64,000 nucleotides of DNA from Flavihumibacter solisilvae (GTDB lineage: Bacteria > Bacteroidota > Bacteroidia > Chitinophagales > Chitinophagaceae), in the NCBI RefSeq assembly GCF_000814475.1, contig NZ_JSVC01000005.1, positions 186,001 through 250,000 on the forward strand, in the 5' to 3' direction. The stretch's first letter is position 1, and each line of letters opens with the position of its first letter. The notes under the pieces are model-generated. The model was not told the origin of the DNA. It searched no databases and worked only from the letters and a program-made list of their open reading frames with translations. Of this stretch, positions 1-64,000 are shown one piece after another. The position numbers and the translations under genes were made by a program.

Positions 1-1001
1 TTCCTCAACCGCATGCGGCTACCTTTTTTCAATAGTAAATCGTTACTGAATTCCTGTTCCTTTACCAGGTGCGCCGTCAGCCATAATGCGAACCCCGATG
101 CAGTATCGAACTCGCCGCAGATGTGCTTAAAGGCAAGCTGATGCGTCTCATCGCTTAATTGTGAAGCGAAGTTTGAATAATAGTGATCAAAGCGGTTGTC
201 ACCGTTATTTCCCAGCAACACAACATCAAGGTCATTCCAGCTTAACCCGTTCGCGTTGAGCAGCGCCTGCGCCTGTTCACGAACCTGGTGCTCCTGTGGT
301 TCAAATAACAGCTTCATTCCATTCAGCCGCACCATGGCATCTTCTGGCTGTTTCTGCAGAACAAAGAAGAATGTGCCTTCACCTGCAATGCTACCCGGGG
401 TATCAGCCTGCAGAAGTTCAGTCCGGGAGATATTCTCCTTCTTCCAGTAGCCCATCTTTTCCTTGATGACGAAATGTTCGCCAGTGATTTCTTCAAATGA
501 TCCGACAAGTGCGTTCTCCGCTTCGCCATCATGTAAATGCATCATGGCATCCAGAATGGCATGCTCCAGCGAAAATCCGCGGTGAACATAAGTTGTGTTG
601 TAACTGCTGCTGTCATGATGCAGGCCGATCATTCCATTCAGTGCATTGTAAGTCGACTGGATGAATGGTGTAGGGTTCAGCGTACCCTCATTGAACTCCA
701 TTATATTATGGATGAACTTTTCCGTATCACTTAAGCTTCCCTTACCCGTTCCCGTTATAATCGCCTGCGGATGTGTGAGCTTTGCGTCCCTGAGACATTC
801 AATTGCAGCCACCATTCCGATCCGAGTGATCCGGCTCATCCTTCGCAGCTGCATGATCGTAAAGTAATCCTGGTACGCCGGCTGCAGATACGAAAGCGTA
901 TTATTTATCGCATCTGAAAAAACAGCTGGCAGGGAGTTCGCGGCAAACGTATCCTGCGCAGTTACCGCGCGCGATGCTCTTATGTATACCGGGTCAAGCA
1001 T
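1..1001 (-). CDS. Beta-ketoacyl synthase-like protein lacking catalytic residues (chain-length-factor type), 3' end off the window
   Basis: The frame stays open from the ATG at 1001 to the window edge, giving at least 333 residues. The start overlaps the stop of the upstream ketosynthase by 8 bases (ATGCTTGA), so the two are probably translationally coupled. It follows a thiolase/ketosynthase layout, but where the active-site Cys should be it reads HHDSSSYNTTYVHRGFS. Where active enzymes have the KxxTGH motif it reads KHICGEFDTASGFALW. Both the nucleophile and a catalytic His are therefore missing. By analogy with chain-length factors of type II polyketide synthases, it probably pairs with the adjacent active ketosynthase to make an aryl-polyene or related acyl chain; this partner role is inference. 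The C-terminus cannot be judged. Confidence 0.8.
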   Translation of the reverse strand, partial: MLDPVYIRASRAVTAQDTFAANSLPAVFSDAINNTLSYLQPAYQDYFTIMQLRRMSRITRIGMVAAIECLRDAKLTHPQAIITGTGKGSLSDTEKFIHNIMEFNEGTLNPTPFIQSTYNALNGMIGLHHDSSSYNTTYVHRGFSLEHAILDAMMHLHDGEAENALVGSFEEITGEHFVIKEKMGYWKKENISRTELLQADTPGSIAGEGTFFFVLQKQPEDAMVRLNGMKLLFEPQEHQVREQAQALLNANGLSWNDLDVVLLGNNGDNRFDHYYSNFASQLSDETHQLAFKHICGEFDTASGFALWLTAHLVKEQEFSNDLLLKKGSRMRLR

Positions 1002-2202
1002 ATTTACTGAATAACAGACTTGCATTGTTTCCGCCGAAGCCGAACGAATTGCTCAATACGTGATTTACGGGTATCCCCGTTTTTACTTCGGTTACCGGTA
1101 CCAGGTCTAACCCCGGCATCGGGTCATTGAAATGAAGAACCGGGTAAATTTCGCCATGCCGGATACTCATGATTGAAAATACAGCCTCGATCGCTCCCGC
1201 TGCGGCCAGTGTGTGGCCGGTAAATGATTTTGTGGAACTGAATGCCGGCATCTCCTTTCCGAATAATCGTAGCAATGCTGCACCTTCTGCTTCATCGTTG
1301 TTGATCGTGGCAGTACCGTGTGCATTGATCCATGAAATCGAGCCGGTCTCAAGGCCGGCTGCTTCAATTGCTCCCTTCATGGCATGGTAGGCTCCTTCTC
1401 CTTCGGGTGATGGCGCAGTAGGGTGGAAGGCTTCATTGAAATTGCAGTACCCACTCAGTATGGCAAGCGGGGTAGCGCCGGTAATATTTATGCTTTTCTC
1501 ACTTTCCAGTACCAGGTACGCAGCACCTTCACCAAGGTTCAGCCCGTTCCTGTTGGCATCAAATGGTCTGCATGGCTGCTTGTCAATATTCTTCAGACTG
1601 TTGAATCCGTTCAGGGTAAACCGGGTCAGCGTATCTACGCCGCCGCAGATGGCACGGTCGATAATCCCATGCCTGATCAGCCTCGCGCCATACATGATCG
1701 CATTTGCAGAAGAAGAACAGGCGGTACTGATGGTACTTACAAATTGTGTAAAGCCAAAATGCCGGGCAAGCTGCTCCGTGCCGGCCGCACAATCAAGAGC
1801 ATCACCCGCGCCTAAATTATCGCGAATCCCAGGATTGATGAGTGAATCATATACGTCTTCCACGTCACCCATTCCGCCAACCGTGGTGGCATTGATAAAG
1901 CCGGTAAGTGGTGAGGGCTTTCCTGATGGACCAAGGCGGTCACAAAGGGCCTCCTGGATCGCCAGCGCGGCGAGAACAACCAGCCTGCTTTGCTGCAGGT
2001 TTTCCTGTCGATGCAGCAGGGGCAGCATCGCTGTCGTATTAAATGGTACCTCGGCTACCGGCAGCTTGTCAACGAGTGAACTGTTAAGGTATTTCGCATG
2101 CCCGATCCCTGATTTTCGGGCCAGGAGGGCCGACCGGTTTTCTTCTTTCCCTAACCCCAAAGCCGAAACAACACCCATTCCGGTCACATACACCTTGCAC
2201 AT
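994..2202 (-). CDS. Beta-ketoacyl-ACP synthase II (FabF/KS-alpha type)
   Basis: A 402-residue condensing enzyme of normal family length. The catalytic Cys is C162 in STACSSSAN, with H295 in NAHGTATINND and K325/H330 in STKSFTGH, so the Cys-His-His set is complete. It should perform decarboxylative Claisen condensation of malonyl-ACP onto an ACP-bound acyl chain in the cytoplasm. An ACP gene lies 3 bases upstream and a Cys-less homologue overlaps downstream. This ACP-KS-pseudoKS order next to darA/darB points to the flexirubin/aryl-polyene pathway rather than housekeeping fatty acid synthesis. Function in secondary metabolism is inferred from context. Confidence 0.9.
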   Translation of the reverse strand: MCKVYVTGMGVVSALGLGKEENRSALLARKSGIGHAKYLNSSLVDKLPVAEVPFNTTAMLPLLHRQENLQQSRLVVLAALAIQEALCDRLGPSGKPSPLTGFINATTVGGMGDVEDVYDSLINPGIRDNLGAGDALDCAAGTEQLARHFGFTQFVSTISTACSSSANAIMYGARLIRHGIIDRAICGGVDTLTRFTLNGFNSLKNIDKQPCRPFDANRNGLNLGEGAAYLVLESEKSINITGATPLAILSGYCNFNEAFHPTAPSPEGEGAYHAMKGAIEAAGLETGSISWINAHGTATINNDEAEGAALLRLFGKEMPAFSSTKSFTGHTLAAAGAIEAVFSIMSIRHGEIYPVLHFNDPMPGLDLVPVTEVKTGIPVNHVLSNSFGFGGNNASLLFSKYA

Positions 2203-2205
2203 GCC

Positions 2206-2463
2206 TTATTTTTTGCGGTTGGCCTGGATGTACTCCGCCATTACATTAACGGATTCAAACACCTTGCGGCCTTCCCGTGGATCTTCTATTTTGATTCCAT
2301 AGTTACGTTCCAGTAAAACGATCAACTCCAGCGAATCTATACTATCAAGTCCAAGCCCTTCATTAAAAAGTGGGGCGGTATCTTGAATTTCTTCCGGTTT
2401 CATACCCTGCAGGTTCAGTGCATCAATGATCTGCTGCTTTAACGTACGCTTGAATTCTTCCAT
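2206..2463 (-). CDS. Acyl carrier protein
   Basis: An 85-residue protein, the usual ACP length. The phosphopantetheine attachment serine is S41 in the motif GLGLDSIDSLE, followed by the expected acidic helix (LELIVLLERNYGIKIED). It is the first gene of the minus-strand set, 3 bases before the ketosynthase start, and diverges from darA across a gap of about 110 bases that must hold both promoters. It likely carries the growing polyene or acyl chain for the neighbouring ketosynthase pair. Confidence 0.92.
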   Translation of the reverse strand: MEEFKRTLKQQIIDALNLQGMKPEEIQDTAPLFNEGLGLDSIDSLELIVLLERNYGIKIEDPREGRKVFESVNVMAEYIQANRKK

Positions 2464-2574
2464 GAAAGGCGTTTATTTATAAGTTTTCAAAAATAGCTAT
2501 TGGGGTGCCGGTGGCAAAAAAATGTTTCTTTGATTCAAAAGAGCGGAATTAGCTATCTTCATTCGTTATTGAAA
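2464..2574. promoter_or_regulatory. Divergent intergenic region between ACP and darA
   Basis: This gap must carry promoters for both arms of the pigment locus. On the plus strand TTTG (2529-2532) and TATCTTCA (2554-2561) are 21 bases apart and loosely fit the Bacteroidota TTTG / TAnnTTTG pattern. The -7 box has two mismatches and the resulting leader would be very short, so this is only a candidate. No clear operator was seen. Confidence 0.3.
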
Positions 2575-3501
2575 ATGAATATGGCTTTGCGAATTCTTGT
2601 TCTCTATTATTCACAGAGCGGGCAACTTAGATCCATACTGGACAATATCCTGGGACCCGTAGCTGAGAAAGCTGAAATTACCGTGGTACCCTATAAGCCC
2701 GTGAACGATTTCCCATTTCCGTGGACAAGCGAGCAGTTTTTTGACTGCATGCCCGAATGTGTTAAAGAAATCCCGGTCGAACTGCAGCAGTTCCAGATCC
2801 CCGACAAAGACTATGACCTCGTTGTACTCGGATACCAACCCTGGTTTTTATCTCCGTCGATCCCCACAACCAGCTTTCTGCAAAGCGGACAGGCAGGTGT
2901 TCTGGCCGGTAAACCGGTAATTACAGTGGTGGGGTCACGCAACATGTGGTTGCATGCGCAGGAAAAAGTAAAGGCATCTCTGAAATCGATTGGCGCAAAA
3001 CATGTGGGGAATATTGTACTCGCTGATACCAACCACAACCTCATATCACTTTTTACTATCATCCGATGGACATTCACCGGCCGCAAGGAAGCAAAAGGAC
3101 TGTTGCCGGAAGCGGGTGTACAAAGCCGTGATATTGAAGCATCGTCCCGCTTTGGCCCGATTATTTTCGATTCACTGCAGCAGAATAAACTTGACACCCT
3201 ACAGGAAAAACTTCTCGGGGCAGGCGCTGTTGAACTGAAGCCAACACTCATTATTCTCGAAAAAAGGGGGATAACGAACTTCAGGAAATTCGCAACTTAT
3301 ATCCGGCAGAAAGGTGAACGTGGCGATCCGGAAAGGTTGCCGCGTGTAAAACTGTTCAAACGACTATTGTTAACAGGAATTTTTGTATTATCGCCGGTAT
3401 CAGGACTAACTGCAAAACTGGTCAGCGTGTTCAGGAAAAAAACTTTCCGGCAGCAGATCGCTTATTTTAAAGGTACTGACTATCAGCCCGAAGTAATTTA
3501 A
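2575..3501 (+). CDS. darA: Dialkylresorcinol-forming enzyme DarA (flavodoxin-like)
   Basis: A 308-residue protein whose N-terminus (RILVLYYSQSGQL) is a flavodoxin/FMN-reductase-type first strand and phosphate loop. A conserved middle region (VLGYQPWFLSPSIPTTSFL) follows, and the tail is basic and hydrophobic (near residues 255-295) and may touch the membrane. DarA works with DarB to turn two beta-ketoacyl chains into a dialkylresorcinol, DarA being assigned the aromatisation step; that assignment is family knowledge. I chose the ATG at 2575 because upstream codons give a non-conserved extension; the ATG at 2581 is also possible. It is followed 46 bases later by darB, which supports the call. 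Confidence 0.82.
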   Translation: MNMALRILVLYYSQSGQLRSILDNILGPVAEKAEITVVPYKPVNDFPFPWTSEQFFDCMPECVKEIPVELQQFQIPDKDYDLVVLGYQPWFLSPSIPTTSFLQSGQAGVLAGKPVITVVGSRNMWLHAQEKVKASLKSIGAKHVGNIVLADTNHNLISLFTIIRWTFTGRKEAKGLLPEAGVQSRDIEASSRFGPIIFDSLQQNKLDTLQEKLLGAGAVELKPTLIILEKRGITNFRKFATYIRQKGERGDPERLPRVKLFKRLLLTGIFVLSPVSGLTAKLVSVFRKKTFRQQIAYFKGTDYQPEVI

Positions 3502-3547
3502 CCCGGGGTTTATTAATATTGCAGTTGAATTCAAATCAGATATTATT

Positions 3548-4684
3548 ATGGGAGATGTGTTTGTAACAAGGATGTCGAAATTTTTGCCCAATGAACCCGT
3601 TAGCAATGACGATATCGAACTGTACCTTGGAATGGTGGATGGAAAACCCTCAAGAGCAAGAACGAAAATCCTGGGTAATAATAAAATCACTTCACGCTAT
3701 TACGCGATAGATAAAGAAGGGAAAAGCACGCATTCAAATGCACAGCTTGCCGCTAAAGCGATTGAAGGATTACTCGATGAAACTGTGAAAAAAGAAGATA
3801 TTGGGCTGCTAACCTGCGGTACAATGTCGCCTGAACAATTGCTTCCCAGCCATACCGCGATGGTACACGGCGAACTAGGATGCAAGCCCATCGAAATAGC
3901 TTCCATCAGCAGTTCTTGTGCGGCCGGCTTCCAGGCGATGAAATATGCCTATCTCTCCGTGAAAAACGGCGACATCAACAATGCAGTTGCCTGCGCTTCT
4001 GAAAAAGTTTCTACCTGGCTGCGTGGCGAAAAATTCAACCAGGAAGCAGAAAAACTCCGTGAGCTCGATGTAAATCCGATGATAGCATTTGAAAAGGATT
4101 TCATGCGCTGGATGCTGAGTGACGGCGCCGGTGCGGCTCTACTTCAGAATTCGCCCAATAAAGATGGCATCTCGCTTCGCGTAGATTTTATCGATATCAA
4201 ATCATATGCAAATGAACTGCCCTCATGCATGTATTCCGGAGCCCTTCGCAGCCCGGACGGCAGACTTACCGGCTGGCCCGAATTTCAGCCAGAACAGTGG
4301 GGCGATAACAGTATATTTTCCTTCAAGCAGGATACCCGTCTCTTGGGAGTGAAGATCGTTCCCATGGGTGGACTAATGATGAAGGAGGTGTTCGAAAAGC
4401 ATAACCTGACAGTTGAAGGACTTACCTGGTACCTGCCTCACCTTTCTTCGGAATATTTCCGTGAAAGGATTGCAGAAGAGCAGGAAAAGATCGGCCTGTT
4501 GGTTCCGGCGGAAAAATGGTTCACCAACCTGACCCGCGTAGGCAACGTAGGAAGCGTTTCGCCTTACCTGATGCTTGAAGAGCTTTTCAACAGCGGAAGA
4601 CTGAAAAAAGGTGACACCCTGTTGCTTATGATCCCTGAAAGCGCAAGGTTTACCTATATATATGCACACTTTACCGTAGTTTAA
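3548..4684 (+). CDS. darB: Ketosynthase III-type DarB (dialkylresorcinol condensation)
   Basis: A 378-residue FabH-like enzyme. C124 in SSSCAAGFQA is the nucleophile, H298 in WYLPHLSSE and N333 in RVGNVGSVSP complete the Cys-His-Asn triad of KAS III enzymes. The N-terminus (FVTRMSKFLPNEPVSNDDIE) is the pattern I associate with Bacteroidota DarB. The family joins two beta-ketoacyl thioesters into a cyclohexanedione precursor of dialkylresorcinol, the phenolic half of flexirubins. It lies 4 bases before the next gene, so it is probably part of a darA-darB-exporter operon. Confidence 0.88.
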   Translation: MGDVFVTRMSKFLPNEPVSNDDIELYLGMVDGKPSRARTKILGNNKITSRYYAIDKEGKSTHSNAQLAAKAIEGLLDETVKKEDIGLLTCGTMSPEQLLPSHTAMVHGELGCKPIEIASISSSCAAGFQAMKYAYLSVKNGDINNAVACASEKVSTWLRGEKFNQEAEKLRELDVNPMIAFEKDFMRWMLSDGAGAALLQNSPNKDGISLRVDFIDIKSYANELPSCMYSGALRSPDGRLTGWPEFQPEQWGDNSIFSFKQDTRLLGVKIVPMGGLMMKEVFEKHNLTVEGLTWYLPHLSSEYFRERIAEEQEKIGLLVPAEKWFTNLTRVGNVGSVSPYLMLEELFNSGRLKKGDTLLLMIPESARFTYIYAHFTVV

Positions 4685-4688
4685 TGGT

Positions 4689-5096
4689 ATGAAGAAAGAC
4701 GAAGTTCCCCAGGATAAAAAGATCATCCACGGCGAAGACAACAGCCTGGTGAAAGTCCTGTACGTTACCGGGAATGACGGGAAGTATGAGACAACCAAAT
4801 ACGAGGGCTGGGATGCAGAAAACCTGGCAATGAGCCAGGCCTGGGACGACATAGATGAGCGCATCGGGCAAACCAGGCAAAAAGTCCTGGACGGAGAGTT
4901 AAGTCCCGTCGCCTATTATATGGAAAAGAGCCTGATGGATCTTTCTACCCTGGCGCAGTACACGGGATTCTGGAAATTCTTCGTCAAAAAACATCTTCAG
5001 CCGGCTTCTTTTAAAAAGCTCTCTGCAAAAAAATTACAACGATATGCATCAGTTTTCAACATCACTGTCGAAGAACTGACGCACTTTCCCGGATGA
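4689..5096 (+). CDS. Small HTH-like protein of the DAR operon, function unknown
   Basis: A 135-residue soluble protein. Residues about 75-135 resemble a Cro/C1-type helix-turn-helix (LAQYTGFWKFFVKKHL, then LSAKKLQRYASVFNITVEEL). The first 70 residues are charged and contain no family I know. It starts 4 bases after darB, and its stop TGA overlaps the ATG of the next gene (ATGA at 5093-5096), so it is translated with the acyltransferase candidate. It could be a pathway regulator or a structural partner of that enzyme. The HTH likeness is by eye only. Confidence 0.6.
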   Translation: MKKDEVPQDKKIIHGEDNSLVKVLYVTGNDGKYETTKYEGWDAENLAMSQAWDDIDERIGQTRQKVLDGELSPVAYYMEKSLMDLSTLAQYTGFWKFFVKKHLQPASFKKLSAKKLQRYASVFNITVEELTHFPG

Positions 5097-6121
5097 TCCA
5101 AAAGCACCGGTTACCCAGCATGATAATTGAAAATTTTAATCACCAGCAATCTGCCCATTGTGAAAGTGGCGTAACACTAAGTCTGTTGCGTCATTATGGT
5201 ATTGAGTTAACGGAACCACTCGTATTCGGGATTGGTGCAGGTTATTTCTTTGGCCACCTGCCATTTGTTAAGGTGAATGGAGTGCCGGGTACAACTTTCC
5301 GGATCTGGCCGGGTTACATTTTTAAAAGGGTATGCAGCCAACTGGGGGTACAGATGAAAGTACAGTCATTCTCTTCCCCGGAAAAAGGCATGAATGCGCT
5401 GGACGAAGCGCTTGCAGGCAGGCAGCCTGTTGGACTGCAGTCGAGCGTTTACTACCTGAGTTATTTCCCGCCTGCGTTCCGTTTCCATTTCAACGCGCAT
5501 AACCTGATTGCGTTCGGGAAGGACAACGGTGAATATATTATCAGTGATCCGGTAATGGAAGGCGTTACCCGGCTGCCGGCCGGCGAGTTGGAGAAGGCGC
5601 GTTTTGCGAAAGGGTTTCCGGCGCCGAAAGGCAAAATGTATTTCCCGGTAAAGACTTCTGCCGGGCATGACCTGCCAGTGGCGATAAAAAATGGCATGAA
5701 GAAAACCTGTTTTTTTATGCTTAAGTCGCCTCCACCATTTTTTGGTCATAACGGTATTGCCTTCCTCGGAAGGAAAGTGAAAAAATATCCGGAAAAGCTG
5801 GAAAGCAGGAAGGCTTCCCTTTTTATCGGTAACATCATCCGCATGCAGGAAGAGATCGGCACCGGCGGCGGCGGATTCCGGTTCCTGTATGCAGCATTTC
5901 TCCAGGAATCAGCACGTTTGCTCAACAATGAAAAGTTGGTTGTAATGTCGGATGAGATGACCCGGATCGGCGACGAGTGGCGCAACTTCGCTTATTCAGC
6001 TGCAAGAGTAATGAAAGACAGGTCAGGGAACCTTGCCACCTATGGCGAACTGGGAGATATGCTGATCGCCCTTTCGGCGAAAGAGAAGGACTTCTTTACC
6101 CGACTGTCAAAACAGCTATAA
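5093..6121 (+). CDS. BtrH_N-domain protein, candidate acyl transferase for flexirubin ester formation
   Basis: A 342-residue protein. The N-terminal half looks like the butirosin BtrH N-terminal fold, a papain-like transferase that moves an acyl group from an ACP. C23 in SAHCESG, H136 in NAHNLIAFG and D152 in IISDP are in the right order for a Cys-His-Asp triad, and VFGIGAGYFFGHLPF is a typical family stretch. The C-terminal half is helical. The start overlaps the previous stop; an in-frame ATG at 5120 is an alternative. Because flexirubins are esters of an aryl-polyene acid and a dialkylresorcinol, an ACP-dependent acyl transferase here is a good candidate for the ester-forming step. That is inference. 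Confidence 0.75.
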   Translation: MIQKHRLPSMIIENFNHQQSAHCESGVTLSLLRHYGIELTEPLVFGIGAGYFFGHLPFVKVNGVPGTTFRIWPGYIFKRVCSQLGVQMKVQSFSSPEKGMNALDEALAGRQPVGLQSSVYYLSYFPPAFRFHFNAHNLIAFGKDNGEYIISDPVMEGVTRLPAGELEKARFAKGFPAPKGKMYFPVKTSAGHDLPVAIKNGMKKTCFFMLKSPPPFFGHNGIAFLGRKVKKYPEKLESRKASLFIGNIIRMQEEIGTGGGGFRFLYAAFLQESARLLNNEKLVVMSDEMTRIGDEWRNFAYSAARVMKDRSGNLATYGELGDMLIALSAKEKDFFTRLSKQL

Positions 6122-6141
6122 AGCTATTCACGCCACCATCC

Positions 6142-6876
6142 ATGTTAGCCATCAGCAATTTGCACAAAACCTACCGCAAGGCCATTGAGCCTTCGCTTAG
6201 CGGCCTTTCATTCAGCTTTGGTGACAACAGGATTGCAGGCCTGCTCGGCCCTAACGGTGCCGGCAAAACGACAACAATTTCCATTATCTGCGGATTGGTT
6301 AAAGCAGACTCGGGAATGGTAAAGGTGATGGGGATGGAGATTCCCCGCCAGCTCGAAGAGATCAAAAGGATGATTGGAGTAGTGCCCCAGGCAATCGCTT
6401 TGTACCCCACACTGAGTGCAAAAGAAAACTTCATGTATGTTGGCCGCCTTTACGGCCTGGAAAGCAGGAGCCTGAAGAAAAAGATCGAAACCTATCTCGA
6501 GATCTTCGGACTTGAGAAAAGTGGTGACAAGGCCATCAAACATTTTAGTGGGGGAATGAAACGCCGGGCCAACATCATTGCGTCGCTGCTGCATGACCCG
6601 AAGCTGCTCATCCTCGACGAACCTACTGCCGGGGTAGATGTGCAATCGAGGAACATGATTCTCCATTTTCTCCGGCAGTTCAACGCCGAGGGACATTCCA
6701 TAATCTATACTTCACACCTTCTCGAAGAAGCGCAGCAGCTATGCCACGAAGTCGCCATAATTGATCATGGCAGGCTGGTTACCCTGGGTGATCCCCTACA
6801 GCTGATGCGTGAACAGGAGGCATCAAGCCTGGAACAGGTATTTCTTAATCTTACCGGTCATTCTGTACGGGATTGA
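6142..6876 (+). CDS. ABC transporter ATP-binding protein (ABC-2 exporter)
   Basis: A 244-residue ATPase. The Walker A is GPNGAGKTTT, the signature HFSGGMKRR, the Walker B LLILDEPTAGVD, and the H-loop TSHLLEEA. The start at 6142 (MLAISNLHKTY) is chosen because it begins at the first strand of the ABC fold; a longer frame to 5977 would run through the end of the previous gene. It follows that gene by 20 bases and precedes its permease by 1 base. It probably powers export or outer-membrane delivery of the pigment or a lipid precursor. Confidence 0.93.
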   Translation: MLAISNLHKTYRKAIEPSLSGLSFSFGDNRIAGLLGPNGAGKTTTISIICGLVKADSGMVKVMGMEIPRQLEEIKRMIGVVPQAIALYPTLSAKENFMYVGRLYGLESRSLKKKIETYLEIFGLEKSGDKAIKHFSGGMKRRANIIASLLHDPKLLILDEPTAGVDVQSRNMILHFLRQFNAEGHSIIYTSHLLEEAQQLCHEVAIIDHGRLVTLGDPLQLMREQEASSLEQVFLNLTGHSVRD

Positions 6877-6877
6877 T

Positions 6878-8176
6878 ATGAAAAAGATCCTAGCCACTTT
6901 TGTCAACGAACTCCAGCTATTCCGGAAAGATATTACCGGGATGACATTGCTCTTCCTGATGCCATTGGCCCTTACCATTATAATGGCATTGATCCAGGAT
7001 GCTCCTTTCCGGGAATACCAGGATATTACCTTTGAAATTCTCTGGGTAGACCGCGATGGTGGCCGGATGGCATCAAAAATGGGGGAGGGTCTCCAGGAAA
7101 CCGGTCAATTCCGACTGGTGCGCGAAATAAATGGCCGTCAGCTTGAGCGTGGTGAGGCACTGAAACTGGTTCAATCCGGAAAATATAAGATCTGCATCAT
7201 CATACCGGATGGCACAAGTGCGGAAGTGGTGAACAGTGCCAACCAGGTCGCAAACGAATTCGGGAAAACGCTGGGCGCGGCTGGTAAGCTGCCCCAACGG
7301 GCTACCAGGAGTTCAGCCATTGAAATCTATTTTGATCCCGTTACCAAACAGGCTTTGAAGTTGTCGCTGCTCAACGCTATGGATAAGCAGCTGACCAAAG
7401 TGCAGGCCGAAATAATAATGGGAAGGTTGTCAGACCGCATGAAGGGGGAAAGGGGTGACACAACGGCCGCAACCGACACGTTTAACCTGCAGGAGAAAAT
7501 GAAGGCTGTTTCGATCAAGGAAATGCAGACCGTAACCGGCCGTAAGGTGAACATCAATACCAACTCGGTACAACATAACGTGCCTGCATGGGCGATCTTC
7601 GGCCTGTTCTTTATTATCGTTCCCATTTCTGGCAATATGATCCGGGAAAGGGAAGAAGGTAGCCTGACCCGGATAAAGCTGGTACCCGGATCTTACTTTT
7701 CCATCCTCCTGGGTAAAGTGATGTTTTATGTACTGCTGGGAATATTGCAGTTTTATGTAATGCTGCTGGCCGGGCTGTCCATACTTCCTGCTCTCGGCCT
7801 GCCCTCATTGTATATGGGTGAAGCCCCATTATTACTCTTACTCACCACTGGTATAATCGCTTTGACTGCTACCGCCTATGGCATCTGTGTGGGGGCCTTA
7901 TTCAAAACGGGCAATCAGGCGCTGCCCTTCGGTGCCATATCCATTGTTATCCTTTCCGCTATCGGCGGGATCTGGGTACCGGTGGAAATTCTTCCTGCCG
8001 GTCTTCAGCACCTCGCCACGGTATCCCCGCTTTACTGGTCGCTCGATGCCATCAACAGTCTTTTCCTGCGCGGCGGCACTTTGAGTTCCATATTTCCCAA
8101 TCTTACCGTTCTTCTGTCTTTTGCTGCGTTCTTCATTCTTATCGCCGGGTTTATAGAAACATCAAGAAAAGGTTAA
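6878..8176 (+). CDS. ABC-2 type transporter permease
   Basis: A 432-residue membrane protein with the ABC-2 plan: one N-terminal membrane segment (MTLLFLMPLALTIIMAL), a large extracytoplasmic domain of about 200 residues, then five to six C-terminal segments starting near WAIFGLFFIIVPISG. The motif REREEGSLTRIKL after the second membrane segment is typical of drug and lipid ABC-2 permeases. The ATG at 6878 sits one base after the ATPase stop, so the two form one transporter. A gap of 123 bases follows before the ROK gene. Confidence 0.9.
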   Translation: MKKILATFVNELQLFRKDITGMTLLFLMPLALTIIMALIQDAPFREYQDITFEILWVDRDGGRMASKMGEGLQETGQFRLVREINGRQLERGEALKLVQSGKYKICIIIPDGTSAEVVNSANQVANEFGKTLGAAGKLPQRATRSSAIEIYFDPVTKQALKLSLLNAMDKQLTKVQAEIIMGRLSDRMKGERGDTTAATDTFNLQEKMKAVSIKEMQTVTGRKVNINTNSVQHNVPAWAIFGLFFIIVPISGNMIREREEGSLTRIKLVPGSYFSILLGKVMFYVLLGILQFYVMLLAGLSILPALGLPSLYMGEAPLLLLLTTGIIALTATAYGICVGALFKTGNQALPFGAISIVILSAIGGIWVPVEILPAGLQHLATVSPLYWSLDAINSLFLRGGTLSSIFPNLTVLLSFAAFFILIAGFIETSRKG

Positions 8177-8220
8177 GAAATAAACAGGGCATTTCTTGAT
8201 AAGTTTTAAGAAAAAAGGTG

Positions 8221-8248
8221 AAACTTATTCTAAAATTTATGAAAGTTT
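8221..8248. promoter_or_regulatory. Imperfect palindrome upstream of the ROK gene, possible operator
   Basis: AAACTT (8221-8226) is mirrored by AAGTTT (8243-8248) around the AT-rich core TAAAATTTA (8231-8239). The site ends 51 bases before the ROK start. ROK regulators such as NagC and Mlc bind AT-rich palindromes near their own genes, so autoregulation is possible. The symmetry is imperfect. Confidence 0.3.
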
Positions 8249-8299
8249 CTCTATCTTAACATCTTATTTAACAGTTTATCAGAAGATTTCACGATAAGT

Positions 8300-9511
8300 A
8301 TGGACAAAAACGAGTTACTAAAGCGCACCCTTAAAAAGCAACTGTACTTTGCCAAGCAGCTTTCTGGGGCCGATTTAAGCGCCGGTATCGAAAAAAGTCT
8401 ACCTATCACCATGAAGCTGCTGACGGAATTGATTAAGGATGGCGAGGTAGTAGAGCTCGGTTATGCCCCATCGACAGGTGGGAGACGGCCGATGCTGTAT
8501 ACCCTCCAAAAGGACGTTTACTTTATCCTGACGGTCGCAATGGACCAGTTGTTCACACGTATCGGCATCATGGACATGGAACACAAATTCGTTGCGCCGG
8601 TTGAAAGAATTGAGTTGCCCCTGGCTGACAACCCGGGCGCACTTCGGCAACTGGCCGAGCTGATTGAAGATTACATTACCAGGTCGGGGATTGAGAAATC
8701 AAAGATTGCAGGCCTTGGAATAGGAATGCCGGGTTTCATTGACGTGAAAAAGGGCATTAACTATTCTTTTCTCGACACGCCGGGTTCGAATGTGGTTGAT
8801 TACCTGGAACAGCAGCTAATGCTGCCCGTGCATATCGACAACGATTCTAGCCTCATCGCACTTGCGGAACTGAAGTTTGGCGCTGCAAGAAACAAGCGGA
8901 ATGTAATGGTAGTCAACATCAGCTGGGGAGTTGGACTTGGACTTTTACTCAATGGCGAGTTGTTTCGTGGTCAGAATGGATTTGCGGGTGAATTCAGTCA
9001 CATACCTGTATTCAGCACCGACAAATTATGCAGCTGCGGAAAAACCGGGTGCCTTGAAACTGAGGCATCATTACTTGTAGTCGTACAGAAAGCTTTGAAA
9101 GGAATCAGGGAAGGACGGGTATCATCATTTCATGATATTGCGTCGAAAAACCAGGAAGAGGCATGTGAAGCGATTATCAGGGCGGCTGTAAACGGAGACA
9201 AGTTTTGCATCGAGGTCCTGTCTGAAGTGGGCTACAATATCGGCAAGGGGGTAGCGATCCTAATCCATATTCTTAATCCGGAACTCATCGTTCTCAGCGG
9301 AAGAGGCACCACAGCCGGCAAGCTGTGGCGTACGCCGATTCAGCAGGCATTGAATGAGCACTGCATTCCGAGGTTAGCCGAAAACACCGAGATCGAAATT
9401 TCAACACTCGGGTTACAGGCTGAATTGCTTGGAGCAGCCGCATTGGTAATGGAAAACTTTGACAAAGGCAAAAAGAAAAAAAATCAACAACTGCAAACCA
9501 CCTCAAGCTAG
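8300..9511 (+). CDS. ROK-family transcriptional regulator
   Basis: A 403-residue protein. An N-terminal helix-turn-helix (residues about 8-70, ending in the wing GGRRPMLYTL) precedes a ROK sugar-kinase fold. The zinc site H plus CSCGKTGCLE is present. The phosphate-1 motif expected as DxGGT reads AMDQLFTRIG, so kinase activity is unlikely and the protein looks like a sugar-responsive repressor of the NagC/Mlc type. It sits 47 bases upstream of a SusC/SusD pair on the same strand, which suggests it controls that glycan or nutrient uptake system. The ligand cannot be told from sequence. Confidence 0.88.
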   Translation: MDKNELLKRTLKKQLYFAKQLSGADLSAGIEKSLPITMKLLTELIKDGEVVELGYAPSTGGRRPMLYTLQKDVYFILTVAMDQLFTRIGIMDMEHKFVAPVERIELPLADNPGALRQLAELIEDYITRSGIEKSKIAGLGIGMPGFIDVKKGINYSFLDTPGSNVVDYLEQQLMLPVHIDNDSSLIALAELKFGAARNKRNVMVVNISWGVGLGLLLNGELFRGQNGFAGEFSHIPVFSTDKLCSCGKTGCLETEASLLVVVQKALKGIREGRVSSFHDIASKNQEEACEAIIRAAVNGDKFCIEVLSEVGYNIGKGVAILIHILNPELIVLSGRGTTAGKLWRTPIQQALNEHCIPRLAENTEIEISTLGLQAELLGAAALVMENFDKGKKKKNQQLQTTSS

Positions 9512-9558
9512 GCTTGTCAGGGGGTTGAACTTTTTTGTACAATTAAAACTAAACTGCA

Positions 9559-12500
9559 ATGAAAAGAACAACGGTTCGAATGCTTTTGCTATTCTTTCTG
9601 AACGTGTTCGCAGCTATGGCTGTAGCACAGCAGAAAAAAACAATTACCGGGTCCGTAAAGGACGATAAGGGGAACGGCCTGGCCGGCGTTTCCGTTATGG
9701 TAAAAGGCACAAAGGTCGCAGGCGCGACTGATGCCGCAGGTAACTACCTGATCGCTACTACGGCCGACCAGCCGGTGCTGGTGTTTTCAAACATTGGATT
9801 TAAATCACAGGAAATTACTGTTTCAGGACGGACAGAAATTTCTGTGGTACTCGAGTCAGATGCAAAAAGCCTGAACGAAGTTGTTGTTACAGGGTTTGGT
9901 GTTAAAAAGCAAACCCGTAAACTGGCTTATTCTGTTTCTGAAGTAAAAGGTGACGAGATCCTCAGGGCCAACAACGCCAACGTTGTTAACGCTCTCCAGG
10001 GTAAAGTCGCAGGTGTGATGGTTAACCAGGGTGCTTCCGGTCCGCAGTCAAGCTCAAGGATCAGGATCCGTGGTAACTCTTCCATCTCAAACAACAACTC
10101 TCAACCGCTGGTTGTGGTTGATGGTGTACTGCTCGAGCCGGGAACTACAGGTGCTGATTCCTGGGGTGATAACGCCGACTTCGGTAACGTTATGAAGAAC
10201 CTCAACTCAGATGACTATGAAAGTGTAACTGTACTTAAAGGTGCTGCAGCAAGCGCCCTTTATGGTTCTAAAGCTCAGAATGGTGTACTTCTCATCACTA
10301 CTAAAAAAGGTCGTGCAAGGAAAGGACTCGGCCTCAGCGTTTCGCACACTGAGTCTTTCGACAAAGCTTACAAGCTGATGGACTTCCAGGACGAATATGG
10401 TGGTGGTATCTATCCTACTTTTGAAAAAGATGCCAATGGTGTTGAGATCGTTGACCCGATCAATGCAATCACAAGGCAAGGTGGTTATTCTTTCGGTCCG
10501 AAACTCGATGGAAGGACTGTGAAGGAAGCTGACGGCCGCATGATCAAATGGTCTGCGAACGATCCGCTCGATCAGTATGAGACTGGTAAGTATATCAATA
10601 CTAACGTTGCAGTTGAAGGTGGAAATGAAAAAACTACGTTCAGGTTCTCATATAGTAACCTGCTTAACAACAGTGTGCAGCCAAACAATGACCTGAAACG
10701 TAATAGCTTCACGCTCCGCGCAACTCACAAGGTTTCAAACGCTGTGAATATCGACGCGAGCATTAACTATACCAATTCAAAATCACTGAACCCGGCTCGC
10801 CAGGGTAGCCGTAATAACCCGCTGTTTGCGTTCTCTTATTACATGCCCCGCCACGTTGACCTTGGTTACTATGCCAACAACTACATCAATAAAGAATTGG
10901 GTGGTTCAATCGCTGTAGATAATCCTAACGTTAATGATCCATACGCTCTTGGCTCTATTTTCTGGAGTCTTAATGAAGATAACAGGAAAAGAACGGAGAA
11001 CAACATCATTGCGAATGTTGATGTAAGTATAAAACTCAACTCCTGGTTAGATATCCTGGTTCGTGGTAACACCAACTACTATACTGATTTTTATGAGCGG
11101 AAAAACCGCGGTGCAGGTATCGGGTTCTCAGGTGGTAACTATGAGCTGGCACAAACCAATTACCAGTCTTTCCGTGTTCAGGGATTGTTGAATGGTAATA
11201 AGGATCTGAATGATGATTTCAGCACTTCATTCTCTGTAGGTGGTGAAACTTACCAAAATATTGGTGGACAGTACACAAGGTCATATACGAACGGTGGTCT
11301 GAAAATTCCTGACCTGTTCTCTATTTCAAACTCTGTTCAGCCTGCAGGTACTGAAGGATATCCCTGGCCTGGTAAGAGGACCGATGCGGTTTATGCATAC
11401 GGTGACCTTACCTGGAGGGACATGTTGATCCTGAACCTGAGTGCAAGGAATGACTGGTCTTCAACCCTCACATATCGTGACGGACATGGTGATTATTCTT
11501 ACTTCTATCCGAGCGTAGGCCTGGCATGGGTGTTCTCTGAATTGCCTGCAATGAAAGACGCTTCATGGCTGTCTTTTGGTAAACTGAGAGGTGCATTGTC
11601 ATGGACTGGTCTGGATGCAGCGCCTCAGTATACTAACCAAACTGGTTACTATAGCCTGAATGGTACGTTCAACAATGCCAGCAATGGCAACCAATCAGTT
11701 TACGGTTTCAGCGATGCAACACTCAGGAATGACAACCTGAAGAACATGCTGACACGTGAACTTGAGTTTGGTGCTGACCTGCGTTTCCTGAACAATCGCA
11801 TTGGAGTTGACTTCTCCTGGTACAAAAGAAATACGTACAACCAGATCTTCTCTCTGTCAACTCCAACTGAAAGTGGTGTAACAGGAAGGGTAATCAACGG
11901 TGGTGACGTACAAAACCAGGGTATTGAAATTTTGCTGACTGCAGTTCCGGTTCGTACTAAGAATCTTACCTGGACTTCCCTCATCAACTTTACCCGTAAC
12001 AGGAATAAGGTTATAGAAATTGCTCCTGGCGTAACTTCAATTGACCTCGAACTTGCTTTCGGTAACGACGTTATCGCCAAAGCGATTGCAGGTGGCGATT
12101 ATGGTACTGTTGAAACAGGTTTTGCTTTCGCTAAATACCAGAAGAAAGATGCCAGCGGTAACCCGATTGATCACGCAAACAACGGGAAGAATGTACTTGG
12201 CTTTACTGGTTATGGTACTACAGGCGGCTATTATACTTATATGCGTCAGCAGGACTATGATGGAACCAAAAAGATCCTCGGATCAATTATGGAAGACTTC
12301 CTCGCGAGCACAACTCAGACTGTGAACTGGAAGAATTTCACTTTCAATGTACAGATCGATGCGAAAGTGGGTGGTCTGCTTGCTTCTGCAACACACCAGT
12401 ACGGTTCTGCAAACGGATCTCTGAAGAATTCACTCTACGGACGTGACCTCGCATCAGGTGGTAAAACCTATACAGATGGTAACGGTGTTGAAAGATACGA

Positions 12501-12939
12501 TGGTATCATTCCGGATGGTGTTCTTGCGGACGGTCTTACTGCAACCAACGGTAGTGGTCAGACAGTTGACCTTGGTGGTATGTCATACGATGAGGCGGTT
12601 AAGCAGGGGCTGCTGAAGCCAATTCCGGCTTATGCATATTACGAGAACCTGTCTCAGTGGTCAAGCGGTATCCGTGAATACTCTGTATTTGAGAACTCAT
12701 GGGTAGCTGTTCGCGAAGTTTCGATCGGTTATAACCTTCCGGCTGCTTTCACCCAGAAGCTCAAGATGAACAGTCTTCGCGTAGGTGTAACTGGCAGGAA
12801 CCTTGGTTACCTGTATAAGACTGCAAAAGATGGTATCAACCCCGAAGGTATTTACAGCAACAGGTCTGCTGCATTTGCTGAATATGGAGGCTGGCCTTAT
12901 GTAAGAAGTCTTGGATTTAATATCAATGCAGCCTTCTAA
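9559..12939 (+). CDS. SusC/RagA-family TonB-linked outer membrane protein
   Basis: A 1126-residue protein with a signal peptide (residues 1-23, ending AMAVAQQ). A CarboxypepD_reg-like beta domain follows (KTITGSVKDDKGNGLAGVSVMV), then a TonB-dependent plug (NVVNALQGKVAGVMV, RIRIRGNSSI, ITTKKGRARKG) and a large beta-barrel that ends in an aromatic terminus (FNINAAF). It forms the outer-membrane channel that takes up a substrate bound by the SusD partner 28 bases downstream, powered by TonB-ExbBD. No glycoside hydrolase or peptidase is beside it, so the substrate is open. Confidence 0.95.
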   Translation: MKRTTVRMLLLFFLNVFAAMAVAQQKKTITGSVKDDKGNGLAGVSVMVKGTKVAGATDAAGNYLIATTADQPVLVFSNIGFKSQEITVSGRTEISVVLESDAKSLNEVVVTGFGVKKQTRKLAYSVSEVKGDEILRANNANVVNALQGKVAGVMVNQGASGPQSSSRIRIRGNSSISNNNSQPLVVVDGVLLEPGTTGADSWGDNADFGNVMKNLNSDDYESVTVLKGAAASALYGSKAQNGVLLITTKKGRARKGLGLSVSHTESFDKAYKLMDFQDEYGGGIYPTFEKDANGVEIVDPINAITRQGGYSFGPKLDGRTVKEADGRMIKWSANDPLDQYETGKYINTNVAVEGGNEKTTFRFSYSNLLNNSVQPNNDLKRNSFTLRATHKVSNAVNIDASINYTNSKSLNPARQGSRNNPLFAFSYYMPRHVDLGYYANNYINKELGGSIAVDNPNVNDPYALGSIFWSLNEDNRKRTENNIIANVDVSIKLNSWLDILVRGNTNYYTDFYERKNRGAGIGFSGGNYELAQTNYQSFRVQGLLNGNKDLNDDFSTSFSVGGETYQNIGGQYTRSYTNGGLKIPDLFSISNSVQPAGTEGYPWPGKRTDAVYAYGDLTWRDMLILNLSARNDWSSTLTYRDGHGDYSYFYPSVGLAWVFSELPAMKDASWLSFGKLRGALSWTGLDAAPQYTNQTGYYSLNGTFNNASNGNQSVYGFSDATLRNDNLKNMLTRELEFGADLRFLNNRIGVDFSWYKRNTYNQIFSLSTPTESGVTGRVINGGDVQNQGIEILLTAVPVRTKNLTWTSLINFTRNRNKVIEIAPGVTSIDLELAFGNDVIAKAIAGGDYGTVETGFAFAKYQKKDASGNPIDHANNGKNVLGFTGYGTTGGYYTYMRQQDYDGTKKILGSIMEDFLASTTQTVNWKNFTFNVQIDAKVGGLLASATHQYGSANGSLKNSLYGRDLASGGKTYTDGNGVERYDGIIPDGVLADGLTATNGSGQTVDLGGMSYDEAVKQGLLKPIPAYAYYENLSQWSSGIREYSVFENSWVAVREVSIGYNLPAAFTQKLKMNSLRVGVTGRNLGYLYKTAKDGINPEGIYSNRSAAFAEYGGWPYVRSLGFNINAAF

Positions 12940-12967
12940 TTTATCTCTCCATAAAATCATAACTAAT

Positions 12968-14566
12968 ATGAAATCGAATTTGAAAATATATTGTGGACTA
13001 TTGCTCTGTGTCGGCCTTACACAGGTATCCTGCAAGAAGGAGAGCTTTGTAGAGGCGAATACTTCACCTAATACACTTTACAGTGTAAACCCGGAAGATC
13101 AGATCCTCAAAGCGGCTGTTAACTTTGAGAATGACTTCGAATATTTCTATGATGTTTACCGCAAACTGAACTACTGGCTGCAATACTCAACACCAAGTGT
13201 TGGTAACGGTCAGAACTTCACGCTGCCCGGTTCACAGTTCAACTATCGTTATGGTACGTTCTATGAGCGTATGGGACCGGCAGTAATGGATGCCATCCAG
13301 ACCATCGAAAAAATGCCTGCGGAGCAACAAGCCAGCCGCGTTTACCAGAAGGCCGTTGCAGAGATCATGATGGCATACTATGCTTTCTATGTCAGCGACA
13401 TCAACGGAAGTATTCCTTTCACCGAAGCTTTCCAGGCCCGTTACGGCGGAACGCTGACTCCGGTGTATGATAAGCAGGAAACTGTTTTCGCAACAGTTGA
13501 CCAGCTGACTAAAGACGCAGTTGCATCCCTGGAATCAACGCCTTCTGTTGAGCAGGCTGCTCTCGGCAACAATGATCCGTTCTACAATGGAGACTACACT
13601 AAATGGATCAAAGCAGGTAATGCTCTGCGCCTGAAAGTGGCCCTCCGCCTTATGAAGCGTGACCCGAACAAGCTGGCAGCTATTGCCAATGAAGTGTTCG
13701 CTGATGCCAACCAGATGTCTTCTATCGATGATTCCTGGATGCTGAAGGCTGGTCCGTCATACGCAAACTCAAGTGGTAACTGGAATCCTGATGCAGGATT
13801 TGTAGCTGGAAGACCTGTAGTTGAATTCATGCAGGAAAATGCAGATCCACGCCTTCGTATCTATTACCGTCCAAACAAGAATGGTCAGTACGTTGGTAGC
13901 TTCCCAAGCCCGGATGATGCGCAAAAGCCTGCTAACAAGCCATTGTACTCGGTTGCTGATACACTGTCTGAACTTCAGCACAGGATCTTCACACCGGATA
14001 TGGTATACACCGCAGGTGAAACACCAACGGGTTCTTCTTTCTTCCCTGTAGTTACTTATGCAGAGTACTGCTTTATCCGCGCAGATCTCGCTGCTCGTAA
14101 TATTGCGGGAAGCGATGCAGAACAGTGGTATCAAAAAGGAGTTGAAGCTTCTATTCAGCAGTATGACAAACAGGCTCAACTTGCAAAGGTTCCAGGCTAT
14201 ACACCAGTTACGCCTGCTGAGATTACTGCCTATTATGCAAAGCCTGATGTTACATTCGACCCTGCAAAAGCTCAGGAGCAGATTGCTGTCCAGGCTTACC
14301 TCGACTTCTACCGCAACCCGATGGAAGCATGGGCATGGTGGAAGCGTACCGGCTACCCCAACACAACTTCTGTTTTGGCATGGTCTGAGCTGAGATCAAA
14401 TGGTTCGCTGCTTCAGCTGCCCAGGAGAGCTTCACTCACCCCGCTGCCTTCTACAAATGCCAACTTCTCTAACCAGGAGCAGGCGTTACAGGATATGGCT
14501 GCTGATCCTGACTTCGGTGCAGGTCCCGGCGATCCTTACGGACGTGTTTGGTGGGATAAGAAATAA
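12968..14566 (+). CDS. SusD/RagB-family nutrient-binding outer membrane lipoprotein
   Basis: A 532-residue lipoprotein. The N-terminal region from ATG 12968 is a short basic start, a hydrophobic stretch and a lipobox (LTQVSC), giving a lipidated Cys near residue 24. The helical, TPR-like body resembles the SusD-like_2 type. An upstream ATG at 12911 would overlap the susC end and spoil the signal peptide, so 12968 is preferred. It caps the barrel of the preceding SusC protein at the cell surface. A strong terminator directly follows. Confidence 0.92.
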   Translation: MKSNLKIYCGLLLCVGLTQVSCKKESFVEANTSPNTLYSVNPEDQILKAAVNFENDFEYFYDVYRKLNYWLQYSTPSVGNGQNFTLPGSQFNYRYGTFYERMGPAVMDAIQTIEKMPAEQQASRVYQKAVAEIMMAYYAFYVSDINGSIPFTEAFQARYGGTLTPVYDKQETVFATVDQLTKDAVASLESTPSVEQAALGNNDPFYNGDYTKWIKAGNALRLKVALRLMKRDPNKLAAIANEVFADANQMSSIDDSWMLKAGPSYANSSGNWNPDAGFVAGRPVVEFMQENADPRLRIYYRPNKNGQYVGSFPSPDDAQKPANKPLYSVADTLSELQHRIFTPDMVYTAGETPTGSSFFPVVTYAEYCFIRADLAARNIAGSDAEQWYQKGVEASIQQYDKQAQLAKVPGYTPVTPAEITAYYAKPDVTFDPAKAQEQIAVQAYLDFYRNPMEAWAWWKRTGYPNTTSVLAWSELRSNGSLLQLPRRASLTPLPSTNANFSNQEQALQDMAADPDFGAGPGDPYGRVWWDKK

Positions 14567-14586
14567 GTGCCTGAAACACATATAGA

Positions 14587-14616
14587 TAAAACCCCGGGCA
14601 ATTGCCCGGGGTTTTA
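14587..14616 (+). terminator. Intrinsic terminator after the SusCD pair
   Basis: A perfect 30-base palindrome with the GC core CCCCGGGCAATTGCCCGGGG (14592-14611), flanked by A's on the left and T's on the right. It lies 21 bases after the susD stop and separates the SusCD pair from the redoxin operon. Confidence 0.9.
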
Positions 14617-14660
14617 CCTTTAATTGAAGAGATGTAGATTTTGTTTTAGTAATTTGAGTA

Positions 14661-15242
14661 ATGCGCCTGCTGCTGTTTATATTGCTTCTTTTCCCCTGTA
14701 CTGTTGCACTGTCACAACAGGCTGCAACGCATTTCAGTCCCCGGCAGATCAAAAGCATTTCCCTTACAACTCCCGGCGATCAGCCTGCTTCTTTAACCCT
14801 GCAGAAACAACTGACCGTTATTGTATTCCTTTCACCCGACTGCCCGCTTTGTAAAAATTATGCGCCTGTCCTGAACAAACTGAAAGAAGACTTTGATCAG
14901 CAGGTGAATTTTATCGGTATTATTCCCGGTGCGGCTTATACGCAAAATGAGATCACCGCTTACAGCGACCGGTACAAATTATTATTTGACCTGGTGGTTG
15001 ACAAACAAAAGAAATTATCAAAATTCCTCGAAGCTTCCGTTACTCCCGAAGTGTTGGTGATTGAACAGAACGGCAACCTGGTGTACCGCGGTGCAATTGA
15101 TGACTGGGTAGTGAACCTTGGAAAGAAAAAGCTCAAAGCGGAACACGAATACTTAAGAACTGCTATTCAACAATTCCTGTACCACCAGCCGGTCATGGTT
15201 CAAAGAACAACTCCGAAAGGCTGTTACATAAATGATTACTGA
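14661..15242 (+). CDS. Secreted thioredoxin-like (redoxin/AhpC-TSA) protein
   Basis: A 193-residue protein with an N-terminal signal peptide (residues 1-20, ending VALSQQ). The thioredoxin-fold active site is C61-P-L-C64 in FLSPDCPLCKNYAP, and the cis-Pro loop is likely ASVTPEVLVI. It is expected to act in the periplasm as a thiol oxidoreductase. It is the first gene of a set whose next start is only 2 bases after its stop. A role in keeping the cysteines of the heme-c site or a copper site of its neighbour reduced is plausible but inferred. Confidence 0.85.
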   Translation: MRLLLFILLLFPCTVALSQQAATHFSPRQIKSISLTTPGDQPASLTLQKQLTVIVFLSPDCPLCKNYAPVLNKLKEDFDQQVNFIGIIPGAAYTQNEITAYSDRYKLLFDLVVDKQKKLSKFLEASVTPEVLVIEQNGNLVYRGAIDDWVVNLGKKKLKAEHEYLRTAIQQFLYHQPVMVQRTTPKGCYINDY

Positions 15243-15244
15243 CG

Positions 15245-16567
15245 ATGAAAATTAACTCCCTGCTGCTTACCTGTCTCCTGTTTATTGTCTGCCGTATCCC
15301 GCTCGCGGCGCAGGAACTTACCTGGTATAAAGACATCCAGCCCATATTCATGAAAAACTGCGCACCCTGTCACCAACCTGGTGAAGCAGGACCTTTTTCC
15401 CTTCTCAGCTACCAGGATGTGGCGAAAAGGGCATCATTCATTAAAGATGTCGTGCAAAGCCGTTATATGCCACCCTGGAAAGCAGATAACAGCTACGTGC
15501 ATTTTGCAAACGATCGTTCCCTTGCACAGGGTGATATTGATAAGATCATTAAATGGATCGATAACAAAACTCCTGCCGGTAAACAGGAGGGCAGCAGCAG
15601 TTCTGCAAAGTCCCTGGTTACGGGAACTTCATATCATCGCGCGCCGGACCTGGTTCTGCAGATGCCTGATAGTTTCATGGTCCCTGGCGGCAACATAGAA
15701 CAGTTTGTCATCTTCAAACTGCCATTCGAACTTGCTGATTCATTCAATATTGAAGCCATCGAGTTCACTGCCAATAATAAAAAACTGGTTCACCATGTGA
15801 ACTATGCCATACACCCGGTTCCTGATCCTGCTATTGACCTGAAAAACTCTGTTTCACTCATTAACCTCAATCAGGACGACAGGAGAAAATTCGACCAGTA
15901 CCAACCGTACCGCAAAACGATCACCTATTACGGCGGCTGGATCCCTGGCGCGAGCTACGAATCTTACCCACAGGATTTTGGCTGGGTCCTGCCAAAACGC
16001 GGTGTCATCCTGATGACCGTTCACTTCAGCCCTATACCTGAACAGGAATCATTCAAAGGTGGTGTCAACCTGTTCTTCAAGAAAACGAAAGTAAAACGAC
16101 CGGTTAAAGTAGTGAGCTTCGGCTCAGGCGGTATTGGTGAAAGGCAGATCGAACCGATCTTTTATATCAAGGCAAATGAGAAACAGAAATTCACGCTTGA
16201 AGTGACAAACCCCAATGAAGATCAGTCGCTCCTCTATGTATGGCCACACATGCACCTTCTCGGAAAAGAATTTAAGGCCTACGCCCTTTCACCAACCGGT
16301 GATACTACCCGCCTGGTTCATATTTCTGACTGGGATTTCAGGTGGCAGGAGATCTACAGGTTCAGAAAACCTGTTCGCATCAGCAAAGGTTCGGTCATCA
16401 AACTCGAATGCACGTACGATAATACTGCAGACAATCCTTTCAATCCCAATTCTCCGCCGAAAACTATCTTCTCGCGCGGTGACATGAAATCAACAGACGA
16501 AATGATGACCCTCATGATGATCTTCGTTCCATATAAACCCGGCGATGAAAACATCTCACTTGAATAA
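15245..16567 (+). CDS. Secreted heme-c / PHM-like copper monooxygenase
   Basis: A 440-residue protein with a signal peptide (1-22). A short cytochrome-c-like domain carries the heme site C39-A-P-C42-H43 and the distal motif RYMPPWKA, which may supply a Met ligand. The rest matches the two-copper fold of peptidylglycine/dopamine monooxygenases: H183-H184 and H260 fit the CuA (CuH) ligands, H335-M-H337 in WPHMHLLGKEF and a Met at 420 in STDEMM fit the CuB (CuM) ligands. All expected metal ligands are thus visible. Such proteins are often labelled ascorbate-dependent monooxygenase. The substrate is unknown. The genes before and after are 2 and 14 bases away. Confidence 0.82.
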   Translation: MKINSLLLTCLLFIVCRIPLAAQELTWYKDIQPIFMKNCAPCHQPGEAGPFSLLSYQDVAKRASFIKDVVQSRYMPPWKADNSYVHFANDRSLAQGDIDKIIKWIDNKTPAGKQEGSSSSAKSLVTGTSYHRAPDLVLQMPDSFMVPGGNIEQFVIFKLPFELADSFNIEAIEFTANNKKLVHHVNYAIHPVPDPAIDLKNSVSLINLNQDDRRKFDQYQPYRKTITYYGGWIPGASYESYPQDFGWVLPKRGVILMTVHFSPIPEQESFKGGVNLFFKKTKVKRPVKVVSFGSGGIGERQIEPIFYIKANEKQKFTLEVTNPNEDQSLLYVWPHMHLLGKEFKAYALSPTGDTTRLVHISDWDFRWQEIYRFRKPVRISKGSVIKLECTYDNTADNPFNPNSPPKTIFSRGDMKSTDEMMTLMMIFVPYKPGDENISLE

Positions 16568-16581
16568 TTAATTCCCTGACC

Positions 16582-19500
16582 GTGATTGCCAATAAAAAAA
16601 ATTTCTTCATAGCAGTGGTTACTGCCTGCGCTTGTATCTCTTCAACGATTGCCCAACAGGCGTCACCACTGTTTACACTGTTGTCTGAAAAACAGACCGG
16701 TATCCAATTCCTGAACCAGGTTAATGAAGACGACTCGTTGAATGTACTTCGCTACGAATACCTGTACAATGGCGCAGGAGTCGGTATCGGGGACTTCAAT
16801 AAAGACGGGCTTGATGATATCTATTTCTCGGGTAACAGTACACCTGGGAAACTGTTCATCAACAAGGGTGGTTTCAGGTTTGAAGATGTTACCCGGTCCT
16901 CCGGAACAGCAGGTAACGGAACATGGGCAACCGGTGTGGCTGTTGCAGACGTGAATGGTGACGGCTGGCCTGATATCTATGTTTGCCATTCAGGAAAGTA
17001 TTCTGATCCCGCAAAATTGAAGAATGAACTTTTCATTAACCAGGGAGTTGTAAACGGACAGGTAAAATTTACGGAACAGGCAGCTGCATTCGGACTTGAT
17101 GCACCCGGTACACAATCTACCCAGGCTGCCTTCCTTGACTATGATCGTGACGGCGATCTCGACATGTTCCTCGTTAACCATTCGAATCATACCTACAACC
17201 CTTTTCTCAATACAAGGAAAGTAAGGTCGACCCCAAACATGCAATTTGGGAACAGGCTTTTTCGCAATAATGGAATCTCCAACGGCGCAGCAGTTTTTGA
17301 AGATGTGACATTACAGTCAGGTATTGTGAACCATGCGTTGAATTTTGGCCTTAGTGTGACAGTTAGTGACTTCAACGGTGATGGCTGGCCTGATATGTAT
17401 ACGACCAGCGACTATTCGGAGAAAGACTGTCTTTACATCAACATGGGTAACGGCACTTTCACGGAACAACTGGAACGTTCGTTTGCCCACATTTCTAAAT
17501 ATTCGATGGGTGCAGATGTGGCTGATTATAACAACGACGGACTACCTGACCTGTTTACGCTCGACATGCTGCCCGAAAATAATTACCGGCAGAAGCTTTT
17601 GCGCGGGCCGGATGAATATGACCAATACCATTTGCTTTGGGACAGCGGCTACTACAAACAGCAGATGCGCAACATGCTTCAGCTGAACCGTGGCCAGGAC
17701 GAAAAAGGCAACCTTCGTTTCAGTGAAATCGGCCAGTTTGCAGGAGTGTCCAATACTGACTGGAGCTGGGCAGGATTGTTCGCCGATTTCGACAACGACG
17801 GCTGGAAAGACCTGCTCGTAACAAACGGTTATCTCCGCGATTTTACCAACATGGATTTTTTGAAGTACACGGTTGCCGATGCGAAGATCAAAGCTGCCCA
17901 ACAGGGCCACCAGAACTTCCAGACCCAGGCCCTGGTTAAAGAAATGCCCGCGAACAAAGTGAGCAACTATATTTTCAGGAATAACCATGACCTCAGCTTT
18001 TCTGACAAAACACGCGAATGGGGCCTGATGAAACCCGCGGTGTCTAACGCAGCAGCGTATGCGGACTTCGACAATGATGGTGACCTGGACCTTGTTATTT
18101 GCAACAACAATGAACCTGCAATGCTTTACCGGAATAACCGCGAGCAGGCTGGTTCAAATAATTTTATCCGCATTACCTGTAAAGGTCCTGCAGGCAACAC
18201 TATGGCGTTGGGTGCAAAAGTCAAAGTGATAACCTCGGGTGGATTGACGCAGATGCAGGAAATAAACCCGGTCCGTGGATACCAGTCCACCGTATCCAAC
18301 CAACTTAACTTTGGAATTCCGGGAACCGCACAAGTTCAGCGGGTAACAGTGACCTGGCCTGACGGTACAGTGAGTGAAAGGGGAGAGGCTGCGGCAGGAC
18401 AACAACTGGTTTTTGAACATGGAAAAGATGTTGCTGCCAAAGGAGAATCGACGAAGCCAGCAGCAAAAATTTTCACTGATGTTACCCGGACTTCCGGCAT
18501 CGATTTCGTTCACCGGGAAAATGACTTTGTTGACTTCAAGGATGAAGTATTGTTGCCCTATATGTTATCGCGTAAAGGCCCTGCGTTGGCTGTTGCTGAT
18601 GTGAACGGAGATAAACTTGATGACGTATTCCTGGGCGGAGCCATAGGGCAGGCGGGGGTATTATACATCCAAACCGCCGGGTCGACCTTTCAGCGATGTA
18701 CTTCACAACCATGGATTGCTGATTCATCATCCGAAGACGTGAATGCCATTTTCTTTGACGCCGACAATGATGGTGATCCGGATCTGTATGTAGTGAGCGG
18801 TGGTAATGAATATGGTGACCAATCGCCTGAATACGCCGACAGGCTTTATCTCAATGATGGAAAAGGAAATTTTGAAAAGAGCACTTCCGCAGTTCCCCAA
18901 ATGTTGAGCCCGAAACAGGCTGTAGCCGCGGGTGACTATGACCACGATGGTGATCTCGATCTTTTTGTTGGCGGGATGTCGGTTCCGGGATTCTTTCCAC
19001 AGGCTGCCAGGAGTTACCTGCTTCGGAATGACAGCAAAAACGGCAGAGTCCTGTTTACTGAAATAATGGCTGACGCAGCCCCGGCGTTGCAGTCGCCCGG
19101 GATGATCAATGATGCGCTTTGGGCGGACACTGACGGAGATAATTTCCCGGAGTTATTCCTGGCAGGTGACTGGATGCCACTGCAATGCTGGAAGAATGAG
19201 AATGGTACATTCAGGAAACAGCTGATCAGTAAGAACGACACCCTGAGTGGCCTTTGGTCAGCAATTCGTGCTGCAGACCTGGATGACGATGGTGACCTTG
19301 ATTTCCTTTTGGGAAATGCCGGCCGCAACAACCAGTTCAAAGCGAGTGCCTCGCAACCCATGACCATCGTCGCAGGTGACTTTGACAACAATGGTTCCAC
19401 CGATCCGATCTTTAGTTATTATATCCAGGGCAAGTCGTATCCTTCTCCGTCAAGGGATGAACTTCTCGACCAGATCGTTCCGCTCAGGAAGAAGTTCATT

Positions 19501-19959
19501 CATTACAGCGACTACGCGAATGCATCCATAAACGACATTGTACCAGCTGCAGCATTTGCCAAAGCGCAACAGGTAACCTGTAACCAGTTGTCGAGTGGCG
19601 TGTTGTGGAATGAAGGGAAATCCGGCTTCAGGTTCGAAAGTCTTCCGTCTGAGGCCCAGCTTTCCTGTGTGAACGGCTTTGTTGTGAATGATTTCGATAA
19701 TGATCATAAAAATGAGGTGTTCCTGGCCGGCAATTTTGAAGCATACCGTGTTCAATTGGGACAATCGGACGCCGGTCTTGGACTACTGGTGAAAATAGAC
19801 GAAAACAAAGGGTTTCTCCCCCTTACCCCGATGCAGGCAGGTAATTACGCAGGTGGTGATATCAGGCGGATCGCGATGGTCCGGTCTAAAGACAGTAATA
19901 TGGTGATCCTGGCTGGTAACAACCAGCAGCCACAGATCCTGAAAATTAATCCCAGGTAA
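16582..19959 (+). CDS. FG-GAP/VCBS repeat protein with ASPIC/UnbV domain
   Basis: A 1125-residue secreted protein. Translation starts at GTG 16582, the only start that includes the signal peptide (VVTACACISSTIAQQ). Many calcium-binding FG-GAP repeats follow, such as DFNKDGLDDIYF, DVNGDGWPDIYV, DYDRDGDLDMFL, DFDNDGDLDLVI and DADNDGDPDLYV, arranged in two halves that each should form a beta-propeller. An ASPIC/UnbV segment (NPVRGYQSTVSNQLNFG to VTWPDGTVSE) lies between them near residues 560-600. The protein is presumably on the cell surface or in the periplasm; its binding partner is unknown. It fits between the monooxygenase and haloperoxidase genes with gaps of 14 and 10 bases. Confidence 0.9.
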   Translation: MIANKKNFFIAVVTACACISSTIAQQASPLFTLLSEKQTGIQFLNQVNEDDSLNVLRYEYLYNGAGVGIGDFNKDGLDDIYFSGNSTPGKLFINKGGFRFEDVTRSSGTAGNGTWATGVAVADVNGDGWPDIYVCHSGKYSDPAKLKNELFINQGVVNGQVKFTEQAAAFGLDAPGTQSTQAAFLDYDRDGDLDMFLVNHSNHTYNPFLNTRKVRSTPNMQFGNRLFRNNGISNGAAVFEDVTLQSGIVNHALNFGLSVTVSDFNGDGWPDMYTTSDYSEKDCLYINMGNGTFTEQLERSFAHISKYSMGADVADYNNDGLPDLFTLDMLPENNYRQKLLRGPDEYDQYHLLWDSGYYKQQMRNMLQLNRGQDEKGNLRFSEIGQFAGVSNTDWSWAGLFADFDNDGWKDLLVTNGYLRDFTNMDFLKYTVADAKIKAAQQGHQNFQTQALVKEMPANKVSNYIFRNNHDLSFSDKTREWGLMKPAVSNAAAYADFDNDGDLDLVICNNNEPAMLYRNNREQAGSNNFIRITCKGPAGNTMALGAKVKVITSGGLTQMQEINPVRGYQSTVSNQLNFGIPGTAQVQRVTVTWPDGTVSERGEAAAGQQLVFEHGKDVAAKGESTKPAAKIFTDVTRTSGIDFVHRENDFVDFKDEVLLPYMLSRKGPALAVADVNGDKLDDVFLGGAIGQAGVLYIQTAGSTFQRCTSQPWIADSSSEDVNAIFFDADNDGDPDLYVVSGGNEYGDQSPEYADRLYLNDGKGNFEKSTSAVPQMLSPKQAVAAGDYDHDGDLDLFVGGMSVPGFFPQAARSYLLRNDSKNGRVLFTEIMADAAPALQSPGMINDALWADTDGDNFPELFLAGDWMPLQCWKNENGTFRKQLISKNDTLSGLWSAIRAADLDDDGDLDFLLGNAGRNNQFKASASQPMTIVAGDFDNNGSTDPIFSYYIQGKSYPSPSRDELLDQIVPLRKKFIHYSDYANASINDIVPAAAFAKAQQVTCNQLSSGVLWNEGKSGFRFESLPSEAQLSCVNGFVVNDFDNDHKNEVFLAGNFEAYRVQLGQSDAGLGLLVKIDENKGFLPLTPMQAGNYAGGDIRRIAMVRSKDSNMVILAGNNQQPQILKINPR

Positions 19960-19969
19960 AAGAATAACG

Positions 19970-21313
19970 ATGAAAAGCTTATTGATGAAAAAGATCCTGG
20001 TTATAGTCTTGTTTCTGGCAATCGCCGGTGAGTTGTTTTCACAGGCATCGGCACCGCTTAATAAACGGATATCTTACACAACCGATGCTTATCCCCTGCA
20101 CCGGGCACAGAAAGCACTGACTGACGTGATCGTGCATGATATATTCTCTCCGCCGGTAGCGAGCCGCATTTACGTGTATGCGAACATGGCAGCTTTTGAA
20201 TGCCTCGCAGCAGGTGACCACAACCTGGGCAGCCTGCATGGCCAATTAAGTAAATTCCCAGCCATCCCTGCCCCTGGAAAAGAAGTGGTTTCATCGGTTG
20301 CAGCCATCCACGCATTTTTCAATACTGCCAAACAGCTGGTGTTCTCCGAAAAGCGCCTGATGGATTCCGCAGCAGCCGTCCTCAAGTGGTATAAAACGAA
20401 ATCAGTCGGGCCAAAACAACTGGCGGCATCGGAGGCTTACGGGAAACTGGTGTCCGACAGTATCCTGAAATGGGTTGCAGCAGATAATTATAAAGAAACG
20501 AGAAGGATGAAGCGCTACAACCTGTTGAAACAGCCCGGCACCTGGCTGCCCACGCCTCCTGGTTATATGGCTGCCATTGAACCGCACTGGAACAAGATCA
20601 GGCCTATTGCCCTGGATAGCGCAGCACAGTGTAAGCCCGCACCACCCACCAGGTTCGCCACCGACAGCAGCTCAGCCTTTTATAAAGAAGCGATTGAAGT
20701 GTGGCAGACAGGCAAGCAGCTTTCGACGGAACAAATAGCTATCGCGAGTTTCTGGGATTGCAATCCCTTCTTTCTGAATACGCAGGGTCACCTGAATTTT
20801 GCCACCAAGAAGATCTCGCCGGGCGGACACTGGATGCTGATCACTGCATTAGTTTGCCGTCAAAAGCTTGCTGATATAAAAACCAGCGCTGCTGCTTACA
20901 CCATTGTATCAGCGGCAATTTTCGATGGCTTTATCAGCTGCTGGGATGAAAAATACCGCAGCCACCTGGTGAGGCCGGAGACATTTATCAATTCTAATAT
21001 TGATGAATCGTGGCGACCGCTGCTGCAAACCCCGCCTTTCCCGGAATACCCCAGCGGTCACAGCGTCATTTCCACAGCCGCAGCCGGTGTGCTGACCAGT
21101 ATCTTCGGTGACAATTTTGCCTTTGACGACAGCACTGAACTGGAGTATGGACTGCCTGTCAGGCATTTCCGGTCCTTTAAGGAAGCATGTGACGAAGCCG
21201 CCATCAGCAGGCTCTACGGCGGCATCCATTACCGGCCTGCAATCGAGAATGGCCAGACCCAGGGGCGCCAGGTGGGGGAGATCGTGCTCCAAAAGCTGAA
21301 GCTTAATCGTTGA
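19970..21313 (+). CDS. Vanadium-dependent haloperoxidase-like / PAP2 superfamily protein
   Basis: A 447-residue secreted protein with a signal peptide (to about residue 26). The PAP2/haloperoxidase anion site is visible: K-x6-RP in EKYRSHLVRPETF, PSGH in EYPSGHSVIS, and SR-x5-H in ISRLYGGIHYR. The Asp four residues after the last His, usual in haloperoxidases, is Ala here. Either vanadate-dependent halide oxidation or phosphatase chemistry is possible; overall length and layout favour the haloperoxidase family. An alternative start is ATG 19985. It is the last gene of the four-gene set; no strong terminator is evident behind it. Confidence 0.83.
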   Translation: MKSLLMKKILVIVLFLAIAGELFSQASAPLNKRISYTTDAYPLHRAQKALTDVIVHDIFSPPVASRIYVYANMAAFECLAAGDHNLGSLHGQLSKFPAIPAPGKEVVSSVAAIHAFFNTAKQLVFSEKRLMDSAAAVLKWYKTKSVGPKQLAASEAYGKLVSDSILKWVAADNYKETRRMKRYNLLKQPGTWLPTPPGYMAAIEPHWNKIRPIALDSAAQCKPAPPTRFATDSSSAFYKEAIEVWQTGKQLSTEQIAIASFWDCNPFFLNTQGHLNFATKKISPGGHWMLITALVCRQKLADIKTSAAAYTIVSAAIFDGFISCWDEKYRSHLVRPETFINSNIDESWRPLLQTPPFPEYPSGHSVISTAAAGVLTSIFGDNFAFDDSTELEYGLPVRHFRSFKEACDEAAISRLYGGIHYRPAIENGQTQGRQVGEIVLQKLKLNR

Positions 21314-21388
21314 CCATAGGGGGCCACCCGTGGAGTAAAAAGGTGAAAACGCGGTCGGGGAGGGGATTTTAACGATTGACGACGAAGT

Positions 21389-21423
21389 TTTGACTTTTTT
21401 CTCCCCCAAAATCCCTAACTTTG
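21389..21423 (+). promoter_or_regulatory. Probable rpoB promoter (Bacteroidota type)
   Basis: TTTG (21389-21392) and an exact TAnnTTTG box, TAACTTTG (21416-21423), are separated by 23 bases. The predicted transcript would carry a leader of about 150 bases before rpoB. The same gap (21314-21582) has no gene longer than a few codons. Confidence 0.65.
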
Positions 21424-21455
21424 CCCTCCGTTTTCATATATTCGGCGAATACTAT

Positions 21456-21494
21456 AGGGAGGCTGCGAAATGGCCATTTATATGTAACCTCCTT
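21456..21494 (+). promoter_or_regulatory. rpoB leader element: SD-preceded micro-ORF inside a hairpin
   Basis: AGGGAGG (21456-21462) lies 7 bases before an ATG that opens a five-codon ORF, MAIYM-stop (21470-21487). Directly after comes CCTCC (21488-21492), which can pair with GGAGG (21458-21462) and enclose the micro-ORF. Strong Shine-Dalgarno sequences are uncommon in this phylum, so this may be a translation-sensing or ribosome-binding control element of rpoB. Function is inferred. Confidence 0.35.
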
Positions 21495-21582
21495 ATTTTC
21501 AGAGCACTGGATTGGTAAAACAATCCTTGGATTATAATCTGTCGACGATTATTAAAAGCTTTAAAACCGGTTTAAAATACAT

Positions 21583-24500
21583 ATGTCTTCAACTAAACAG
21601 AACACCAGGATCAACTTTGGTAAGATCAAACACCTCGCTGAAGCTCCTGACCTGCTGGAAGTGCAGATTCAATCGTTTAAAGACTTCTTCCAATTAGAAA
21701 CAACTCCGGACAAACGTAATAATGAGGGCCTGTTCAAGGTGTTCAAGGAGAACTTCCCGATCACCGACACGCGTAACATTTTCGTGCTGGAGTTCCTCGA
21801 TTACTTTATTGATCCGCCCCGCTACACCATCGAAGAGTGTATGGAGCGTGGTCTAACTTACGCCGTTCCTCTCAAGGCAAAGCTGAGGCTGAGCTGTAAC
21901 GACGAGGAACATGTGGATTTCCAGACCATCGTTCAGGATGTGTTCCTGGGTAACATCCCCTACATGACACCGCGCGGTACATTCGTGATTAACGGTGCAG
22001 AGCGTGTAGTGGTATCCCAGCTTCACCGTTCCCCTGGTGTGTTCTTCGGACAATCCATCCACCCCAACGGAACCAAGATCTATTCTGCCCGTGTTATCCC
22101 CTTTAAGGGCGCATGGATGGAATTTGCGACAGATATCAACAACGTGATGTATGCGTACATCGACCGTAAAAAGAAGTTCCCGGTAACAACGCTCCTGCGT
22201 TCCATCGGTTTCGAGACCGACAAGGACATCCTGGAACTCTTCGGTATGGCTGATGAAGTGAAAGGTGAAAAGAAAGCACTTGAAAAATACCTCGGTAAGA
22301 AACTCGCTGCCCGCGTTCTGAGAACTTGGGTGGAAGATTTCGTTGATGAAGATACAGGTGAAGTAGTGTCTATCGAGCGGAATGAAGTGGTGCTGGAGCG
22401 TGATACCATCCTCGATGAAGAAGCGATCGAAATGATCGTTGACATGGATGTGAAGAGCGTGTTCCTGCAGCGTGAAGATGTTGGTGGTGATTATGCCATC
22501 ATTTATAATACCCTGAACAAGGACACTTCGAACAGTGAGTTGGAAGCCGTACAGCACATCTACCGCCAATTGCGTGGTGCTGACGCTCCCGATGATGAAA
22601 CGGCCCGTGGTATCATTGATAAACTGTTCTTCTCCGATAAACGTTACGACCTCGGCGAAGTAGGCCGTTACAAAATCAACCGTAAGCTGAACCTCAACTA
22701 TCCCCTTGATCACAAAGTACTGACCAAGGAAGATATCATTGAGATCATCAAATACCTGGTACGCCTGACCAACGCAAAAGCGGAGATCGATGATATTGAT
22801 CACCTGAGCAACCGTCGTGTACGTACTGTAGGTGAGCAACTGTACGCCCAGTTCGGTGTGGGACTTGCCCGTATGGCACGTACCATCCGCGAGCGTATGA
22901 ACGTACGTGATAACGAAGTGTTCACGCCTGTTGACCTGATCAACGCGCGTACCCTTTCTTCAGTTATCAATTCATTCTTCGGAACCAGCCAGCTGTCACA
23001 GTTCCTCGACCAGACGAACCCGCTGTCTGAGATCACGCACAAGCGTCGTATCTCTGCACTCGGACCAGGTGGTCTTAGCCGTGAGCGTGCAGGCTTCGAA
23101 GTTCGTGACGTACACTACTCTCACTACGGCCGTCTCTGTACCATCGAAACTCCGGAAGGACCGAACATCGGTCTGATCTCTACCCTTTGTGTACACGCGA
23201 AGATCAACGAGATGGGCTTCATCGAAACGCCTTACCGCCGTGTAGAAAATGGTAAAGTGAACATGAAGGAACTGACCTTCCTGAGCGCCGAAGAAGAAGA
23301 TACCGCGAAGATCGCCCAGGCGAATACCCCGCTGTCTGAAAAAGGTGAATTCGTAGAAGAAAAGGTTGTGAGCCGTGAAACCGGTGACTTCCCGATCCTC
23401 GATAAAACAGAAGTGGAATACATGGACGTGGCTCCGAACCAGATCGTGGGATTGAGCGCATCTCTGATTCCGTTCCTGGAGCATGATGATGCCAACCGTG
23501 CCCTGATGGGATCGAACATGCAACGCCAGGCCGTTCCCCTGATCAAGCCGCAGGTTCCTTTCGTAGGTACCGGCCTTGAAGGTAAAGCAGCCCGCGACGC
23601 GCGTGTTCAGATCATTTCTGAAGGCGAAGGTGTGGTGGAATACGTTGACGGAAATGAAATCCATATCCGTTACGAACGCAATGACGAACAACGCCTCGTA
23701 AGTTTTGAGGAAGACCTCAAGATCTACAGGTTGACAAAATACCAGAAAACCAACCAGGAAACTTCCATCACGCTGAAACCTGCCGTTAAGAAAGGCCAGC
23801 GCGTTAAGGAAGGCGACTTCCTCACAGAAGGATACGCAGTTCAGGGTGGTGAGGTTGCACTCGGACGTAACCTGAAAGTGGCCTTCATGCCATGGAAAGG
23901 ATACAACTTCGAGGATGCCATCGTGATCAACGAGAAAATGGTGCGCGAAGACCTGTTCACGTCAATCCATATTTCTGAATACGAATTGGAAGTTCGTGAT
24001 ACCAAACTGGGTGAAGAAGAACTGACCCCGGATATCCCGAACGTTTCTGAAGAGGCTACCAAAGACCTCGACGAAAACGGTATCATCAGGATCGGTGCTC
24101 ATGTGAAGGAAGGTGATATCCTGATCGGTAAGATCACTCCGAAAGGAGAAAGTGATCCTACGCCGGAAGAGAAACTTCTTCGTGCCATCTTCGGTGACAA
24201 AGCCGGTGATGCAAAAGACGCTTCTCTGAAAGCACCTAACGGTGTGGAAGGTGTGGTTATCGACAAGAAGCTGTTCCAGCGCGCCAAAAAGGATAAGAAC
24301 GCCAAGGTTCGCGAAAAAGCTGCCCTGGAAAAAGTAGAAAAGGTTCACGAGAAGAATGTACAGGATCTCCAGGATGTATTGCTGAGCAAACTGCAAAGCC
24401 TCGTTAAAGAAAGGCCATCTGCAGGTGTAAGCAACAACTTCGGTGAAGTACAGATCGGTAAGGGCGCAAAATTCACTGCAAAGAACCTCGCCGGACTGGA

Positions 24501-25386
24501 TTACCTGAACATCAACCCGCTGGGCTGGACAACCGACGAGAAAGTTGACAGCCAGATCAACATCCTGCTGCACAACTACAGTATCAAATACAACGAAGAA
24601 CTCGGCCGTTACAAGCGTGAGAAATTCAATATCTCGATAGGTGACGAATTACCTGCAGGTGTATTGAAGCTCGCAAAAGTTTATCTCGCAGTTAAGCGTA
24701 AGCTTAAAGTGGGTGATAAGATGGCGGGACGTCACGGTAACAAGGGTATCGTTGCCAAGATCGTTCGTGCGGAAGACATGCCGTTCCTCGAAGACGGTAC
24801 ACCAGTTGATATCGTGCTTAACCCGCTCGGGGTACCAAGCCGGATGAACCTCGGCCAGATCTATGAAACCGTGCTCGGATGGGCAGGTGAAAAACTGGGC
24901 GTGAAGTTCGCAACCCCGATCTTCGACGGTGCTTCAACTGACGAGATCGAGCAGTACTGTACACAGGCAGGCATCCCGATGATGGGTCACACTCACCTCT
25001 ATGATGGTGAAACAGGTGACCGCTTCCACCAGAAGGCTACAGTAGGTATCATCTACATGATCAAGCTGCACCACATGGTTGATGATAAGATGCACGCCCG
25101 TTCAATCGGACCATACAGTCTCATTACCCAGCAGCCGCTTGGTGGTAAGGCACAGTTCGGTGGACAGCGTTTCGGTGAAATGGAAGTGTGGGCACTTGAA
25201 GCATACGGTGCATCCAACATTCTCCAGGAGCTGTTGACCATCAAGTCTGATGATATCATCGGCCGTGCGAAGACTTACGAAGCAATCGTTAAAGGTGACA
25301 ACATTCCAAGAGCAGGTGTTCCTGAATCCTTCAATGTATTGATCCACGAACTGCGTGGTCTCGGTCTCGACCTGAAGTTTGATTAA
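21583..25386 (+). CDS. rpoB: RNA polymerase beta subunit
   Basis: A 1267-residue protein, normal for Bacteroidota RpoB. Recognisable parts include the rifampicin-region segment ([33 protein letters not shown], near residue 465), [10 protein letters not shown], the motif [10 protein letters not shown], and the C-terminal [22 protein letters not shown]. It is the catalytic beta subunit, contacting DNA and the RNA 5' end. It has its own promoter and terminator and is flanked by a haloperoxidase-like gene and an S9 peptidase; neither rplL nor rpoC is adjacent, which is unusual. Confidence 0.98.
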
Positions 25387-25412
25387 TCGAATTCATTTAT
25401 TGGCAATAATGC

Positions 25413-25441
25413 AAAGCCCCCTGTAACAAGGGGGCTTTTTT
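25413..25441 (+). terminator. Intrinsic terminator of rpoB
   Basis: The stem AAAGCCCCCT (25413-25422) pairs with AGGGGGCTTT (25429-25438), with a six-base loop and a T tract running to 25441. It lies 27 bases after the rpoB stop, so rpoC is not co-transcribed from here. Confidence 0.92.
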
Positions 25442-25561
25442 ATTGATCGTAGTGTTTAGCGAAAAGATATGGGAAGGGCAAAAAGTAAGTTTGACGAAAT
25501 GTCCGCGATCTTCTGTGTGCAAATATTTATATTAGACTCATCAATTTCAAAACACAACTAA

Positions 25562-27547
25562 ATGAGAGCCTTCCTGCTTGCATTTCTGCTTTTTACTTTT
25601 TCATATTCCGTGACAGCACAAGTACCCCAAACTCCAAAGCGTCCGCTATTTCCTTCTGATATCTATCGTCTGCAAACACCTTCTTCATTGGAGATTTCCC
25701 CTGATGGCAACTGGATCCTCTATACGGTGCGCAAGGTTGACAGTGCGAAAGATAAATTCTCCAGCTCACTCTGGATGATCAGCTGGGATGGAAAAGAAAA
25801 TGTGCAGCTGACTTTCGATAAAAGTGCATCTTCTGCGAAATGGAGTCCTGACGGAAAGTACATTTCGTTTGTGGGTACCCGGGATGACGAAAAGAACAGC
25901 CAGGTTTATCTCCTTGACAGGAGGGGAGGAGAAGCCAGGAAGCTCACCAGTTTCAAAGGTGACATTGATGAATATAACTGGTCTCCAGCCGGCGACCGCC
26001 TCGTTCTGAGTATTAAGGACGAAGATTTTTCCGATACTGCCAATACAAAGATAAGGAAGCCATACGTGATCGACCGGTATCATTTCAAGCAGGACAGGCA
26101 GGGATACCTCGACAGTGCAGCCAGTCACCTTTACGTGTTCACCCTTGCCACGAAAAAGCTTGATACGCTTACGCGTGGCTTTTACAGTGAAGAGCAACCC
26201 GTCTTTTCGCCCGACGGCAAACAGATTGCTTTTGTCAGCAACCGTTCAACCTTGCCGGATAATAATGCCAACTCAGACCTTTTTGTAATGGAAGCCCGTG
26301 CAGGCGCCAGTCCACGCAAACTCACAAGCTGGGAAGGGTCTGATGAGCAACCGGTCTGGAGTCCCGATGGCAAAATGATAGCCTACCTTCAGAGCAGCAG
26401 CAATGAACCCTTCACAATGTATGGGCAGCCACTGGTAACAGTAATCCCGGCAAATGGTGGAGAGAAGAAGGTACTAACTGCGGAAGCAGACCGTCCGATC
26501 AGGAATCTTCGCTGGAACAATGATGGTAATCAATTGACAGGCCTGATGGAAGATGACCGTGAAGTAGTGATCGTATCAATTGATCCGGCCACCGGCAAAG
26601 TGACCAGGCTGACCAGCGGTGAAAGAAGTTTTTACGAAATGGAATGGAACAGGCATAAGAATTCTGCGGTAACGGTGATGAGCACGGTGTATGTGCCAGC
26701 TGAATTATTTGCTTTTGAAGGTCGTGAACTCCGCCAGCTGACTCACTTGCAGGACTCCTTCCTTGCTCCGTTACATTTGCCGAAAGTGGAAGGATTCCGC
26801 TCGAAGAGCAAGGACGGAACAAGTATTTCCGGGATCCTGTACAGGCCCGCCAGTACGCCGGCAGGAACTAAGCTTCCCCTGATCATATTCATCCATGGTG
26901 GACCAGTAGGGCAGGATGAGTTTGATTTTGACCTGGACCGGATGATATATGCATCCGCGGGCTATGCTGTAGCGGCAGTGAACTACAGGGGCAGCAGCGG
27001 CCGGGGTTTGAACCACATTAAGTCGATCTATGGAGATTGGGGAAATAAAGAAGTTATGGATATAGTCGGCGCAGCAGACCATCTCGTTGCTCAAGGGATT
27101 GCAGACGTGGCACGTATGGGGCTGGGTGGCTGGAGTTATGGTGGAATTACGACCAACTATACCATCGCCACTGACCAGCGTTTCAAAGCTGCTGTGAGTG
27201 GCGCGGGCAGTTCTCTTCAGTTAAGCCTGTACGGCAGTGACCAGTACGTTACACAGTATGAAAAAGAGCTCGGTTATCCGTGGAAGAACCCGGAAAAATG
27301 GATTGCCGTTTCATACCCGTTCTTTAAGGCGGACAGGATAAAAACGCCTACTCTTTTTATGGCAAGTGAAAGCGATTTCAATGTTCCGGTAACAGGGGCG
27401 GAGCAGATGTACCAGGCCCTTAAAGCGCTTAATGTTCCAACCGGGCTGATCATTTATCCCAAGCAATACCATGGCATCAGCGTTCCAAGCTACCTGAAAG
27501 ACCGTTACCAGCGACATATCGCATGGTATAATAAATACCTGAAATAA
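25562..27547 (+). CDS. S9-family prolyl oligopeptidase-like peptidase, secreted
   Basis: A 661-residue protein with a signal peptide (residues 1-19). The N-terminal beta-propeller (residues about 30-400) has TolB/WD40-like repeats such as FSPDGKQIAFVSNR and WSPDGKMIAYLQSS. The C-terminal alpha/beta hydrolase domain carries the nucleophile Ser in GGWSYGG, Asp in ASESDFNVP and His in KQYHGI, the full S9 triad. It probably cleaves short peptides in the periplasm, as acylaminoacyl- or dipeptidyl-peptidases do. It is a single gene between rpoB and a 400-base gap. Confidence 0.92.
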   Translation: MRAFLLAFLLFTFSYSVTAQVPQTPKRPLFPSDIYRLQTPSSLEISPDGNWILYTVRKVDSAKDKFSSSLWMISWDGKENVQLTFDKSASSAKWSPDGKYISFVGTRDDEKNSQVYLLDRRGGEARKLTSFKGDIDEYNWSPAGDRLVLSIKDEDFSDTANTKIRKPYVIDRYHFKQDRQGYLDSAASHLYVFTLATKKLDTLTRGFYSEEQPVFSPDGKQIAFVSNRSTLPDNNANSDLFVMEARAGASPRKLTSWEGSDEQPVWSPDGKMIAYLQSSSNEPFTMYGQPLVTVIPANGGEKKVLTAEADRPIRNLRWNNDGNQLTGLMEDDREVVIVSIDPATGKVTRLTSGERSFYEMEWNRHKNSAVTVMSTVYVPAELFAFEGRELRQLTHLQDSFLAPLHLPKVEGFRSKSKDGTSISGILYRPASTPAGTKLPLIIFIHGGPVGQDEFDFDLDRMIYASAGYAVAAVNYRGSSGRGLNHIKSIYGDWGNKEVMDIVGAADHLVAQGIADVARMGLGGWSYGGITTNYTIATDQRFKAAVSGAGSSLQLSLYGSDQYVTQYEKELGYPWKNPEKWIAVSYPFFKADRIKTPTLFMASESDFNVPVTGAEQMYQALKALNVPTGLIIYPKQYHGISVPSYLKDRYQRHIAWYNKYLK

Positions 27548-27946
27548 TACGTCATCAGGCAGTAGTTGGGAAATAGCATATAGCCACGTTTGCGGTTGGA
27601 TTTCAATCACGTAACTACTATAACATTTATTTGATTCTACTCTGTAGTGCTAGAATAATTTTCCCGTGAACCCATTACTGGTTCAACACCAAAATGATTT
27701 GTTAATTAATCAATGTTGTTTTAAATTTATAATACAGGTTTCGTTCTTCGGAAACCTGGTTATACGTAGTTTTCTTCTTTTACTATCTGGACCATATCCT
27801 GCTGATTATTGATTGTTTTCTGCAAGCATATTTGGATTTCACTAACGTCTTTCAATGCTGATTTATCAGATTGAAGGAACTGGATTTCGATTTGGAGTCT
27901 GAGTTTGAGTTTGAAAGTCTTTAGCTACCCCCAATAACTAAAAACA
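27548..27946. other. 400-base intergenic region, no gene found
   Basis: No coding frame is convincing. A hairpin CAGGTTTC (27735-27742) / GAAACCTG (27751-27758) with an eight-base loop is the only structure I see; it has no immediate T tract. The last 60 bases before the response regulator contain TTTGGAG, TTTGAG and TTTGAAAG in tandem but no clean TAnnTTTG box. Confidence 0.4.
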
Positions 27947-28360
27947 ATGCGTATGATACAGTGCTTGTTATTGATTGATGACGACCCTGAGGAACTTGAT
28001 ATACTTACCGAAGCTTTGAATGGAGTTACTCCGCGCATCCGATGCGTTTATGCAAAAGGTGCGGAAGCTGCATTGAAAGTATTGCACCAGATTACACCTG
28101 ATGTAGTATTTATTGATATAAACATGCCTAAAATCGATGGCATTGAATGCCTTGCCCTGCTGAGGAACATGAAGCTGCCGGAACAGGTAGACGTTTTTAT
28201 CTATTCCAACTTCATTGACGATAAAGTGTGTAAGCTCGCTCTCGAGATGGGCGCGAAAGATTGTATAAAAAAACCCTACAGTATCCTTCAGTTAAAAGCT
28301 ATACTACGCAAAGTTTTACAAGTTGCTGATGCCGATGAATTTGTGCAGAATAGAAAGTGA
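27947..28360 (+). CDS. Single-domain response regulator (CheY-like receiver)
   Basis: A 137-residue receiver domain with no output domain. The acidic pocket is DDD in LLLIDDDPEE, the phospho-acceptor Asp is in VVFIDINMPKIDG, and the conserved Lys is in DCIKKPYS. The switch Ser/Thr is at IYSNF. ATG 27953 is a second possible start. It converges with another receiver gene on the opposite strand, their stops separated by 6 bases. No histidine kinase is nearby, so its partner is elsewhere. Confidence 0.9.
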   Translation: MRMIQCLLLIDDDPEELDILTEALNGVTPRIRCVYAKGAEAALKVLHQITPDVVFIDINMPKIDGIECLALLRNMKLPEQVDVFIYSNFIDDKVCKLALEMGAKDCIKKPYSILQLKAILRKVLQVADADEFVQNRK

Positions 28361-28366
28361 TCCGGA

Positions 28367-28729
28367 CTATAAAAGCGCCTTTTCAACAAGTTCTTTCAAT
28401 TCCTGCATTTTGAATGGTTTTTCGAGAAAGTTGTCCGCACCAGCTTTGAGGGCAAATTTTGAGATGTGCGGGCTTGTTGAAACCATGATCACGGGTATAT
28501 GCCTGGTGGCTGGATTTTCTTTCAGCCACTTGCATACATCCAGGCCATCAATATCTGCAAGCTGTTTGTCCAGGATAAACAAATGAGGGACTTCAAATTT
28601 GTTATGAATCAGGTCAAGTCCGCTCCTGTAAATAATTACTTCATAACCCCATCCTTCCAGAATTAGCCTTATAACTTCCTGGATACCGTGATCATCTTCA
28701 GCTATTATGATTTTCTGTGCAGCTGCCAT
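28367..28729 (-). CDS. Single-domain response regulator (CheY-like receiver)
   Basis: A 120-residue receiver. The acidic pocket is EDD in IIIAEDDHG, the phospho-acceptor Asp is in LFILDKQLADIDG, the switch Ser/Thr is in MVSTSP, and the conserved Lys is in FLEKPF. It lacks an output domain and lies tail-to-tail with the other receiver gene. The two differ clearly in sequence, so this is not a recent inverted duplication. Which kinase or phosphorelay it serves is unknown. Confidence 0.9.
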   Translation of the reverse strand: MAAAQKIIIAEDDHGIQEVIRLILEGWGYEVIIYRSGLDLIHNKFEVPHLFILDKQLADIDGLDVCKWLKENPATRHIPVIMVSTSPHISKFALKAGADNFLEKPFKMQELKELVEKALL

Positions 28730-28912
28730 GTTCTCTATCTAAAACAAATAAGTTACTTCAAATCAGAGGCCAGCTGCCTGACGCGGAAATGTCCACCGTT
28801 TGGGACAGTTTCAACGCCGATGCCCATCCGAATTTGCTAATAAAAAAGGGCTAAATCTCATGTAAAACGAATATTTCCCTTTAACTTATATGTGCGGACA
28901 AAAATCAGCATT

Positions 28913-30112
28913 ATGGATTCAGTAAGGTCGCCCGGAGTACTTGAATGGATCTTTACTTTTGTGGCTTTCCTGGTTATCGGAGTTGCGGCCTTATTGTTGT
29001 ACTATATTTCAGTTCCGGTAGATGCAGATGGAATGGGCAGGTATGCATTCACTGTTTTGTCGCGGCCCGGTTTAACCATATTCCCCGCGGTTATTTGTCT
29101 TGTCTTTCTAATTATCGCATTAATCCGGAAATGGTTCCTCGCAACCCTGGGTTATTTGGTCCTGCTTATCCTTGTCCTTTATTTAATGCTATGGCCGTCG
29201 CTGACCTTGAAAAAAGCAGCCAAATCGTGGAACGTACCGGTTTCGATTGGCCAGGCTTTAAGTTACCAGTTCAATACGGCAAATGCTGCAGGCATAATGA
29301 CCATCAAATACGGCATCCCGGCCGACAGTAGTGACTTGCTGATGGATTACTGGCCTTCGATAAAGAAAGACACAGGTTTTAGGCCTGTTATCGTCAAGGT
29401 GCATGGTGGGGGGTGGGTTGCAGGTTCCCGGAAAGAACTGACTGCGTGGAACAGGTGGTTCAATGAACTGGGTTATGATGTATTTGACCTGGACTACCGC
29501 CTTCCACCTCCGGAGCGGTGGCAGGATCAAACGGGCGATATAAAAAGCGCGATTGGATGGCTGGTAAACAACGCCCAGCAATTCCGGATCGATACAGGTC
29601 GGATCATTATGATGGGAAATTCAGCCGGGGCAAGCCTGGCACTGCTTGCTGCCTACAGCTATAACGATTTCAGGCTGCCACCTTCCTGCGATGTGCCGCA
29701 CGCCAGGGTCAGGGCTGTGGTTGATATCTATGGCCCTTCCGATATGGCCATGTTATATGCAACAACAGGCAGTACTTCACTGGCAAATTATGGGTTGCAG
29801 CGTTATATCGGGGGAGCGCCGGTCGATTTCCGGGAACGATATGATATGGTTAGTCCCGTTGCCCATGTAACTCCATCTTCTCCGGCGACACTCATTATCC
29901 ATGGTGAAAAGGACCGGATTGTTCCCGTCACCCAATCATTGATCCTCGCCAATGCATTAAAAAAAGCAGGCGTTCCATACGAGTTTTACAGCCTGCCTTA
30001 TACCGACCATTCATTTGACTTTAACTGGAATTCTATCGCCTCACAAATCGCCCGCGAAGAGATCAGTCAATTTTTGGAGAAGGTTAATAATCAGAAGTCA
30101 ATAGGCAACTAA
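28913..30112 (+). CDS. Membrane-anchored alpha/beta hydrolase (esterase/lipase)
   Basis: A 399-residue protein from ATG 28913; a GTG at 28892 would add seven residues. Three hydrophobic segments fill the first 100 residues, so the enzyme domain is membrane-anchored. The oxyanion motif HGGGWVAGS, the nucleophile Ser in MGNSAGASLAL, the acid in HGEKDRIVP and the His in YTDHSFDF place it in the HSL/BD-FAE-like esterase group. The gene converges with thrC with 15 bases between the stops and no obvious terminator. The substrate is unknown. Confidence 0.87.
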   Translation: MDSVRSPGVLEWIFTFVAFLVIGVAALLLYYISVPVDADGMGRYAFTVLSRPGLTIFPAVICLVFLIIALIRKWFLATLGYLVLLILVLYLMLWPSLTLKKAAKSWNVPVSIGQALSYQFNTANAAGIMTIKYGIPADSSDLLMDYWPSIKKDTGFRPVIVKVHGGGWVAGSRKELTAWNRWFNELGYDVFDLDYRLPPPERWQDQTGDIKSAIGWLVNNAQQFRIDTGRIIMMGNSAGASLALLAAYSYNDFRLPPSCDVPHARVRAVVDIYGPSDMAMLYATTGSTSLANYGLQRYIGGAPVDFRERYDMVSPVAHVTPSSPATLIIHGEKDRIVPVTQSLILANALKKAGVPYEFYSLPYTDHSFDFNWNSIASQIAREEISQFLEKVNNQKSIGN

Positions 30113-30127
30113 GTATTGTTGACCCGT

Positions 30128-31426
30128 TCACCTGTTGACTTCCAGGTATGCTTTCAACTCCTCATAACTGTTTCCAATTCTTTGTGCCACTTTTTCCTTT
30201 TTTAGGGTATCGTTAATGGAAGCCGGAACAGGTATGGACTCATTGATAACAGGCTCTACAACGTCTAGAAATTTTATGGGATGAGCTGTTTCCAGCACTA
30301 TGCCTTGTTCACCGCCATGAGTTTCCAGGTAATGCTGAAGGCCATCATATCCGACAGCACCATGGGGATCCAGGAGGTATTTGTGTTTGTGGTAAACGTC
30401 CAGAAGTATATCCTTCGTTTGCTGATCACCGGTAGTGTGACTCGAGACCATTTTTTTTAAAGCCTCCGCATCATTGTTGAAAATCTTCATGATACGGATG
30501 AAGTTGCTGGGGTTCCCAACGTCCATGGCATTGGATATGGTAGGCAAAGCCTTCCGGGGCTCATATTTCCCCGTTTGCAGGAACCTCGGCACTACATCAT
30601 TGGCATTGCAGGCTGCAATGAAATGCTGAACCGGTAGCCCTGCTTTCCATGCCATGAGGCCTGCACAGATGTTGCCGAAATTGCCACTTGGGACACTGAA
30701 GACCGGTGGTTGTTTCCCCTTCCATTGTTGTAAGGCAAAAAAGTAATAAAACTGTTGCGGAAGCCACCTCGCTACATTTATGGAGTTGGCGGATGTCAGG
30801 AATATTTTTTGTGCCAGGTCCCGGTCGCGGAATGCTTCTTTCACCATCTGTTGACAATCATCAAAATTGCCACTTACTTCCAGCGCATGAATGTTGTCGC
30901 CGAAAGTGGTGAGTTGTTTTTCCTGTACCGAACTGACTTTGCCCGAAGGGTAAAGGATCACTACATCCACTCCTTCAACATTATGAAAGCCACTTGCCAC
31001 TGCGCCTCCCGTATCCCCGGAAGTTGCGACAAGCACGGAAACACGGCGATTGGTTTCGCCCGAAAAATAACCCAGGCACCGGCTCATGAACCTGGCACCA
31101 ATATCCTTGAATGCCAGGGTTGGTCCGTGAAACAGTTCAAGTGAAAACGTGTTTTCATTTATTTGAACCAGGGGTATTTCAAAGTTGATAGTCTGAGTTA
31201 CAATATCCAGCAGAACGTTTTCAGGTATCGTCGTTCCTACAAACGGACGAATGATCCTGAATGCAATTTCTTCGCGGGTAAATTGTTGCAGATTGTTTGT
31301 GAATTGTTTGTCGGCCACCGGGATTGTTTCGGGAAAGTATAATCCGCCATCCGGAGCCTGTCCTAATATTGTCGCTTCCCTGAAGTCAACCCTGGGCGAC
31401 TGTCCGTTTAAACTGTAGTACTGCAT
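30128..31426 (-). CDS. thrC: Threonine synthase
   Basis: A 432-residue PLP enzyme of the fold-type II class, converting O-phosphohomoserine to threonine. The PLP lysine is in LAFKDIGARFM, and the phosphate loop is represented by VATSGDTGGAVASGF. It is the last gene of thrA-thrB-thrC, 40 bases after thrB. Together with the leader upstream of thrA it should respond to threonine and isoleucine supply. Confidence 0.95.
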   Translation of the reverse strand: MQYYSLNGQSPRVDFREATILGQAPDGGLYFPETIPVADKQFTNNLQQFTREEIAFRIIRPFVGTTIPENVLLDIVTQTINFEIPLVQINENTFSLELFHGPTLAFKDIGARFMSRCLGYFSGETNRRVSVLVATSGDTGGAVASGFHNVEGVDVVILYPSGKVSSVQEKQLTTFGDNIHALEVSGNFDDCQQMVKEAFRDRDLAQKIFLTSANSINVARWLPQQFYYFFALQQWKGKQPPVFSVPSGNFGNICAGLMAWKAGLPVQHFIAACNANDVVPRFLQTGKYEPRKALPTISNAMDVGNPSNFIRIMKIFNNDAEALKKMVSSHTTGDQQTKDILLDVYHKHKYLLDPHGAVGYDGLQHYLETHGGEQGIVLETAHPIKFLDVVEPVINESIPVPASINDTLKKEKVAQRIGNSYEELKAYLEVNR

Positions 31427-31466
31427 ATACTATATGTCGAAGGGAATCCCCTCACTTTTTGAATTT

Positions 31467-32426
31467 TTAATATTCACTTTTGACTTTGACCCCGGTCGTA
31501 TTCAGGGTAGTAACATAAGTTTTGTAGTCAATTCCAATCGACTGGAAGACTTCCTTCATGATCACTTCGATAGCTATGGCAGTTTCGGATTCCCGGCTTA
31601 GCATGAAGATGGAAGGCCCTGAGCCGCTGATACCCCCACCAAGTGCGCCGGCTTCCTTACTCCGGCTTTTGACTTCGTCAAAGCCGGGGATCAGCATACT
31701 TCTGACCGGCTCGATAATCACGTCTTCGAGTGAGCGGCCGATCAGGTCGTAATCCTTCTGGAGGAAGCCCGATACGAGGCCTGCGATGTTTCCCCACTGG
31801 CGGATCGCATCCTTAAGCAACACTTCTTTCCTGAGGATTTGCCGCGCATCAGAAGTCCGCACTTCGATCTGGGGATGTACTACCGTTACAAACAAGGGCG
31901 GGGCGGACAGCTGAACAATATCAAGGGGGAAGATCGAGCGGATCAACGTGACACCGCCCATGATGCATGGAGTTATATTGTCTGCATGCTTCACACCACT
32001 GGCCACCTTTTCGCCTGCCATTGCAAAACGGACAAGATCTTTGCTGGAAAACCTGTTGCCCAGCAAGTGGTTTGCAGCTACTACGGCGCCTGCAGAACTC
32101 GCAGCGCTTGAACCAAGCCCGCTTCCTGGTTTAATGTGTTTGGTGATACTGATATCAAAACCGACAGGTTCCTGTACTTCCTTCATCAGGTCGAGCAGGG
32201 CGGCACCTGCAACATTCTGGGCGGGATCAGATGGAAGCGCATATCCGTCAGTGTGGGAAATGCGGATACCAGGTACATCGCTCAGGGTCATTTCAATTTC
32301 GTCCTGCGGATCATTGAGAGCCATTCCCAGGATATCAAATCCGCAAACCAGGTTGGCAACAGTAGCCGGACAGCTGGCTGTTACTTTTTTACCGTAATCA
32401 ATTCCTTGCTTTATCTCTGTTGTCAT
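31467..32426 (-). CDS. thrB: Homoserine kinase
   Basis: A 319-residue GHMP kinase. The ATP-binding motif is PGSGLGSSAASSAGAV near residue 97, the N-terminal substrate segment reads CPATVANLVCGFD, and the C-terminal motif is ALGGGISGSGPSIF. It phosphorylates homoserine in the cytoplasm to give the ThrC substrate. It starts 18 bases after the thrA stop. Confidence 0.95.
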   Translation of the reverse strand: MTTEIKQGIDYGKKVTASCPATVANLVCGFDILGMALNDPQDEIEMTLSDVPGIRISHTDGYALPSDPAQNVAGAALLDLMKEVQEPVGFDISITKHIKPGSGLGSSAASSAGAVVAANHLLGNRFSSKDLVRFAMAGEKVASGVKHADNITPCIMGGVTLIRSIFPLDIVQLSAPPLFVTVVHPQIEVRTSDARQILRKEVLLKDAIRQWGNIAGLVSGFLQKDYDLIGRSLEDVIIEPVRSMLIPGFDEVKSRSKEAGALGGGISGSGPSIFMLSRESETAIAIEVIMKEVFQSIGIDYKTYVTTLNTTGVKVKSEY

Positions 32427-32444
32427 AGTGACTTAATATTCTTT

Positions 32445-34889
32445 TTAATTGAGCGTTGCTCTTAGTATATCTGCGAATACGCCTGAGGCCGTAACATCGG
32501 CTCCTGCCCCTGCGCCCTTGATCACGAGCGGTTGCAATGGGTAACGATCTGTCTTGAACAGGACAATGTTATCCTTGCCATACAGGTGATACAGGTCATG
32601 GCCGGGTGCGATCTGCTGTAGTCCTACAGATGCTTTTCCTTCATTGTATGTAGCAACGAATTTCAATTTGCACCCGTTGGCAGCAGCGGCATCAAAGATG
32701 GATCTGAAATGTGCTTCCTGTTTCAGCATTTCGTTATAGAAATCATCAACTGAACCATTCATGCAGGAAGCAGGCAGGAAGCTGTTGTTGCTGATGCTTT
32801 CCATTTCCAGGTGCTCACCTGTTTCGCGGGCAAGGATCATGATTTTGCGCATTACATCCACACCGCTCAGGTCAAGGCGCGGGTCGGGCTCAGTGTATCC
32901 TTCATCCTGTGCCTGGCGAACCACTTCTGCAAACGGACGTGATCCGTCATAATTATTGAAAACAAAATTCAGAGTGCCACTCAGTACAGCTTCGATGCTA
33001 TGGATGCGATCACCGCTTTTCAGCAAATCGTTTAACGTGCCGATAACTGGCAAACCTGCACCCACATTTGTTTCAAAGAGGAATGAAGTATTGAACTCGT
33101 GCGACTTGTTTTTCAACTCGCGATAATAGCTGTATGGCGAAGAGCAGGCGATTTTGTTACAGGCTACCACAGCTATACTTTTCTCGAGCAGCTTTGGATA
33201 CGCGCGAGCCACTTCTTCGCTTGCAGTGACATCAACAAATACAGTGTTGCGCAGGTTTCGCTGGATAATATCATCAGTAAACGAAGTTATATTGCCTTCC
33301 ACGCCATGGTCCATTGCAGCCTTCCAGCTAAGCAGGTCAATGCCCTCTTCGTTGATGAGGTAACGTTTGCTGTTGGCCAGGCCAACAACCCTGAGTTGAA
33401 GCCTCATATGCTGCAGAAGAAATTGTTGCTGCTGCGCAAGCTGCTGCAGCAATCTTCCACCAACATTGCCCACGCCAGTTATAAAAAGGTTGATTTGTTT
33501 GTATGTCTTCTCAAAGAACTCTTCGTGTAGCAGGTTAATGGCTTTGCGCACATCGCGGGTTGCGATCACTGCGGAGATATTCCGCTCAGAAGAGCCCTGC
33601 GCAATGGCACGTACGTTTACTCCATTACGACCAAGTGATCCGAACATCTTGCCACTGATCCCGGGGTGACTTTTCATCTGCTCGCCGACAAGTGCAACTA
33701 TAGAAAGATCTTTTTCCACGATCAGCGGTTCTACTTTCCTCAGGCTTATCTCAGGTGCAAAAGCAGCGTCTACCGCCATCTTTGCCTTGTCAGCTGCAGT
33801 TGCGTCCACGCCAACACAGATGGAATGTTCTGATGATCCCTGGGTGATAAGGATCACATTGATCTGGTGTGCGGCAAGTGCTTCGAAAAGGCGTCTTGAA
33901 AATCCTGGTACTCCCACCATTCCACTACCTTCAAGACTCAGCAGGGCGAGGTTACTTATGCTGGAAATCCCCCTCACGGGGTTCCCGTTGCGATAGCTTT
34001 CATTCTGGATAACGGTACCGGCATCTCCAGGTGCAAACGTGTTTTTGATCCAGACCGGGATATGCAGGTTCATCACGGGTTGAATGGTCGGCGGATAGAT
34101 CACTTTCGCGCCGAAATGAGAAAGCTCCATAGCTTCCTGGTAGGAGATTGCAGGTATTACCCTGGCATTAAGCACCCAGCGTGGATCAGCCGTCATCATG
34201 CCACTGACATCAGTCCAGATCTCGAGACTGGACGCTTTCACCGCAGCTGCGGCAATTGCTGCAGTATAATCAGACCCGCCCCGGCCGAGCGTAGTCGTAA
34301 TCCCTTCCGTATCGGATGCAATAAAGCCAGGCATGACAACCAGCGGTGTTGACAGCGACTGCAGCTCAAGGCTGAACTGCTCGTTGGTGAGGGCAAAGTC
34401 TACAGTTGCATTACCGAATTCACCATTGGTACGAATCAGTTTTCGACTATCCCACCACGTTGCCGGAACGCTTTTGGCCTGGAATGCAGCCGTTATGACG
34501 AGGGACGAGATAAGTTCCCCATAGCTCACTAGCTTGTCCTTTGTCCTGGCAGTAGTTTCCCCAAGCAGGAAAATTCCATTACACAGGTCTTCCACTTCAT
34601 TACAGAGCTTTTTAACCGCACTAAGCATGCTGCTTTGCTGCTGAACCGGGATGAGTTGCCTCACTGCATCAAGATGACGGGTGGTTATATGCCCGACATG
34701 TTCTTTATATAACTCATTACCTCCTGCTGCCAGGGAGCCGCATTGTAACAGCGCATCGGTTGTGCCCCCAAAAGCGGAAACAACAATTATAACCGGTTCT
34801 TTACTAATCTTTTCCGATACTATATCTATTACTCTGAGTATGGCTTCCGCAGTGCCTACGGAAGTACCGCCGAATTTTAAAACCTGCAT
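32445..34889 (-). CDS. thrA: Bifunctional aspartokinase / homoserine dehydrogenase
   Basis: An 814-residue fusion starting at ATG 34889 (MQVLKFGGTSVG, the aspartokinase first strand). Residues about 1-290 form the kinase, about 300-460 hold two ACT-like regulatory domains, and about 470-814 are the dehydrogenase with the NAD(P) motif ITGVGNVGGRLL. It carries out the first and third steps of the aspartate pathway. The longer frame to 34988 runs through the attenuator hairpin and is rejected as coding. Feedback control by threonine is known for the family. Confidence 0.95.
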   Translation of the reverse strand: MQVLKFGGTSVGTAEAILRVIDIVSEKISKEPVIIVVSAFGGTTDALLQCGSLAAGGNELYKEHVGHITTRHLDAVRQLIPVQQQSSMLSAVKKLCNEVEDLCNGIFLLGETTARTKDKLVSYGELISSLVITAAFQAKSVPATWWDSRKLIRTNGEFGNATVDFALTNEQFSLELQSLSTPLVVMPGFIASDTEGITTTLGRGGSDYTAAIAAAAVKASSLEIWTDVSGMMTADPRWVLNARVIPAISYQEAMELSHFGAKVIYPPTIQPVMNLHIPVWIKNTFAPGDAGTVIQNESYRNGNPVRGISSISNLALLSLEGSGMVGVPGFSRRLFEALAAHQINVILITQGSSEHSICVGVDATAADKAKMAVDAAFAPEISLRKVEPLIVEKDLSIVALVGEQMKSHPGISGKMFGSLGRNGVNVRAIAQGSSERNISAVIATRDVRKAINLLHEEFFEKTYKQINLFITGVGNVGGRLLQQLAQQQQFLLQHMRLQLRVVGLANSKRYLINEEGIDLLSWKAAMDHGVEGNITSFTDDIIQRNLRNTVFVDVTASEEVARAYPKLLEKSIAVVACNKIACSSPYSYYRELKNKSHEFNTSFLFETNVGAGLPVIGTLNDLLKSGDRIHSIEAVLSGTLNFVFNNYDGSRPFAEVVRQAQDEGYTEPDPRLDLSGVDVMRKIMILARETGEHLEMESISNNSFLPASCMNGSVDDFYNEMLKQEAHFRSIFDAAAANGCKLKFVATYNEGKASVGLQQIAPGHDLYHLYGKDNIVLFKTDRYPLQPLVIKGAGAGADVTASGVFADILRATLN

Positions 34890-34978
34890 ATTTATGAAGG
34901 GGGGAAATGTTATGATTGTAGATGAATAAGAAAGAAGTTCCTTAATGAAAACAGCCGGGGGCCCAAACGGTAATATGG

Positions 34979-35003
34979 AAAAATACAACCCTTAACGGGT
35001 TGT
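34979..35003 (-). terminator. Attenuator terminator of thrABC
   Basis: On the minus strand ACAACCC (35003-34997) pairs perfectly with GGGTTGT (34991-34985) across the loop GTTAA, followed by A and five T's (34984-34979). The leader peptide stop TAA (34994-34992) lies in the loop. A ribosome stalled on the Thr/Ile codons just upstream would cover the 5' arm and prevent the hairpin. An upstream competing stem is GGTTG / CAACC in GGTTGCCGCAACAACC. Confidence 0.7.
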
Positions 35004-35117
35004 GATAATGGTAATAGTGGTAGTTGAGGTTGTTGCGGCAACCCCAATGGAAGTCTTGTATGTAATGAATTGTACCACTGAAATTTTGGAGGAATGAAAA
35101 TACAAAGCACCCAACAT
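34992..35117 (-). CDS. thrL: thr operon leader peptide (attenuator)
   Basis: A frame of 41 codons from ATG 35117, or 28 codons from GTG 35078. It ends in TTSTTTITIITTR: of these 13 codons eight are Thr and three Ile. This closely resembles the enterobacterial thr leader, which also ends in alternating Thr and Ile codons. The start is uncertain because no clear promoter or ribosome site distinguishes the options. It ends about 100 bases before thrA and overlaps the terminator hairpin. High threonine and isoleucine should allow termination; shortage should allow read-through into thrABC. Homology to thrL is not implied; the symbol marks function. Confidence 0.72.
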   Translation of the reverse strand: MLGALYFHSSKISVVQFITYKTSIGVAATTSTTTITIITTR

Positions 35118-35215
35118 ATAACAATCGTTAGTTTTTAGATTTTTTTCATGTTTTGCTGATTTCTTATATTCATAGCCCGATTGCTGCCATAACTGTTTCA
35201 AAAAATCAACGTATC

Positions 35216-37813
35216 ATGCCAAGTATGGACCCGGCAGCCCTGCAACAATTCAAGAGTGAGGTCGCCCTGAAATTTCAATTGTATAACAGCCTGTTCACAT
35301 CCCTGCCGTTTCATCGTATTGAAAAGACCGGAATACTGCTATCCATGCTGTTGAATGTTTGTGAAGAAGGTTATAAAAAGAAGAAGAGCCCTGTACAGAT
35401 CATGGATGAGTTCTTTTCCATGCACACCACTTACAGGAATGAGCAGGAGCAGACCGATCTTTTGTTTCGCTTTGTTCAATATGTGGAAAGACAGGTTGTG
35501 CTGTTCGATGCCCTTGAAGATGCGGCATTCAGTAAGGTCAATGATCTTTCAGGACCAGGTTCCCTTAAGCAACTGAAGGGCATACTCGAAAGGACAGATG
35601 CGATAGCAGATGGTCACGACCATACAAAACATGCCGACCAGTTCAGTGTTAAGTTGGTGCTTACCGCTCACCCGACACAGTTTTATCCCGGTTCAGTATT
35701 GGGAATCATCAACGATCTTTCTAAAGCGTTGCAGGAGAACAACACGACCCTCGTAAATACATACCTGCAGCAATTAGGGAAAACACCATTTTTCAAGAAA
35801 CAAAAGCCTACACCATTCGATGAGGCAATGAGCCTTATCTGGTACCTTGACAATGTCTTTTATCCGGCTGTAGGCAGGATCCTGACATATGCAGCTAACG
35901 AACTGCAGCCTTGGATCAATGCGGATCAGCCGATGCTGCAGCTGGGGTTCTGGCCTGGCGGAGACCGTGATGGTAACCCGTTTGTTACCGTTGACACAAC
36001 CTTGCAGGTAGCCGCTACGCTGCGGAGCAGCATAGTGAAGTCATATTATATGGATGTAAGAAGACTGAAACGAAGGCTTACATTCAAGGAAACAGATCAG
36101 CTGATAGCGCAACTGGAAAAGCAATTATATAATGAGGTGTTTTCGGAAGGAGCCCAGCTCGAATTAACGGCGGATGGCATGATTCAGCAACTCAAGCAGA
36201 TTCGCGACACCCTGGTGTACCAGCATAATGGTCTCTTTGCCAACCTGGTCGACAACCTCATCCAGAAGATGCATGCATTCGGACTTTATTATGCATCGCT
36301 TGATGTAAGGCAGGACAGCAGCGTGCATGTATCATTGTTCAGGTCGTTGCAACAGTATTTTAAATTGTTTCCTGCAGATTATGACCAGCTTGAAGAGGGC
36401 CAGCGGCTTGAACTTCTCTCCCGACTTTCACCGCTTCCTGCTGAAGCGAAATTGCAGGAGCCTTTACATGAAGATGCACTGAACAGCGTGAAAGCTATTG
36501 CAACCATTCAACAACAGAATGGTGAGAGGGGTTGCCACCGCTATATCATCAGCCAGTGTAACTCCGCTTCCAGTGTGATGGAAGTTTATGGACTCTTCCT
36601 CCTCGGAGGATGGAAGCCTGAGTCGATGTCCATTGATATTGTTCCTTTGTTCGAAACAATTGATGACCTGAAAAGCGCGGGTGAGATCATGGAAAAATTA
36701 TACCGGCTTCCTGTATATCGCGAACACCTTCAACGCAGGAAAAACCGGCAGACGATCATGCTTGGTTTTTCTGACGGAACCAAGGATGGTGGTTATCTCA
36801 TGGCAAACTATTCGATCCTGAAAGCCAAACAATCACTCACCAGCCTGTCTGAGAAATATGGTATCGATGTGCTGTTTTTTGATGGTCGTGGCGGTCCCCC
36901 GGCAAGAGGGGGTGGAAAGACGCAAAAGTTTTATGCCTCTATGGGAAATGATGTTTCCGGCAAGGAGATTCAATTGACAATCCAGGGCCAGACCATCAGT
37001 TCCAACTTTGGTACGATCGATGCCGCGCAATTCAATATGGAGCAATTGCTGAATGCGGGCCTCAGCAGTTACCTGCGCGAAAAAGATGAACCTACCATGG
37101 AGCCCGAAGAACAGGAATTGCTGTCCAGGCTTGCAGCTGATGGATTTAAGTCTTATGTGTCTTTGAAAGAACATCCGGAATTTGTCAACTACCTGGCAAA
37201 TGCCAGTCCCCTGCGTTTTTATGCCGAGACAAATATCGGTTCGCGTCCTGCAAAAAGAGGCTCAGCAACAAGACTGAGTCTGAAAGATCTTCGCGCCATC
37301 CCATTTGTGGGTGCATGGAGCCAGTTGAAACAAAATGTAACGGGTTATTATGGGGTGGGCACTGCATTGCAGCTTGCGGAGCAACGTGGACAATGGAAGC
37401 AGGTGAAGGACCTGTATCAGCATTCGTTGTTTTTCCGGACGCTTATCGATAATTGTGAAATGGCCATGCTCAAATGTCATTTCCCGCTCACCAGCCACCT
37501 GGCAGATCATCCTGCGTTTGGAGAGATCTGGCACATGATCTACAGCGAATATGAACTGACCCGTAAATACCTGTTTCAACTTTCCGGCAAAACTGAATTG
37601 ATGGCAGATTACCCGGTGGAGCAACTGTCTGTTCAGATGCGTGAGCGCATTGTTCTGCCACTTACAACCATACAACAATATGCTATTTCAAAAGTGCGCG
37701 AAATGGAAGGTGCGAACGGACAGGGACCTGCTGCAGCGATTCGTGCCACCTACGAGAAGCTGGTAATGCGTTCATCATTTGGGATCATCAACGCAGGAAG
37801 AAACTCTGCATAA
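35216..37813 (+). CDS. ppc: Phosphoenolpyruvate carboxylase
   Basis: An 865-residue enzyme making oxaloacetate from PEP and bicarbonate, the anaplerotic source of aspartate. H152 in VLTAHPTQ and the motif FWPGGDRDGNPFVT are present. The usual FHGRGGSVGRGGGP motif reads FFDGRGGPPARGGG, with Asp at 556 replacing the His, and HPTE reads HPTQ. These changes may be lineage features. I prefer ATG 35216 (MPSMDPAAL); ATG 35225 is possible, while the TTG at 35153 gives an unlikely extension. It diverges from the thr operon, and the pair links oxaloacetate supply to threonine synthesis. Confidence 0.93.
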   Translation: MPSMDPAALQQFKSEVALKFQLYNSLFTSLPFHRIEKTGILLSMLLNVCEEGYKKKKSPVQIMDEFFSMHTTYRNEQEQTDLLFRFVQYVERQVVLFDALEDAAFSKVNDLSGPGSLKQLKGILERTDAIADGHDHTKHADQFSVKLVLTAHPTQFYPGSVLGIINDLSKALQENNTTLVNTYLQQLGKTPFFKKQKPTPFDEAMSLIWYLDNVFYPAVGRILTYAANELQPWINADQPMLQLGFWPGGDRDGNPFVTVDTTLQVAATLRSSIVKSYYMDVRRLKRRLTFKETDQLIAQLEKQLYNEVFSEGAQLELTADGMIQQLKQIRDTLVYQHNGLFANLVDNLIQKMHAFGLYYASLDVRQDSSVHVSLFRSLQQYFKLFPADYDQLEEGQRLELLSRLSPLPAEAKLQEPLHEDALNSVKAIATIQQQNGERGCHRYIISQCNSASSVMEVYGLFLLGGWKPESMSIDIVPLFETIDDLKSAGEIMEKLYRLPVYREHLQRRKNRQTIMLGFSDGTKDGGYLMANYSILKAKQSLTSLSEKYGIDVLFFDGRGGPPARGGGKTQKFYASMGNDVSGKEIQLTIQGQTISSNFGTIDAAQFNMEQLLNAGLSSYLREKDEPTMEPEEQELLSRLAADGFKSYVSLKEHPEFVNYLANASPLRFYAETNIGSRPAKRGSATRLSLKDLRAIPFVGAWSQLKQNVTGYYGVGTALQLAEQRGQWKQVKDLYQHSLFFRTLIDNCEMAMLKCHFPLTSHLADHPAFGEIWHMIYSEYELTRKYLFQLSGKTELMADYPVEQLSVQMRERIVLPLTTIQQYAISKVREMEGANGQGPAAAIRATYEKLVMRSSFGIINAGRNSA

Positions 37814-37821
37814 AAAAATAG

Positions 37822-37847
37822 AGGCCACCTGTAGAAACAGGTGGCCT
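37822..37847. terminator. Bidirectional terminator between ppc and the porin gene
   Basis: AGGCCACCTGT (37822-37832) pairs with ACAGGTGGCCT (37837-37847) across a four-base loop. Seven A's just to the left (37813-37819) give a U tract for minus-strand transcription, so the site mainly serves the convergent porin gene, with a weaker plus-strand tail for ppc. Confidence 0.85.
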
Positions 37848-37879
37848 TCAACGATTGCTTGCCATATGTGAAACAGATA

Positions 37880-38998
37880 TCAGAAACTGTATACTGCTGC
37901 CAGCACAAAACTGCCGGCAGATTTTTTGCCAGTTCCATCTTCATTTGTAAAGATGTTCTCGCTGGCATTATCGAAACGGAACTCTGGAATAAATGTCAGC
38001 CCGCCTGTTTTGAAATTGGCTGAAAGTGTGGTGGCAAAGATGTTTGCACCATCATTTACACCAGTAGGATATTTAAGTTGATTCTTGTCGCTGAAATATT
38101 CGCCCCGGAGCGTAAGGCCAAACCATGGCTTTGGATCAACATTAAGATAGACTGCGGAACCCCACCAGGATTTTGAATCAACATTCTTCTCGCCATCCCA
38201 GGCCTTTGATGAGTTTACGGTTCCATTGTAACCGAGACTGAAAACATCGCTTACTTTGCCGGTGATCACTAGATCGAATTGATTCACCTTGCTGGTGTCG
38301 GGATTTTTACCACCCACATAGTTCAGGTAAAACTTCAGGTTGTCCGATGCGGCGAAACTGTATTGTGCGATCAGGAATTTCCGGTTGATCATATCTGATG
38401 GTGGAATCCGGTAATCAGTTGCATTGGAAACACCAACCATCAGTCCACTTTTGCCTTTAGTCAGTTCTGCTTTCAAACCGGTATGTGTGAACGGACCATT
38501 TGTAAACATGTAAGACATGCTGTAGTTGCGGTTGAGTTGAGGATCAACGAGCTCATAACCGACGTGGGTAGCCCAGGTTCCCGCAGAAAACTTTAACCAG
38601 TCGGTTGGTGAGTAACTTATGTACAATTGTTTTATGGCCTGCGTGATTCCTTCGTCTGCATAAGCAAATTCCTTTGCGCGTGGACCAAAGCCGAGATCTA
38701 TCACAACTCCGACTTTTTCCCCCTTATGTTCGGCTTTGATACTTGCCATACCAAGGGCGAAAGCATTGTGACTATTTGTAAAGCTCGTCTTGTTGTTTGA
38801 AGCCTGTTTGCTGAAATCGTACCGGTAATACACATCGGCGGATCCGGAAAATGTAATCAGCGGCTTCTTTTCTTCCGGGGCAGGCGCGCCGGGGTCAGTT
38901 GTTGTGGTTGTGGTTGCAGAGGCCGTTTCGTTGGTCTGGGTATAAGCAGTTAGTGTACATGCAATGGCGATGCCTGTTGCAAATATTTTTTGTAACAT
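37880..38998 (-). CDS. Outer membrane beta-barrel porin (OmpL/bbp2-like)
   Basis: A 372-residue protein with a signal peptide (residues 1-20), a low-complexity Thr/Pro linker (ATTTTTTDPGAPAPEEKK) and alternating amphipathic strands ending in an aromatic terminus (LAAVYSF). Strands such as ADVYYRYDFSK and LYISYSPTDWLKFSAGTW fit a porin. It lies 108 bases after the amt gene on the same strand and so may admit a small nitrogen compound; the link to ammonium is by context only. A hairpin terminator follows. Confidence 0.82.
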   Translation of the reverse strand: MLQKIFATGIAIACTLTAYTQTNETASATTTTTTDPGAPAPEEKKPLITFSGSADVYYRYDFSKQASNNKTSFTNSHNAFALGMASIKAEHKGEKVGVVIDLGFGPRAKEFAYADEGITQAIKQLYISYSPTDWLKFSAGTWATHVGYELVDPQLNRNYSMSYMFTNGPFTHTGLKAELTKGKSGLMVGVSNATDYRIPPSDMINRKFLIAQYSFAASDNLKFYLNYVGGKNPDTSKVNQFDLVITGKVSDVFSLGYNGTVNSSKAWDGEKNVDSKSWWGSAVYLNVDPKPWFGLTLRGEYFSDKNQLKYPTGVNDGANIFATTLSANFKTGGLTFIPEFRFDNASENIFTNEDGTGKKSAGSFVLAAVYSF

Positions 38999-39106
38999 TG
39001 CGTAACATTTTAAGTGTTAAGGGAAAGGGTACGGCGATGAGCTTGTGTCAGAAGTTCATCATTACGCTGTACCTTTTTCTATTGATCAGTGATCTGCGGT
39101 GTCAGC

Positions 39107-40522
39107 TCAGATCTCTGACAGTTGTTCTTCATGGATTTTTCCATTATTCTGCACAAGCAGTGTGCCCTGCAGGTATTTTTCGTTGTGCTGGGTAGCATCC
39201 AGTCCCAGTTCTTCTTCTTCTGAGCTCACACGCAATGGGAGAATGAAATTGATGAATTTGAAAATGCCGTAAGATACCACGAAGCTGTAGGCAACAACTA
39301 TTGCGAGTGCCTTGAGCTGGGTGAGGAAAAAGGCAGCATTTCCATAAAAAAGTCCGTCTGCGCCGGCGCCATTTACCGCTTTTGTTGCGAAAATTCCGGT
39401 CATCAGCATACCCACCATACCGCCAATACCGTGACAGGGGAACACATCCAGGGTGTCATCGAGTGTTGACTTTTGTTTGTAATAAACCGCAAGATTCGAA
39501 ACAATTGCTGTTACTGCTCCTACAAAGATGCTTTGGTGAATGGTTACGAATCCGGCTGCAGGTGTAATGGCTACGAGTCCTACAACAGCCCCGATACAGA
39601 AACCAAGCACGGAAGGTTTTTTGCCACGGGCAACATCAAAGAACATCCAGCTCAGGCCAGCAGCAGCTGCCGCGGTATTGGTGGTGGCGAATGCTGAAAC
39701 AGCAAGGGCGTTTGCACCAAGGGCAGAACCTGCATTGAATCCGAACCAGCCGAACCAAAGGAGCCCTGTACCAATAAGAACATATGGAATATTTGCGGGG
39801 GGAATTTCTTTGTGCTCAAGGTGCGACTGCCTGCGCTTGAGAACCAATGCTCCGGCAAGGGCCGCACAACCGGCTGAGATGTGCACTACTGTACCACCGG
39901 CGAAGTCAAGCACTCCCATTTTAAAGAGGAAGCCTTCAGGATGCCATGTCCAGTGTGCTATGGGGGCATAAACCAAAAGGCTGAAGAGTGCAATAAACAC
40001 AATGTATGATGTGAAACGTATCCTTTCGGCTACTGCACCAACTACAAGTCCGGGTGTAATAATCGCGAACATCAGCTGGAAGAGGGCAAAAAGTGCCAGC
40101 GGAATAGTGGGTGCCAGGCTCCATGGGGCACCTGAGGAAACACCTTTGAAAAAGGCAAAGGTGCCGGGATTACCAATAAAGCCTCCGATAGAATCTCCAA
40201 AGCAGAGACTAAATCCTACTACTACCCAAATAATACTCACTACACCGGCAGCAACTACGCTTTTGATCATCGTTGAGATCACATTTTTGCGGTGTACCAT
40301 GCCTCCATAAAAAAACGCAAGTCCGGGTGTCATTAAAAATACCAGCGCTGTGGCAACAATAATCCAGCCGGTATCAGCAGCATTGTACAGTTTGCCACCG
40401 TCATCAAAATTCGGCAGAGCAGGAACAAATAGTGACGCGATCGCTACAGCTGCCAGAACCAGGAAGGGGGCAACCTGTTTGGTTGTCAGTTTACTCATTT
40501 CAGTTGGTTTAAGTGAAGACAT
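39107..40522 (-). CDS. amt: Ammonium transporter (Amt/MEP/Rh)
   Basis: About 471 residues with eleven or so membrane segments. Signature stretches are DTGWIIVATALVFLMTPGLAFFYGGMV and the conserved pore stretch HISAGCAALAGALVL. The periplasmic aromatic gate and the AmtB twin-His region appear intact (FAGGTVVHISAG). ATG 40522 is used; ATG 40498 (MSKLTTKQ) is equally possible. It sits next to gltD/gltB, the ammonium-assimilating glutamate synthase. No glnK-type PII gene is adjacent, which is a difference from many bacteria. Confidence 0.94.
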   Translation of the reverse strand: MSSLKPTEMSKLTTKQVAPFLVLAAVAIASLFVPALPNFDDGGKLYNAADTGWIIVATALVFLMTPGLAFFYGGMVHRKNVISTMIKSVVAAGVVSIIWVVVGFSLCFGDSIGGFIGNPGTFAFFKGVSSGAPWSLAPTIPLALFALFQLMFAIITPGLVVGAVAERIRFTSYIVFIALFSLLVYAPIAHWTWHPEGFLFKMGVLDFAGGTVVHISAGCAALAGALVLKRRQSHLEHKEIPPANIPYVLIGTGLLWFGWFGFNAGSALGANALAVSAFATTNTAAAAAGLSWMFFDVARGKKPSVLGFCIGAVVGLVAITPAAGFVTIHQSIFVGAVTAIVSNLAVYYKQKSTLDDTLDVFPCHGIGGMVGMLMTGIFATKAVNGAGADGLFYGNAAFFLTQLKALAIVVAYSFVVSYGIFKFINFILPLRVSSEEEELGLDATQHNEKYLQGTLLVQNNGKIHEEQLSEI

Positions 40523-40585
40523 TACAAAAAAACTAATTTTATATTCTTTCACTAAAATAGTTATTAAAACTACATTAAACCGTCA

Positions 40586-40593
40586 CAAATATA
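40586..40593 (-). promoter_or_regulatory. Candidate -7 box upstream of amt
   Basis: The minus strand reads TATATTTG, an exact TAnnTTTG match, 64 bases before the amt start. No clear TTTG was found at the -33 distance. The rest of the 40553-40810 gap is AT-rich and shows no gene. Confidence 0.4.
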
Positions 40594-40814
40594 CACATAT
40601 AATTAAAAATAATGTGATTTGGCTTTACTGGGTGATAGATAAACATTTAAATAGTCTGAAGTGCGGAGCGGCGAGGCGGTAAAGATATTGAATGTCAATA
40701 TGTTAGTAGCCAAAATGAGAACTTGCCCCAGGCGGTTCTGAAAGAATGGGATTTTAGGAACGTGGCATGGTCATATAAAATGAAATATTAACAAGATCCA
40801 GGTATACGGAATAA

Positions 40815-40838
40815 AAAAAGCGGCCGAAGCCGCTTTTT
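40815..40838. terminator. Intrinsic terminator after gltD (bidirectional)
   Basis: AAAAAGCGGC (40815-40824), loop CGAA, GCCGCTTTTT (40829-40838). It lies 40 bases beyond the gltD stop and has a U tract in both directions. Confidence 0.9.
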
Positions 40839-40877
40839 GATTTATATGAATAAAAATATAATATGTTGTGGGAGCTA

Positions 40878-42386
40878 TTAAATGGCTACCGAAAGCACTT
40901 CATCCCTGCTTTCCAGGAGAGATTGCCCCATCAGGAATTCATCGACCTTTCGGGCGCACTCGCGGCCTTCACTGATTGCCCAGACTACGAGGCTCTGGCC
41001 CCGACGGATATCGCCGGCAGCGAAGACCTTGGGAATATTTGTCTGGTAGGAGCGTTCAGTTGCGCGGACATTGCCTCTTTCATCGAGCTCGATTCCCAGT
41101 TCGTTGAGCATTCCTTCTTTCTGGGGATGGACAAATCCCATGGCCAGTAATGCCAGTTCGCAGGGGATTTCTTTTTCGCTACCCGCTTTTTCTTTGAATT
41201 GAGCTGGTCTGCCATCAGAACTGCTGGTCCATTCCAGAGTAACGATCTTAAGTGCCTTGAGGTTTCCGTTTCCATCACCAACAAACTCTTTCGTCGCTAC
41301 CGCCCAGTGACGTTCACAACCTTCTTCATGCGATGACGATGTTTTCAGGACCATTGGATAAGTCGGCCATGGCATAAAAGCTGTCCTGTCGTCCGGTGGC
41401 TTTGGCAATAGTTCGAACTGGGTTACAGATACTGCACCATGCCTGTTTGAGGTACCCACACAGTCGCTGCCTGTATCACCACCACCTATCACCACCACAT
41501 TTTTACCGGTTGCAAAAACATCCTGCCCGATCACATTGCTCTCAATTTCGGCGCCTGCAAGCGGATCGGAGCCGTCATTCCTTTTATTCTGCTGTTTCAG
41601 GAACTCCATGGCAAAATGAACACCATTAAGTTCCCTGCCAGGAACGTCGAGGTTGCGTGGAACAGTAGATCCTCCGGCCAGCACTACTGCCTGGTATTCC
41701 CTGAGCAGATCATCAATGCGGACATTTACGCCAACATTTGCATGACACCTGAATACCACACCCTCTTCTTCAAGAAGCGCGATCCGGCGGTCAATCACCC
41801 ATTTTTCAAGCTTAAAGTCAGGGATGCCATAACGAAGAAGTCCACCCGGCTTTTCATCACGTTCGTAAACGGTCACCTGGTGGCCTGCATAATTCAGCTG
41901 CGCTGCTGCTGCGAGTCCGGCTGGACCTGATCCGATCACAGCTACTTTTTTCCCGGTGCGCAGGTTTGGTTTTTTTGCCTTTACAAATCCTTTTTCAAAT
42001 CCTATTTCAATAATATGCTTTTCTATCTCTTCGATAGCTACTGCCGGTTGATTGATGCCAAGCACACAAGCCGTTTCGCATGGCGCAGGGCAGATCCTGC
42101 CGGTGAACTCCGGGAAGTTATTTGTTGAGCTAAGTATCTCGTATGCTTCTTCCCAGTTTTTGCGGTATACCGCATCATTAAATTCGGGAATGACGTTACC
42201 AAGAGGGCAACCATTGTGGCAGAAAGGAATGCCACAATTCATACAGCGGGCCGATTGTTTATTGAGCTGTTCATCTGAATAGCGTTCAACAAATTCATTA
42301 TAGTCTTTTATCCGTTCTGCTGCAGGGCGCTTACCGGGCAATTCCCGCCCAAACTCCATAAATCCAGTTGGTTTACCCATATTCAA
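40878..42386 (-). CDS. gltD: Glutamate synthase small (beta) subunit
   Basis: A 502-residue NADPH-oxidising flavoprotein. N-terminal cysteines ([17 protein letters not shown] and [10 protein letters not shown]) bind the two 4Fe-4S clusters. [10 protein letters not shown] binds FAD and [11 protein letters not shown] binds NADPH. It feeds electrons to the large subunit, whose gene lies 57 bases upstream in the same operon. Length and motifs are normal. Confidence 0.96.
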
Positions 42387-42443
42387 AAATTAAAAAATCA
42401 AGAATTTAAAAGTCAAAATTTAGTTGCGTTCTTAAGGGTTTTG

Positions 42444-45400
42444 TCAGCTGTTTCCTTTGACAACGGCTTTCTTTTCCCTGATCACTTTCTTGTAATCACG
42501 CGGGAAGACCTTGATGAAATTTTTCAGCTGGTTGTCAAAATCCTCGAGGATAAACTGCGCAACAGTACTGCCGGTATAGTCATAATGCTGCCGGATCATT
42601 TCGCGCAGATCAGCCGCATCTTCCTGGTCAAGCGGATCGAGGTCAACCATTTCAGTATTACAGTTGGTAGAGAAGCGGTTGTTGACATCGTAGATATATG
42701 CAATGCCACCACTCATGCCCGCTGCAAAGTTCCGGCCGGTGTCACCCAATATCACTACTTTACCGCCGGTCATATATTCACAACCGTGGTCACCGGTGCC
42801 TTCCACCACTGCAGTTGCACCTGAGTTTCTAACTGCGAAACGTTCGCCGGCTTTACCGCGGATGAATGCCGTTCCTGAAGTGGCACCATAAAAGGCAACG
42901 TTACCTATGATGATATTATCTTCCGGAACAAAGCCTGCTAACAATGATGGGTAAACGATGAGTTTTGCACCGCTCAATCCTTTCCCGAAATAGTCATTTG
43001 CATCTCCTTCCAGTTCAAGTGTCACTCCATTGGTATTGAAAGCACCAAAGCTTTGTCCTGCCGTACCTGTGAACTTGAAGTGGATGCTGTCTTCACGCAA
43101 CCCGAGTGAACCATATTTTTTTGAGATCTCGTTCGAGAGGATGGTACCAATCGTACGATCGGTATTCTTGACAGCGAAAGTTGCAAATACTTTTTGTTCC
43201 TGTTCCAGCGCAGGCTTTGCTGCTTCCAGCAGTTTCCAGTCGAGCAGTTCCGTCATGCCATGATCCTGCGCTTCCCTATTATACAGCCCGGTATACAATG
43301 ATGCCGGCTCTTTATACAGAATCGGGGAGAGGTCAAGATTTTTATATTTCCAGTGATTCACATCAGTGCGTGCCTCAAGGCAGTCTACCTGGCCAACCAT
43401 TTCATTGATTGTACGGAAACCAAGGTCAGCCATGATCTCGCGCACTTCCTCGGTAATGAACCGGAAGAAGTTAACCACGTGGTCTGCATCACCGTTGAAT
43501 CGCTTGCGTAGTTCAGGGTCCTGGGTGGCAACGCCAACAGGGCAGGTATTCAAATGACATTTACGCATCATGATGCAACCTTCCACAACAAGCGCTGCTG
43601 TTGCCACTCCCCATTCTTCTGCTCCCAGCAAAGTAGCTACGATGATATCGCGCCCGGTCTTCATCTGGCCATCCGCCTGTAAAACCACCCTGCTCCTGAG
43701 TTTGTTTTTTACGAGTGTCTGGTGGGATTCTGCAAGCCCGAGTTCCCATGGTAGGCCTGCGTGCTTGATAGAGCTGACAGGTGAAGCTCCTGTACCGCCG
43801 TCGAAACCGGCAATCAGGATCACATCAGCTTTTGCTTTGGCAACACCTGCTGCGATTGTACCCACACCTGCCTTGCTTACCAGTTTTACGCTGATGCGCG
43901 CTGCACGGTTTGCATTCTTCAGGTCGAAGATCAGCTGTGCCAGGTCTTCGATTGAATAGATATCGTGGTGCGGGGGCGGCGAAATCAATCCAACACCCGG
44001 AGTGGAGTGACGAACCTTACCAATCCATTCGTCCACCTTATGCCCGGGAAGCTGTCCACCTTCTCCAGGTTTGGCGCCCTGGGCCATTTTGATCTGTAAT
44101 TCATCCGCCATTGTGAGATAGTGACTCGTAACACCGAATCTCGCTGATGCGACCTGTTTAATCGCACTGCGCATAGAGTCACCGTTCGGTAGTGTCTGGT
44201 AGCGCATTTCATCTTCACCACCTTCACCTGTATTGCTTTTAGCGCCGATCCGGTTCATGGCAATGGCCAGCGTGCTATGCGCCTCATGTGAGATTGAGCC
44301 AAAACTCATCGCACCGGTTGCAAAACGCTTCATTATGCTTTCTGCGCTTTCCACTTCATCAATAGAAATGGACGGCCTGTTCTTTTTGAATTGCAGCTGG
44401 CTGCGGAGTGTCGCTGCTTTGCCTGACTGGTCGTTCACCAGTTTGCTGTATTTTTTAAATGTGCCGTAATCATTCATCCTTGTTGCATACTGCAGCAAAT
44501 GGATGGTCTGTGGATTGAAAAGATGAAATTCTCCTTTACGCTTCCACTGGTAGACACCACCGACAGGCAGCCGGTCGACCGGTATTTCTTTTTTGCTGAA
44601 TGCAAGGAAATGTTTTGCCAAAGACTCTTTTGCAATCTCGTCAAGTCCCATTCCCTCGATACGCGAAGTTGCCCCGGTGAAATATTTATCGACAACGCTT
44701 TTGTTAATACCAATGATCTCGAAGATCTGTGCACCCTGGTATGACTGCAAAGTGGAGATTCCCATTTTCGAGAACACTTTCAACAGACCATCGTTTACCG
44801 CCTTGATATAGTTCTTTTTCAGCTGATCCGGTTCAAGTGTAGTTTCCAGCTTATCATTAAGCCGCATATCGCGGATGGTAGATAAAGCGAGATAAGGGTT
44901 GATAGCGGTAGCACCAAAGCCGATCAGGCAGGCAAAGTGATGCACTTCCCAAACGTCACCAGCTTCCACTACAAGTCCAACCTGTCCACGGAAACCTTTG
45001 CGGATCAGGTGATGGTGAACTGCGGCAGTTGACAGGAGAGAAGGTATCGGAGCATGATCTGAATCTATCGCCCTGTCTGACAGGATCAATACTTCAAATC
45101 CATCCTGTACGGCGTCCACTGCATAACGACAAAGTCTGTCGAGTGCTTTTTGCAATGATCCTGGTTTGCCATCCGAACGGAAATAACATTGCAGTGTTTT
45201 TGCCTGGAATATTCCGGTATCTATACTACGGATCTGTTCCAGCTCGTGGTTGTTCAAAACCGGCTGTTTCAAAGCAACACTGTGTGCAGCAAGCGGATCT
45301 TCAATCAGGAGATTGCCATTATTTCCCACGAAAGTAGCCAGAGACATAACCAGTCTTTCGCGGATCGGGTCAATTGGCGGATTGGTAACCTGGGCGAACA

Positions 45401-46961
45401 ATTGTTTAAAATAGCTGCTCAGGTGTTGTGGCTGGTCACTCAGGACGGCAAGCGGTGTATCGGTTCCCATAGAACCCACCGGCTCTTTTCCCTCCGTAGC
45501 CATCGGTGCAATGATGGTTTCAAGATCTTCAGTTGAATAACCAAACGCTTTCTGGTATTTGAACACCTGTTCGTGTTCAAGGTGAGTGAAAAGTACTCTT
45601 GGTTCAGGCAATTCTTCAAGCCTGATCTTATATTTATTCAGCCACTCAGCATAAGGCTTCTGGCTGCAGATTTGTTGTTTTAATTCTTCATCGCTGATGA
45701 TGCGACCTTGTTCAAGGTCAACGACGAACATTTTTCCCGGCTGAAGACGTCCCTTCTCTTTTACGATAGCGGGGTCTACCGGCAATACACCGGTTTCCGA
45801 TGCCATGATCACCCGGTCATCAGTGGTAACGCAGTAGCGTGAGGGGCGAAGGCCGTTACGGTCGAGCGTTGCGCCGATAATTTTTCCATCTGTAAATGAG
45901 ATAGAAGCAGGACCATCCCAGGGCTCCATGAAAGCCGCATGGAATTCATAGAAGGCCTTCTTTAACGGGTCCATCTGGTCATTGCCGTCCCAGGCTTCCG
46001 GAATCAGCATCATCATCACATGGGGCAATGACCGGCCGGTAAGCGTGAGTAATTCGATCATATTATCCAGGCAGGCTGAGTCGGACTGGCCTTCAGTTAC
46101 GATCGGCAGCAACATATCCATTTCTTCTTTCGTAAAGTATGGAGATGTGAACCCTTTCTCGCTTGTTCTCAGCCAGTTCAGGTTACCCTGGAGCGTATTA
46201 ATCTCCCCGTTGTGTGCAATGTAACGGAACGGTTGTGCGAGTTTCCAGGAAGGGAAAGTATTTGTCGCGAAGCGGGAGTGGACCAGTCCATATGCACTTA
46301 CCATTCTTTTGTCGTTCAGGTCGGGGAAATAGCCGCGAACCTGCATGCTCGTCAGTTGTCCTTTATAGACTACAGTCTTATATGACAGGGATGCTACGTA
46401 GAACCCGATAGCATCTTTCCTTACAGTATTATTGATCGTATGACTCGCATAGTTGCGGAGAATGAAAAGCTTGCGTTCGAAATCATCCGGATTGGTAATG
46501 TGATCGGGGCAGGCTATAAAGACGTGCTCCATCTCTGGTTCAACACTTAACGCCGTAGCGCCGATGCCATCTGTATTTACCGGCACTTTCCGGTATCCGA
46601 GAACTTCAAGTCCAAGCTTTTCGGCAGCACGGTTGAAGATATCCCGGCATTCTTCACGTAGCCTGATTTCGCGGGGAAAAAACAATACACCAACACCATA
46701 CTTACCGAAAGACGGAAGGTGGATGCCCAGTTTCACACATTCATCAAAAAAGAATTCATGCGGCGTCTGAACCATAATTCCCGCACCATCGCCGGTATTG
46801 TGTTCACAACCGCAGGCTCCCCTGTGCTCCATATTCTCCAGCACGGTCAGCGCATCAGAAATGATCTGGTGAGATTTGTTGCTTTTGATGTTTGCTACGA
46901 ATCCAATGCCACAGGCATCATGCTCAAATGAGGGGTGGTATAAACCCTTGTTGCTTGCCAT
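42444..46961 (-). CDS. gltB: Glutamate synthase large (alpha) subunit
   Basis: A 1505-residue enzyme with the four usual parts: an N-terminal glutamine amidotransferase whose catalytic Cys follows a short propeptide (HDACGIGF, Cys17), a central domain, the FMN-binding synthase domain with the 3Fe-4S cysteines in CIMMRKCHLNTCPVG, and a C-terminal GXGXG beta-helix. It makes two glutamates from glutamine and 2-oxoglutarate. It precedes gltD, and the amt transporter follows beyond a terminator, giving a nitrogen-assimilation block. Confidence 0.97.
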   Translation of the reverse strand: MASNKGLYHPSFEHDACGIGFVANIKSNKSHQIISDALTVLENMEHRGACGCEHNTGDGAGIMVQTPHEFFFDECVKLGIHLPSFGKYGVGVLFFPREIRLREECRDIFNRAAEKLGLEVLGYRKVPVNTDGIGATALSVEPEMEHVFIACPDHITNPDDFERKLFILRNYASHTINNTVRKDAIGFYVASLSYKTVVYKGQLTSMQVRGYFPDLNDKRMVSAYGLVHSRFATNTFPSWKLAQPFRYIAHNGEINTLQGNLNWLRTSEKGFTSPYFTKEEMDMLLPIVTEGQSDSACLDNMIELLTLTGRSLPHVMMMLIPEAWDGNDQMDPLKKAFYEFHAAFMEPWDGPASISFTDGKIIGATLDRNGLRPSRYCVTTDDRVIMASETGVLPVDPAIVKEKGRLQPGKMFVVDLEQGRIISDEELKQQICSQKPYAEWLNKYKIRLEELPEPRVLFTHLEHEQVFKYQKAFGYSTEDLETIIAPMATEGKEPVGSMGTDTPLAVLSDQPQHLSSYFKQLFAQVTNPPIDPIRERLVMSLATFVGNNGNLLIEDPLAAHSVALKQPVLNNHELEQIRSIDTGIFQAKTLQCYFRSDGKPGSLQKALDRLCRYAVDAVQDGFEVLILSDRAIDSDHAPIPSLLSTAAVHHHLIRKGFRGQVGLVVEAGDVWEVHHFACLIGFGATAINPYLALSTIRDMRLNDKLETTLEPDQLKKNYIKAVNDGLLKVFSKMGISTLQSYQGAQIFEIIGINKSVVDKYFTGATSRIEGMGLDEIAKESLAKHFLAFSKKEIPVDRLPVGGVYQWKRKGEFHLFNPQTIHLLQYATRMNDYGTFKKYSKLVNDQSGKAATLRSQLQFKKNRPSISIDEVESAESIMKRFATGAMSFGSISHEAHSTLAIAMNRIGAKSNTGEGGEDEMRYQTLPNGDSMRSAIKQVASARFGVTSHYLTMADELQIKMAQGAKPGEGGQLPGHKVDEWIGKVRHSTPGVGLISPPPHHDIYSIEDLAQLIFDLKNANRAARISVKLVSKAGVGTIAAGVAKAKADVILIAGFDGGTGASPVSSIKHAGLPWELGLAESHQTLVKNKLRSRVVLQADGQMKTGRDIIVATLLGAEEWGVATAALVVEGCIMMRKCHLNTCPVGVATQDPELRKRFNGDADHVVNFFRFITEEVREIMADLGFRTINEMVGQVDCLEARTDVNHWKYKNLDLSPILYKEPASLYTGLYNREAQDHGMTELLDWKLLEAAKPALEQEQKVFATFAVKNTDRTIGTILSNEISKKYGSLGLREDSIHFKFTGTAGQSFGAFNTNGVTLELEGDANDYFGKGLSGAKLIVYPSLLAGFVPEDNIIIGNVAFYGATSGTAFIRGKAGERFAVRNSGATAVVEGTGDHGCEYMTGGKVVILGDTGRNFAAGMSGGIAYIYDVNNRFSTNCNTEMVDLDPLDQEDAADLREMIRQHYDYTGSTVAQFILEDFDNQLKNFIKVFPRDYKKVIREKKAVVKGNS

Positions 46962-46988
46962 CGTTGATAATGCAGTTTAGAAATTATT

Positions 46989-46996
46989 CAAAAATA
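46989..46996 (-). promoter_or_regulatory. Candidate -7 box upstream of gltB
   Basis: The minus strand reads TATTTTTG, an exact TAnnTTTG match, 28 bases before the gltB start in the 107-base gap after ilvA. No convincing -33 element was found, and read-through from ilvA is also possible since no terminator separates them. Confidence 0.35.
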
Positions 46997-47068
46997 TATG
47001 CCTTTTCCTATATGGAATTTAATATATGCAGCAAGCAACGGAATGAATATACAACAAATATTTCAAAG

Positions 47069-48334
47069 TCACACTAAGTATCCAAACAGATTGTCGTCTT
47101 TGTTCAGTTCAGTGTAGTTGATCTGGTATCGTTGCATATTGTCCAGCAATGTGTTATAGTCCTCGCGGCTTTTCAGCTCAATACCGACAAGTGCCGGACC
47201 GGATTCCTTGTTATGCTTCTGCATGTATTCAAATCGGGTGATGTCGTCATTTGGTCCCAATACGTGGTTGACGAATTCCTTCAGTGCACCTGGTCTTTGG
47301 GCGAAACGCACCAGGAAATAATGTTTGAGTCCTTCATATTGCAGGGACCTTTCCTTGATTTCCTGCATACGGTCAATATCATTATTGCTTCCGCTTACAA
47401 TGCAGACAATATTTTTTCCCTTGATCCTGTCGGCATACTGGTCAAGGGCTGCTATGGACAGTGCGCCAGCAGGTTCAACAACAATTGCGTCAGCATTATA
47501 CAGCTCGAGAATGACGGAGCACACTTTGCCTTCCGGCGCCAGAAGCATGTCGTCAAGTACTTCACGACAGATCTGGAAGGTTTTATCACCAACTTTTTTA
47601 ACGGCAGCGCCGTCTACGAATCGTTCAATGTTTTCAAGGGATACAGGAGAGCCGTGTTGTAATGCACGGAGCATGGATGGAGCGCCTTCAGGTTCTACAC
47701 CGATGATGGAAGTCTTAGGCGAATAAGTTTTAAAATACCGGCCGACACCCGCACTCAGTCCACCGCCGCCAACAGGTATAAATACAAAATCAACATCAGG
47801 CTGGTCTTCCAGGATTTCCACACCTACAGTTCCCTGTCCTTCAATAATTCTTTCGTCATCAAAAGGAGGGATGAAGGTCATCAGGTTTTCTTCCGTGTAA
47901 GTTTTTGCGGCCTGCGCGCAATCGTCAAAAGTGTCCCCTACAAGCCTCACTTCAATCCAGTCTTCACCAAACATCCGGGTTTGTGTGACTTTCTGGTTAG
48001 GGGTTATTATTGGCATGAAAACGACTCCTTTGACTTTGAGCCTGTTGCAACTGAATGCAAATCCCTGGGCATGGTTACCGGCACTGGCACACACCACGCC
48101 GTTCTGCAGCTGGTCTGCAGGCAGACTGCTCATCATATTGTAGGCCCCCCGAAGCTTATAGCTTCGCACAACCTGCAGGTCTTCACGCTTGAGATACACA
48201 TTGCACTGGTACCTGCGGGACAGGTTCTGGTTATAGGTGAGCGCAGTGCGGTTCACGACCTTTTTGAGGCGGAAAGCAGCTTTGTGAAAATCGAGCGCAA
48301 AAGATGATGATAAAGGTGTTGCTGGTGTCGTCAT
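47069..48334 (-). CDS. ilvA: Threonine ammonia-lyase (biosynthetic)
   Basis: A 421-residue PLP enzyme forming 2-oxobutanoate for isoleucine. The PLP lysine is in VRSYKLRGAYNM and the phosphate loop region is VGGGGLSAGVG. A single C-terminal ACT-like domain (from about residue 330, YFLVRFAQRPGALKEF) gives the short form with one regulatory domain. It is the last gene of ilvE-D-B-N-C-A, about 90 bases after ilvC. It joins the threonine made by thrABC to the BCAA pathway. Confidence 0.95.
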   Translation of the reverse strand: MTTPATPLSSSFALDFHKAAFRLKKVVNRTALTYNQNLSRRYQCNVYLKREDLQVVRSYKLRGAYNMMSSLPADQLQNGVVCASAGNHAQGFAFSCNRLKVKGVVFMPIITPNQKVTQTRMFGEDWIEVRLVGDTFDDCAQAAKTYTEENLMTFIPPFDDERIIEGQGTVGVEILEDQPDVDFVFIPVGGGGLSAGVGRYFKTYSPKTSIIGVEPEGAPSMLRALQHGSPVSLENIERFVDGAAVKKVGDKTFQICREVLDDMLLAPEGKVCSVILELYNADAIVVEPAGALSIAALDQYADRIKGKNIVCIVSGSNNDIDRMQEIKERSLQYEGLKHYFLVRFAQRPGALKEFVNHVLGPNDDITRFEYMQKHNKESGPALVGIELKSREDYNTLLDNMQRYQINYTELNKDDNLFGYLV

Positions 48335-48352
48335 TTTTCAAAGTCAGAAGTG

Positions 48353-48416
48353 AAAAGTCAAAATCAAAAAGCGGGTTCAGGCAGTACCGTACTATTACTT
48401 TTTAATTTTGACTTTT
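48353..48416. repeat. 18-bp inverted repeat in the ilvC-ilvA gap
   Basis: AAAAGTCAAAATCAAAAA (48353-48370) is mirrored by TTTTTAATTTTGACTTTT (48399-48416) with one mismatch and a 28-base loop. Related AT-rich AAAAGTCAAAAT words occur in the gltB-gltD gap (near 42410) and, in shorter form, the ilvN-ilvC gap (near 49525). It could be an mRNA hairpin that changes ilvA expression or stability. Confidence 0.6.
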
Positions 48417-48423
48417 GAATTTA

Positions 48424-49491
48424 TTAAGCGGTAACTGCCGGCTCTTTCTGGTTTTCAGGACGGAGGCTGCGAACCGTCTTTCCTGCCTGCCACATTTCGC
48501 TTTCCCTGAGTTCTTTCAGTTCAGCTTCGAGTTTCTCCCGGTAATCAGCCTGGCTGTTGGAGTCAATGCTGCGCTGGGATTCCTTTCCTGTTGCAACACT
48601 TTCATAAAGCTCTTTGAAAACCGGTGCAGTTGCATCACGGAATTTTTTCCACCAGTCAAGTGCGCCGCGTTGTGCAGTTGTGGAGCAGTTAGCGTACATC
48701 CAGTCCATTCCATTTTCAGCTACCAGTGGCATCAGAGATTGTGTCAGTTCTTCAACAGTCTCGTTGAATGCTTCACTTGGAGTATGGCCTTTGTCGCGCA
48801 GCACCTGGTACTGTGCGGCAAAAATGCCCTGGATAGCGCCCATGAGCGTACCCCTTTCACCTGTAAGATCTGAATACACTTCTTTTTTGAAATCAGTTTC
48901 AAACAGGTATCCGCTTCCTACGGCGATACCAAGCGCAACAACCCTTTCACGTGCTTTACCAGTGGCATCCTGGAAGATGGCAAAAGAACTGTTCAGTCCA
49001 CGTCCCTGCAGGAACATGCGACGGAGAGATGTACCAGAACCTTTAGGAGCTACAAGGAAAACGTCAACATCCTTGGGTGGAATGATTCCGGTTTGCTCAT
49101 TGAATGTAATACCGAAACCATGAGAAAAATAAAGTGCCTTACCAGGAGTAAGATATTTTTGAACGGTTGGCCACAACTGGATCTGTGCAGCATCGCTGAG
49201 GAGATAGCAGATGATTGTACCTTTAGACAATGCCTCTTCGATATCGAACAGGGTTTTACCGGGAACAAATCCATCAGCAACTGCCTTGTCCCAGCTTTTT
49301 GAATTCTTACGCTGACCAACAATTACGTTGATGCCATTGTCACGCTGGTTGAGTGCCTGACCAGGACCCTGAACACCGTAGCCGATTACCGCTACTGTTT
49401 CATTTTGCAGGACTTCCTGCGCTTTGGCGAGTGGGAACTCTTCGCGAGTAACTACATTTTCTTCCACTCCGCCGAAATTTAGTTTAGCCAT
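48424..49491 (-). CDS. ilvC: Ketol-acid reductoisomerase
   Basis: A 355-residue class I enzyme, isomerising and reducing acetolactate and acetohydroxybutyrate. The dinucleotide motif GYGVQGPGQALN and the loop GQRKNSKSW, whose Arg and Ser residues fit NADPH preference, are visible. Metal-binding acidic residues lie in DLTGERGTLMGA. The gene follows ilvN by 59 bases and shares the ilv operon. Confidence 0.96.
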   Translation of the reverse strand: MAKLNFGGVEENVVTREEFPLAKAQEVLQNETVAVIGYGVQGPGQALNQRDNGINVIVGQRKNSKSWDKAVADGFVPGKTLFDIEEALSKGTIICYLLSDAAQIQLWPTVQKYLTPGKALYFSHGFGITFNEQTGIIPPKDVDVFLVAPKGSGTSLRRMFLQGRGLNSSFAIFQDATGKARERVVALGIAVGSGYLFETDFKKEVYSDLTGERGTLMGAIQGIFAAQYQVLRDKGHTPSEAFNETVEELTQSLMPLVAENGMDWMYANCSTTAQRGALDWWKKFRDATAPVFKELYESVATGKESQRSIDSNSQADYREKLEAELKELRESEMWQAGKTVRSLRPENQKEPAVTA

Positions 49492-49550
49492 CTTAACAAA
49501 TTAAAAATTGAAAATTAAAAATTTAAAAGTCGATCCGTTGTATTGTGAGA

Positions 49551-50141
49551 TCACATTGAAAAAACTTCATCCTGTTTGTCTAAGTATTCATTTTCCACCA
49601 CATGCTCAGACGGTTCCTGCAGTTCAAACTCCCGCAGTTTTTCATGGAACCCGCGACTCGCCTTGATGATAGCCACCCTGGCGCTTCTTACAAACTCGAT
49701 AAGTCCGTAGGGCTCCAATACGTTGATGAGCCGGTCAGTCTCTTCGCGATGACCCGTGGTTTCGAATACCGTGTAATCCTTTCGGATCACTACTGCTCTT
49801 GCGCCAAATTCGCGCAGCAGCCTTTCCACTTTTACCTTTTCTGCAATTTCATCAGTAGACACTTTATATAGTGCCAGTTCCTGCCATACAATTTCTTCGT
49901 TGTTATTGTAGTAGGCTTTAAGAACCTCAACCTGTTTCTCGATCTGGCGAACCAGTTTCTTTACCACTTCCTCCATTTCATGGATTACAATCGTAAAACG
50001 GTGAATGCCTTCCACTTCACTTGGAGATGTATTCAGGCTTTCTACATTGATCTTTCTGCGGGAAAATATGATAGCGATCCGGTTGAGCAGGCCGATCTGG
50101 TTTTCTGTATATACTGTTATGGTAAATTCTTGCTTGGACAT
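49551..50141 (-). CDS. ilvN: Acetolactate synthase small (regulatory) subunit
   Basis: A 196-residue protein with an N-terminal ACT domain (FTITVYTENQIGLLNRIAIIFSRRKINVESL) and a C-terminal ALS_ss-type domain. It binds valine or related effectors and activates the large subunit. It begins 17 bases after the ilvB stop. The symbol ilvH would be equally valid; the two names are not separable here. Confidence 0.93.
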   Translation of the reverse strand: MSKQEFTITVYTENQIGLLNRIAIIFSRRKINVESLNTSPSEVEGIHRFTIVIHEMEEVVKKLVRQIEKQVEVLKAYYNNNEEIVWQELALYKVSTDEIAEKVKVERLLREFGARAVVIRKDYTVFETTGHREETDRLINVLEPYGLIEFVRSARVAIIKASRGFHEKLREFELQEPSEHVVENEYLDKQDEVFSM

Positions 50142-50158
50142 ACAATAGGTTTAAAATG

Positions 50159-51898
50159 TCATTTAAGTCTGATTTCCGCAACACTGCATCCCTGTGGTAC
50201 CATTGGAAAGACATTGTTTTCTTTTCCGACCATTACCTCAAGAAGATATGCGCCCTTATGACTTATCATTGTGGAAACAGCTTCTTTCAGGTCTTTCCTG
50301 TCATTTATTGATTGTCCTGCAATGCCATAGCCTTTAGCCACCTGCACGAAATCGGGACTTGCAATATCCACGAATGAATACCTTTTTTCATGGAACAGCT
50401 GCTGCCACTGGCGAACCATTCCCAAAAACTGGTTATTCAGGATCAGGATCTTAACATCCACATTGCTTTGCATTATAGTTCCCAGTTCCTGTAAGGTCAT
50501 CTGGAATCCTCCGTCACCGATTACCGCAACTACAGTCCTGGCAGGGTCTCCATACTTCGCACCAATTGCAGCGGGCAATGCAAATCCCATTGTTCCCAAT
50601 CCGCCTGAGGTGACATTGCTTTTGGATTGCGTGAATTTTGCATAGCGGCAGGCCACCATCTGGTGCTGACCCACGTCAGTAACAATGATCGCATCACCGT
50701 TAGTCAGCTCATTCACAGTTTTGATCACTTCGCCCATGGTCAGGATATCAGAAGTTGGATTAAGTTCCGGTTCTATGCATGTAATCTTTTCTTCGTTCTC
50801 GTAGTCGCGGAACCGCTGCAACCATTGCGGATAACATTTCTGTTCGATCAGTTCTGTCAGAAGCGGGAGTGTTTCCTTGCAATCGCCCCATACCGGAACT
50901 GTGGTCTTCACATTCTTGTCGATCTCAGCGGGGTCGATATCGAGATGAATTACTTTAGCCTGTTTTGCATATTTATCCAGTCGTCCTGTAACCCTGTCAT
51001 CGAAGCGCATACCCACAGCGATCAGTACATCACATTCATTGGTAAGCACATTCGGTCCGTAGTTGCCGTGCATACCCAGCATTCCTACTGCCAACGGGTG
51101 ATCAGTAGGGAGCGCACTCATGCCCAAGATGGTCCAGGCTGTCGGGATCCCCGCCTTTTCGATGAACCGCTTGAATTCCATTTCAGCTTTTCCAAGAATA
51201 ACACCCTGGCCAAATATTACGAAAGGCTGTTTGGCCTCATTGATGAGTTGTGCTGCCTGCTTAATATAATCCTGCCTTACTACCGGTTTCGGGCGATAAC
51301 TCCTGATATGTGTACAGGCTTGGTATCCCTCATATTCGAACTGCTGCAATTGCGCGTTCTTGGTGATGTCTATGAGTACAGGGCCTGGTCTTCCGCTACG
51401 GGCAATGTAAAATGCCTTTGCCAGTACTGATGGAATTTCAGTGGCGTCCGTAACCTGGTAGTTCCACTTCGTAACGGGCGTCGTGATGTTTATCACGTCT
51501 GTTTCCTGGAACGCATCGGTTCCAAGGAGGTGCGCAAACACCTGGCCGGTGATTGCTACGACAGGAGTGGAGTCGATCATGGCATCGGCGAGGCCGGTAA
51601 CAAGATTGGTCGCACCCGGACCGCTAGTAGCGAATACCACACCGGTTTCACCCGATGTGCGGGCAAATCCTTGTGCCGCATGAATGCCGCCCTGTTCGTG
51701 ACGAACCAGGATGTGATCGAGCTTTTCACGGTAATCATACAGTGCATCATAAATTGGCATGATGGCACCACCGGGATACCCGAAAATTGTTTTGACACCT
51801 TCAGCGATCAGCGCTTCCAGAACAGCCTGCGAGCCGCTGATGGTGTTAGTCTTCGTCGGTAACACAGCCTTCTGCGGCTGATTTAACGTGCTTTGCAT
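50159..51898 (-). CDS. ilvB: Acetolactate synthase large (catalytic) subunit
   Basis: A 579-residue ThDP enzyme. The catalytic Glu is in [15 protein letters not shown], and the ThDP/Mg motif is [21 protein letters not shown]. It condenses pyruvate with pyruvate or 2-oxobutanoate. The start used, ATG 51898, lies within ilvD and gives a 53-base overlap; an in-frame GTG at 51865 would still overlap by 20 bases. No later Met is available before the conserved [11 protein letters not shown], so overlap is real either way. Confidence 0.95.
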
Positions 51899-53522
51899 AT
51901 TTATAAAGAATTCCTTTGTTAACTTTCAATGATGGTTTTTTCCACTGTGACTTTCTCTGGCTGATCACGTCTGTCGCAACTTTGAGGTTGATCCGGTTGC
52001 TCACTGCATCAATCTCGATGATATCATCATCTTCAACCAATGCTATCAGTCCTCCTTCAAAGGCTTCCGGCGTGATGTGTCCGACGACGAAGCCATGTGT
52101 GCCGCCACTAAACCTTCCATCAGTGATCAGGGCAACAGATTTTCCAAGTCCTGCACCGATGATGGCAGCGGTTGGTTTCAGCATTTCAGGCATTCCTGGC
52201 GCTCCTTTCGGTCCTACCTGGCGGATTACCACAACATCGCCTTTTTTCACCCTGCCGGTTTCAATTCCTTTGATCAGCTCCTGCTCTCCATCGAATACCC
52301 TCGCAGGTCCTTCGAATCTTTCTCCTTCTTTACCGCTGATCTTTGCTACACTTCCACCTTCTGCGAGGTTACCATACAGGATCTGCAGATGGCCCGTTGC
52401 CTTAAGCGGATTTTCAAGCGGGTAGATAATTTTCTGCGTATCGAAATCAAGGTCTTTTACAGTTTCAAGATTTTCAGCCAGCGTCATTCCTGTTACGGTA
52501 AGGCAATTACCATGCAATAAACCTTTTTTCAGCAGGTACTTCATTACTGCCGGTACACCACCGTGTTCATGCAGGTCCTGCATAAGGTATTTACCACTGG
52601 GTTTGAAATCAGCAAGTACAGGAACCTTGTCGCTGCATGCCTGTACATCATCCTGGGTCAGGGAAACACCCACACTTTTTGCCATTGCGATCAGGTGTAG
52701 TACGGCATTGGTTGATCCACCAAGCACCATGATAACTGTCAGCGCATTTTCAAATGCCTCCCTTGTCATGATGTCGCCAGGTTTAATGTCTTTCTCCATC
52801 AGCAGGCGGATCGCTTTACCGGCAGCCCTGCACTCGTCTTGTTTCTCACTGCTGAGCGCAGGATTGGAAGATGAGTAGGGCAGGCTCATACCAAGGGCTT
52901 CAATTGCAGACGCCATCGTATTCGCAGTATACATTCCACCGCAAGCGCCCGCACCCGGGCATGAATGCTGAACAATTCCTTTAAAATCAGCCTCACTCAG
53001 TTGTCCCGCAATTTTTTGTCCCAGTGCTTCAAATGCCGAAACAATATTCAGGTCCTGTCCCTTGTAATGCCCTGGTGCAATCGTACCGCCATAAACCATT
53101 ATTGCCGGACGGTTGAGACGGCCCATGGCAATAATTGACCCGGGCATATTCTTATCGCAGCCTGGCACAGCAATTACAGCGTCGTAATACTGGGCGCCGC
53201 AAACAGCTTCGATCGAGTCAGCGATGATATCGCGACTCACAAGAGAATATCTCATGCCATCGGTACCGTTACTGATCCCATCACTTACACCGATGGTATT
53301 AAAGATCAGCCCGACCAGGTCTTCCTTCCACACACTTTCCTTGATCACTTTTGCAAGATCGTTCAGGTGCATGTTGCAGGTGTTGCCATCATAGCCCATG
53401 CTCACTACTCCGACCTGCGCCTTTGCCAGGTCTTCATCAGTAAGGCCGATGCCGTAAAGCATCGCCTGTGCAGCGGGCTGTGTGGGGTCCTGGGTGATCG
53501 TCCTGGAATATTTGTTCAGCAT
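51846..53522 (-). CDS. ilvD: Dihydroxy-acid dehydratase
   Basis: A 558-residue Fe-S enzyme dehydrating dihydroxy acids to the 2-oxo acids of valine and isoleucine. Cluster cysteines are in [15 protein letters not shown] and [16 protein letters not shown]. The motif [24 protein letters not shown] is complete. It follows ilvE by 35 bases and its last 53 bases overlap ilvB. Confidence 0.96.
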
Positions 53523-53557
53523 TATTCGATTCTGTATTTAAAATGGGTTATTGAATT

Positions 53558-54454
53558 TCAGAGTGTCGATGGTTCAGTGATTTTTTCTGTCACCAGTTCC
53601 TTGTAAGCCAATTGTATTTTGCGCGATATCGTATCATTCCATTCCTTTACCATGGGAACATCATCAAAGCTTTGCCATCCCACTACTTCTGCAGCTGTTC
53701 CACAGAAGAAGGCAGCGTCTGCCTGCTTAAGGTCTTCTGTAGTGAAAAGTTTTTCTTCCACTTCTATGCCGGATTCTCCGCAGAGCTCAAAGATTGTAGC
53801 GCGCGTGATACCGGGCAGGATATTTCCGGTAGGCGGTGTATATAGTTTCCCGTTTTTTTCAAAGAAGATATTTGCACCTGGTCCCTCAGCAACAAAGCCG
53901 TTGATATCATTCAGCAGTGCTTCATCGTAACCTTTTGCCTTTGCTTCCTGGCTAGCCAGTATCGAGTTTACATAATGTCCCGAAGCTTTAGCTTCAATCC
54001 TGAATCCCCGCGGATTTGGCCGCTGGAAGGAAGAGCCCATTACACGTAACAGCTTGTCACCCAGGAAAGGCTGCATTTCCCACACCTGGATAGTGATGTA
54101 CGATTCTGTGTTCACATTGAAGCTCATGTTTGCGGGAGCATAGACCAGGGGACGGATATAGGCATCCTGCAGATTATTGCGGGACAAAGTTTCGTATGTG
54201 GCATCGATCAGTTGATTTACAGACCAGTGATAAGGCATGTTGACCAAAGCAGCCGAACGCTCCAGGCGCTCATAGTGCTCTGTTGCCTTAAAGATCCTGG
54301 TTTCCCCTGACGCTGTCCGGTAAGAACGGATCCCTTCGAACACTGAGTAACCATAGTGAAGACTCTGGCTATACAGATCCATAGTTAATTCAGCGGCTTT
54401 CAGAAAGCTGCCATTATGGTAAAGGATAGTGTTGTTATCGTAATAAGTTGCCAT
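53558..54454 (-). CDS. ilvE: Branched-chain amino acid aminotransferase
   Basis: A 298-residue fold-type IV PLP enzyme. K156 in RIEAKASGHYVNS is the PLP lysine, and the family stretches EGIRSYRT, EALLNDINGFVAEGPGANIF and LPGITR are present. It performs the final amination for Ile, Val and Leu using glutamate, which gltBD can supply. It is the first structural gene after the ilv attenuator, whose terminator ends 35 bases upstream. Confidence 0.95.
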   Translation of the reverse strand: MATYYDNNTILYHNGSFLKAAELTMDLYSQSLHYGYSVFEGIRSYRTASGETRIFKATEHYERLERSAALVNMPYHWSVNQLIDATYETLSRNNLQDAYIRPLVYAPANMSFNVNTESYITIQVWEMQPFLGDKLLRVMGSSFQRPNPRGFRIEAKASGHYVNSILASQEAKAKGYDEALLNDINGFVAEGPGANIFFEKNGKLYTPPTGNILPGITRATIFELCGESGIEVEEKLFTTEDLKQADAAFFCGTAAEVVGWQSFDDVPMVKEWNDTISRKIQLAYKELVTEKITEPSTL

Positions 54455-54488
54455 AACTGATATTTTTTATTCTTTGATGCGGTTGCGG

Positions 54489-54526
54489 AAAAAAAAACGG
54501 TCCGCCTTTTTGGAGGCGGACCGTTT
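54489..54526 (-). terminator. Attenuator terminator of the ilvEDBNCA operon
   Basis: On the minus strand AAACGGTCCGCC (54526-54515) pairs with GGCGGACCGTTT (54506-54495), followed by a U tract of nine (54497-54489). An alternative antiterminator is visible: GGAGGTGG inside the leader peptide (54566-54559) can pair with CCGCCTCC (54519-54512), which includes the 5' arm of the terminator, using eight pairs with one G-U. The two structures exclude each other, as in classical leader-peptide attenuation. Confidence 0.88.
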
Positions 54527-54545
54527 GTATGTTGTTTTAATTCTG

Positions 54546-54644
54546 TTATATACAAGTACCACCTCCCAATGCAGGAATAATAATCACCACCACAATAATG
54601 ACTGCGATAAGAGAAGGGATGGTATGTAGATTATTCAACTGCAT
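54546..54644 (-). CDS. ilvL: ilv operon leader peptide (attenuator)
   Basis: A 32-codon ORF from ATG 54644 to TAA 54548-54546. Sixteen of its 32 residues are branched-chain: eight Ile, four Val, four Leu. The core AVIIVVVIIIPALGGG closely resembles the enterobacterial ilv leader in spirit and partly in letter (VVVIIIP). The Gly codons after the core form the antiterminator strand. Ribosome stalling on the Ile/Val run would expose that strand and open ilvEDBNCA; translation to the stop would cover it and permit termination. The symbol denotes function, not proven homology. It lies 71 bases after leuB. Confidence 0.88.
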   Translation of the reverse strand: MQLNNLHTIPSLIAVIIVVVIIIPALGGGTCI

Positions 54645-54665
54645 GACACGAGGTCGTATGTTTTA

Positions 54666-54673
54666 CGAATATA
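54666..54673 (-). promoter_or_regulatory. Candidate -7 box of the ilv leader
   Basis: The minus strand reads TATATTCG, one mismatch from TAnnTTTG, 21 bases before the leader ATG. The leuA promoter candidate has the similar box TATTTTCG. No TTTG at -33 is seen. Confidence 0.35.
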
Positions 54674-54705
54674 AAACCGCCGTGCCGAATAAAAAAAGAA
54701 CTGAT

Positions 54706-54726
54706 CGATTATTTTTTAAATAATCG
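54706..54726 (-). terminator. Weak AT-rich hairpin at the leuB stop
   Basis: CGATTATT and AATAATCG form an eight-pair stem with a five-base loop that includes the leuB stop codon. On the minus strand a seven-T run follows nine bases later. It may end the leu transcript weakly, so some leu transcripts could run into the ilv leader. Confidence 0.35.
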
Positions 54727-55831
54727 TGGATTTTCTCAACTGGATATTTTCCGGGTGCAATTCGCTGGGGATCTTGTCCTGTACAAGATCACTGATCAAC
54801 TCACCTATTGTAGAGGTGAAATAAAAATTAACAGGATCTATATCTTTTGTAACAAAACTGTTATCGAGTGTCCATTGCACAGCACTGCGCACTTTAGCTG
54901 CTTCAGTGTGTAATCCGAAATGATCAAGCAACATTGCGGCAGACAATATGGATCCCAGCGGATTGGCAATGTCTTTACCTGCTGCCTGCGGGTATGAACC
55001 ATGGATAGGCTCAAACAATGCCCCGCCGTTTCCTACAGATGCTGAAGGCAGCAATCCCAGGGATCCCGTAATCACGCTTGCTTCATCGCTGAGGATATCG
55101 CCAAACATATTTTCGGTGAGGATCACATCAAACTGTTTCGGATTCACAATCAGCTGCATAGCGGCATTGTCAACAAACAGAAAATCAACCGTTACATCCG
55201 GGTATTGTGATGCCATTGCCTGCACCACTTTCCTCCATAGCCTGGAAGTTTCAAGTACATTGGCTTTGTCAACCAGCGTCAGTTTTTTCCTTCTCTTTTG
55301 CGCTGCTTTGAACGCGAGGTGCGCGATTCTTTCTATTTCTGCTGCAGAATAAGAGCATTCGTCGGAAGCTGTGGTGCCGTCATCCGACAGGTTCTTGGCA
55401 CCGAAATAGATACCTCCTGTGAGTTCACGGTAAATAACGCAATCCACACCCTCCAGGTTTTTTGCCTTCAGGGGAGACAGGTGTTGCAATGTCGGAAATG
55501 TATTTACCGGACGTATGTTGGCAAACAGCTGCAGCGATTTGCGGAGCTTTAACAGGCCCTGCTCCGGGCGTACTTTGGCCGAAGGGTCATTGTCATATTT
55601 GGGATGCCCGATGGCACCAAACAATACTGCGTCACTATTAAGGCACAGTTCTATTGTTTCGTCGGGTAATGGATTGCCGGTCTTGTCAATGGCATCTGCA
55701 CCCATCAGGCCGAAAGAGTAATGAAATTTATGATTATAATGTTTAGCAACAGCATCAAGCACTTTAATCGACTGTTGTGTTACTTCCGGTCCGATTCCAT
55801 CACCTAATATGACTGCAATTTTCTTTTCCAT
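54716..55831 (-). CDS. leuB: 3-isopropylmalate dehydrogenase
   Basis: A 371-residue NAD-dependent beta-decarboxylating dehydrogenase. The nucleotide and metal motifs GDGIGPEV, DKANVLETSRLW, NMFGDILSDEASVITGSLGLLPSASVG and EPIHGSYPQAAGKDIANP are all present. It makes 2-oxoisocaproate, the keto acid of leucine. It starts 9 bases after the stop of the ABC ATPase gene that separates it from leuD. Confidence 0.96.
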   Translation of the reverse strand: MEKKIAVILGDGIGPEVTQQSIKVLDAVAKHYNHKFHYSFGLMGADAIDKTGNPLPDETIELCLNSDAVLFGAIGHPKYDNDPSAKVRPEQGLLKLRKSLQLFANIRPVNTFPTLQHLSPLKAKNLEGVDCVIYRELTGGIYFGAKNLSDDGTTASDECSYSAAEIERIAHLAFKAAQKRRKKLTLVDKANVLETSRLWRKVVQAMASQYPDVTVDFLFVDNAAMQLIVNPKQFDVILTENMFGDILSDEASVITGSLGLLPSASVGNGGALFEPIHGSYPQAAGKDIANPLGSILSAAMLLDHFGLHTEAAKVRSAVQWTLDNSFVTKDIDPVNFYFTSTIGELISDLVQDKIPSELHPENIQLRKSTII

Positions 55832-55840
55832 GGTTGGGAT

Positions 55841-57247
55841 TTATGCTGATAATAATTTTTCTGAAAAATGCTCACCTATGAATGCAGTACCATTTTCGAG
55901 TACCAGTTTTTTACTGATGCACTCCGGCAGTTCAGTTTCATAATGTGTTACATAAATAAGTGTTCGCTCCGGATCATCGCAAAGGCGGTCAACAAGATTT
56001 ATGAAAGCAGTCCGCTGGTGATCATCGAGCCCCTGGCAGGGTTCGTCGAGAATCAGCAGGTGTGGGTTTTTAATCATAGCCCGTGCGAGTAATGCCAGGC
56101 GCTGATGACCTGTCGAAAGTAAGGAAAGCAGCCTGTGCTGAACTGCTGTGAGGCCAAACAGTTCCAGCCATTTCACTACTTCTGCGTGCTGTGACTCATT
56201 CAACTGGCGAAAAAGCCCGATCGTGTCGAACAATCCGGATGCAACCGCCTGGTAACAGGTGATACTGCTGTCAAAATACCATTGAAGTTCAGGTGATACA
56301 TAACCGATATTTTTCTTGATGTCCCAGATGCTTTCGCCGGTTCCCCTTTTCCTGTCGAAGAGTAAAATGTCGTTACAGTATGCTTTTGGATTATCGCCCG
56401 TGATGAGGCTGATCAATGTTGATTTTCCGGTACCATTTGCCCCCTTGAGCCACCATCTTTCTCCGTTCCTGATGGTCCAGTTCACATTGTTCAGAAGTCT
56501 TTTGTCACCATAGCTGATCTCATTTTGATGCATCTCCACTACGATCTGAAAATGGTGGGGGAGTTGTGCGATATCGATCCGGGGACTTTCAAATTTTCTT
56601 TCGGATGTGTGAACAGGGAGTCCCGCTGTGTTTCCAAAGTATGCCTGTTTGCCACTGTCCAGCAGCAGCGCGTAATCAATAAACAGCGGGCATTCTTCCG
56701 GATCACAGATGATAATAAACCTGCATCCTGTACAGGACTTTTCTTCCATGATCTTTCGCAACAGGGCACGGCTGGCTGTATCCATACCGGTAAAAGGTTC
56801 ATCTAGGATGTATACCGGTGCATTTTGCTGAAAAGCCTTGATGAGCTGGAATCTTTTATGTTCACCGCTTGACAGGTGAAGAAGGGGAGTGTCCAGCCTT
56901 TCCTGGAGACCAAATACCCTTAGCAATCTCAAAGTTTCCTCTGACAAATGTTCGAGGTCTTCACGCAGGGTTGCAGAATCGTCCGCTTCCATGCTGTTGA
57001 ATCGCTGCTGGTAATAGAACTGGCTGACATGCGACCGGTTCGTAAAATGATAATGCTGATCTACCCGTAATGCGTGAACCGTAAGTCTTGAAGACAAGGC
57101 GTGGGCAAGCGACGTTTTCCCGCTTCCCGAAGAACCGCTGATGAGCAGGTGACTGCCTGCAGGCAATTCAAATGCGATACCATCCAGAATTTTTTTCCCA
57201 CTGAGTTGAAGGGAAACATTATTTACTATGATGGTATCCCGGTTCAT
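55841..57247 (-). CDS. Tandem ABC ATPase (ModF/PhrA-like) inside the leu operon
   Basis: A 468-residue protein of two ABC domains and no membrane segment. Domain 1 has Walker A SGSSGSGKTSL, signature LSSGEHKRF and Walker B VYILDEPFTGMD. Domain 2 has Walker A KGANGTGKSTL, signature LSTGHQRLAL and Walker B LLILDEPCQGLD. The layout resembles ModF/PhrA of Enterobacteria, whose role is unclear, rather than ABC-F factors. Its ATG shares one base with the leuD stop (TGATG at 57249-57245), and leuB follows 9 bases after its stop, so it is fully embedded in the operon. Whether it serves leucine synthesis or is a passenger is unknown. Confidence 0.85.
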   Translation of the reverse strand: MNRDTIIVNNVSLQLSGKKILDGIAFELPAGSHLLISGSSGSGKTSLAHALSSRLTVHALRVDQHYHFTNRSHVSQFYYQQRFNSMEADDSATLREDLEHLSEETLRLLRVFGLQERLDTPLLHLSSGEHKRFQLIKAFQQNAPVYILDEPFTGMDTASRALLRKIMEEKSCTGCRFIIICDPEECPLFIDYALLLDSGKQAYFGNTAGLPVHTSERKFESPRIDIAQLPHHFQIVVEMHQNEISYGDKRLLNNVNWTIRNGERWWLKGANGTGKSTLISLITGDNPKAYCNDILLFDRKRGTGESIWDIKKNIGYVSPELQWYFDSSITCYQAVASGLFDTIGLFRQLNESQHAEVVKWLELFGLTAVQHRLLSLLSTGHQRLALLARAMIKNPHLLILDEPCQGLDDHQRTAFINLVDRLCDDPERTLIYVTHYETELPECISKKLVLENGTAFIGEHFSEKLLSA

Positions 57248-57840
57248 CAGGCCATGTTCTTTTCGTGTTGTTCTATTTCTTTCCTGATGCTCAGCAGGTA
57301 ATCAATATCATCATAACCGTTGAGCAGGCAGGTTTTCTTATAAGGATTTATGTCGAATGTCGTGGTCAGCCCAACAGAAGGTAAACTGATAGTCTGGGCT
57401 GGAAGATCGACTTCTAGGGTTGTAGCCGGATCTTTTTCTATAGCGCTGAAAAGCTGTTGCAGGAAATCTTCGCTTACCTGTACAGGCAGCAGGAAGTTAT
57501 TAAGTGAGTTGTTGCGGAAGATGTCAGCAAAAAAGCTGCTCACAACCACATCAAAACCATAATCTTTAATAGCCCATGCAGCATGTTCGCGGGATGATCC
57601 GCAGCCGAAATTCTTACCGGCTACCAGGATCTTTCCACTGAAAAGCGGATTATTGAGGATAAAATCTTTCTTCTGCTGGTTTTCGTCGTCATTCTCAAAA
57701 CGCCAGTCGCGGAAAAGGTTCTTGCCGAATCCGTCACGGCTTGTTGCCTTGAGGAAGCGTGCTGGTATTATCTGGTCTGTATCTACATTCTCGATGTGAA
57801 CCGGAACAGCTGTCGATGTTATGGTAGAAAGTGACTTCAT
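57247..57840 (-). CDS. leuD: 3-isopropylmalate dehydratase small subunit
   Basis: A 197-residue swivel-domain subunit. The family motif [13 protein letters not shown] and the substrate loop [21 protein letters not shown] are complete. It works with LeuC to isomerise 2- to 3-isopropylmalate. It starts 32 bases after the leuC stop and its stop overlaps the ABC ATPase start. Confidence 0.96.
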
Positions 57841-57872
57841 TTGTCTTAGTTTTCCCTTTGCCTTTTTTACTT

Positions 57873-59270
57873 TTAAATGTACTCTCTTACGTCATCAACT
57901 TTGCCCGTGATGGCTGCAAGTGCAGCGGTGAGCGGGCTTGCGAGCAGTGTCCTTGCGTTTGGACCCTGGCGGCCTTCAAAGTTTCGGTTGGAAGTTGAGA
58001 TGCAATATTTGCCGGCAGGAATTTTGTCTTCATTCATCCCGAGGCAGGCGGAGCAGCCTGGTTGCCGCAACTGAAAGCCTGCAGCTTCAAATACCTTGTC
58101 AATTCCTTCGGCGATCGCCTGCTGTTCAACCTGCTTGCTGCCAGGAACGATCCACACTTCAACGTCGTCAGCTTTCTTCTTCCCCTTTACAAATGCCGCA
58201 ACCTGGCGAAGGTCTTCAATGCGGCTGTTGGTACAGCTTCCTATGAATACATAGTCTACTTTTTGACCACGGATAGACGCACCCGGGTGAAAGCCCATAT
58301 ACTGGAGCGACTTATTAAAAGACGGCCTGTCGCTGCTTTCGATCTGTTCAAGAGTGGGAATGTGGCCGGTAACGGTGATGCCCATCCCCGGATTTGTTCC
58401 ATAGGTAATCATTGGCCCGATAGCCGATGCTGCAATGTTGATCTCCATATCAAACGTCGCATCCTGGTCTGAGTAAAGTTTAGACCACTCGGAAACTTTT
58501 TCGTTGAAAGCTTCACCTTGCGGCATGAACTTTCTTCCTTTCATATAGGTGAAGGTCGTTTCATCTGGAGCGATCATTCCGCCACGTGCACCCATTTCGA
58601 TACTCATATTACAGATGGTCATGCGGGCTTCCATGCTTAGCGAACGAATTGCAGAACCTGCATATTCGACGAAATACCCGGTCGCACCACTTGCAGAGAT
58701 CTGGGCTATGATATACAGGATAATATCTTTTGCTCCTACTCCCGGCTGCAGTTCACCTTCAACATTGATGCGCATCAGCTTTGGCTTGCTTTGCATCAGG
58801 CATTGCGTTGCCAATACCATTTCCACTTCACTGGTTCCTATCCCGAAAGCAATGGATCCAAAAGCACCATGCGTGGAAGTGTGGCTGTCACCACATACAA
58901 TGGTCATTCCCGGTTGTGTGATGCCCAGCTCTGGTCCGATCACATGAACAATTCCCTGGTAAGGATGGCCTAAACCATATAGTTCGATATTGTGGTTCTT
59001 GCAGTTCTCTATCAGAGTCGCTACCTGCAATCGCGATAATTCTTCTTTAATAGGCAGGTGTTGGTTAAGCGTAGGTACATTGTGGTCCGCTGTTGCCACT
59101 ACCTGGTCAGGGCGGAAAACAGGAATACCGCGCTGTTCAAGGCCTTTGAACGCCTGCGGACTTGTCACTTCATGTATAAAATGCCTGTCAATATAAAACA
59201 CTGAGGGGCCGTCTTCGATCTGCTGCACCACATGTGTTTCCCAAATCTTGTCAAATAAAGTCTTACCCAT
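57873..59270 (-). CDS. leuC: 3-isopropylmalate dehydratase large subunit
   Basis: A 465-residue aconitase-family enzyme. The 4Fe-4S cysteines are in [11 protein letters not shown] and [10 protein letters not shown]; other family stretches are [23 protein letters not shown] and [10 protein letters not shown]. It follows leuA by 32 bases. Confidence 0.97.
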
Positions 59271-59302
59271 TTTTCTGCTATTCGATGATCAGGTGAATAT
59301 TA

Positions 59303-60475
59303 CTATGCGGTAACGACGCTTTTGCTGTGCGCAAAGGCAATCAGCTGGAGGTCTTCATCGCAAACTTCTTTTTTGGTATCTGCCACTTCCAGGAATCGCT
59401 GGTAAAGGGCATCGATATCATTGCGGTTAAACTGGTGTCCAAGTTTCTGGAACCGGTAAGCGAGTGCGCTTCGGCCGCTTCTCGCAGTCAAAACGATCTT
59501 TGAACTATCTGCGCCCACTTCTTCCGGAGCTATAATTTCATAAGTCTGGGTATCTTTCAGGAACCCGTCCTGGTGAATACCGGATGAATGAGAAAATGCG
59601 TTGGCGCCTACGATCGCCTTGTTAGGTTGTACGGGCATACGCATGGTATCTGCCACCATCCGGCTGATCGGGTTCAGCTGGGTCGCGTTTATGTCGGTAT
59701 AGAATCCAAGTGAAGCATGCTGGCGAATGATCATTACCACTTCTTCCAAAGATGTATTTCCGGCTCTTTCACCCAGTCCGTTGATGGTACACTCGATCTG
59801 GCGGGCTCCACCAATGATACCGGCGATAGAGTTGGCTGTTGCCAGGCCCAGGTCGTTATGACAATGACAGCTCAGAACTGCTTTATCGATATTCGGAACA
59901 TTGTTGACAAGGTAGGCAATCTTTTCACCATATTGGTGCGGAAGGCAATATCCGGTTGTATCCGGGATATTCACTGTTGTGGCACCGGCAGCAATAACTG
60001 CTTCCACCACGCGGGCCAGGTAGTCATTGTCGGTCCGGCCTGCATCTTCTGCGTAGAACTCAACATCATCAGTAAAGTTTCTCGCCCACTTTACGCACTG
60101 AATGGCACGCTGGAGGATCTCTTCACGGGTTGAATTGAATTTAGACTTGATATGGAAGTCCGAAGTTCCGATTCCGGTGTGTATCCGCTTGCGGACAGCA
60201 GGTTTGAGGGCTTCGGCAGCCACTTCTATGTCTTTCTGGACTGCACGGCTCAATCCGCATACCGTAGTATTCTTCAATAACCTGGCAATTTCGTTAACGG
60301 CTTCAAAGTCCCCGGGTGAAGAAATAGGGAAGCCGGCTTCCAGAATGTCGACACCCAGCGCCTCTAGTTCAAGGGCCAGTTCGATCTTCTCTTTTTTATT
60401 GAGTTTACATCCGGGCACCTGTTCACCATCGCGGAGGGTTGTGTCAAATATGAAAATTTTCTTATCCATATGCAT
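59303..60475 (-). CDS. leuA: 2-isopropylmalate synthase (LeuA-type, without regulatory domain)
   Basis: A 390-residue HMGL-like enzyme. The metal and substrate motif [13 protein letters not shown], the segment [15 protein letters not shown] and the motif [13 protein letters not shown] are present. Its length covers the TIM barrel and linker but leaves no room for the approximately 120-residue C-terminal leucine-binding domain of full-length LeuA, so allosteric leucine feedback may be absent. Homocitrate or citramalate synthase activity cannot be excluded by eye, but the leuCDB neighbours favour leucine. ATG 60475 and ATG 60469 are both possible starts. Confidence 0.9.
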
Positions 60476-60495
60476 TCATGGGATTTATAAAGTAA

Positions 60496-60548
60496 GCAGG
60501 CCCTATATTCCCGATTGCTTGCTATGTTTGTGAAATACAGGGACCTGC
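60496..60548 (-). promoter_or_regulatory. Long leader hairpin upstream of leuA
   Basis: On the minus strand GCAGGTCCCTGTATT (60548-60534) pairs with AATATAGGGCCTGC (60509-60496), giving 14 pairs with one bulged T and one G-U, and a loop of 24 bases. It would sit near the 5' end of the leuA mRNA. The tail TTACTTTAT is a poor U tract, so it looks more like an mRNA control or stability element than a terminator. Confidence 0.55.
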
Positions 60549-60553
60549 GAAAC

Positions 60554-60585
60554 CGAAAATAGCTAGCATATCATGGGCGTTCAAA
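60554..60585 (-). promoter_or_regulatory. Probable leuA promoter
   Basis: On the minus strand TTTG (60585-60582), a 20-base spacer and TATTTTCG (60561-60554, one mismatch to TAnnTTTG). Transcription would start just before the leader hairpin. Confidence 0.5.
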
Positions 60586-60622
60586 TCAAAATGGTTCCTG
60601 AATTACAGTGGTTAAACCCCCT

Positions 60623-60630
60623 TAAATTTG
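60623..60630 (+). promoter_or_regulatory. Candidate -7 box for the gene at 60675
   Basis: TAAATTTG exactly fits TAnnTTTG, 44 bases before the ATG. A matching -33 element is not clear. Confidence 0.4.
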
Positions 60631-60674
60631 CTGAAATGCAGTACTGATAAGGGTTTAATGTTAAGCGAATTACG

Positions 60675-62243
60675 ATGCCCAACAAACAGATAGACGCTTT
60701 ATTCCAGTTGATCAAGACCCTTGAAAAGTCGGAAAAACGCAATTTCAAGCTGTACGTAACCCGTAATACGGGGGCTGACAACCTGAAAGTGACCGAACTA
60801 TTTGATGCACTTGATAAGATGACGGAATATGATGAAGCCCTCCTGTTAAAGAAGAACCCCGGCATAAAGAAGGCTCAGCTCAGTAATTTAAAGGCCCATC
60901 TCTACCGGCTGATCCTTTCCAGCCTGCGACTTATCCGCGATGAGCATAATATTGATATTCAACTCCATGAACAAATGGGGTATGCCAGGATTCTGTACAA
61001 TAAAGGCCTGTACCTCCAGAGCCTCAAGATCCTCGATAAGCTTAAGGACCAGGCACGGCAGCACAACCAGGTGACCTTTATCATGCAGGCCGTTTTTTTT
61101 GAAAAAAAGATCGAAGCCCTGCATATTACCCGGAGCAGCGAGAATCGTGCTGCATCTCTCGTAACCGAATCTGAACAGGTCACCGGCCGCCTTGAACGGA
61201 TAAATGACAGTTCCAGTCTTTCCCTGCTGCTTTACGACTGGTACATCCGTCATGGTCACGCGCGTAATAAGCAGGATGAGGCTGAACTGGACAGGTTCTT
61301 TGAACAGCATATGCCTGCCGAACCTGCGCAGGGCAGGGGCTTTTATGAGACCCTTTACATCAGCCAGAGTTATTCCTGGTACGCGTTCATCCGGCAGGAC
61401 TTTCTCATGTATTACCGCTATTCGCAGAAGTGGGTTGACACTTTTCACAAGTACCCGGAAATGATCAAAGTGGAAACCCTGCAGTATATAAAAGGATTGC
61501 ATAACCTGCTAAGTGCTCACTTTGACCTGCGTAATGAGACAGGTTTTTCCCGGGCCCTGCAATTGTTCGAGGAATTTGAAAGGACAGATGTGGTTCAGAC
61601 GAATGACAACAACAGGATCCAGGCATTCGTGTACTTACAGCTTGCCCGTATCAACCAGCATTTCCTTACCGGCACGTTTACTGAAGGACTTCAACTGGTG
61701 CCATATCTTGAAGAAAAGCTGGAAGAATACAGGTTGCAACTGGACAGGCACCGGGTACTGGTATTTTATTACAAAGTTGCCTGCCTGTATTTCGGCAGTG
61801 GCGACAATGAGAAGGCTATCGATTATCTTCAGAAAATCATTAACTGGAAAGTTGATTTGCGCACAGACCTGCAGTGCTATGCACGCCTGCTTCACCTGAT
61901 TGCACACTATGAGCTCGGCAATTATGAACTCCTGGAATACCTGATCAAATCAGTATACCGTTTCATGGCCAATATGGGCAGTCTGAGTGTAGTGGAGGAA
62001 GAGATGTTCCGTTTTCTGCGGAAAGCACTCAGCCTTTCACCGTCATCCATAAAAGATGAATTCAGGAAACTCCTGGAAAAGATCAAGCCATTTGAAAATG
62101 ATTCCCGCGAAACAAGGACCTTCAGCTACCTCGATGTGATCAGCTGGCTGGAAAGCAAGATTGAGAACATTCCGGTGCAGGAAGTGATCAGGCGCAAAGC
62201 CGGGGTAAATCGCAGGCGGAAGGGGGAATTGGATCAGTCGTAG
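60675..62243 (+). CDS. Uncharacterised helical-repeat protein
   Basis: A 522-residue soluble protein, no signal peptide, rich in charged amphipathic helices such as LYLQSLKILDKLKDQARQHNQ and FGSGDNEKAIDYLQKI, which look TPR-like. The start (MPNKQIDALFQLIKTLEKSEKRNFKLYV) is the first ATG after the promoter candidate. I do not recognise a catalytic motif. It diverges from leuA and its stop overlaps the stop of the next gene by 10 bases. A scaffold or signalling role is possible but unsupported. Confidence 0.7.
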   Translation: MPNKQIDALFQLIKTLEKSEKRNFKLYVTRNTGADNLKVTELFDALDKMTEYDEALLLKKNPGIKKAQLSNLKAHLYRLILSSLRLIRDEHNIDIQLHEQMGYARILYNKGLYLQSLKILDKLKDQARQHNQVTFIMQAVFFEKKIEALHITRSSENRAASLVTESEQVTGRLERINDSSSLSLLLYDWYIRHGHARNKQDEAELDRFFEQHMPAEPAQGRGFYETLYISQSYSWYAFIRQDFLMYYRYSQKWVDTFHKYPEMIKVETLQYIKGLHNLLSAHFDLRNETGFSRALQLFEEFERTDVVQTNDNNRIQAFVYLQLARINQHFLTGTFTEGLQLVPYLEEKLEEYRLQLDRHRVLVFYYKVACLYFGSGDNEKAIDYLQKIINWKVDLRTDLQCYARLLHLIAHYELGNYELLEYLIKSVYRFMANMGSLSVVEEEMFRFLRKALSLSPSSIKDEFRKLLEKIKPFENDSRETRTFSYLDVISWLESKIENIPVQEVIRRKAGVNRRRKGELDQS

Positions 62244-62608
62244 GATCTTCCGTTAAGTCTCGCATACTTCAGCTCGTCGTCCTCAATCCAGAACTCGAGT
62301 TTCGGATGCATGAAGTCATCAGTTTCGTGTATCCATCTGCCACCATTCAGCGGTTTCACAAGTGAACAGAGAAATGATTTAATTTCTATTGTACGATTAT
62401 TGAAAGCTTCCTGCCGGCTCTCCAGTTCAACAAGTTTTTCGTGTATGCTATAGATGTTTATCATTTCCTGGTCAGAATAAATCTTTTCAGAATTTTTCAG
62501 GATCAGGTGATGGTATTGTGCCCGGGTATTTTTGATCTCCTTGTCGAGTGACCGGACCAGTGATTCCTGTTCAAACAACTCTTTTACCAATTTCTTAAGG
62601 TCATGCAT
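62234..62608 (-). CDS. Uncharacterised small coiled-coil protein
   Basis: A 124-residue charged protein. Residues 1-80 are strongly helical and heptad-like (KKLVKELFEQESLVRSLDKEI, YSIHEKLVELESRQEAF). The C-terminus (about 85-124) is predicted to be beta, with PLNGGRWIHETDDFMHPKLEFWI. No family is recognised. Its last 10 bases overlap the end of the gene on the plus strand. Confidence 0.5.
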   Translation of the reverse strand: MHDLKKLVKELFEQESLVRSLDKEIKNTRAQYHHLILKNSEKIYSDQEMINIYSIHEKLVELESRQEAFNNRTIEIKSFLCSLVKPLNGGRWIHETDDFMHPKLEFWIEDDELKYARLNGRSYD

Positions 62609-62836
62609 CGGGTAGGATTTTCTATGGATTGCAGGAATAACGACAGATCCGGGTGAAAATTATTCTTTGAAGTGAACTTTAATTGGATTAATTTACCCAT
62701 GAGTCTTTTTATTTATATTTTCCTGGTAGCGATGTATTCAAGTGTCGCCTGCAGTGTTTTGCAACTGCGGAGTTTTCTGAAAATAAGTTGGGTGCATGCA
62801 GGTTTAGGCAGAATCTGGTAAAATCAAACAGCAACG

Positions 62837-64000
62837 ATGATACGTAATCCGGTCGTGGTGTTTATTTTCATTCTTCTGAGCCTGGATTTGACAGCCCAGC
62901 AAACGCCGGGTTCGCCAGGCAACGACAGCTGTCAGACAAAAGACATGACTGACTGGTTCAGGCAATGGACGAACAAAAAAAAGCCGCCGAAAGAAAAAAC
63001 TTCTGCAATATTTGCTGCCCCGCTTATAGGCAGCTCGCCAAGTACCGGGTTCTTAGTTGGTGCTACTTTGCAGACAGCATTCAAGTTGCCTAACTCGAAC
63101 CTCTCTGCCTTCCAGGCGAATCTTCAATACACATCTAAGAACCAGTTTCTCGTCTTCCTGCGAAATACTATTTACGCGAAGAAAAACACGATACTACTTT
63201 CGGGCGACTGGCGTTTTTTCCTATATGCTGAACCCACTTACGGGCTGGGCACAAACGCACCGAAAGGTACATTACCTTATTATTTTCATTTCATGGGGGA
63301 AGGTGAGGCAACTGATTCCCTGTCGCAGCCTATGGAATTCAATTATTACAAAATTCACCAGGTCGCTTCCTTCCGGGTAGCGGATGGCTGGTTTATAGGT
63401 GCGGGGGTGCATTTTGACCTTTTCAATAATATCAAAGACCTCAAACTTGACACACCTACTGCTTATATAACCAGTCACTACGCCTACAGCAGTAAGTATG
63501 GTTTTAACCCCGAAAAATATAAACAGATAGGTGTAAGCCTGAATATAGTTTATGATACCCGTGATAATATGGTTAATGCTTATAAGGGTATGTATGCAAA
63601 CCTGAATTACCGGTTTAATCCAACGTGGCTGGGTAGTGATGAATACAGCTCGGCAATCTGGTCTGAATTCCGCTATTTCAAAGGAGTATCACGTAAGTAC
63701 GAAAGCATGGTACTGGCATTCTGGCTTATTGGGAATTTCAGTGTTGGGGGAGACCAGCCTTACCTGGGATTGCCGGCATTAGGATATGACCAGAGAAGCA
63801 AAACCGGCCGTGGTTATACGATCGGCCGGTTTCGTGGAGAAAATATGGTCTATGGAGAAACTGAATTCCGGTTCCCTATATCAAAATGTACAGGAACGCT
63901 GGGTGGTGTCCTCTTTGTAAATGCCGTTACTATCGACAATAAAGACGCTTACGTCCATCTTTTCGATTATGTAAAACCTGGTTTTGGAGCAGGTATACGC
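62837..64000 (+). CDS. BamA/TamA-family outer membrane protein, 3' end off the window
   Basis: The frame from ATG 62837 stays open for 388 codons to the window edge. A signal peptide (VVFIFILLSLDLTAQQ) precedes a barrel domain without visible POTRA repeats. Typical Omp85/surface-antigen stretches are YDTRDN near residue 240 and the RGYTIGRFRGENM / ETEFRFPI region near residue 325-345, which matches the VRGF/RGY lid-loop motif. The short N-terminus suggests a TamA-like or lipase-linked barrel rather than BamA proper. It could insert or export a surface component; the end is missing. Confidence 0.85.
   Translation, partial: MIRNPVVVFIFILLSLDLTAQQTPGSPGNDSCQTKDMTDWFRQWTNKKKPPKEKTSAIFAAPLIGSSPSTGFLVGATLQTAFKLPNSNLSAFQANLQYTSKNQFLVFLRNTIYAKKNTILLSGDWRFFLYAEPTYGLGTNAPKGTLPYYFHFMGEGEATDSLSQPMEFNYYKIHQVASFRVADGWFIGAGVHFDLFNNIKDLKLDTPTAYITSHYAYSSKYGFNPEKYKQIGVSLNIVYDTRDNMVNAYKGMYANLNYRFNPTWLGSDEYSSAIWSEFRYFKGVSRKYESMVLAFWLIGNFSVGGDQPYLGLPALGYDQRSKTGRGYTIGRFRGENMVYGETEFRFPISKCTGTLGGVLFVNAVTIDNKDAYVHLFDYVKPGFGAGIR

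Follow-up and report, generated by a model that had tools for sequence, protein, structure and literature searches.

A predicted leader-peptide attenuator upstream of the ilvEDBNCA operon of Flavihumibacter solisilvae and its counterparts in relatives

The window analyzed here, a 64-kb stretch corresponding to positions 186001-250000 of its contig in the 5.41 Mb genome of Flavihumibacter solisilvae, carries on its minus strand the genes leuC, leuD, an ABC-type ATPase, leuB, ilvE, ilvD, ilvB, ilvN, ilvC and ilvA, in that order, with a gap of 261 nt between leuB and ilvE. The identity of the downstream genes as ilvEDBNCA, proposed in an earlier note on this DNA, was confirmed by NCBIfam matches. 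The gap contains a promoter-like pair of elements, a 32-codon ORF, two antiterminator arms and a terminator with nine T residues (Table 1). The leuB stop codon precedes the -33 element by 14 nt. Within the leu cluster, the ATPase gene of the leuD-leuB interval (55844-57247, minus strand) encodes a two-domain protein.

Table 1 Features of the ilv leader and its neighbors in window coordinates, with serial modules of relatives
Feature	Position	Strand	Basis
Putative promoter: -33 element GTTCTTTT (54701-54694) and -7 element TATATTCG (54673-54666)	54666..54701	-	sequence
Leader peptide ORF, 32 codons and stop	54546..54644	-	conserved in relatives
Segment 2 GGAGGTGG, antiterminator 5' arm, within Gly codons 27-29	54559..54566	-	duplex test, alignment
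Segment 3 CCGCCTCC, antiterminator 3' arm, overlaps terminator 5' arm	54512..54519	-	duplex test, alignment
Intrinsic terminator: stem 54526-54495, T tract 54497-54489	54489..54526	-	sequence, covariation
leuB, directly upstream, same strand	54716..55831	-	TIGR00169
ilvE, branched-chain amino-acid transaminase, first gene of the operon	53558..54454	-	NCBIfam TIGR01122 over cut-off
ilvD	51846..53522	-	TIGR00110
ilvB	50159..51898	-	TIGR00118
ilvN	49551..50141	-	TIGR00119
ilvC	48424..49491	-	TIGR00465
ilvA	47069..48334	-	TIGR02079
Serial modules upstream of ilvE in relatives: L080, L084, L086, L117, L118, L120, L123, L128, L132, L167, L182, L184, L185			

Translation of the ORF gives MQLNNLHTIPSLIAVIIVVVIIIPALGGGTCI, in which 16 of the 32 codons specify Ile, Val or Leu, including the run AVIIVVVIIIP, exactly as the earlier note had read it. 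The branched-chain amino-acid (BCAA) control codons are V15-I23 (VIIVVVIII). Among the window's 1,303 ORFs of 10-80 codons, this leader alone reaches 11 Ile, Leu or Val per 12 codons, the runners-up having 9 and then 8, and it is the sole BCAA-run ORF found in the window with an intrinsic terminator behind it. No Leu attenuator was detected for leuA, either by inspection of the ~200-nt upstream region (60476-60674) for a Leu run and terminator or in a scan of the whole window for the module. The leader ORF is so short that routine annotation may overlook it. Upstream of it, the pair GTTCTTTT and TATATTCG, absent from the earlier note, resembles the Bacteroidota -7/-33 promoter. Of 80 loci, 64 have a TAnnTTYG motif no more than 160 nt ahead of the BCAA core, mostly at ~60-86 nt from it; this count retains near-duplicates and has no shuffle control for the motif. 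By eye, a GTTCTTTG-like -33 element often accompanies it in the same 80 loci, near-duplicates included.

The terminator has a stem of 13 pairs (-23.1 kcal/mol) followed by a T run of 9 bases; the earlier note had counted the same U9 tail but one pair fewer, 12, in the stem. The two antiterminator segments lie at the coordinates originally claimed, and their duplex (-18.6 kcal/mol) is better than all 200 dinucleotide shuffles (p = 0.005). The first base of segment 2 lies 18 nt ahead of the ORF's stop codon. The antiterminator and the terminator are predicted to be mutually exclusive.

We searched for the element in 128 distinct ilvE upstream regions obtained from 141 loci, having dropped L004, which lacked a tblastn match, as well as loci with a short upstream region, a partial ilvE or an identical last 150 nt. 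A strict module was defined as an ORF starting with ATG, with BCAA codons at 7 or more of 10 positions, and a terminator within 450 nt. In this set of kindred sequences, where counts are not independent events, the strict module was found before ilvE at 60 of the 72 loci whose ilvE is at least 60% identical and at 22 of the 30 with 48-60% identity. It was found at none of the 26 loci below 48%, a group made up of paralogues together with distant representatives of the order and phylum. The controls were empty, with 0/128 reverse strands and 0/2,560 dinucleotide shuffles yielding a module. When the misses alone were revisited with relaxed starts and thresholds and a longer region, a setting that has no shuffle control, the near relatives with a module rose from 60 to 66 of 72. 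The remaining six (L028, L035, L057, L068, L075 and L076) were module-free even then. The earlier note had set conservation in homologues as a check beforehand, and joint retention of ORF and terminator in 60/72 (strict) or 66/72 (relaxed) loci bears out its expectation.

A covariance model was built partly from genomes that it later matched, with 32 first-look candidates scored per genome, and on that basis 64 of the 117 family genomes gave one match each at E <= 1e-5; at E <= 0.01 the number was 77/117, the weaker matches being doubtful. Its single match in the F. solisilvae genome is at the ilv leader locus. Thirty covariance-model loci were retrieved, 20 of which lie beside known ilvE places. 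Nine of the other 10 face ilvD-like (dihydroxy-acid dehydratase) genes, eight of them HMM-checked and the ninth (L232) near-identical to L231. At the last locus, L233, the element faces a small protein that matched no family. Judged from these placements, the element follows the operon, whether ilvE or ilvD comes first.

Inspection of a hand-thinned alignment (51 of 71 listed reference sequences) revealed Ile, Val or Leu almost without exception at the nine core codons. Entropies at codon positions 1, 2 and 3 of the core are 0.78, 0.13 and 1.20, so that position 2 is almost invariant and position 3 the most variable. This pattern is that expected of a coding sequence preserved for amino-acid class, and the drift away from Ile and Val that the earlier note had named as a refutation is not what the relatives display. 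Codon choice is also skewed. In 80 loci, near-duplicates kept, Ile is ATT in a fraction of 0.86 of core codons versus 0.38 in ilvE, Val is GTG in 0.57 versus 0.26, and for GTG and GTC combined the Val share is 85% versus 34%.

The stems, for which the earlier note had anticipated covariation, gave a divided answer. Across the 51 relatives, 96.8% of terminator cells are paired and two-sided changes occur at 6 of the 8 pairs tested; the covariation score of 0.284 compares with 0.128 when shuffled, 0/500 shuffles reach it, and no slid register comes near the true one. The antiterminator is likewise paired in 94.8% of cells of the alignment, but its covariation inside the family is weak, with 2/8 pairs two-sided and 26/500 shuffles equal or better, because the pairing hardly varies within the family. 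Across families the pairing recurs with different sequences, segments 2 and 3 changing jointly from GGAGGTGG/CCGCCTCC to GAG..AGG/CCTTTCTC and CATCGGGGCG/CGCCTCGATG. Tested individually against 200 shuffles, the antiterminator duplex reaches p <= 0.05 in 57/60 modules of near relatives and 23/31 of more distant ones, or 80/91 overall, with 11/91 missing that level.

From these patterns of conservation, we consider it very probable that the ilvEDBNCA leader is a ribosome-mediated transcription attenuator sensing charged tRNA-Ile and tRNA-Val. Transcription would start just upstream of the leader ORF, as suggested by the -7 box. When charged Ile- or Val-tRNA is scarce, the translating ribosome would be expected to stall at V15-I23, leaving segment 2 free to pair with segment 3 once the latter is transcribed; this pairing would delay the terminator and allow the polymerase to enter ilvE. 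When the charged tRNAs are ample, the ribosome would reach the stop codon and cover segment 2, and the terminator would form. The spacing is compatible with this scheme: in 57 near-relative modules the median distance is 14 nt from the last BCAA codon to segment 2 and again 14 nt from segment 2 to the stop codon.

We modeled the leader with a ribosome of assumed footprint at defined positions. Constrained folds computed before the terminator 3' arm exists yield the antiterminator when the ribosome is at V15 or I21 and a shortened form of it at I23; when the ribosome occupies the stop codon, it no longer forms. In these models the control codons thus appear to be positioned such that the antiterminator arm is released by a stalled ribosome and blocked by one that has reached the stop. 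For the full-length leader at equilibrium, the terminator forms in all nine modeled ribosome positions. Since the terminator at -23.1 kcal/mol beats the antiterminator at -18.6 kcal/mol and wins at every position, control must be kinetic and exerted during transcription.

How segment 2 is kept from pairing when translation is completed is the point at which this leader may depart from the enterobacterial model. Our preferred account, which we hold to be the likelier one, is that the terminating ribosome itself masks the antiterminator arm, in place of a protector hairpin. Given the 18-nt interval and the footprint of a ribosome, segment 2 of the window plausibly lies under a ribosome resting at the stop codon. 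The strongest competitor keeps the same attenuation but adds a canonical protector (1:2) hairpin, in which an upstream stretch, in the 5' UTR or the ORF, would capture segment 2 once the ribosome has finished or if it is absent. The unconstrained full-leader fold of the window does pair the 5' UTR sequence CGACCTC with GAGGTGG, yet this hairpin is no better than shuffles (p = 0.36, and 0.20-0.21 in a second test). A protector reaches p <= 0.05 in just 6/57 and 4/23 modules, in 9/64 loci if the 5' UTR is added and in 5/64 with the whole leader, which is a slight excess over the ~5% expected by chance. A conserved protector or pause hairpin of the canonical three-hairpin enterobacterial type was therefore not found in the 57 and 23 modules or the 64 loci. 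We regard a protector hairpin as a minority possibility, and favor direct occlusion by the terminating ribosome because the hairpin is unsupported beyond that slight excess. In the folds, the antiterminator also forms with no ribosome present, as long as the 3' arm has not yet been made. If there is no protector, a leader that is not translated would thus be expected to allow read-through, in contrast to the textbook scheme.

It is quite unlikely that the peptide itself acts, by nascent-chain arrest or as a free peptide, rather than the codon supply. The Pro after the Ile run is kept in 42/51 aligned relatives and the first Gly column is Gly in 47/51, and such conservation of Pro and the Gly run, like the VVVIIIP that E. 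coli ilvL shares, would suit an acting peptide. However, the Gly codons are accounted for by the pairing of segment 2, and Ile, Val and Leu follow one another in different orders from family to family, which fits codon sensing better than a single arrest sequence. A riboswitch, T-box or protein-bound leader governing the operon with the ORF as an incidental feature would also present a structured leader followed by a terminator, but it is very improbable, given that Rfam gave 0 matches at the gathering threshold anywhere in the window (leader, riboswitch and T-box families) and that the conserved features are the ORF, the codon class and the spacing to the terminator. Intrinsic terminators between genes are common, but an ordinary leuB terminator preceded by chance by a low-complexity ORF is scarcely credible when shuffles and reverse strands produce no module and the element persists where ilvD replaces ilvE as first gene.

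The attenuator reading of codon sensing and arm occlusion was compared with the ilvL attenuator of the E. coli ilvXGMEDA operon (NC_000913 3950322-3950420), which showed the same layout in the same script, in line with the likeness drawn in the earlier note. Both leaders are 32 residues long and contain VVVIIIP; in both, the antiterminator arm is encoded just past the Ile run and pairs with the 5' arm of the terminator. The T-tailed terminator of ilvL follows 24 nt after the stop codon, and as positive control ilvL passed the antiterminator test with GTGCGGGG. The two leaders differ in the distance from the start of segment 2 to the stop codon, 31 nt in E. coli versus 18 nt in the window, and a BLASTP comparison of the peptides gave E = 11 over 8 residues, the core being of low complexity. 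The earlier note had equated the architecture with that of the enterobacterial ilv attenuator: its ribosome-stalling logic is supported, whereas the full three-hairpin scheme is not, no conserved protector hairpin having been found in the modules and loci tested above. Translation initiation in Bacteroidota also differs from that in E. coli, with little use of Shine-Dalgarno sequences.

The window leader is the single-module form. In several leaders outside Chitinophagaceae, two or three modules occur in series upstream of ilvE. The strict test found two modules at 9 of the 30 loci with 48-60% ilvE identity and none in shuffles. With looser thresholds, which have no shuffle control for module finding, at least two modules occur in 16/61 loci, a figure that includes two doubtful cases, L127 and the first module of L081; at least two significant antiterminators occur in 11 loci of the same 61. 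The distance from a terminator to the next leader start is 8-35 nt at 15 of 16 junctions in the 15 loci inspected. Such junctions are too short for a promoter and a leader; one of them contains a -7-like motif. L117 has three serial modules, two with near-identical peptides. In Flavobacterium sp. SUN046 (L080), the upstream antiterminator does not reach significance by itself (p = 0.10-0.11); in a Weeksellaceae strain (L084) the antiterminators have p = 0.05-0.08 upstream and 0.002-0.005 downstream. We lean, by a modest degree, toward the view that the class this genome belongs to uses two-structure attenuators without a conserved protector, the terminating ribosome covering the arm, and that some lineages stack two or three of them in series. 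If so, the polymerase would have to clear each stacked BCAA-sensing attenuator. The mgtCBR leader of Salmonella, with two leader ORFs, is a precedent for a serial arrangement (PMC3641672), though with other genes and signals, whereas in the relatives one and the same BCAA sensor recurs. No description of serial BCAA modules was found among the literature matches listed.

Leader peptides are also found before other biosynthetic genes of the genome. Upstream of hisG (L147, G000:C11) lies the leader MKQITQKHHHHHLLQSR with a terminator (antiterminator p = 0.015), and a His-run ORF was detected by script in 9/10 hisG loci and by eye, with a GTG start, in the tenth (L149). In front of a trpE-type gene (L204, G000:C11) lie MIKNIQNIQWWWHTNSSGVL and a terminator (antiterminator p = 0.13); leaders with WW or WWW occur in 6 of the 11 chorismate-binding loci examined, a set that leaves L207-L209 outside, and the other five are probably other paralogues. 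For pheA (L212, G000:C7), the leader is MITAKAFGRFYFYFYFFTGRRPAMLCV, again with a terminator (antiterminator p = 0.07), and Phe/Tyr-rich leaders occur at 5/6 loci. Of these His, Trp and Phe leaders of the genome, the antiterminator is significant for His only. The pheA leader alternates Phe and Tyr (RFYFYFYFF), a striking mix for pheA. In the window, an ORF ending in ...VAATTSTTTITIITTR (34992-35117, minus strand) forms a Thr leader upstream of thrA (ATG at 34889). It has a weak hairpin, CAACCC-GTTAA-GGGTTG, around the stop codon, and no strong terminator was found there. The homoserine-dehydrogenase loci numbered 10; six lacked the gene start at first, five of which were re-extended upstream, and the F. 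solisilvae locus was covered by the window. A Thr-rich ORF precedes thrA in 4 of 5 relatives, no start having been found in the fifth. The Thr pathway of this genome thus probably has a leader peptide, but since the thrA hairpin sits over the stop codon, its logic must differ from that of the ilv leader.

Comparative genomics by Vitreschak et al. in 2004 (FEMS Microbiol Lett) reportedly predicted branched-chain and other attenuators, some of them in Bacteroidetes/Chlorobi. According to a 2013 survey, Ile/Val attenuators were at that time not represented in Rfam (PMC3766115). Actinobacterial ilvB leaders likewise place a short ORF with an Ile/Val/Leu run and a terminator before an ilv operon, but there the ORF overlaps the terminator, whereas the window ORF ends before it; codon substitutions in the S. 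coelicolor ilvB leader were reportedly without effect (PMC1262725). Within the phylum, a 2021 transcriptome of Flavobacterium psychrophilum, a member of another family, reports strong indications that operons for amino-acid biosynthesis are preceded by leader-peptide attenuators and singles out conserved 5' elements ahead of pheA and hisG, with "ilv" occurring 0 times in its main text (PMC9723704). A B. thetaiotaomicron map mentions sORFs reminiscent of leader peptides (PMC7366714). The earlier remark that attenuation is little studied in this phylum still stands, although the idea is not wholly new in print (PMC9723704). No description of an ilv leader of Bacteroidota was found among the literature matches listed, in which subscription journals are poorly covered.

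The mechanism is classical and has already been suggested for Bacteroidota in print. What is new is the locus; it comes with an apparent structural simplification, and relatives display a serial arrangement. Our analysis places a predicted amino-acid attenuator of the classical kind before an ilv operon of Bacteroidota, with evidence from covariation and codon conservation. Its simple layout of two structures, and the copies that relatives carry in series, could show which share of the textbook three-hairpin model is indispensable.
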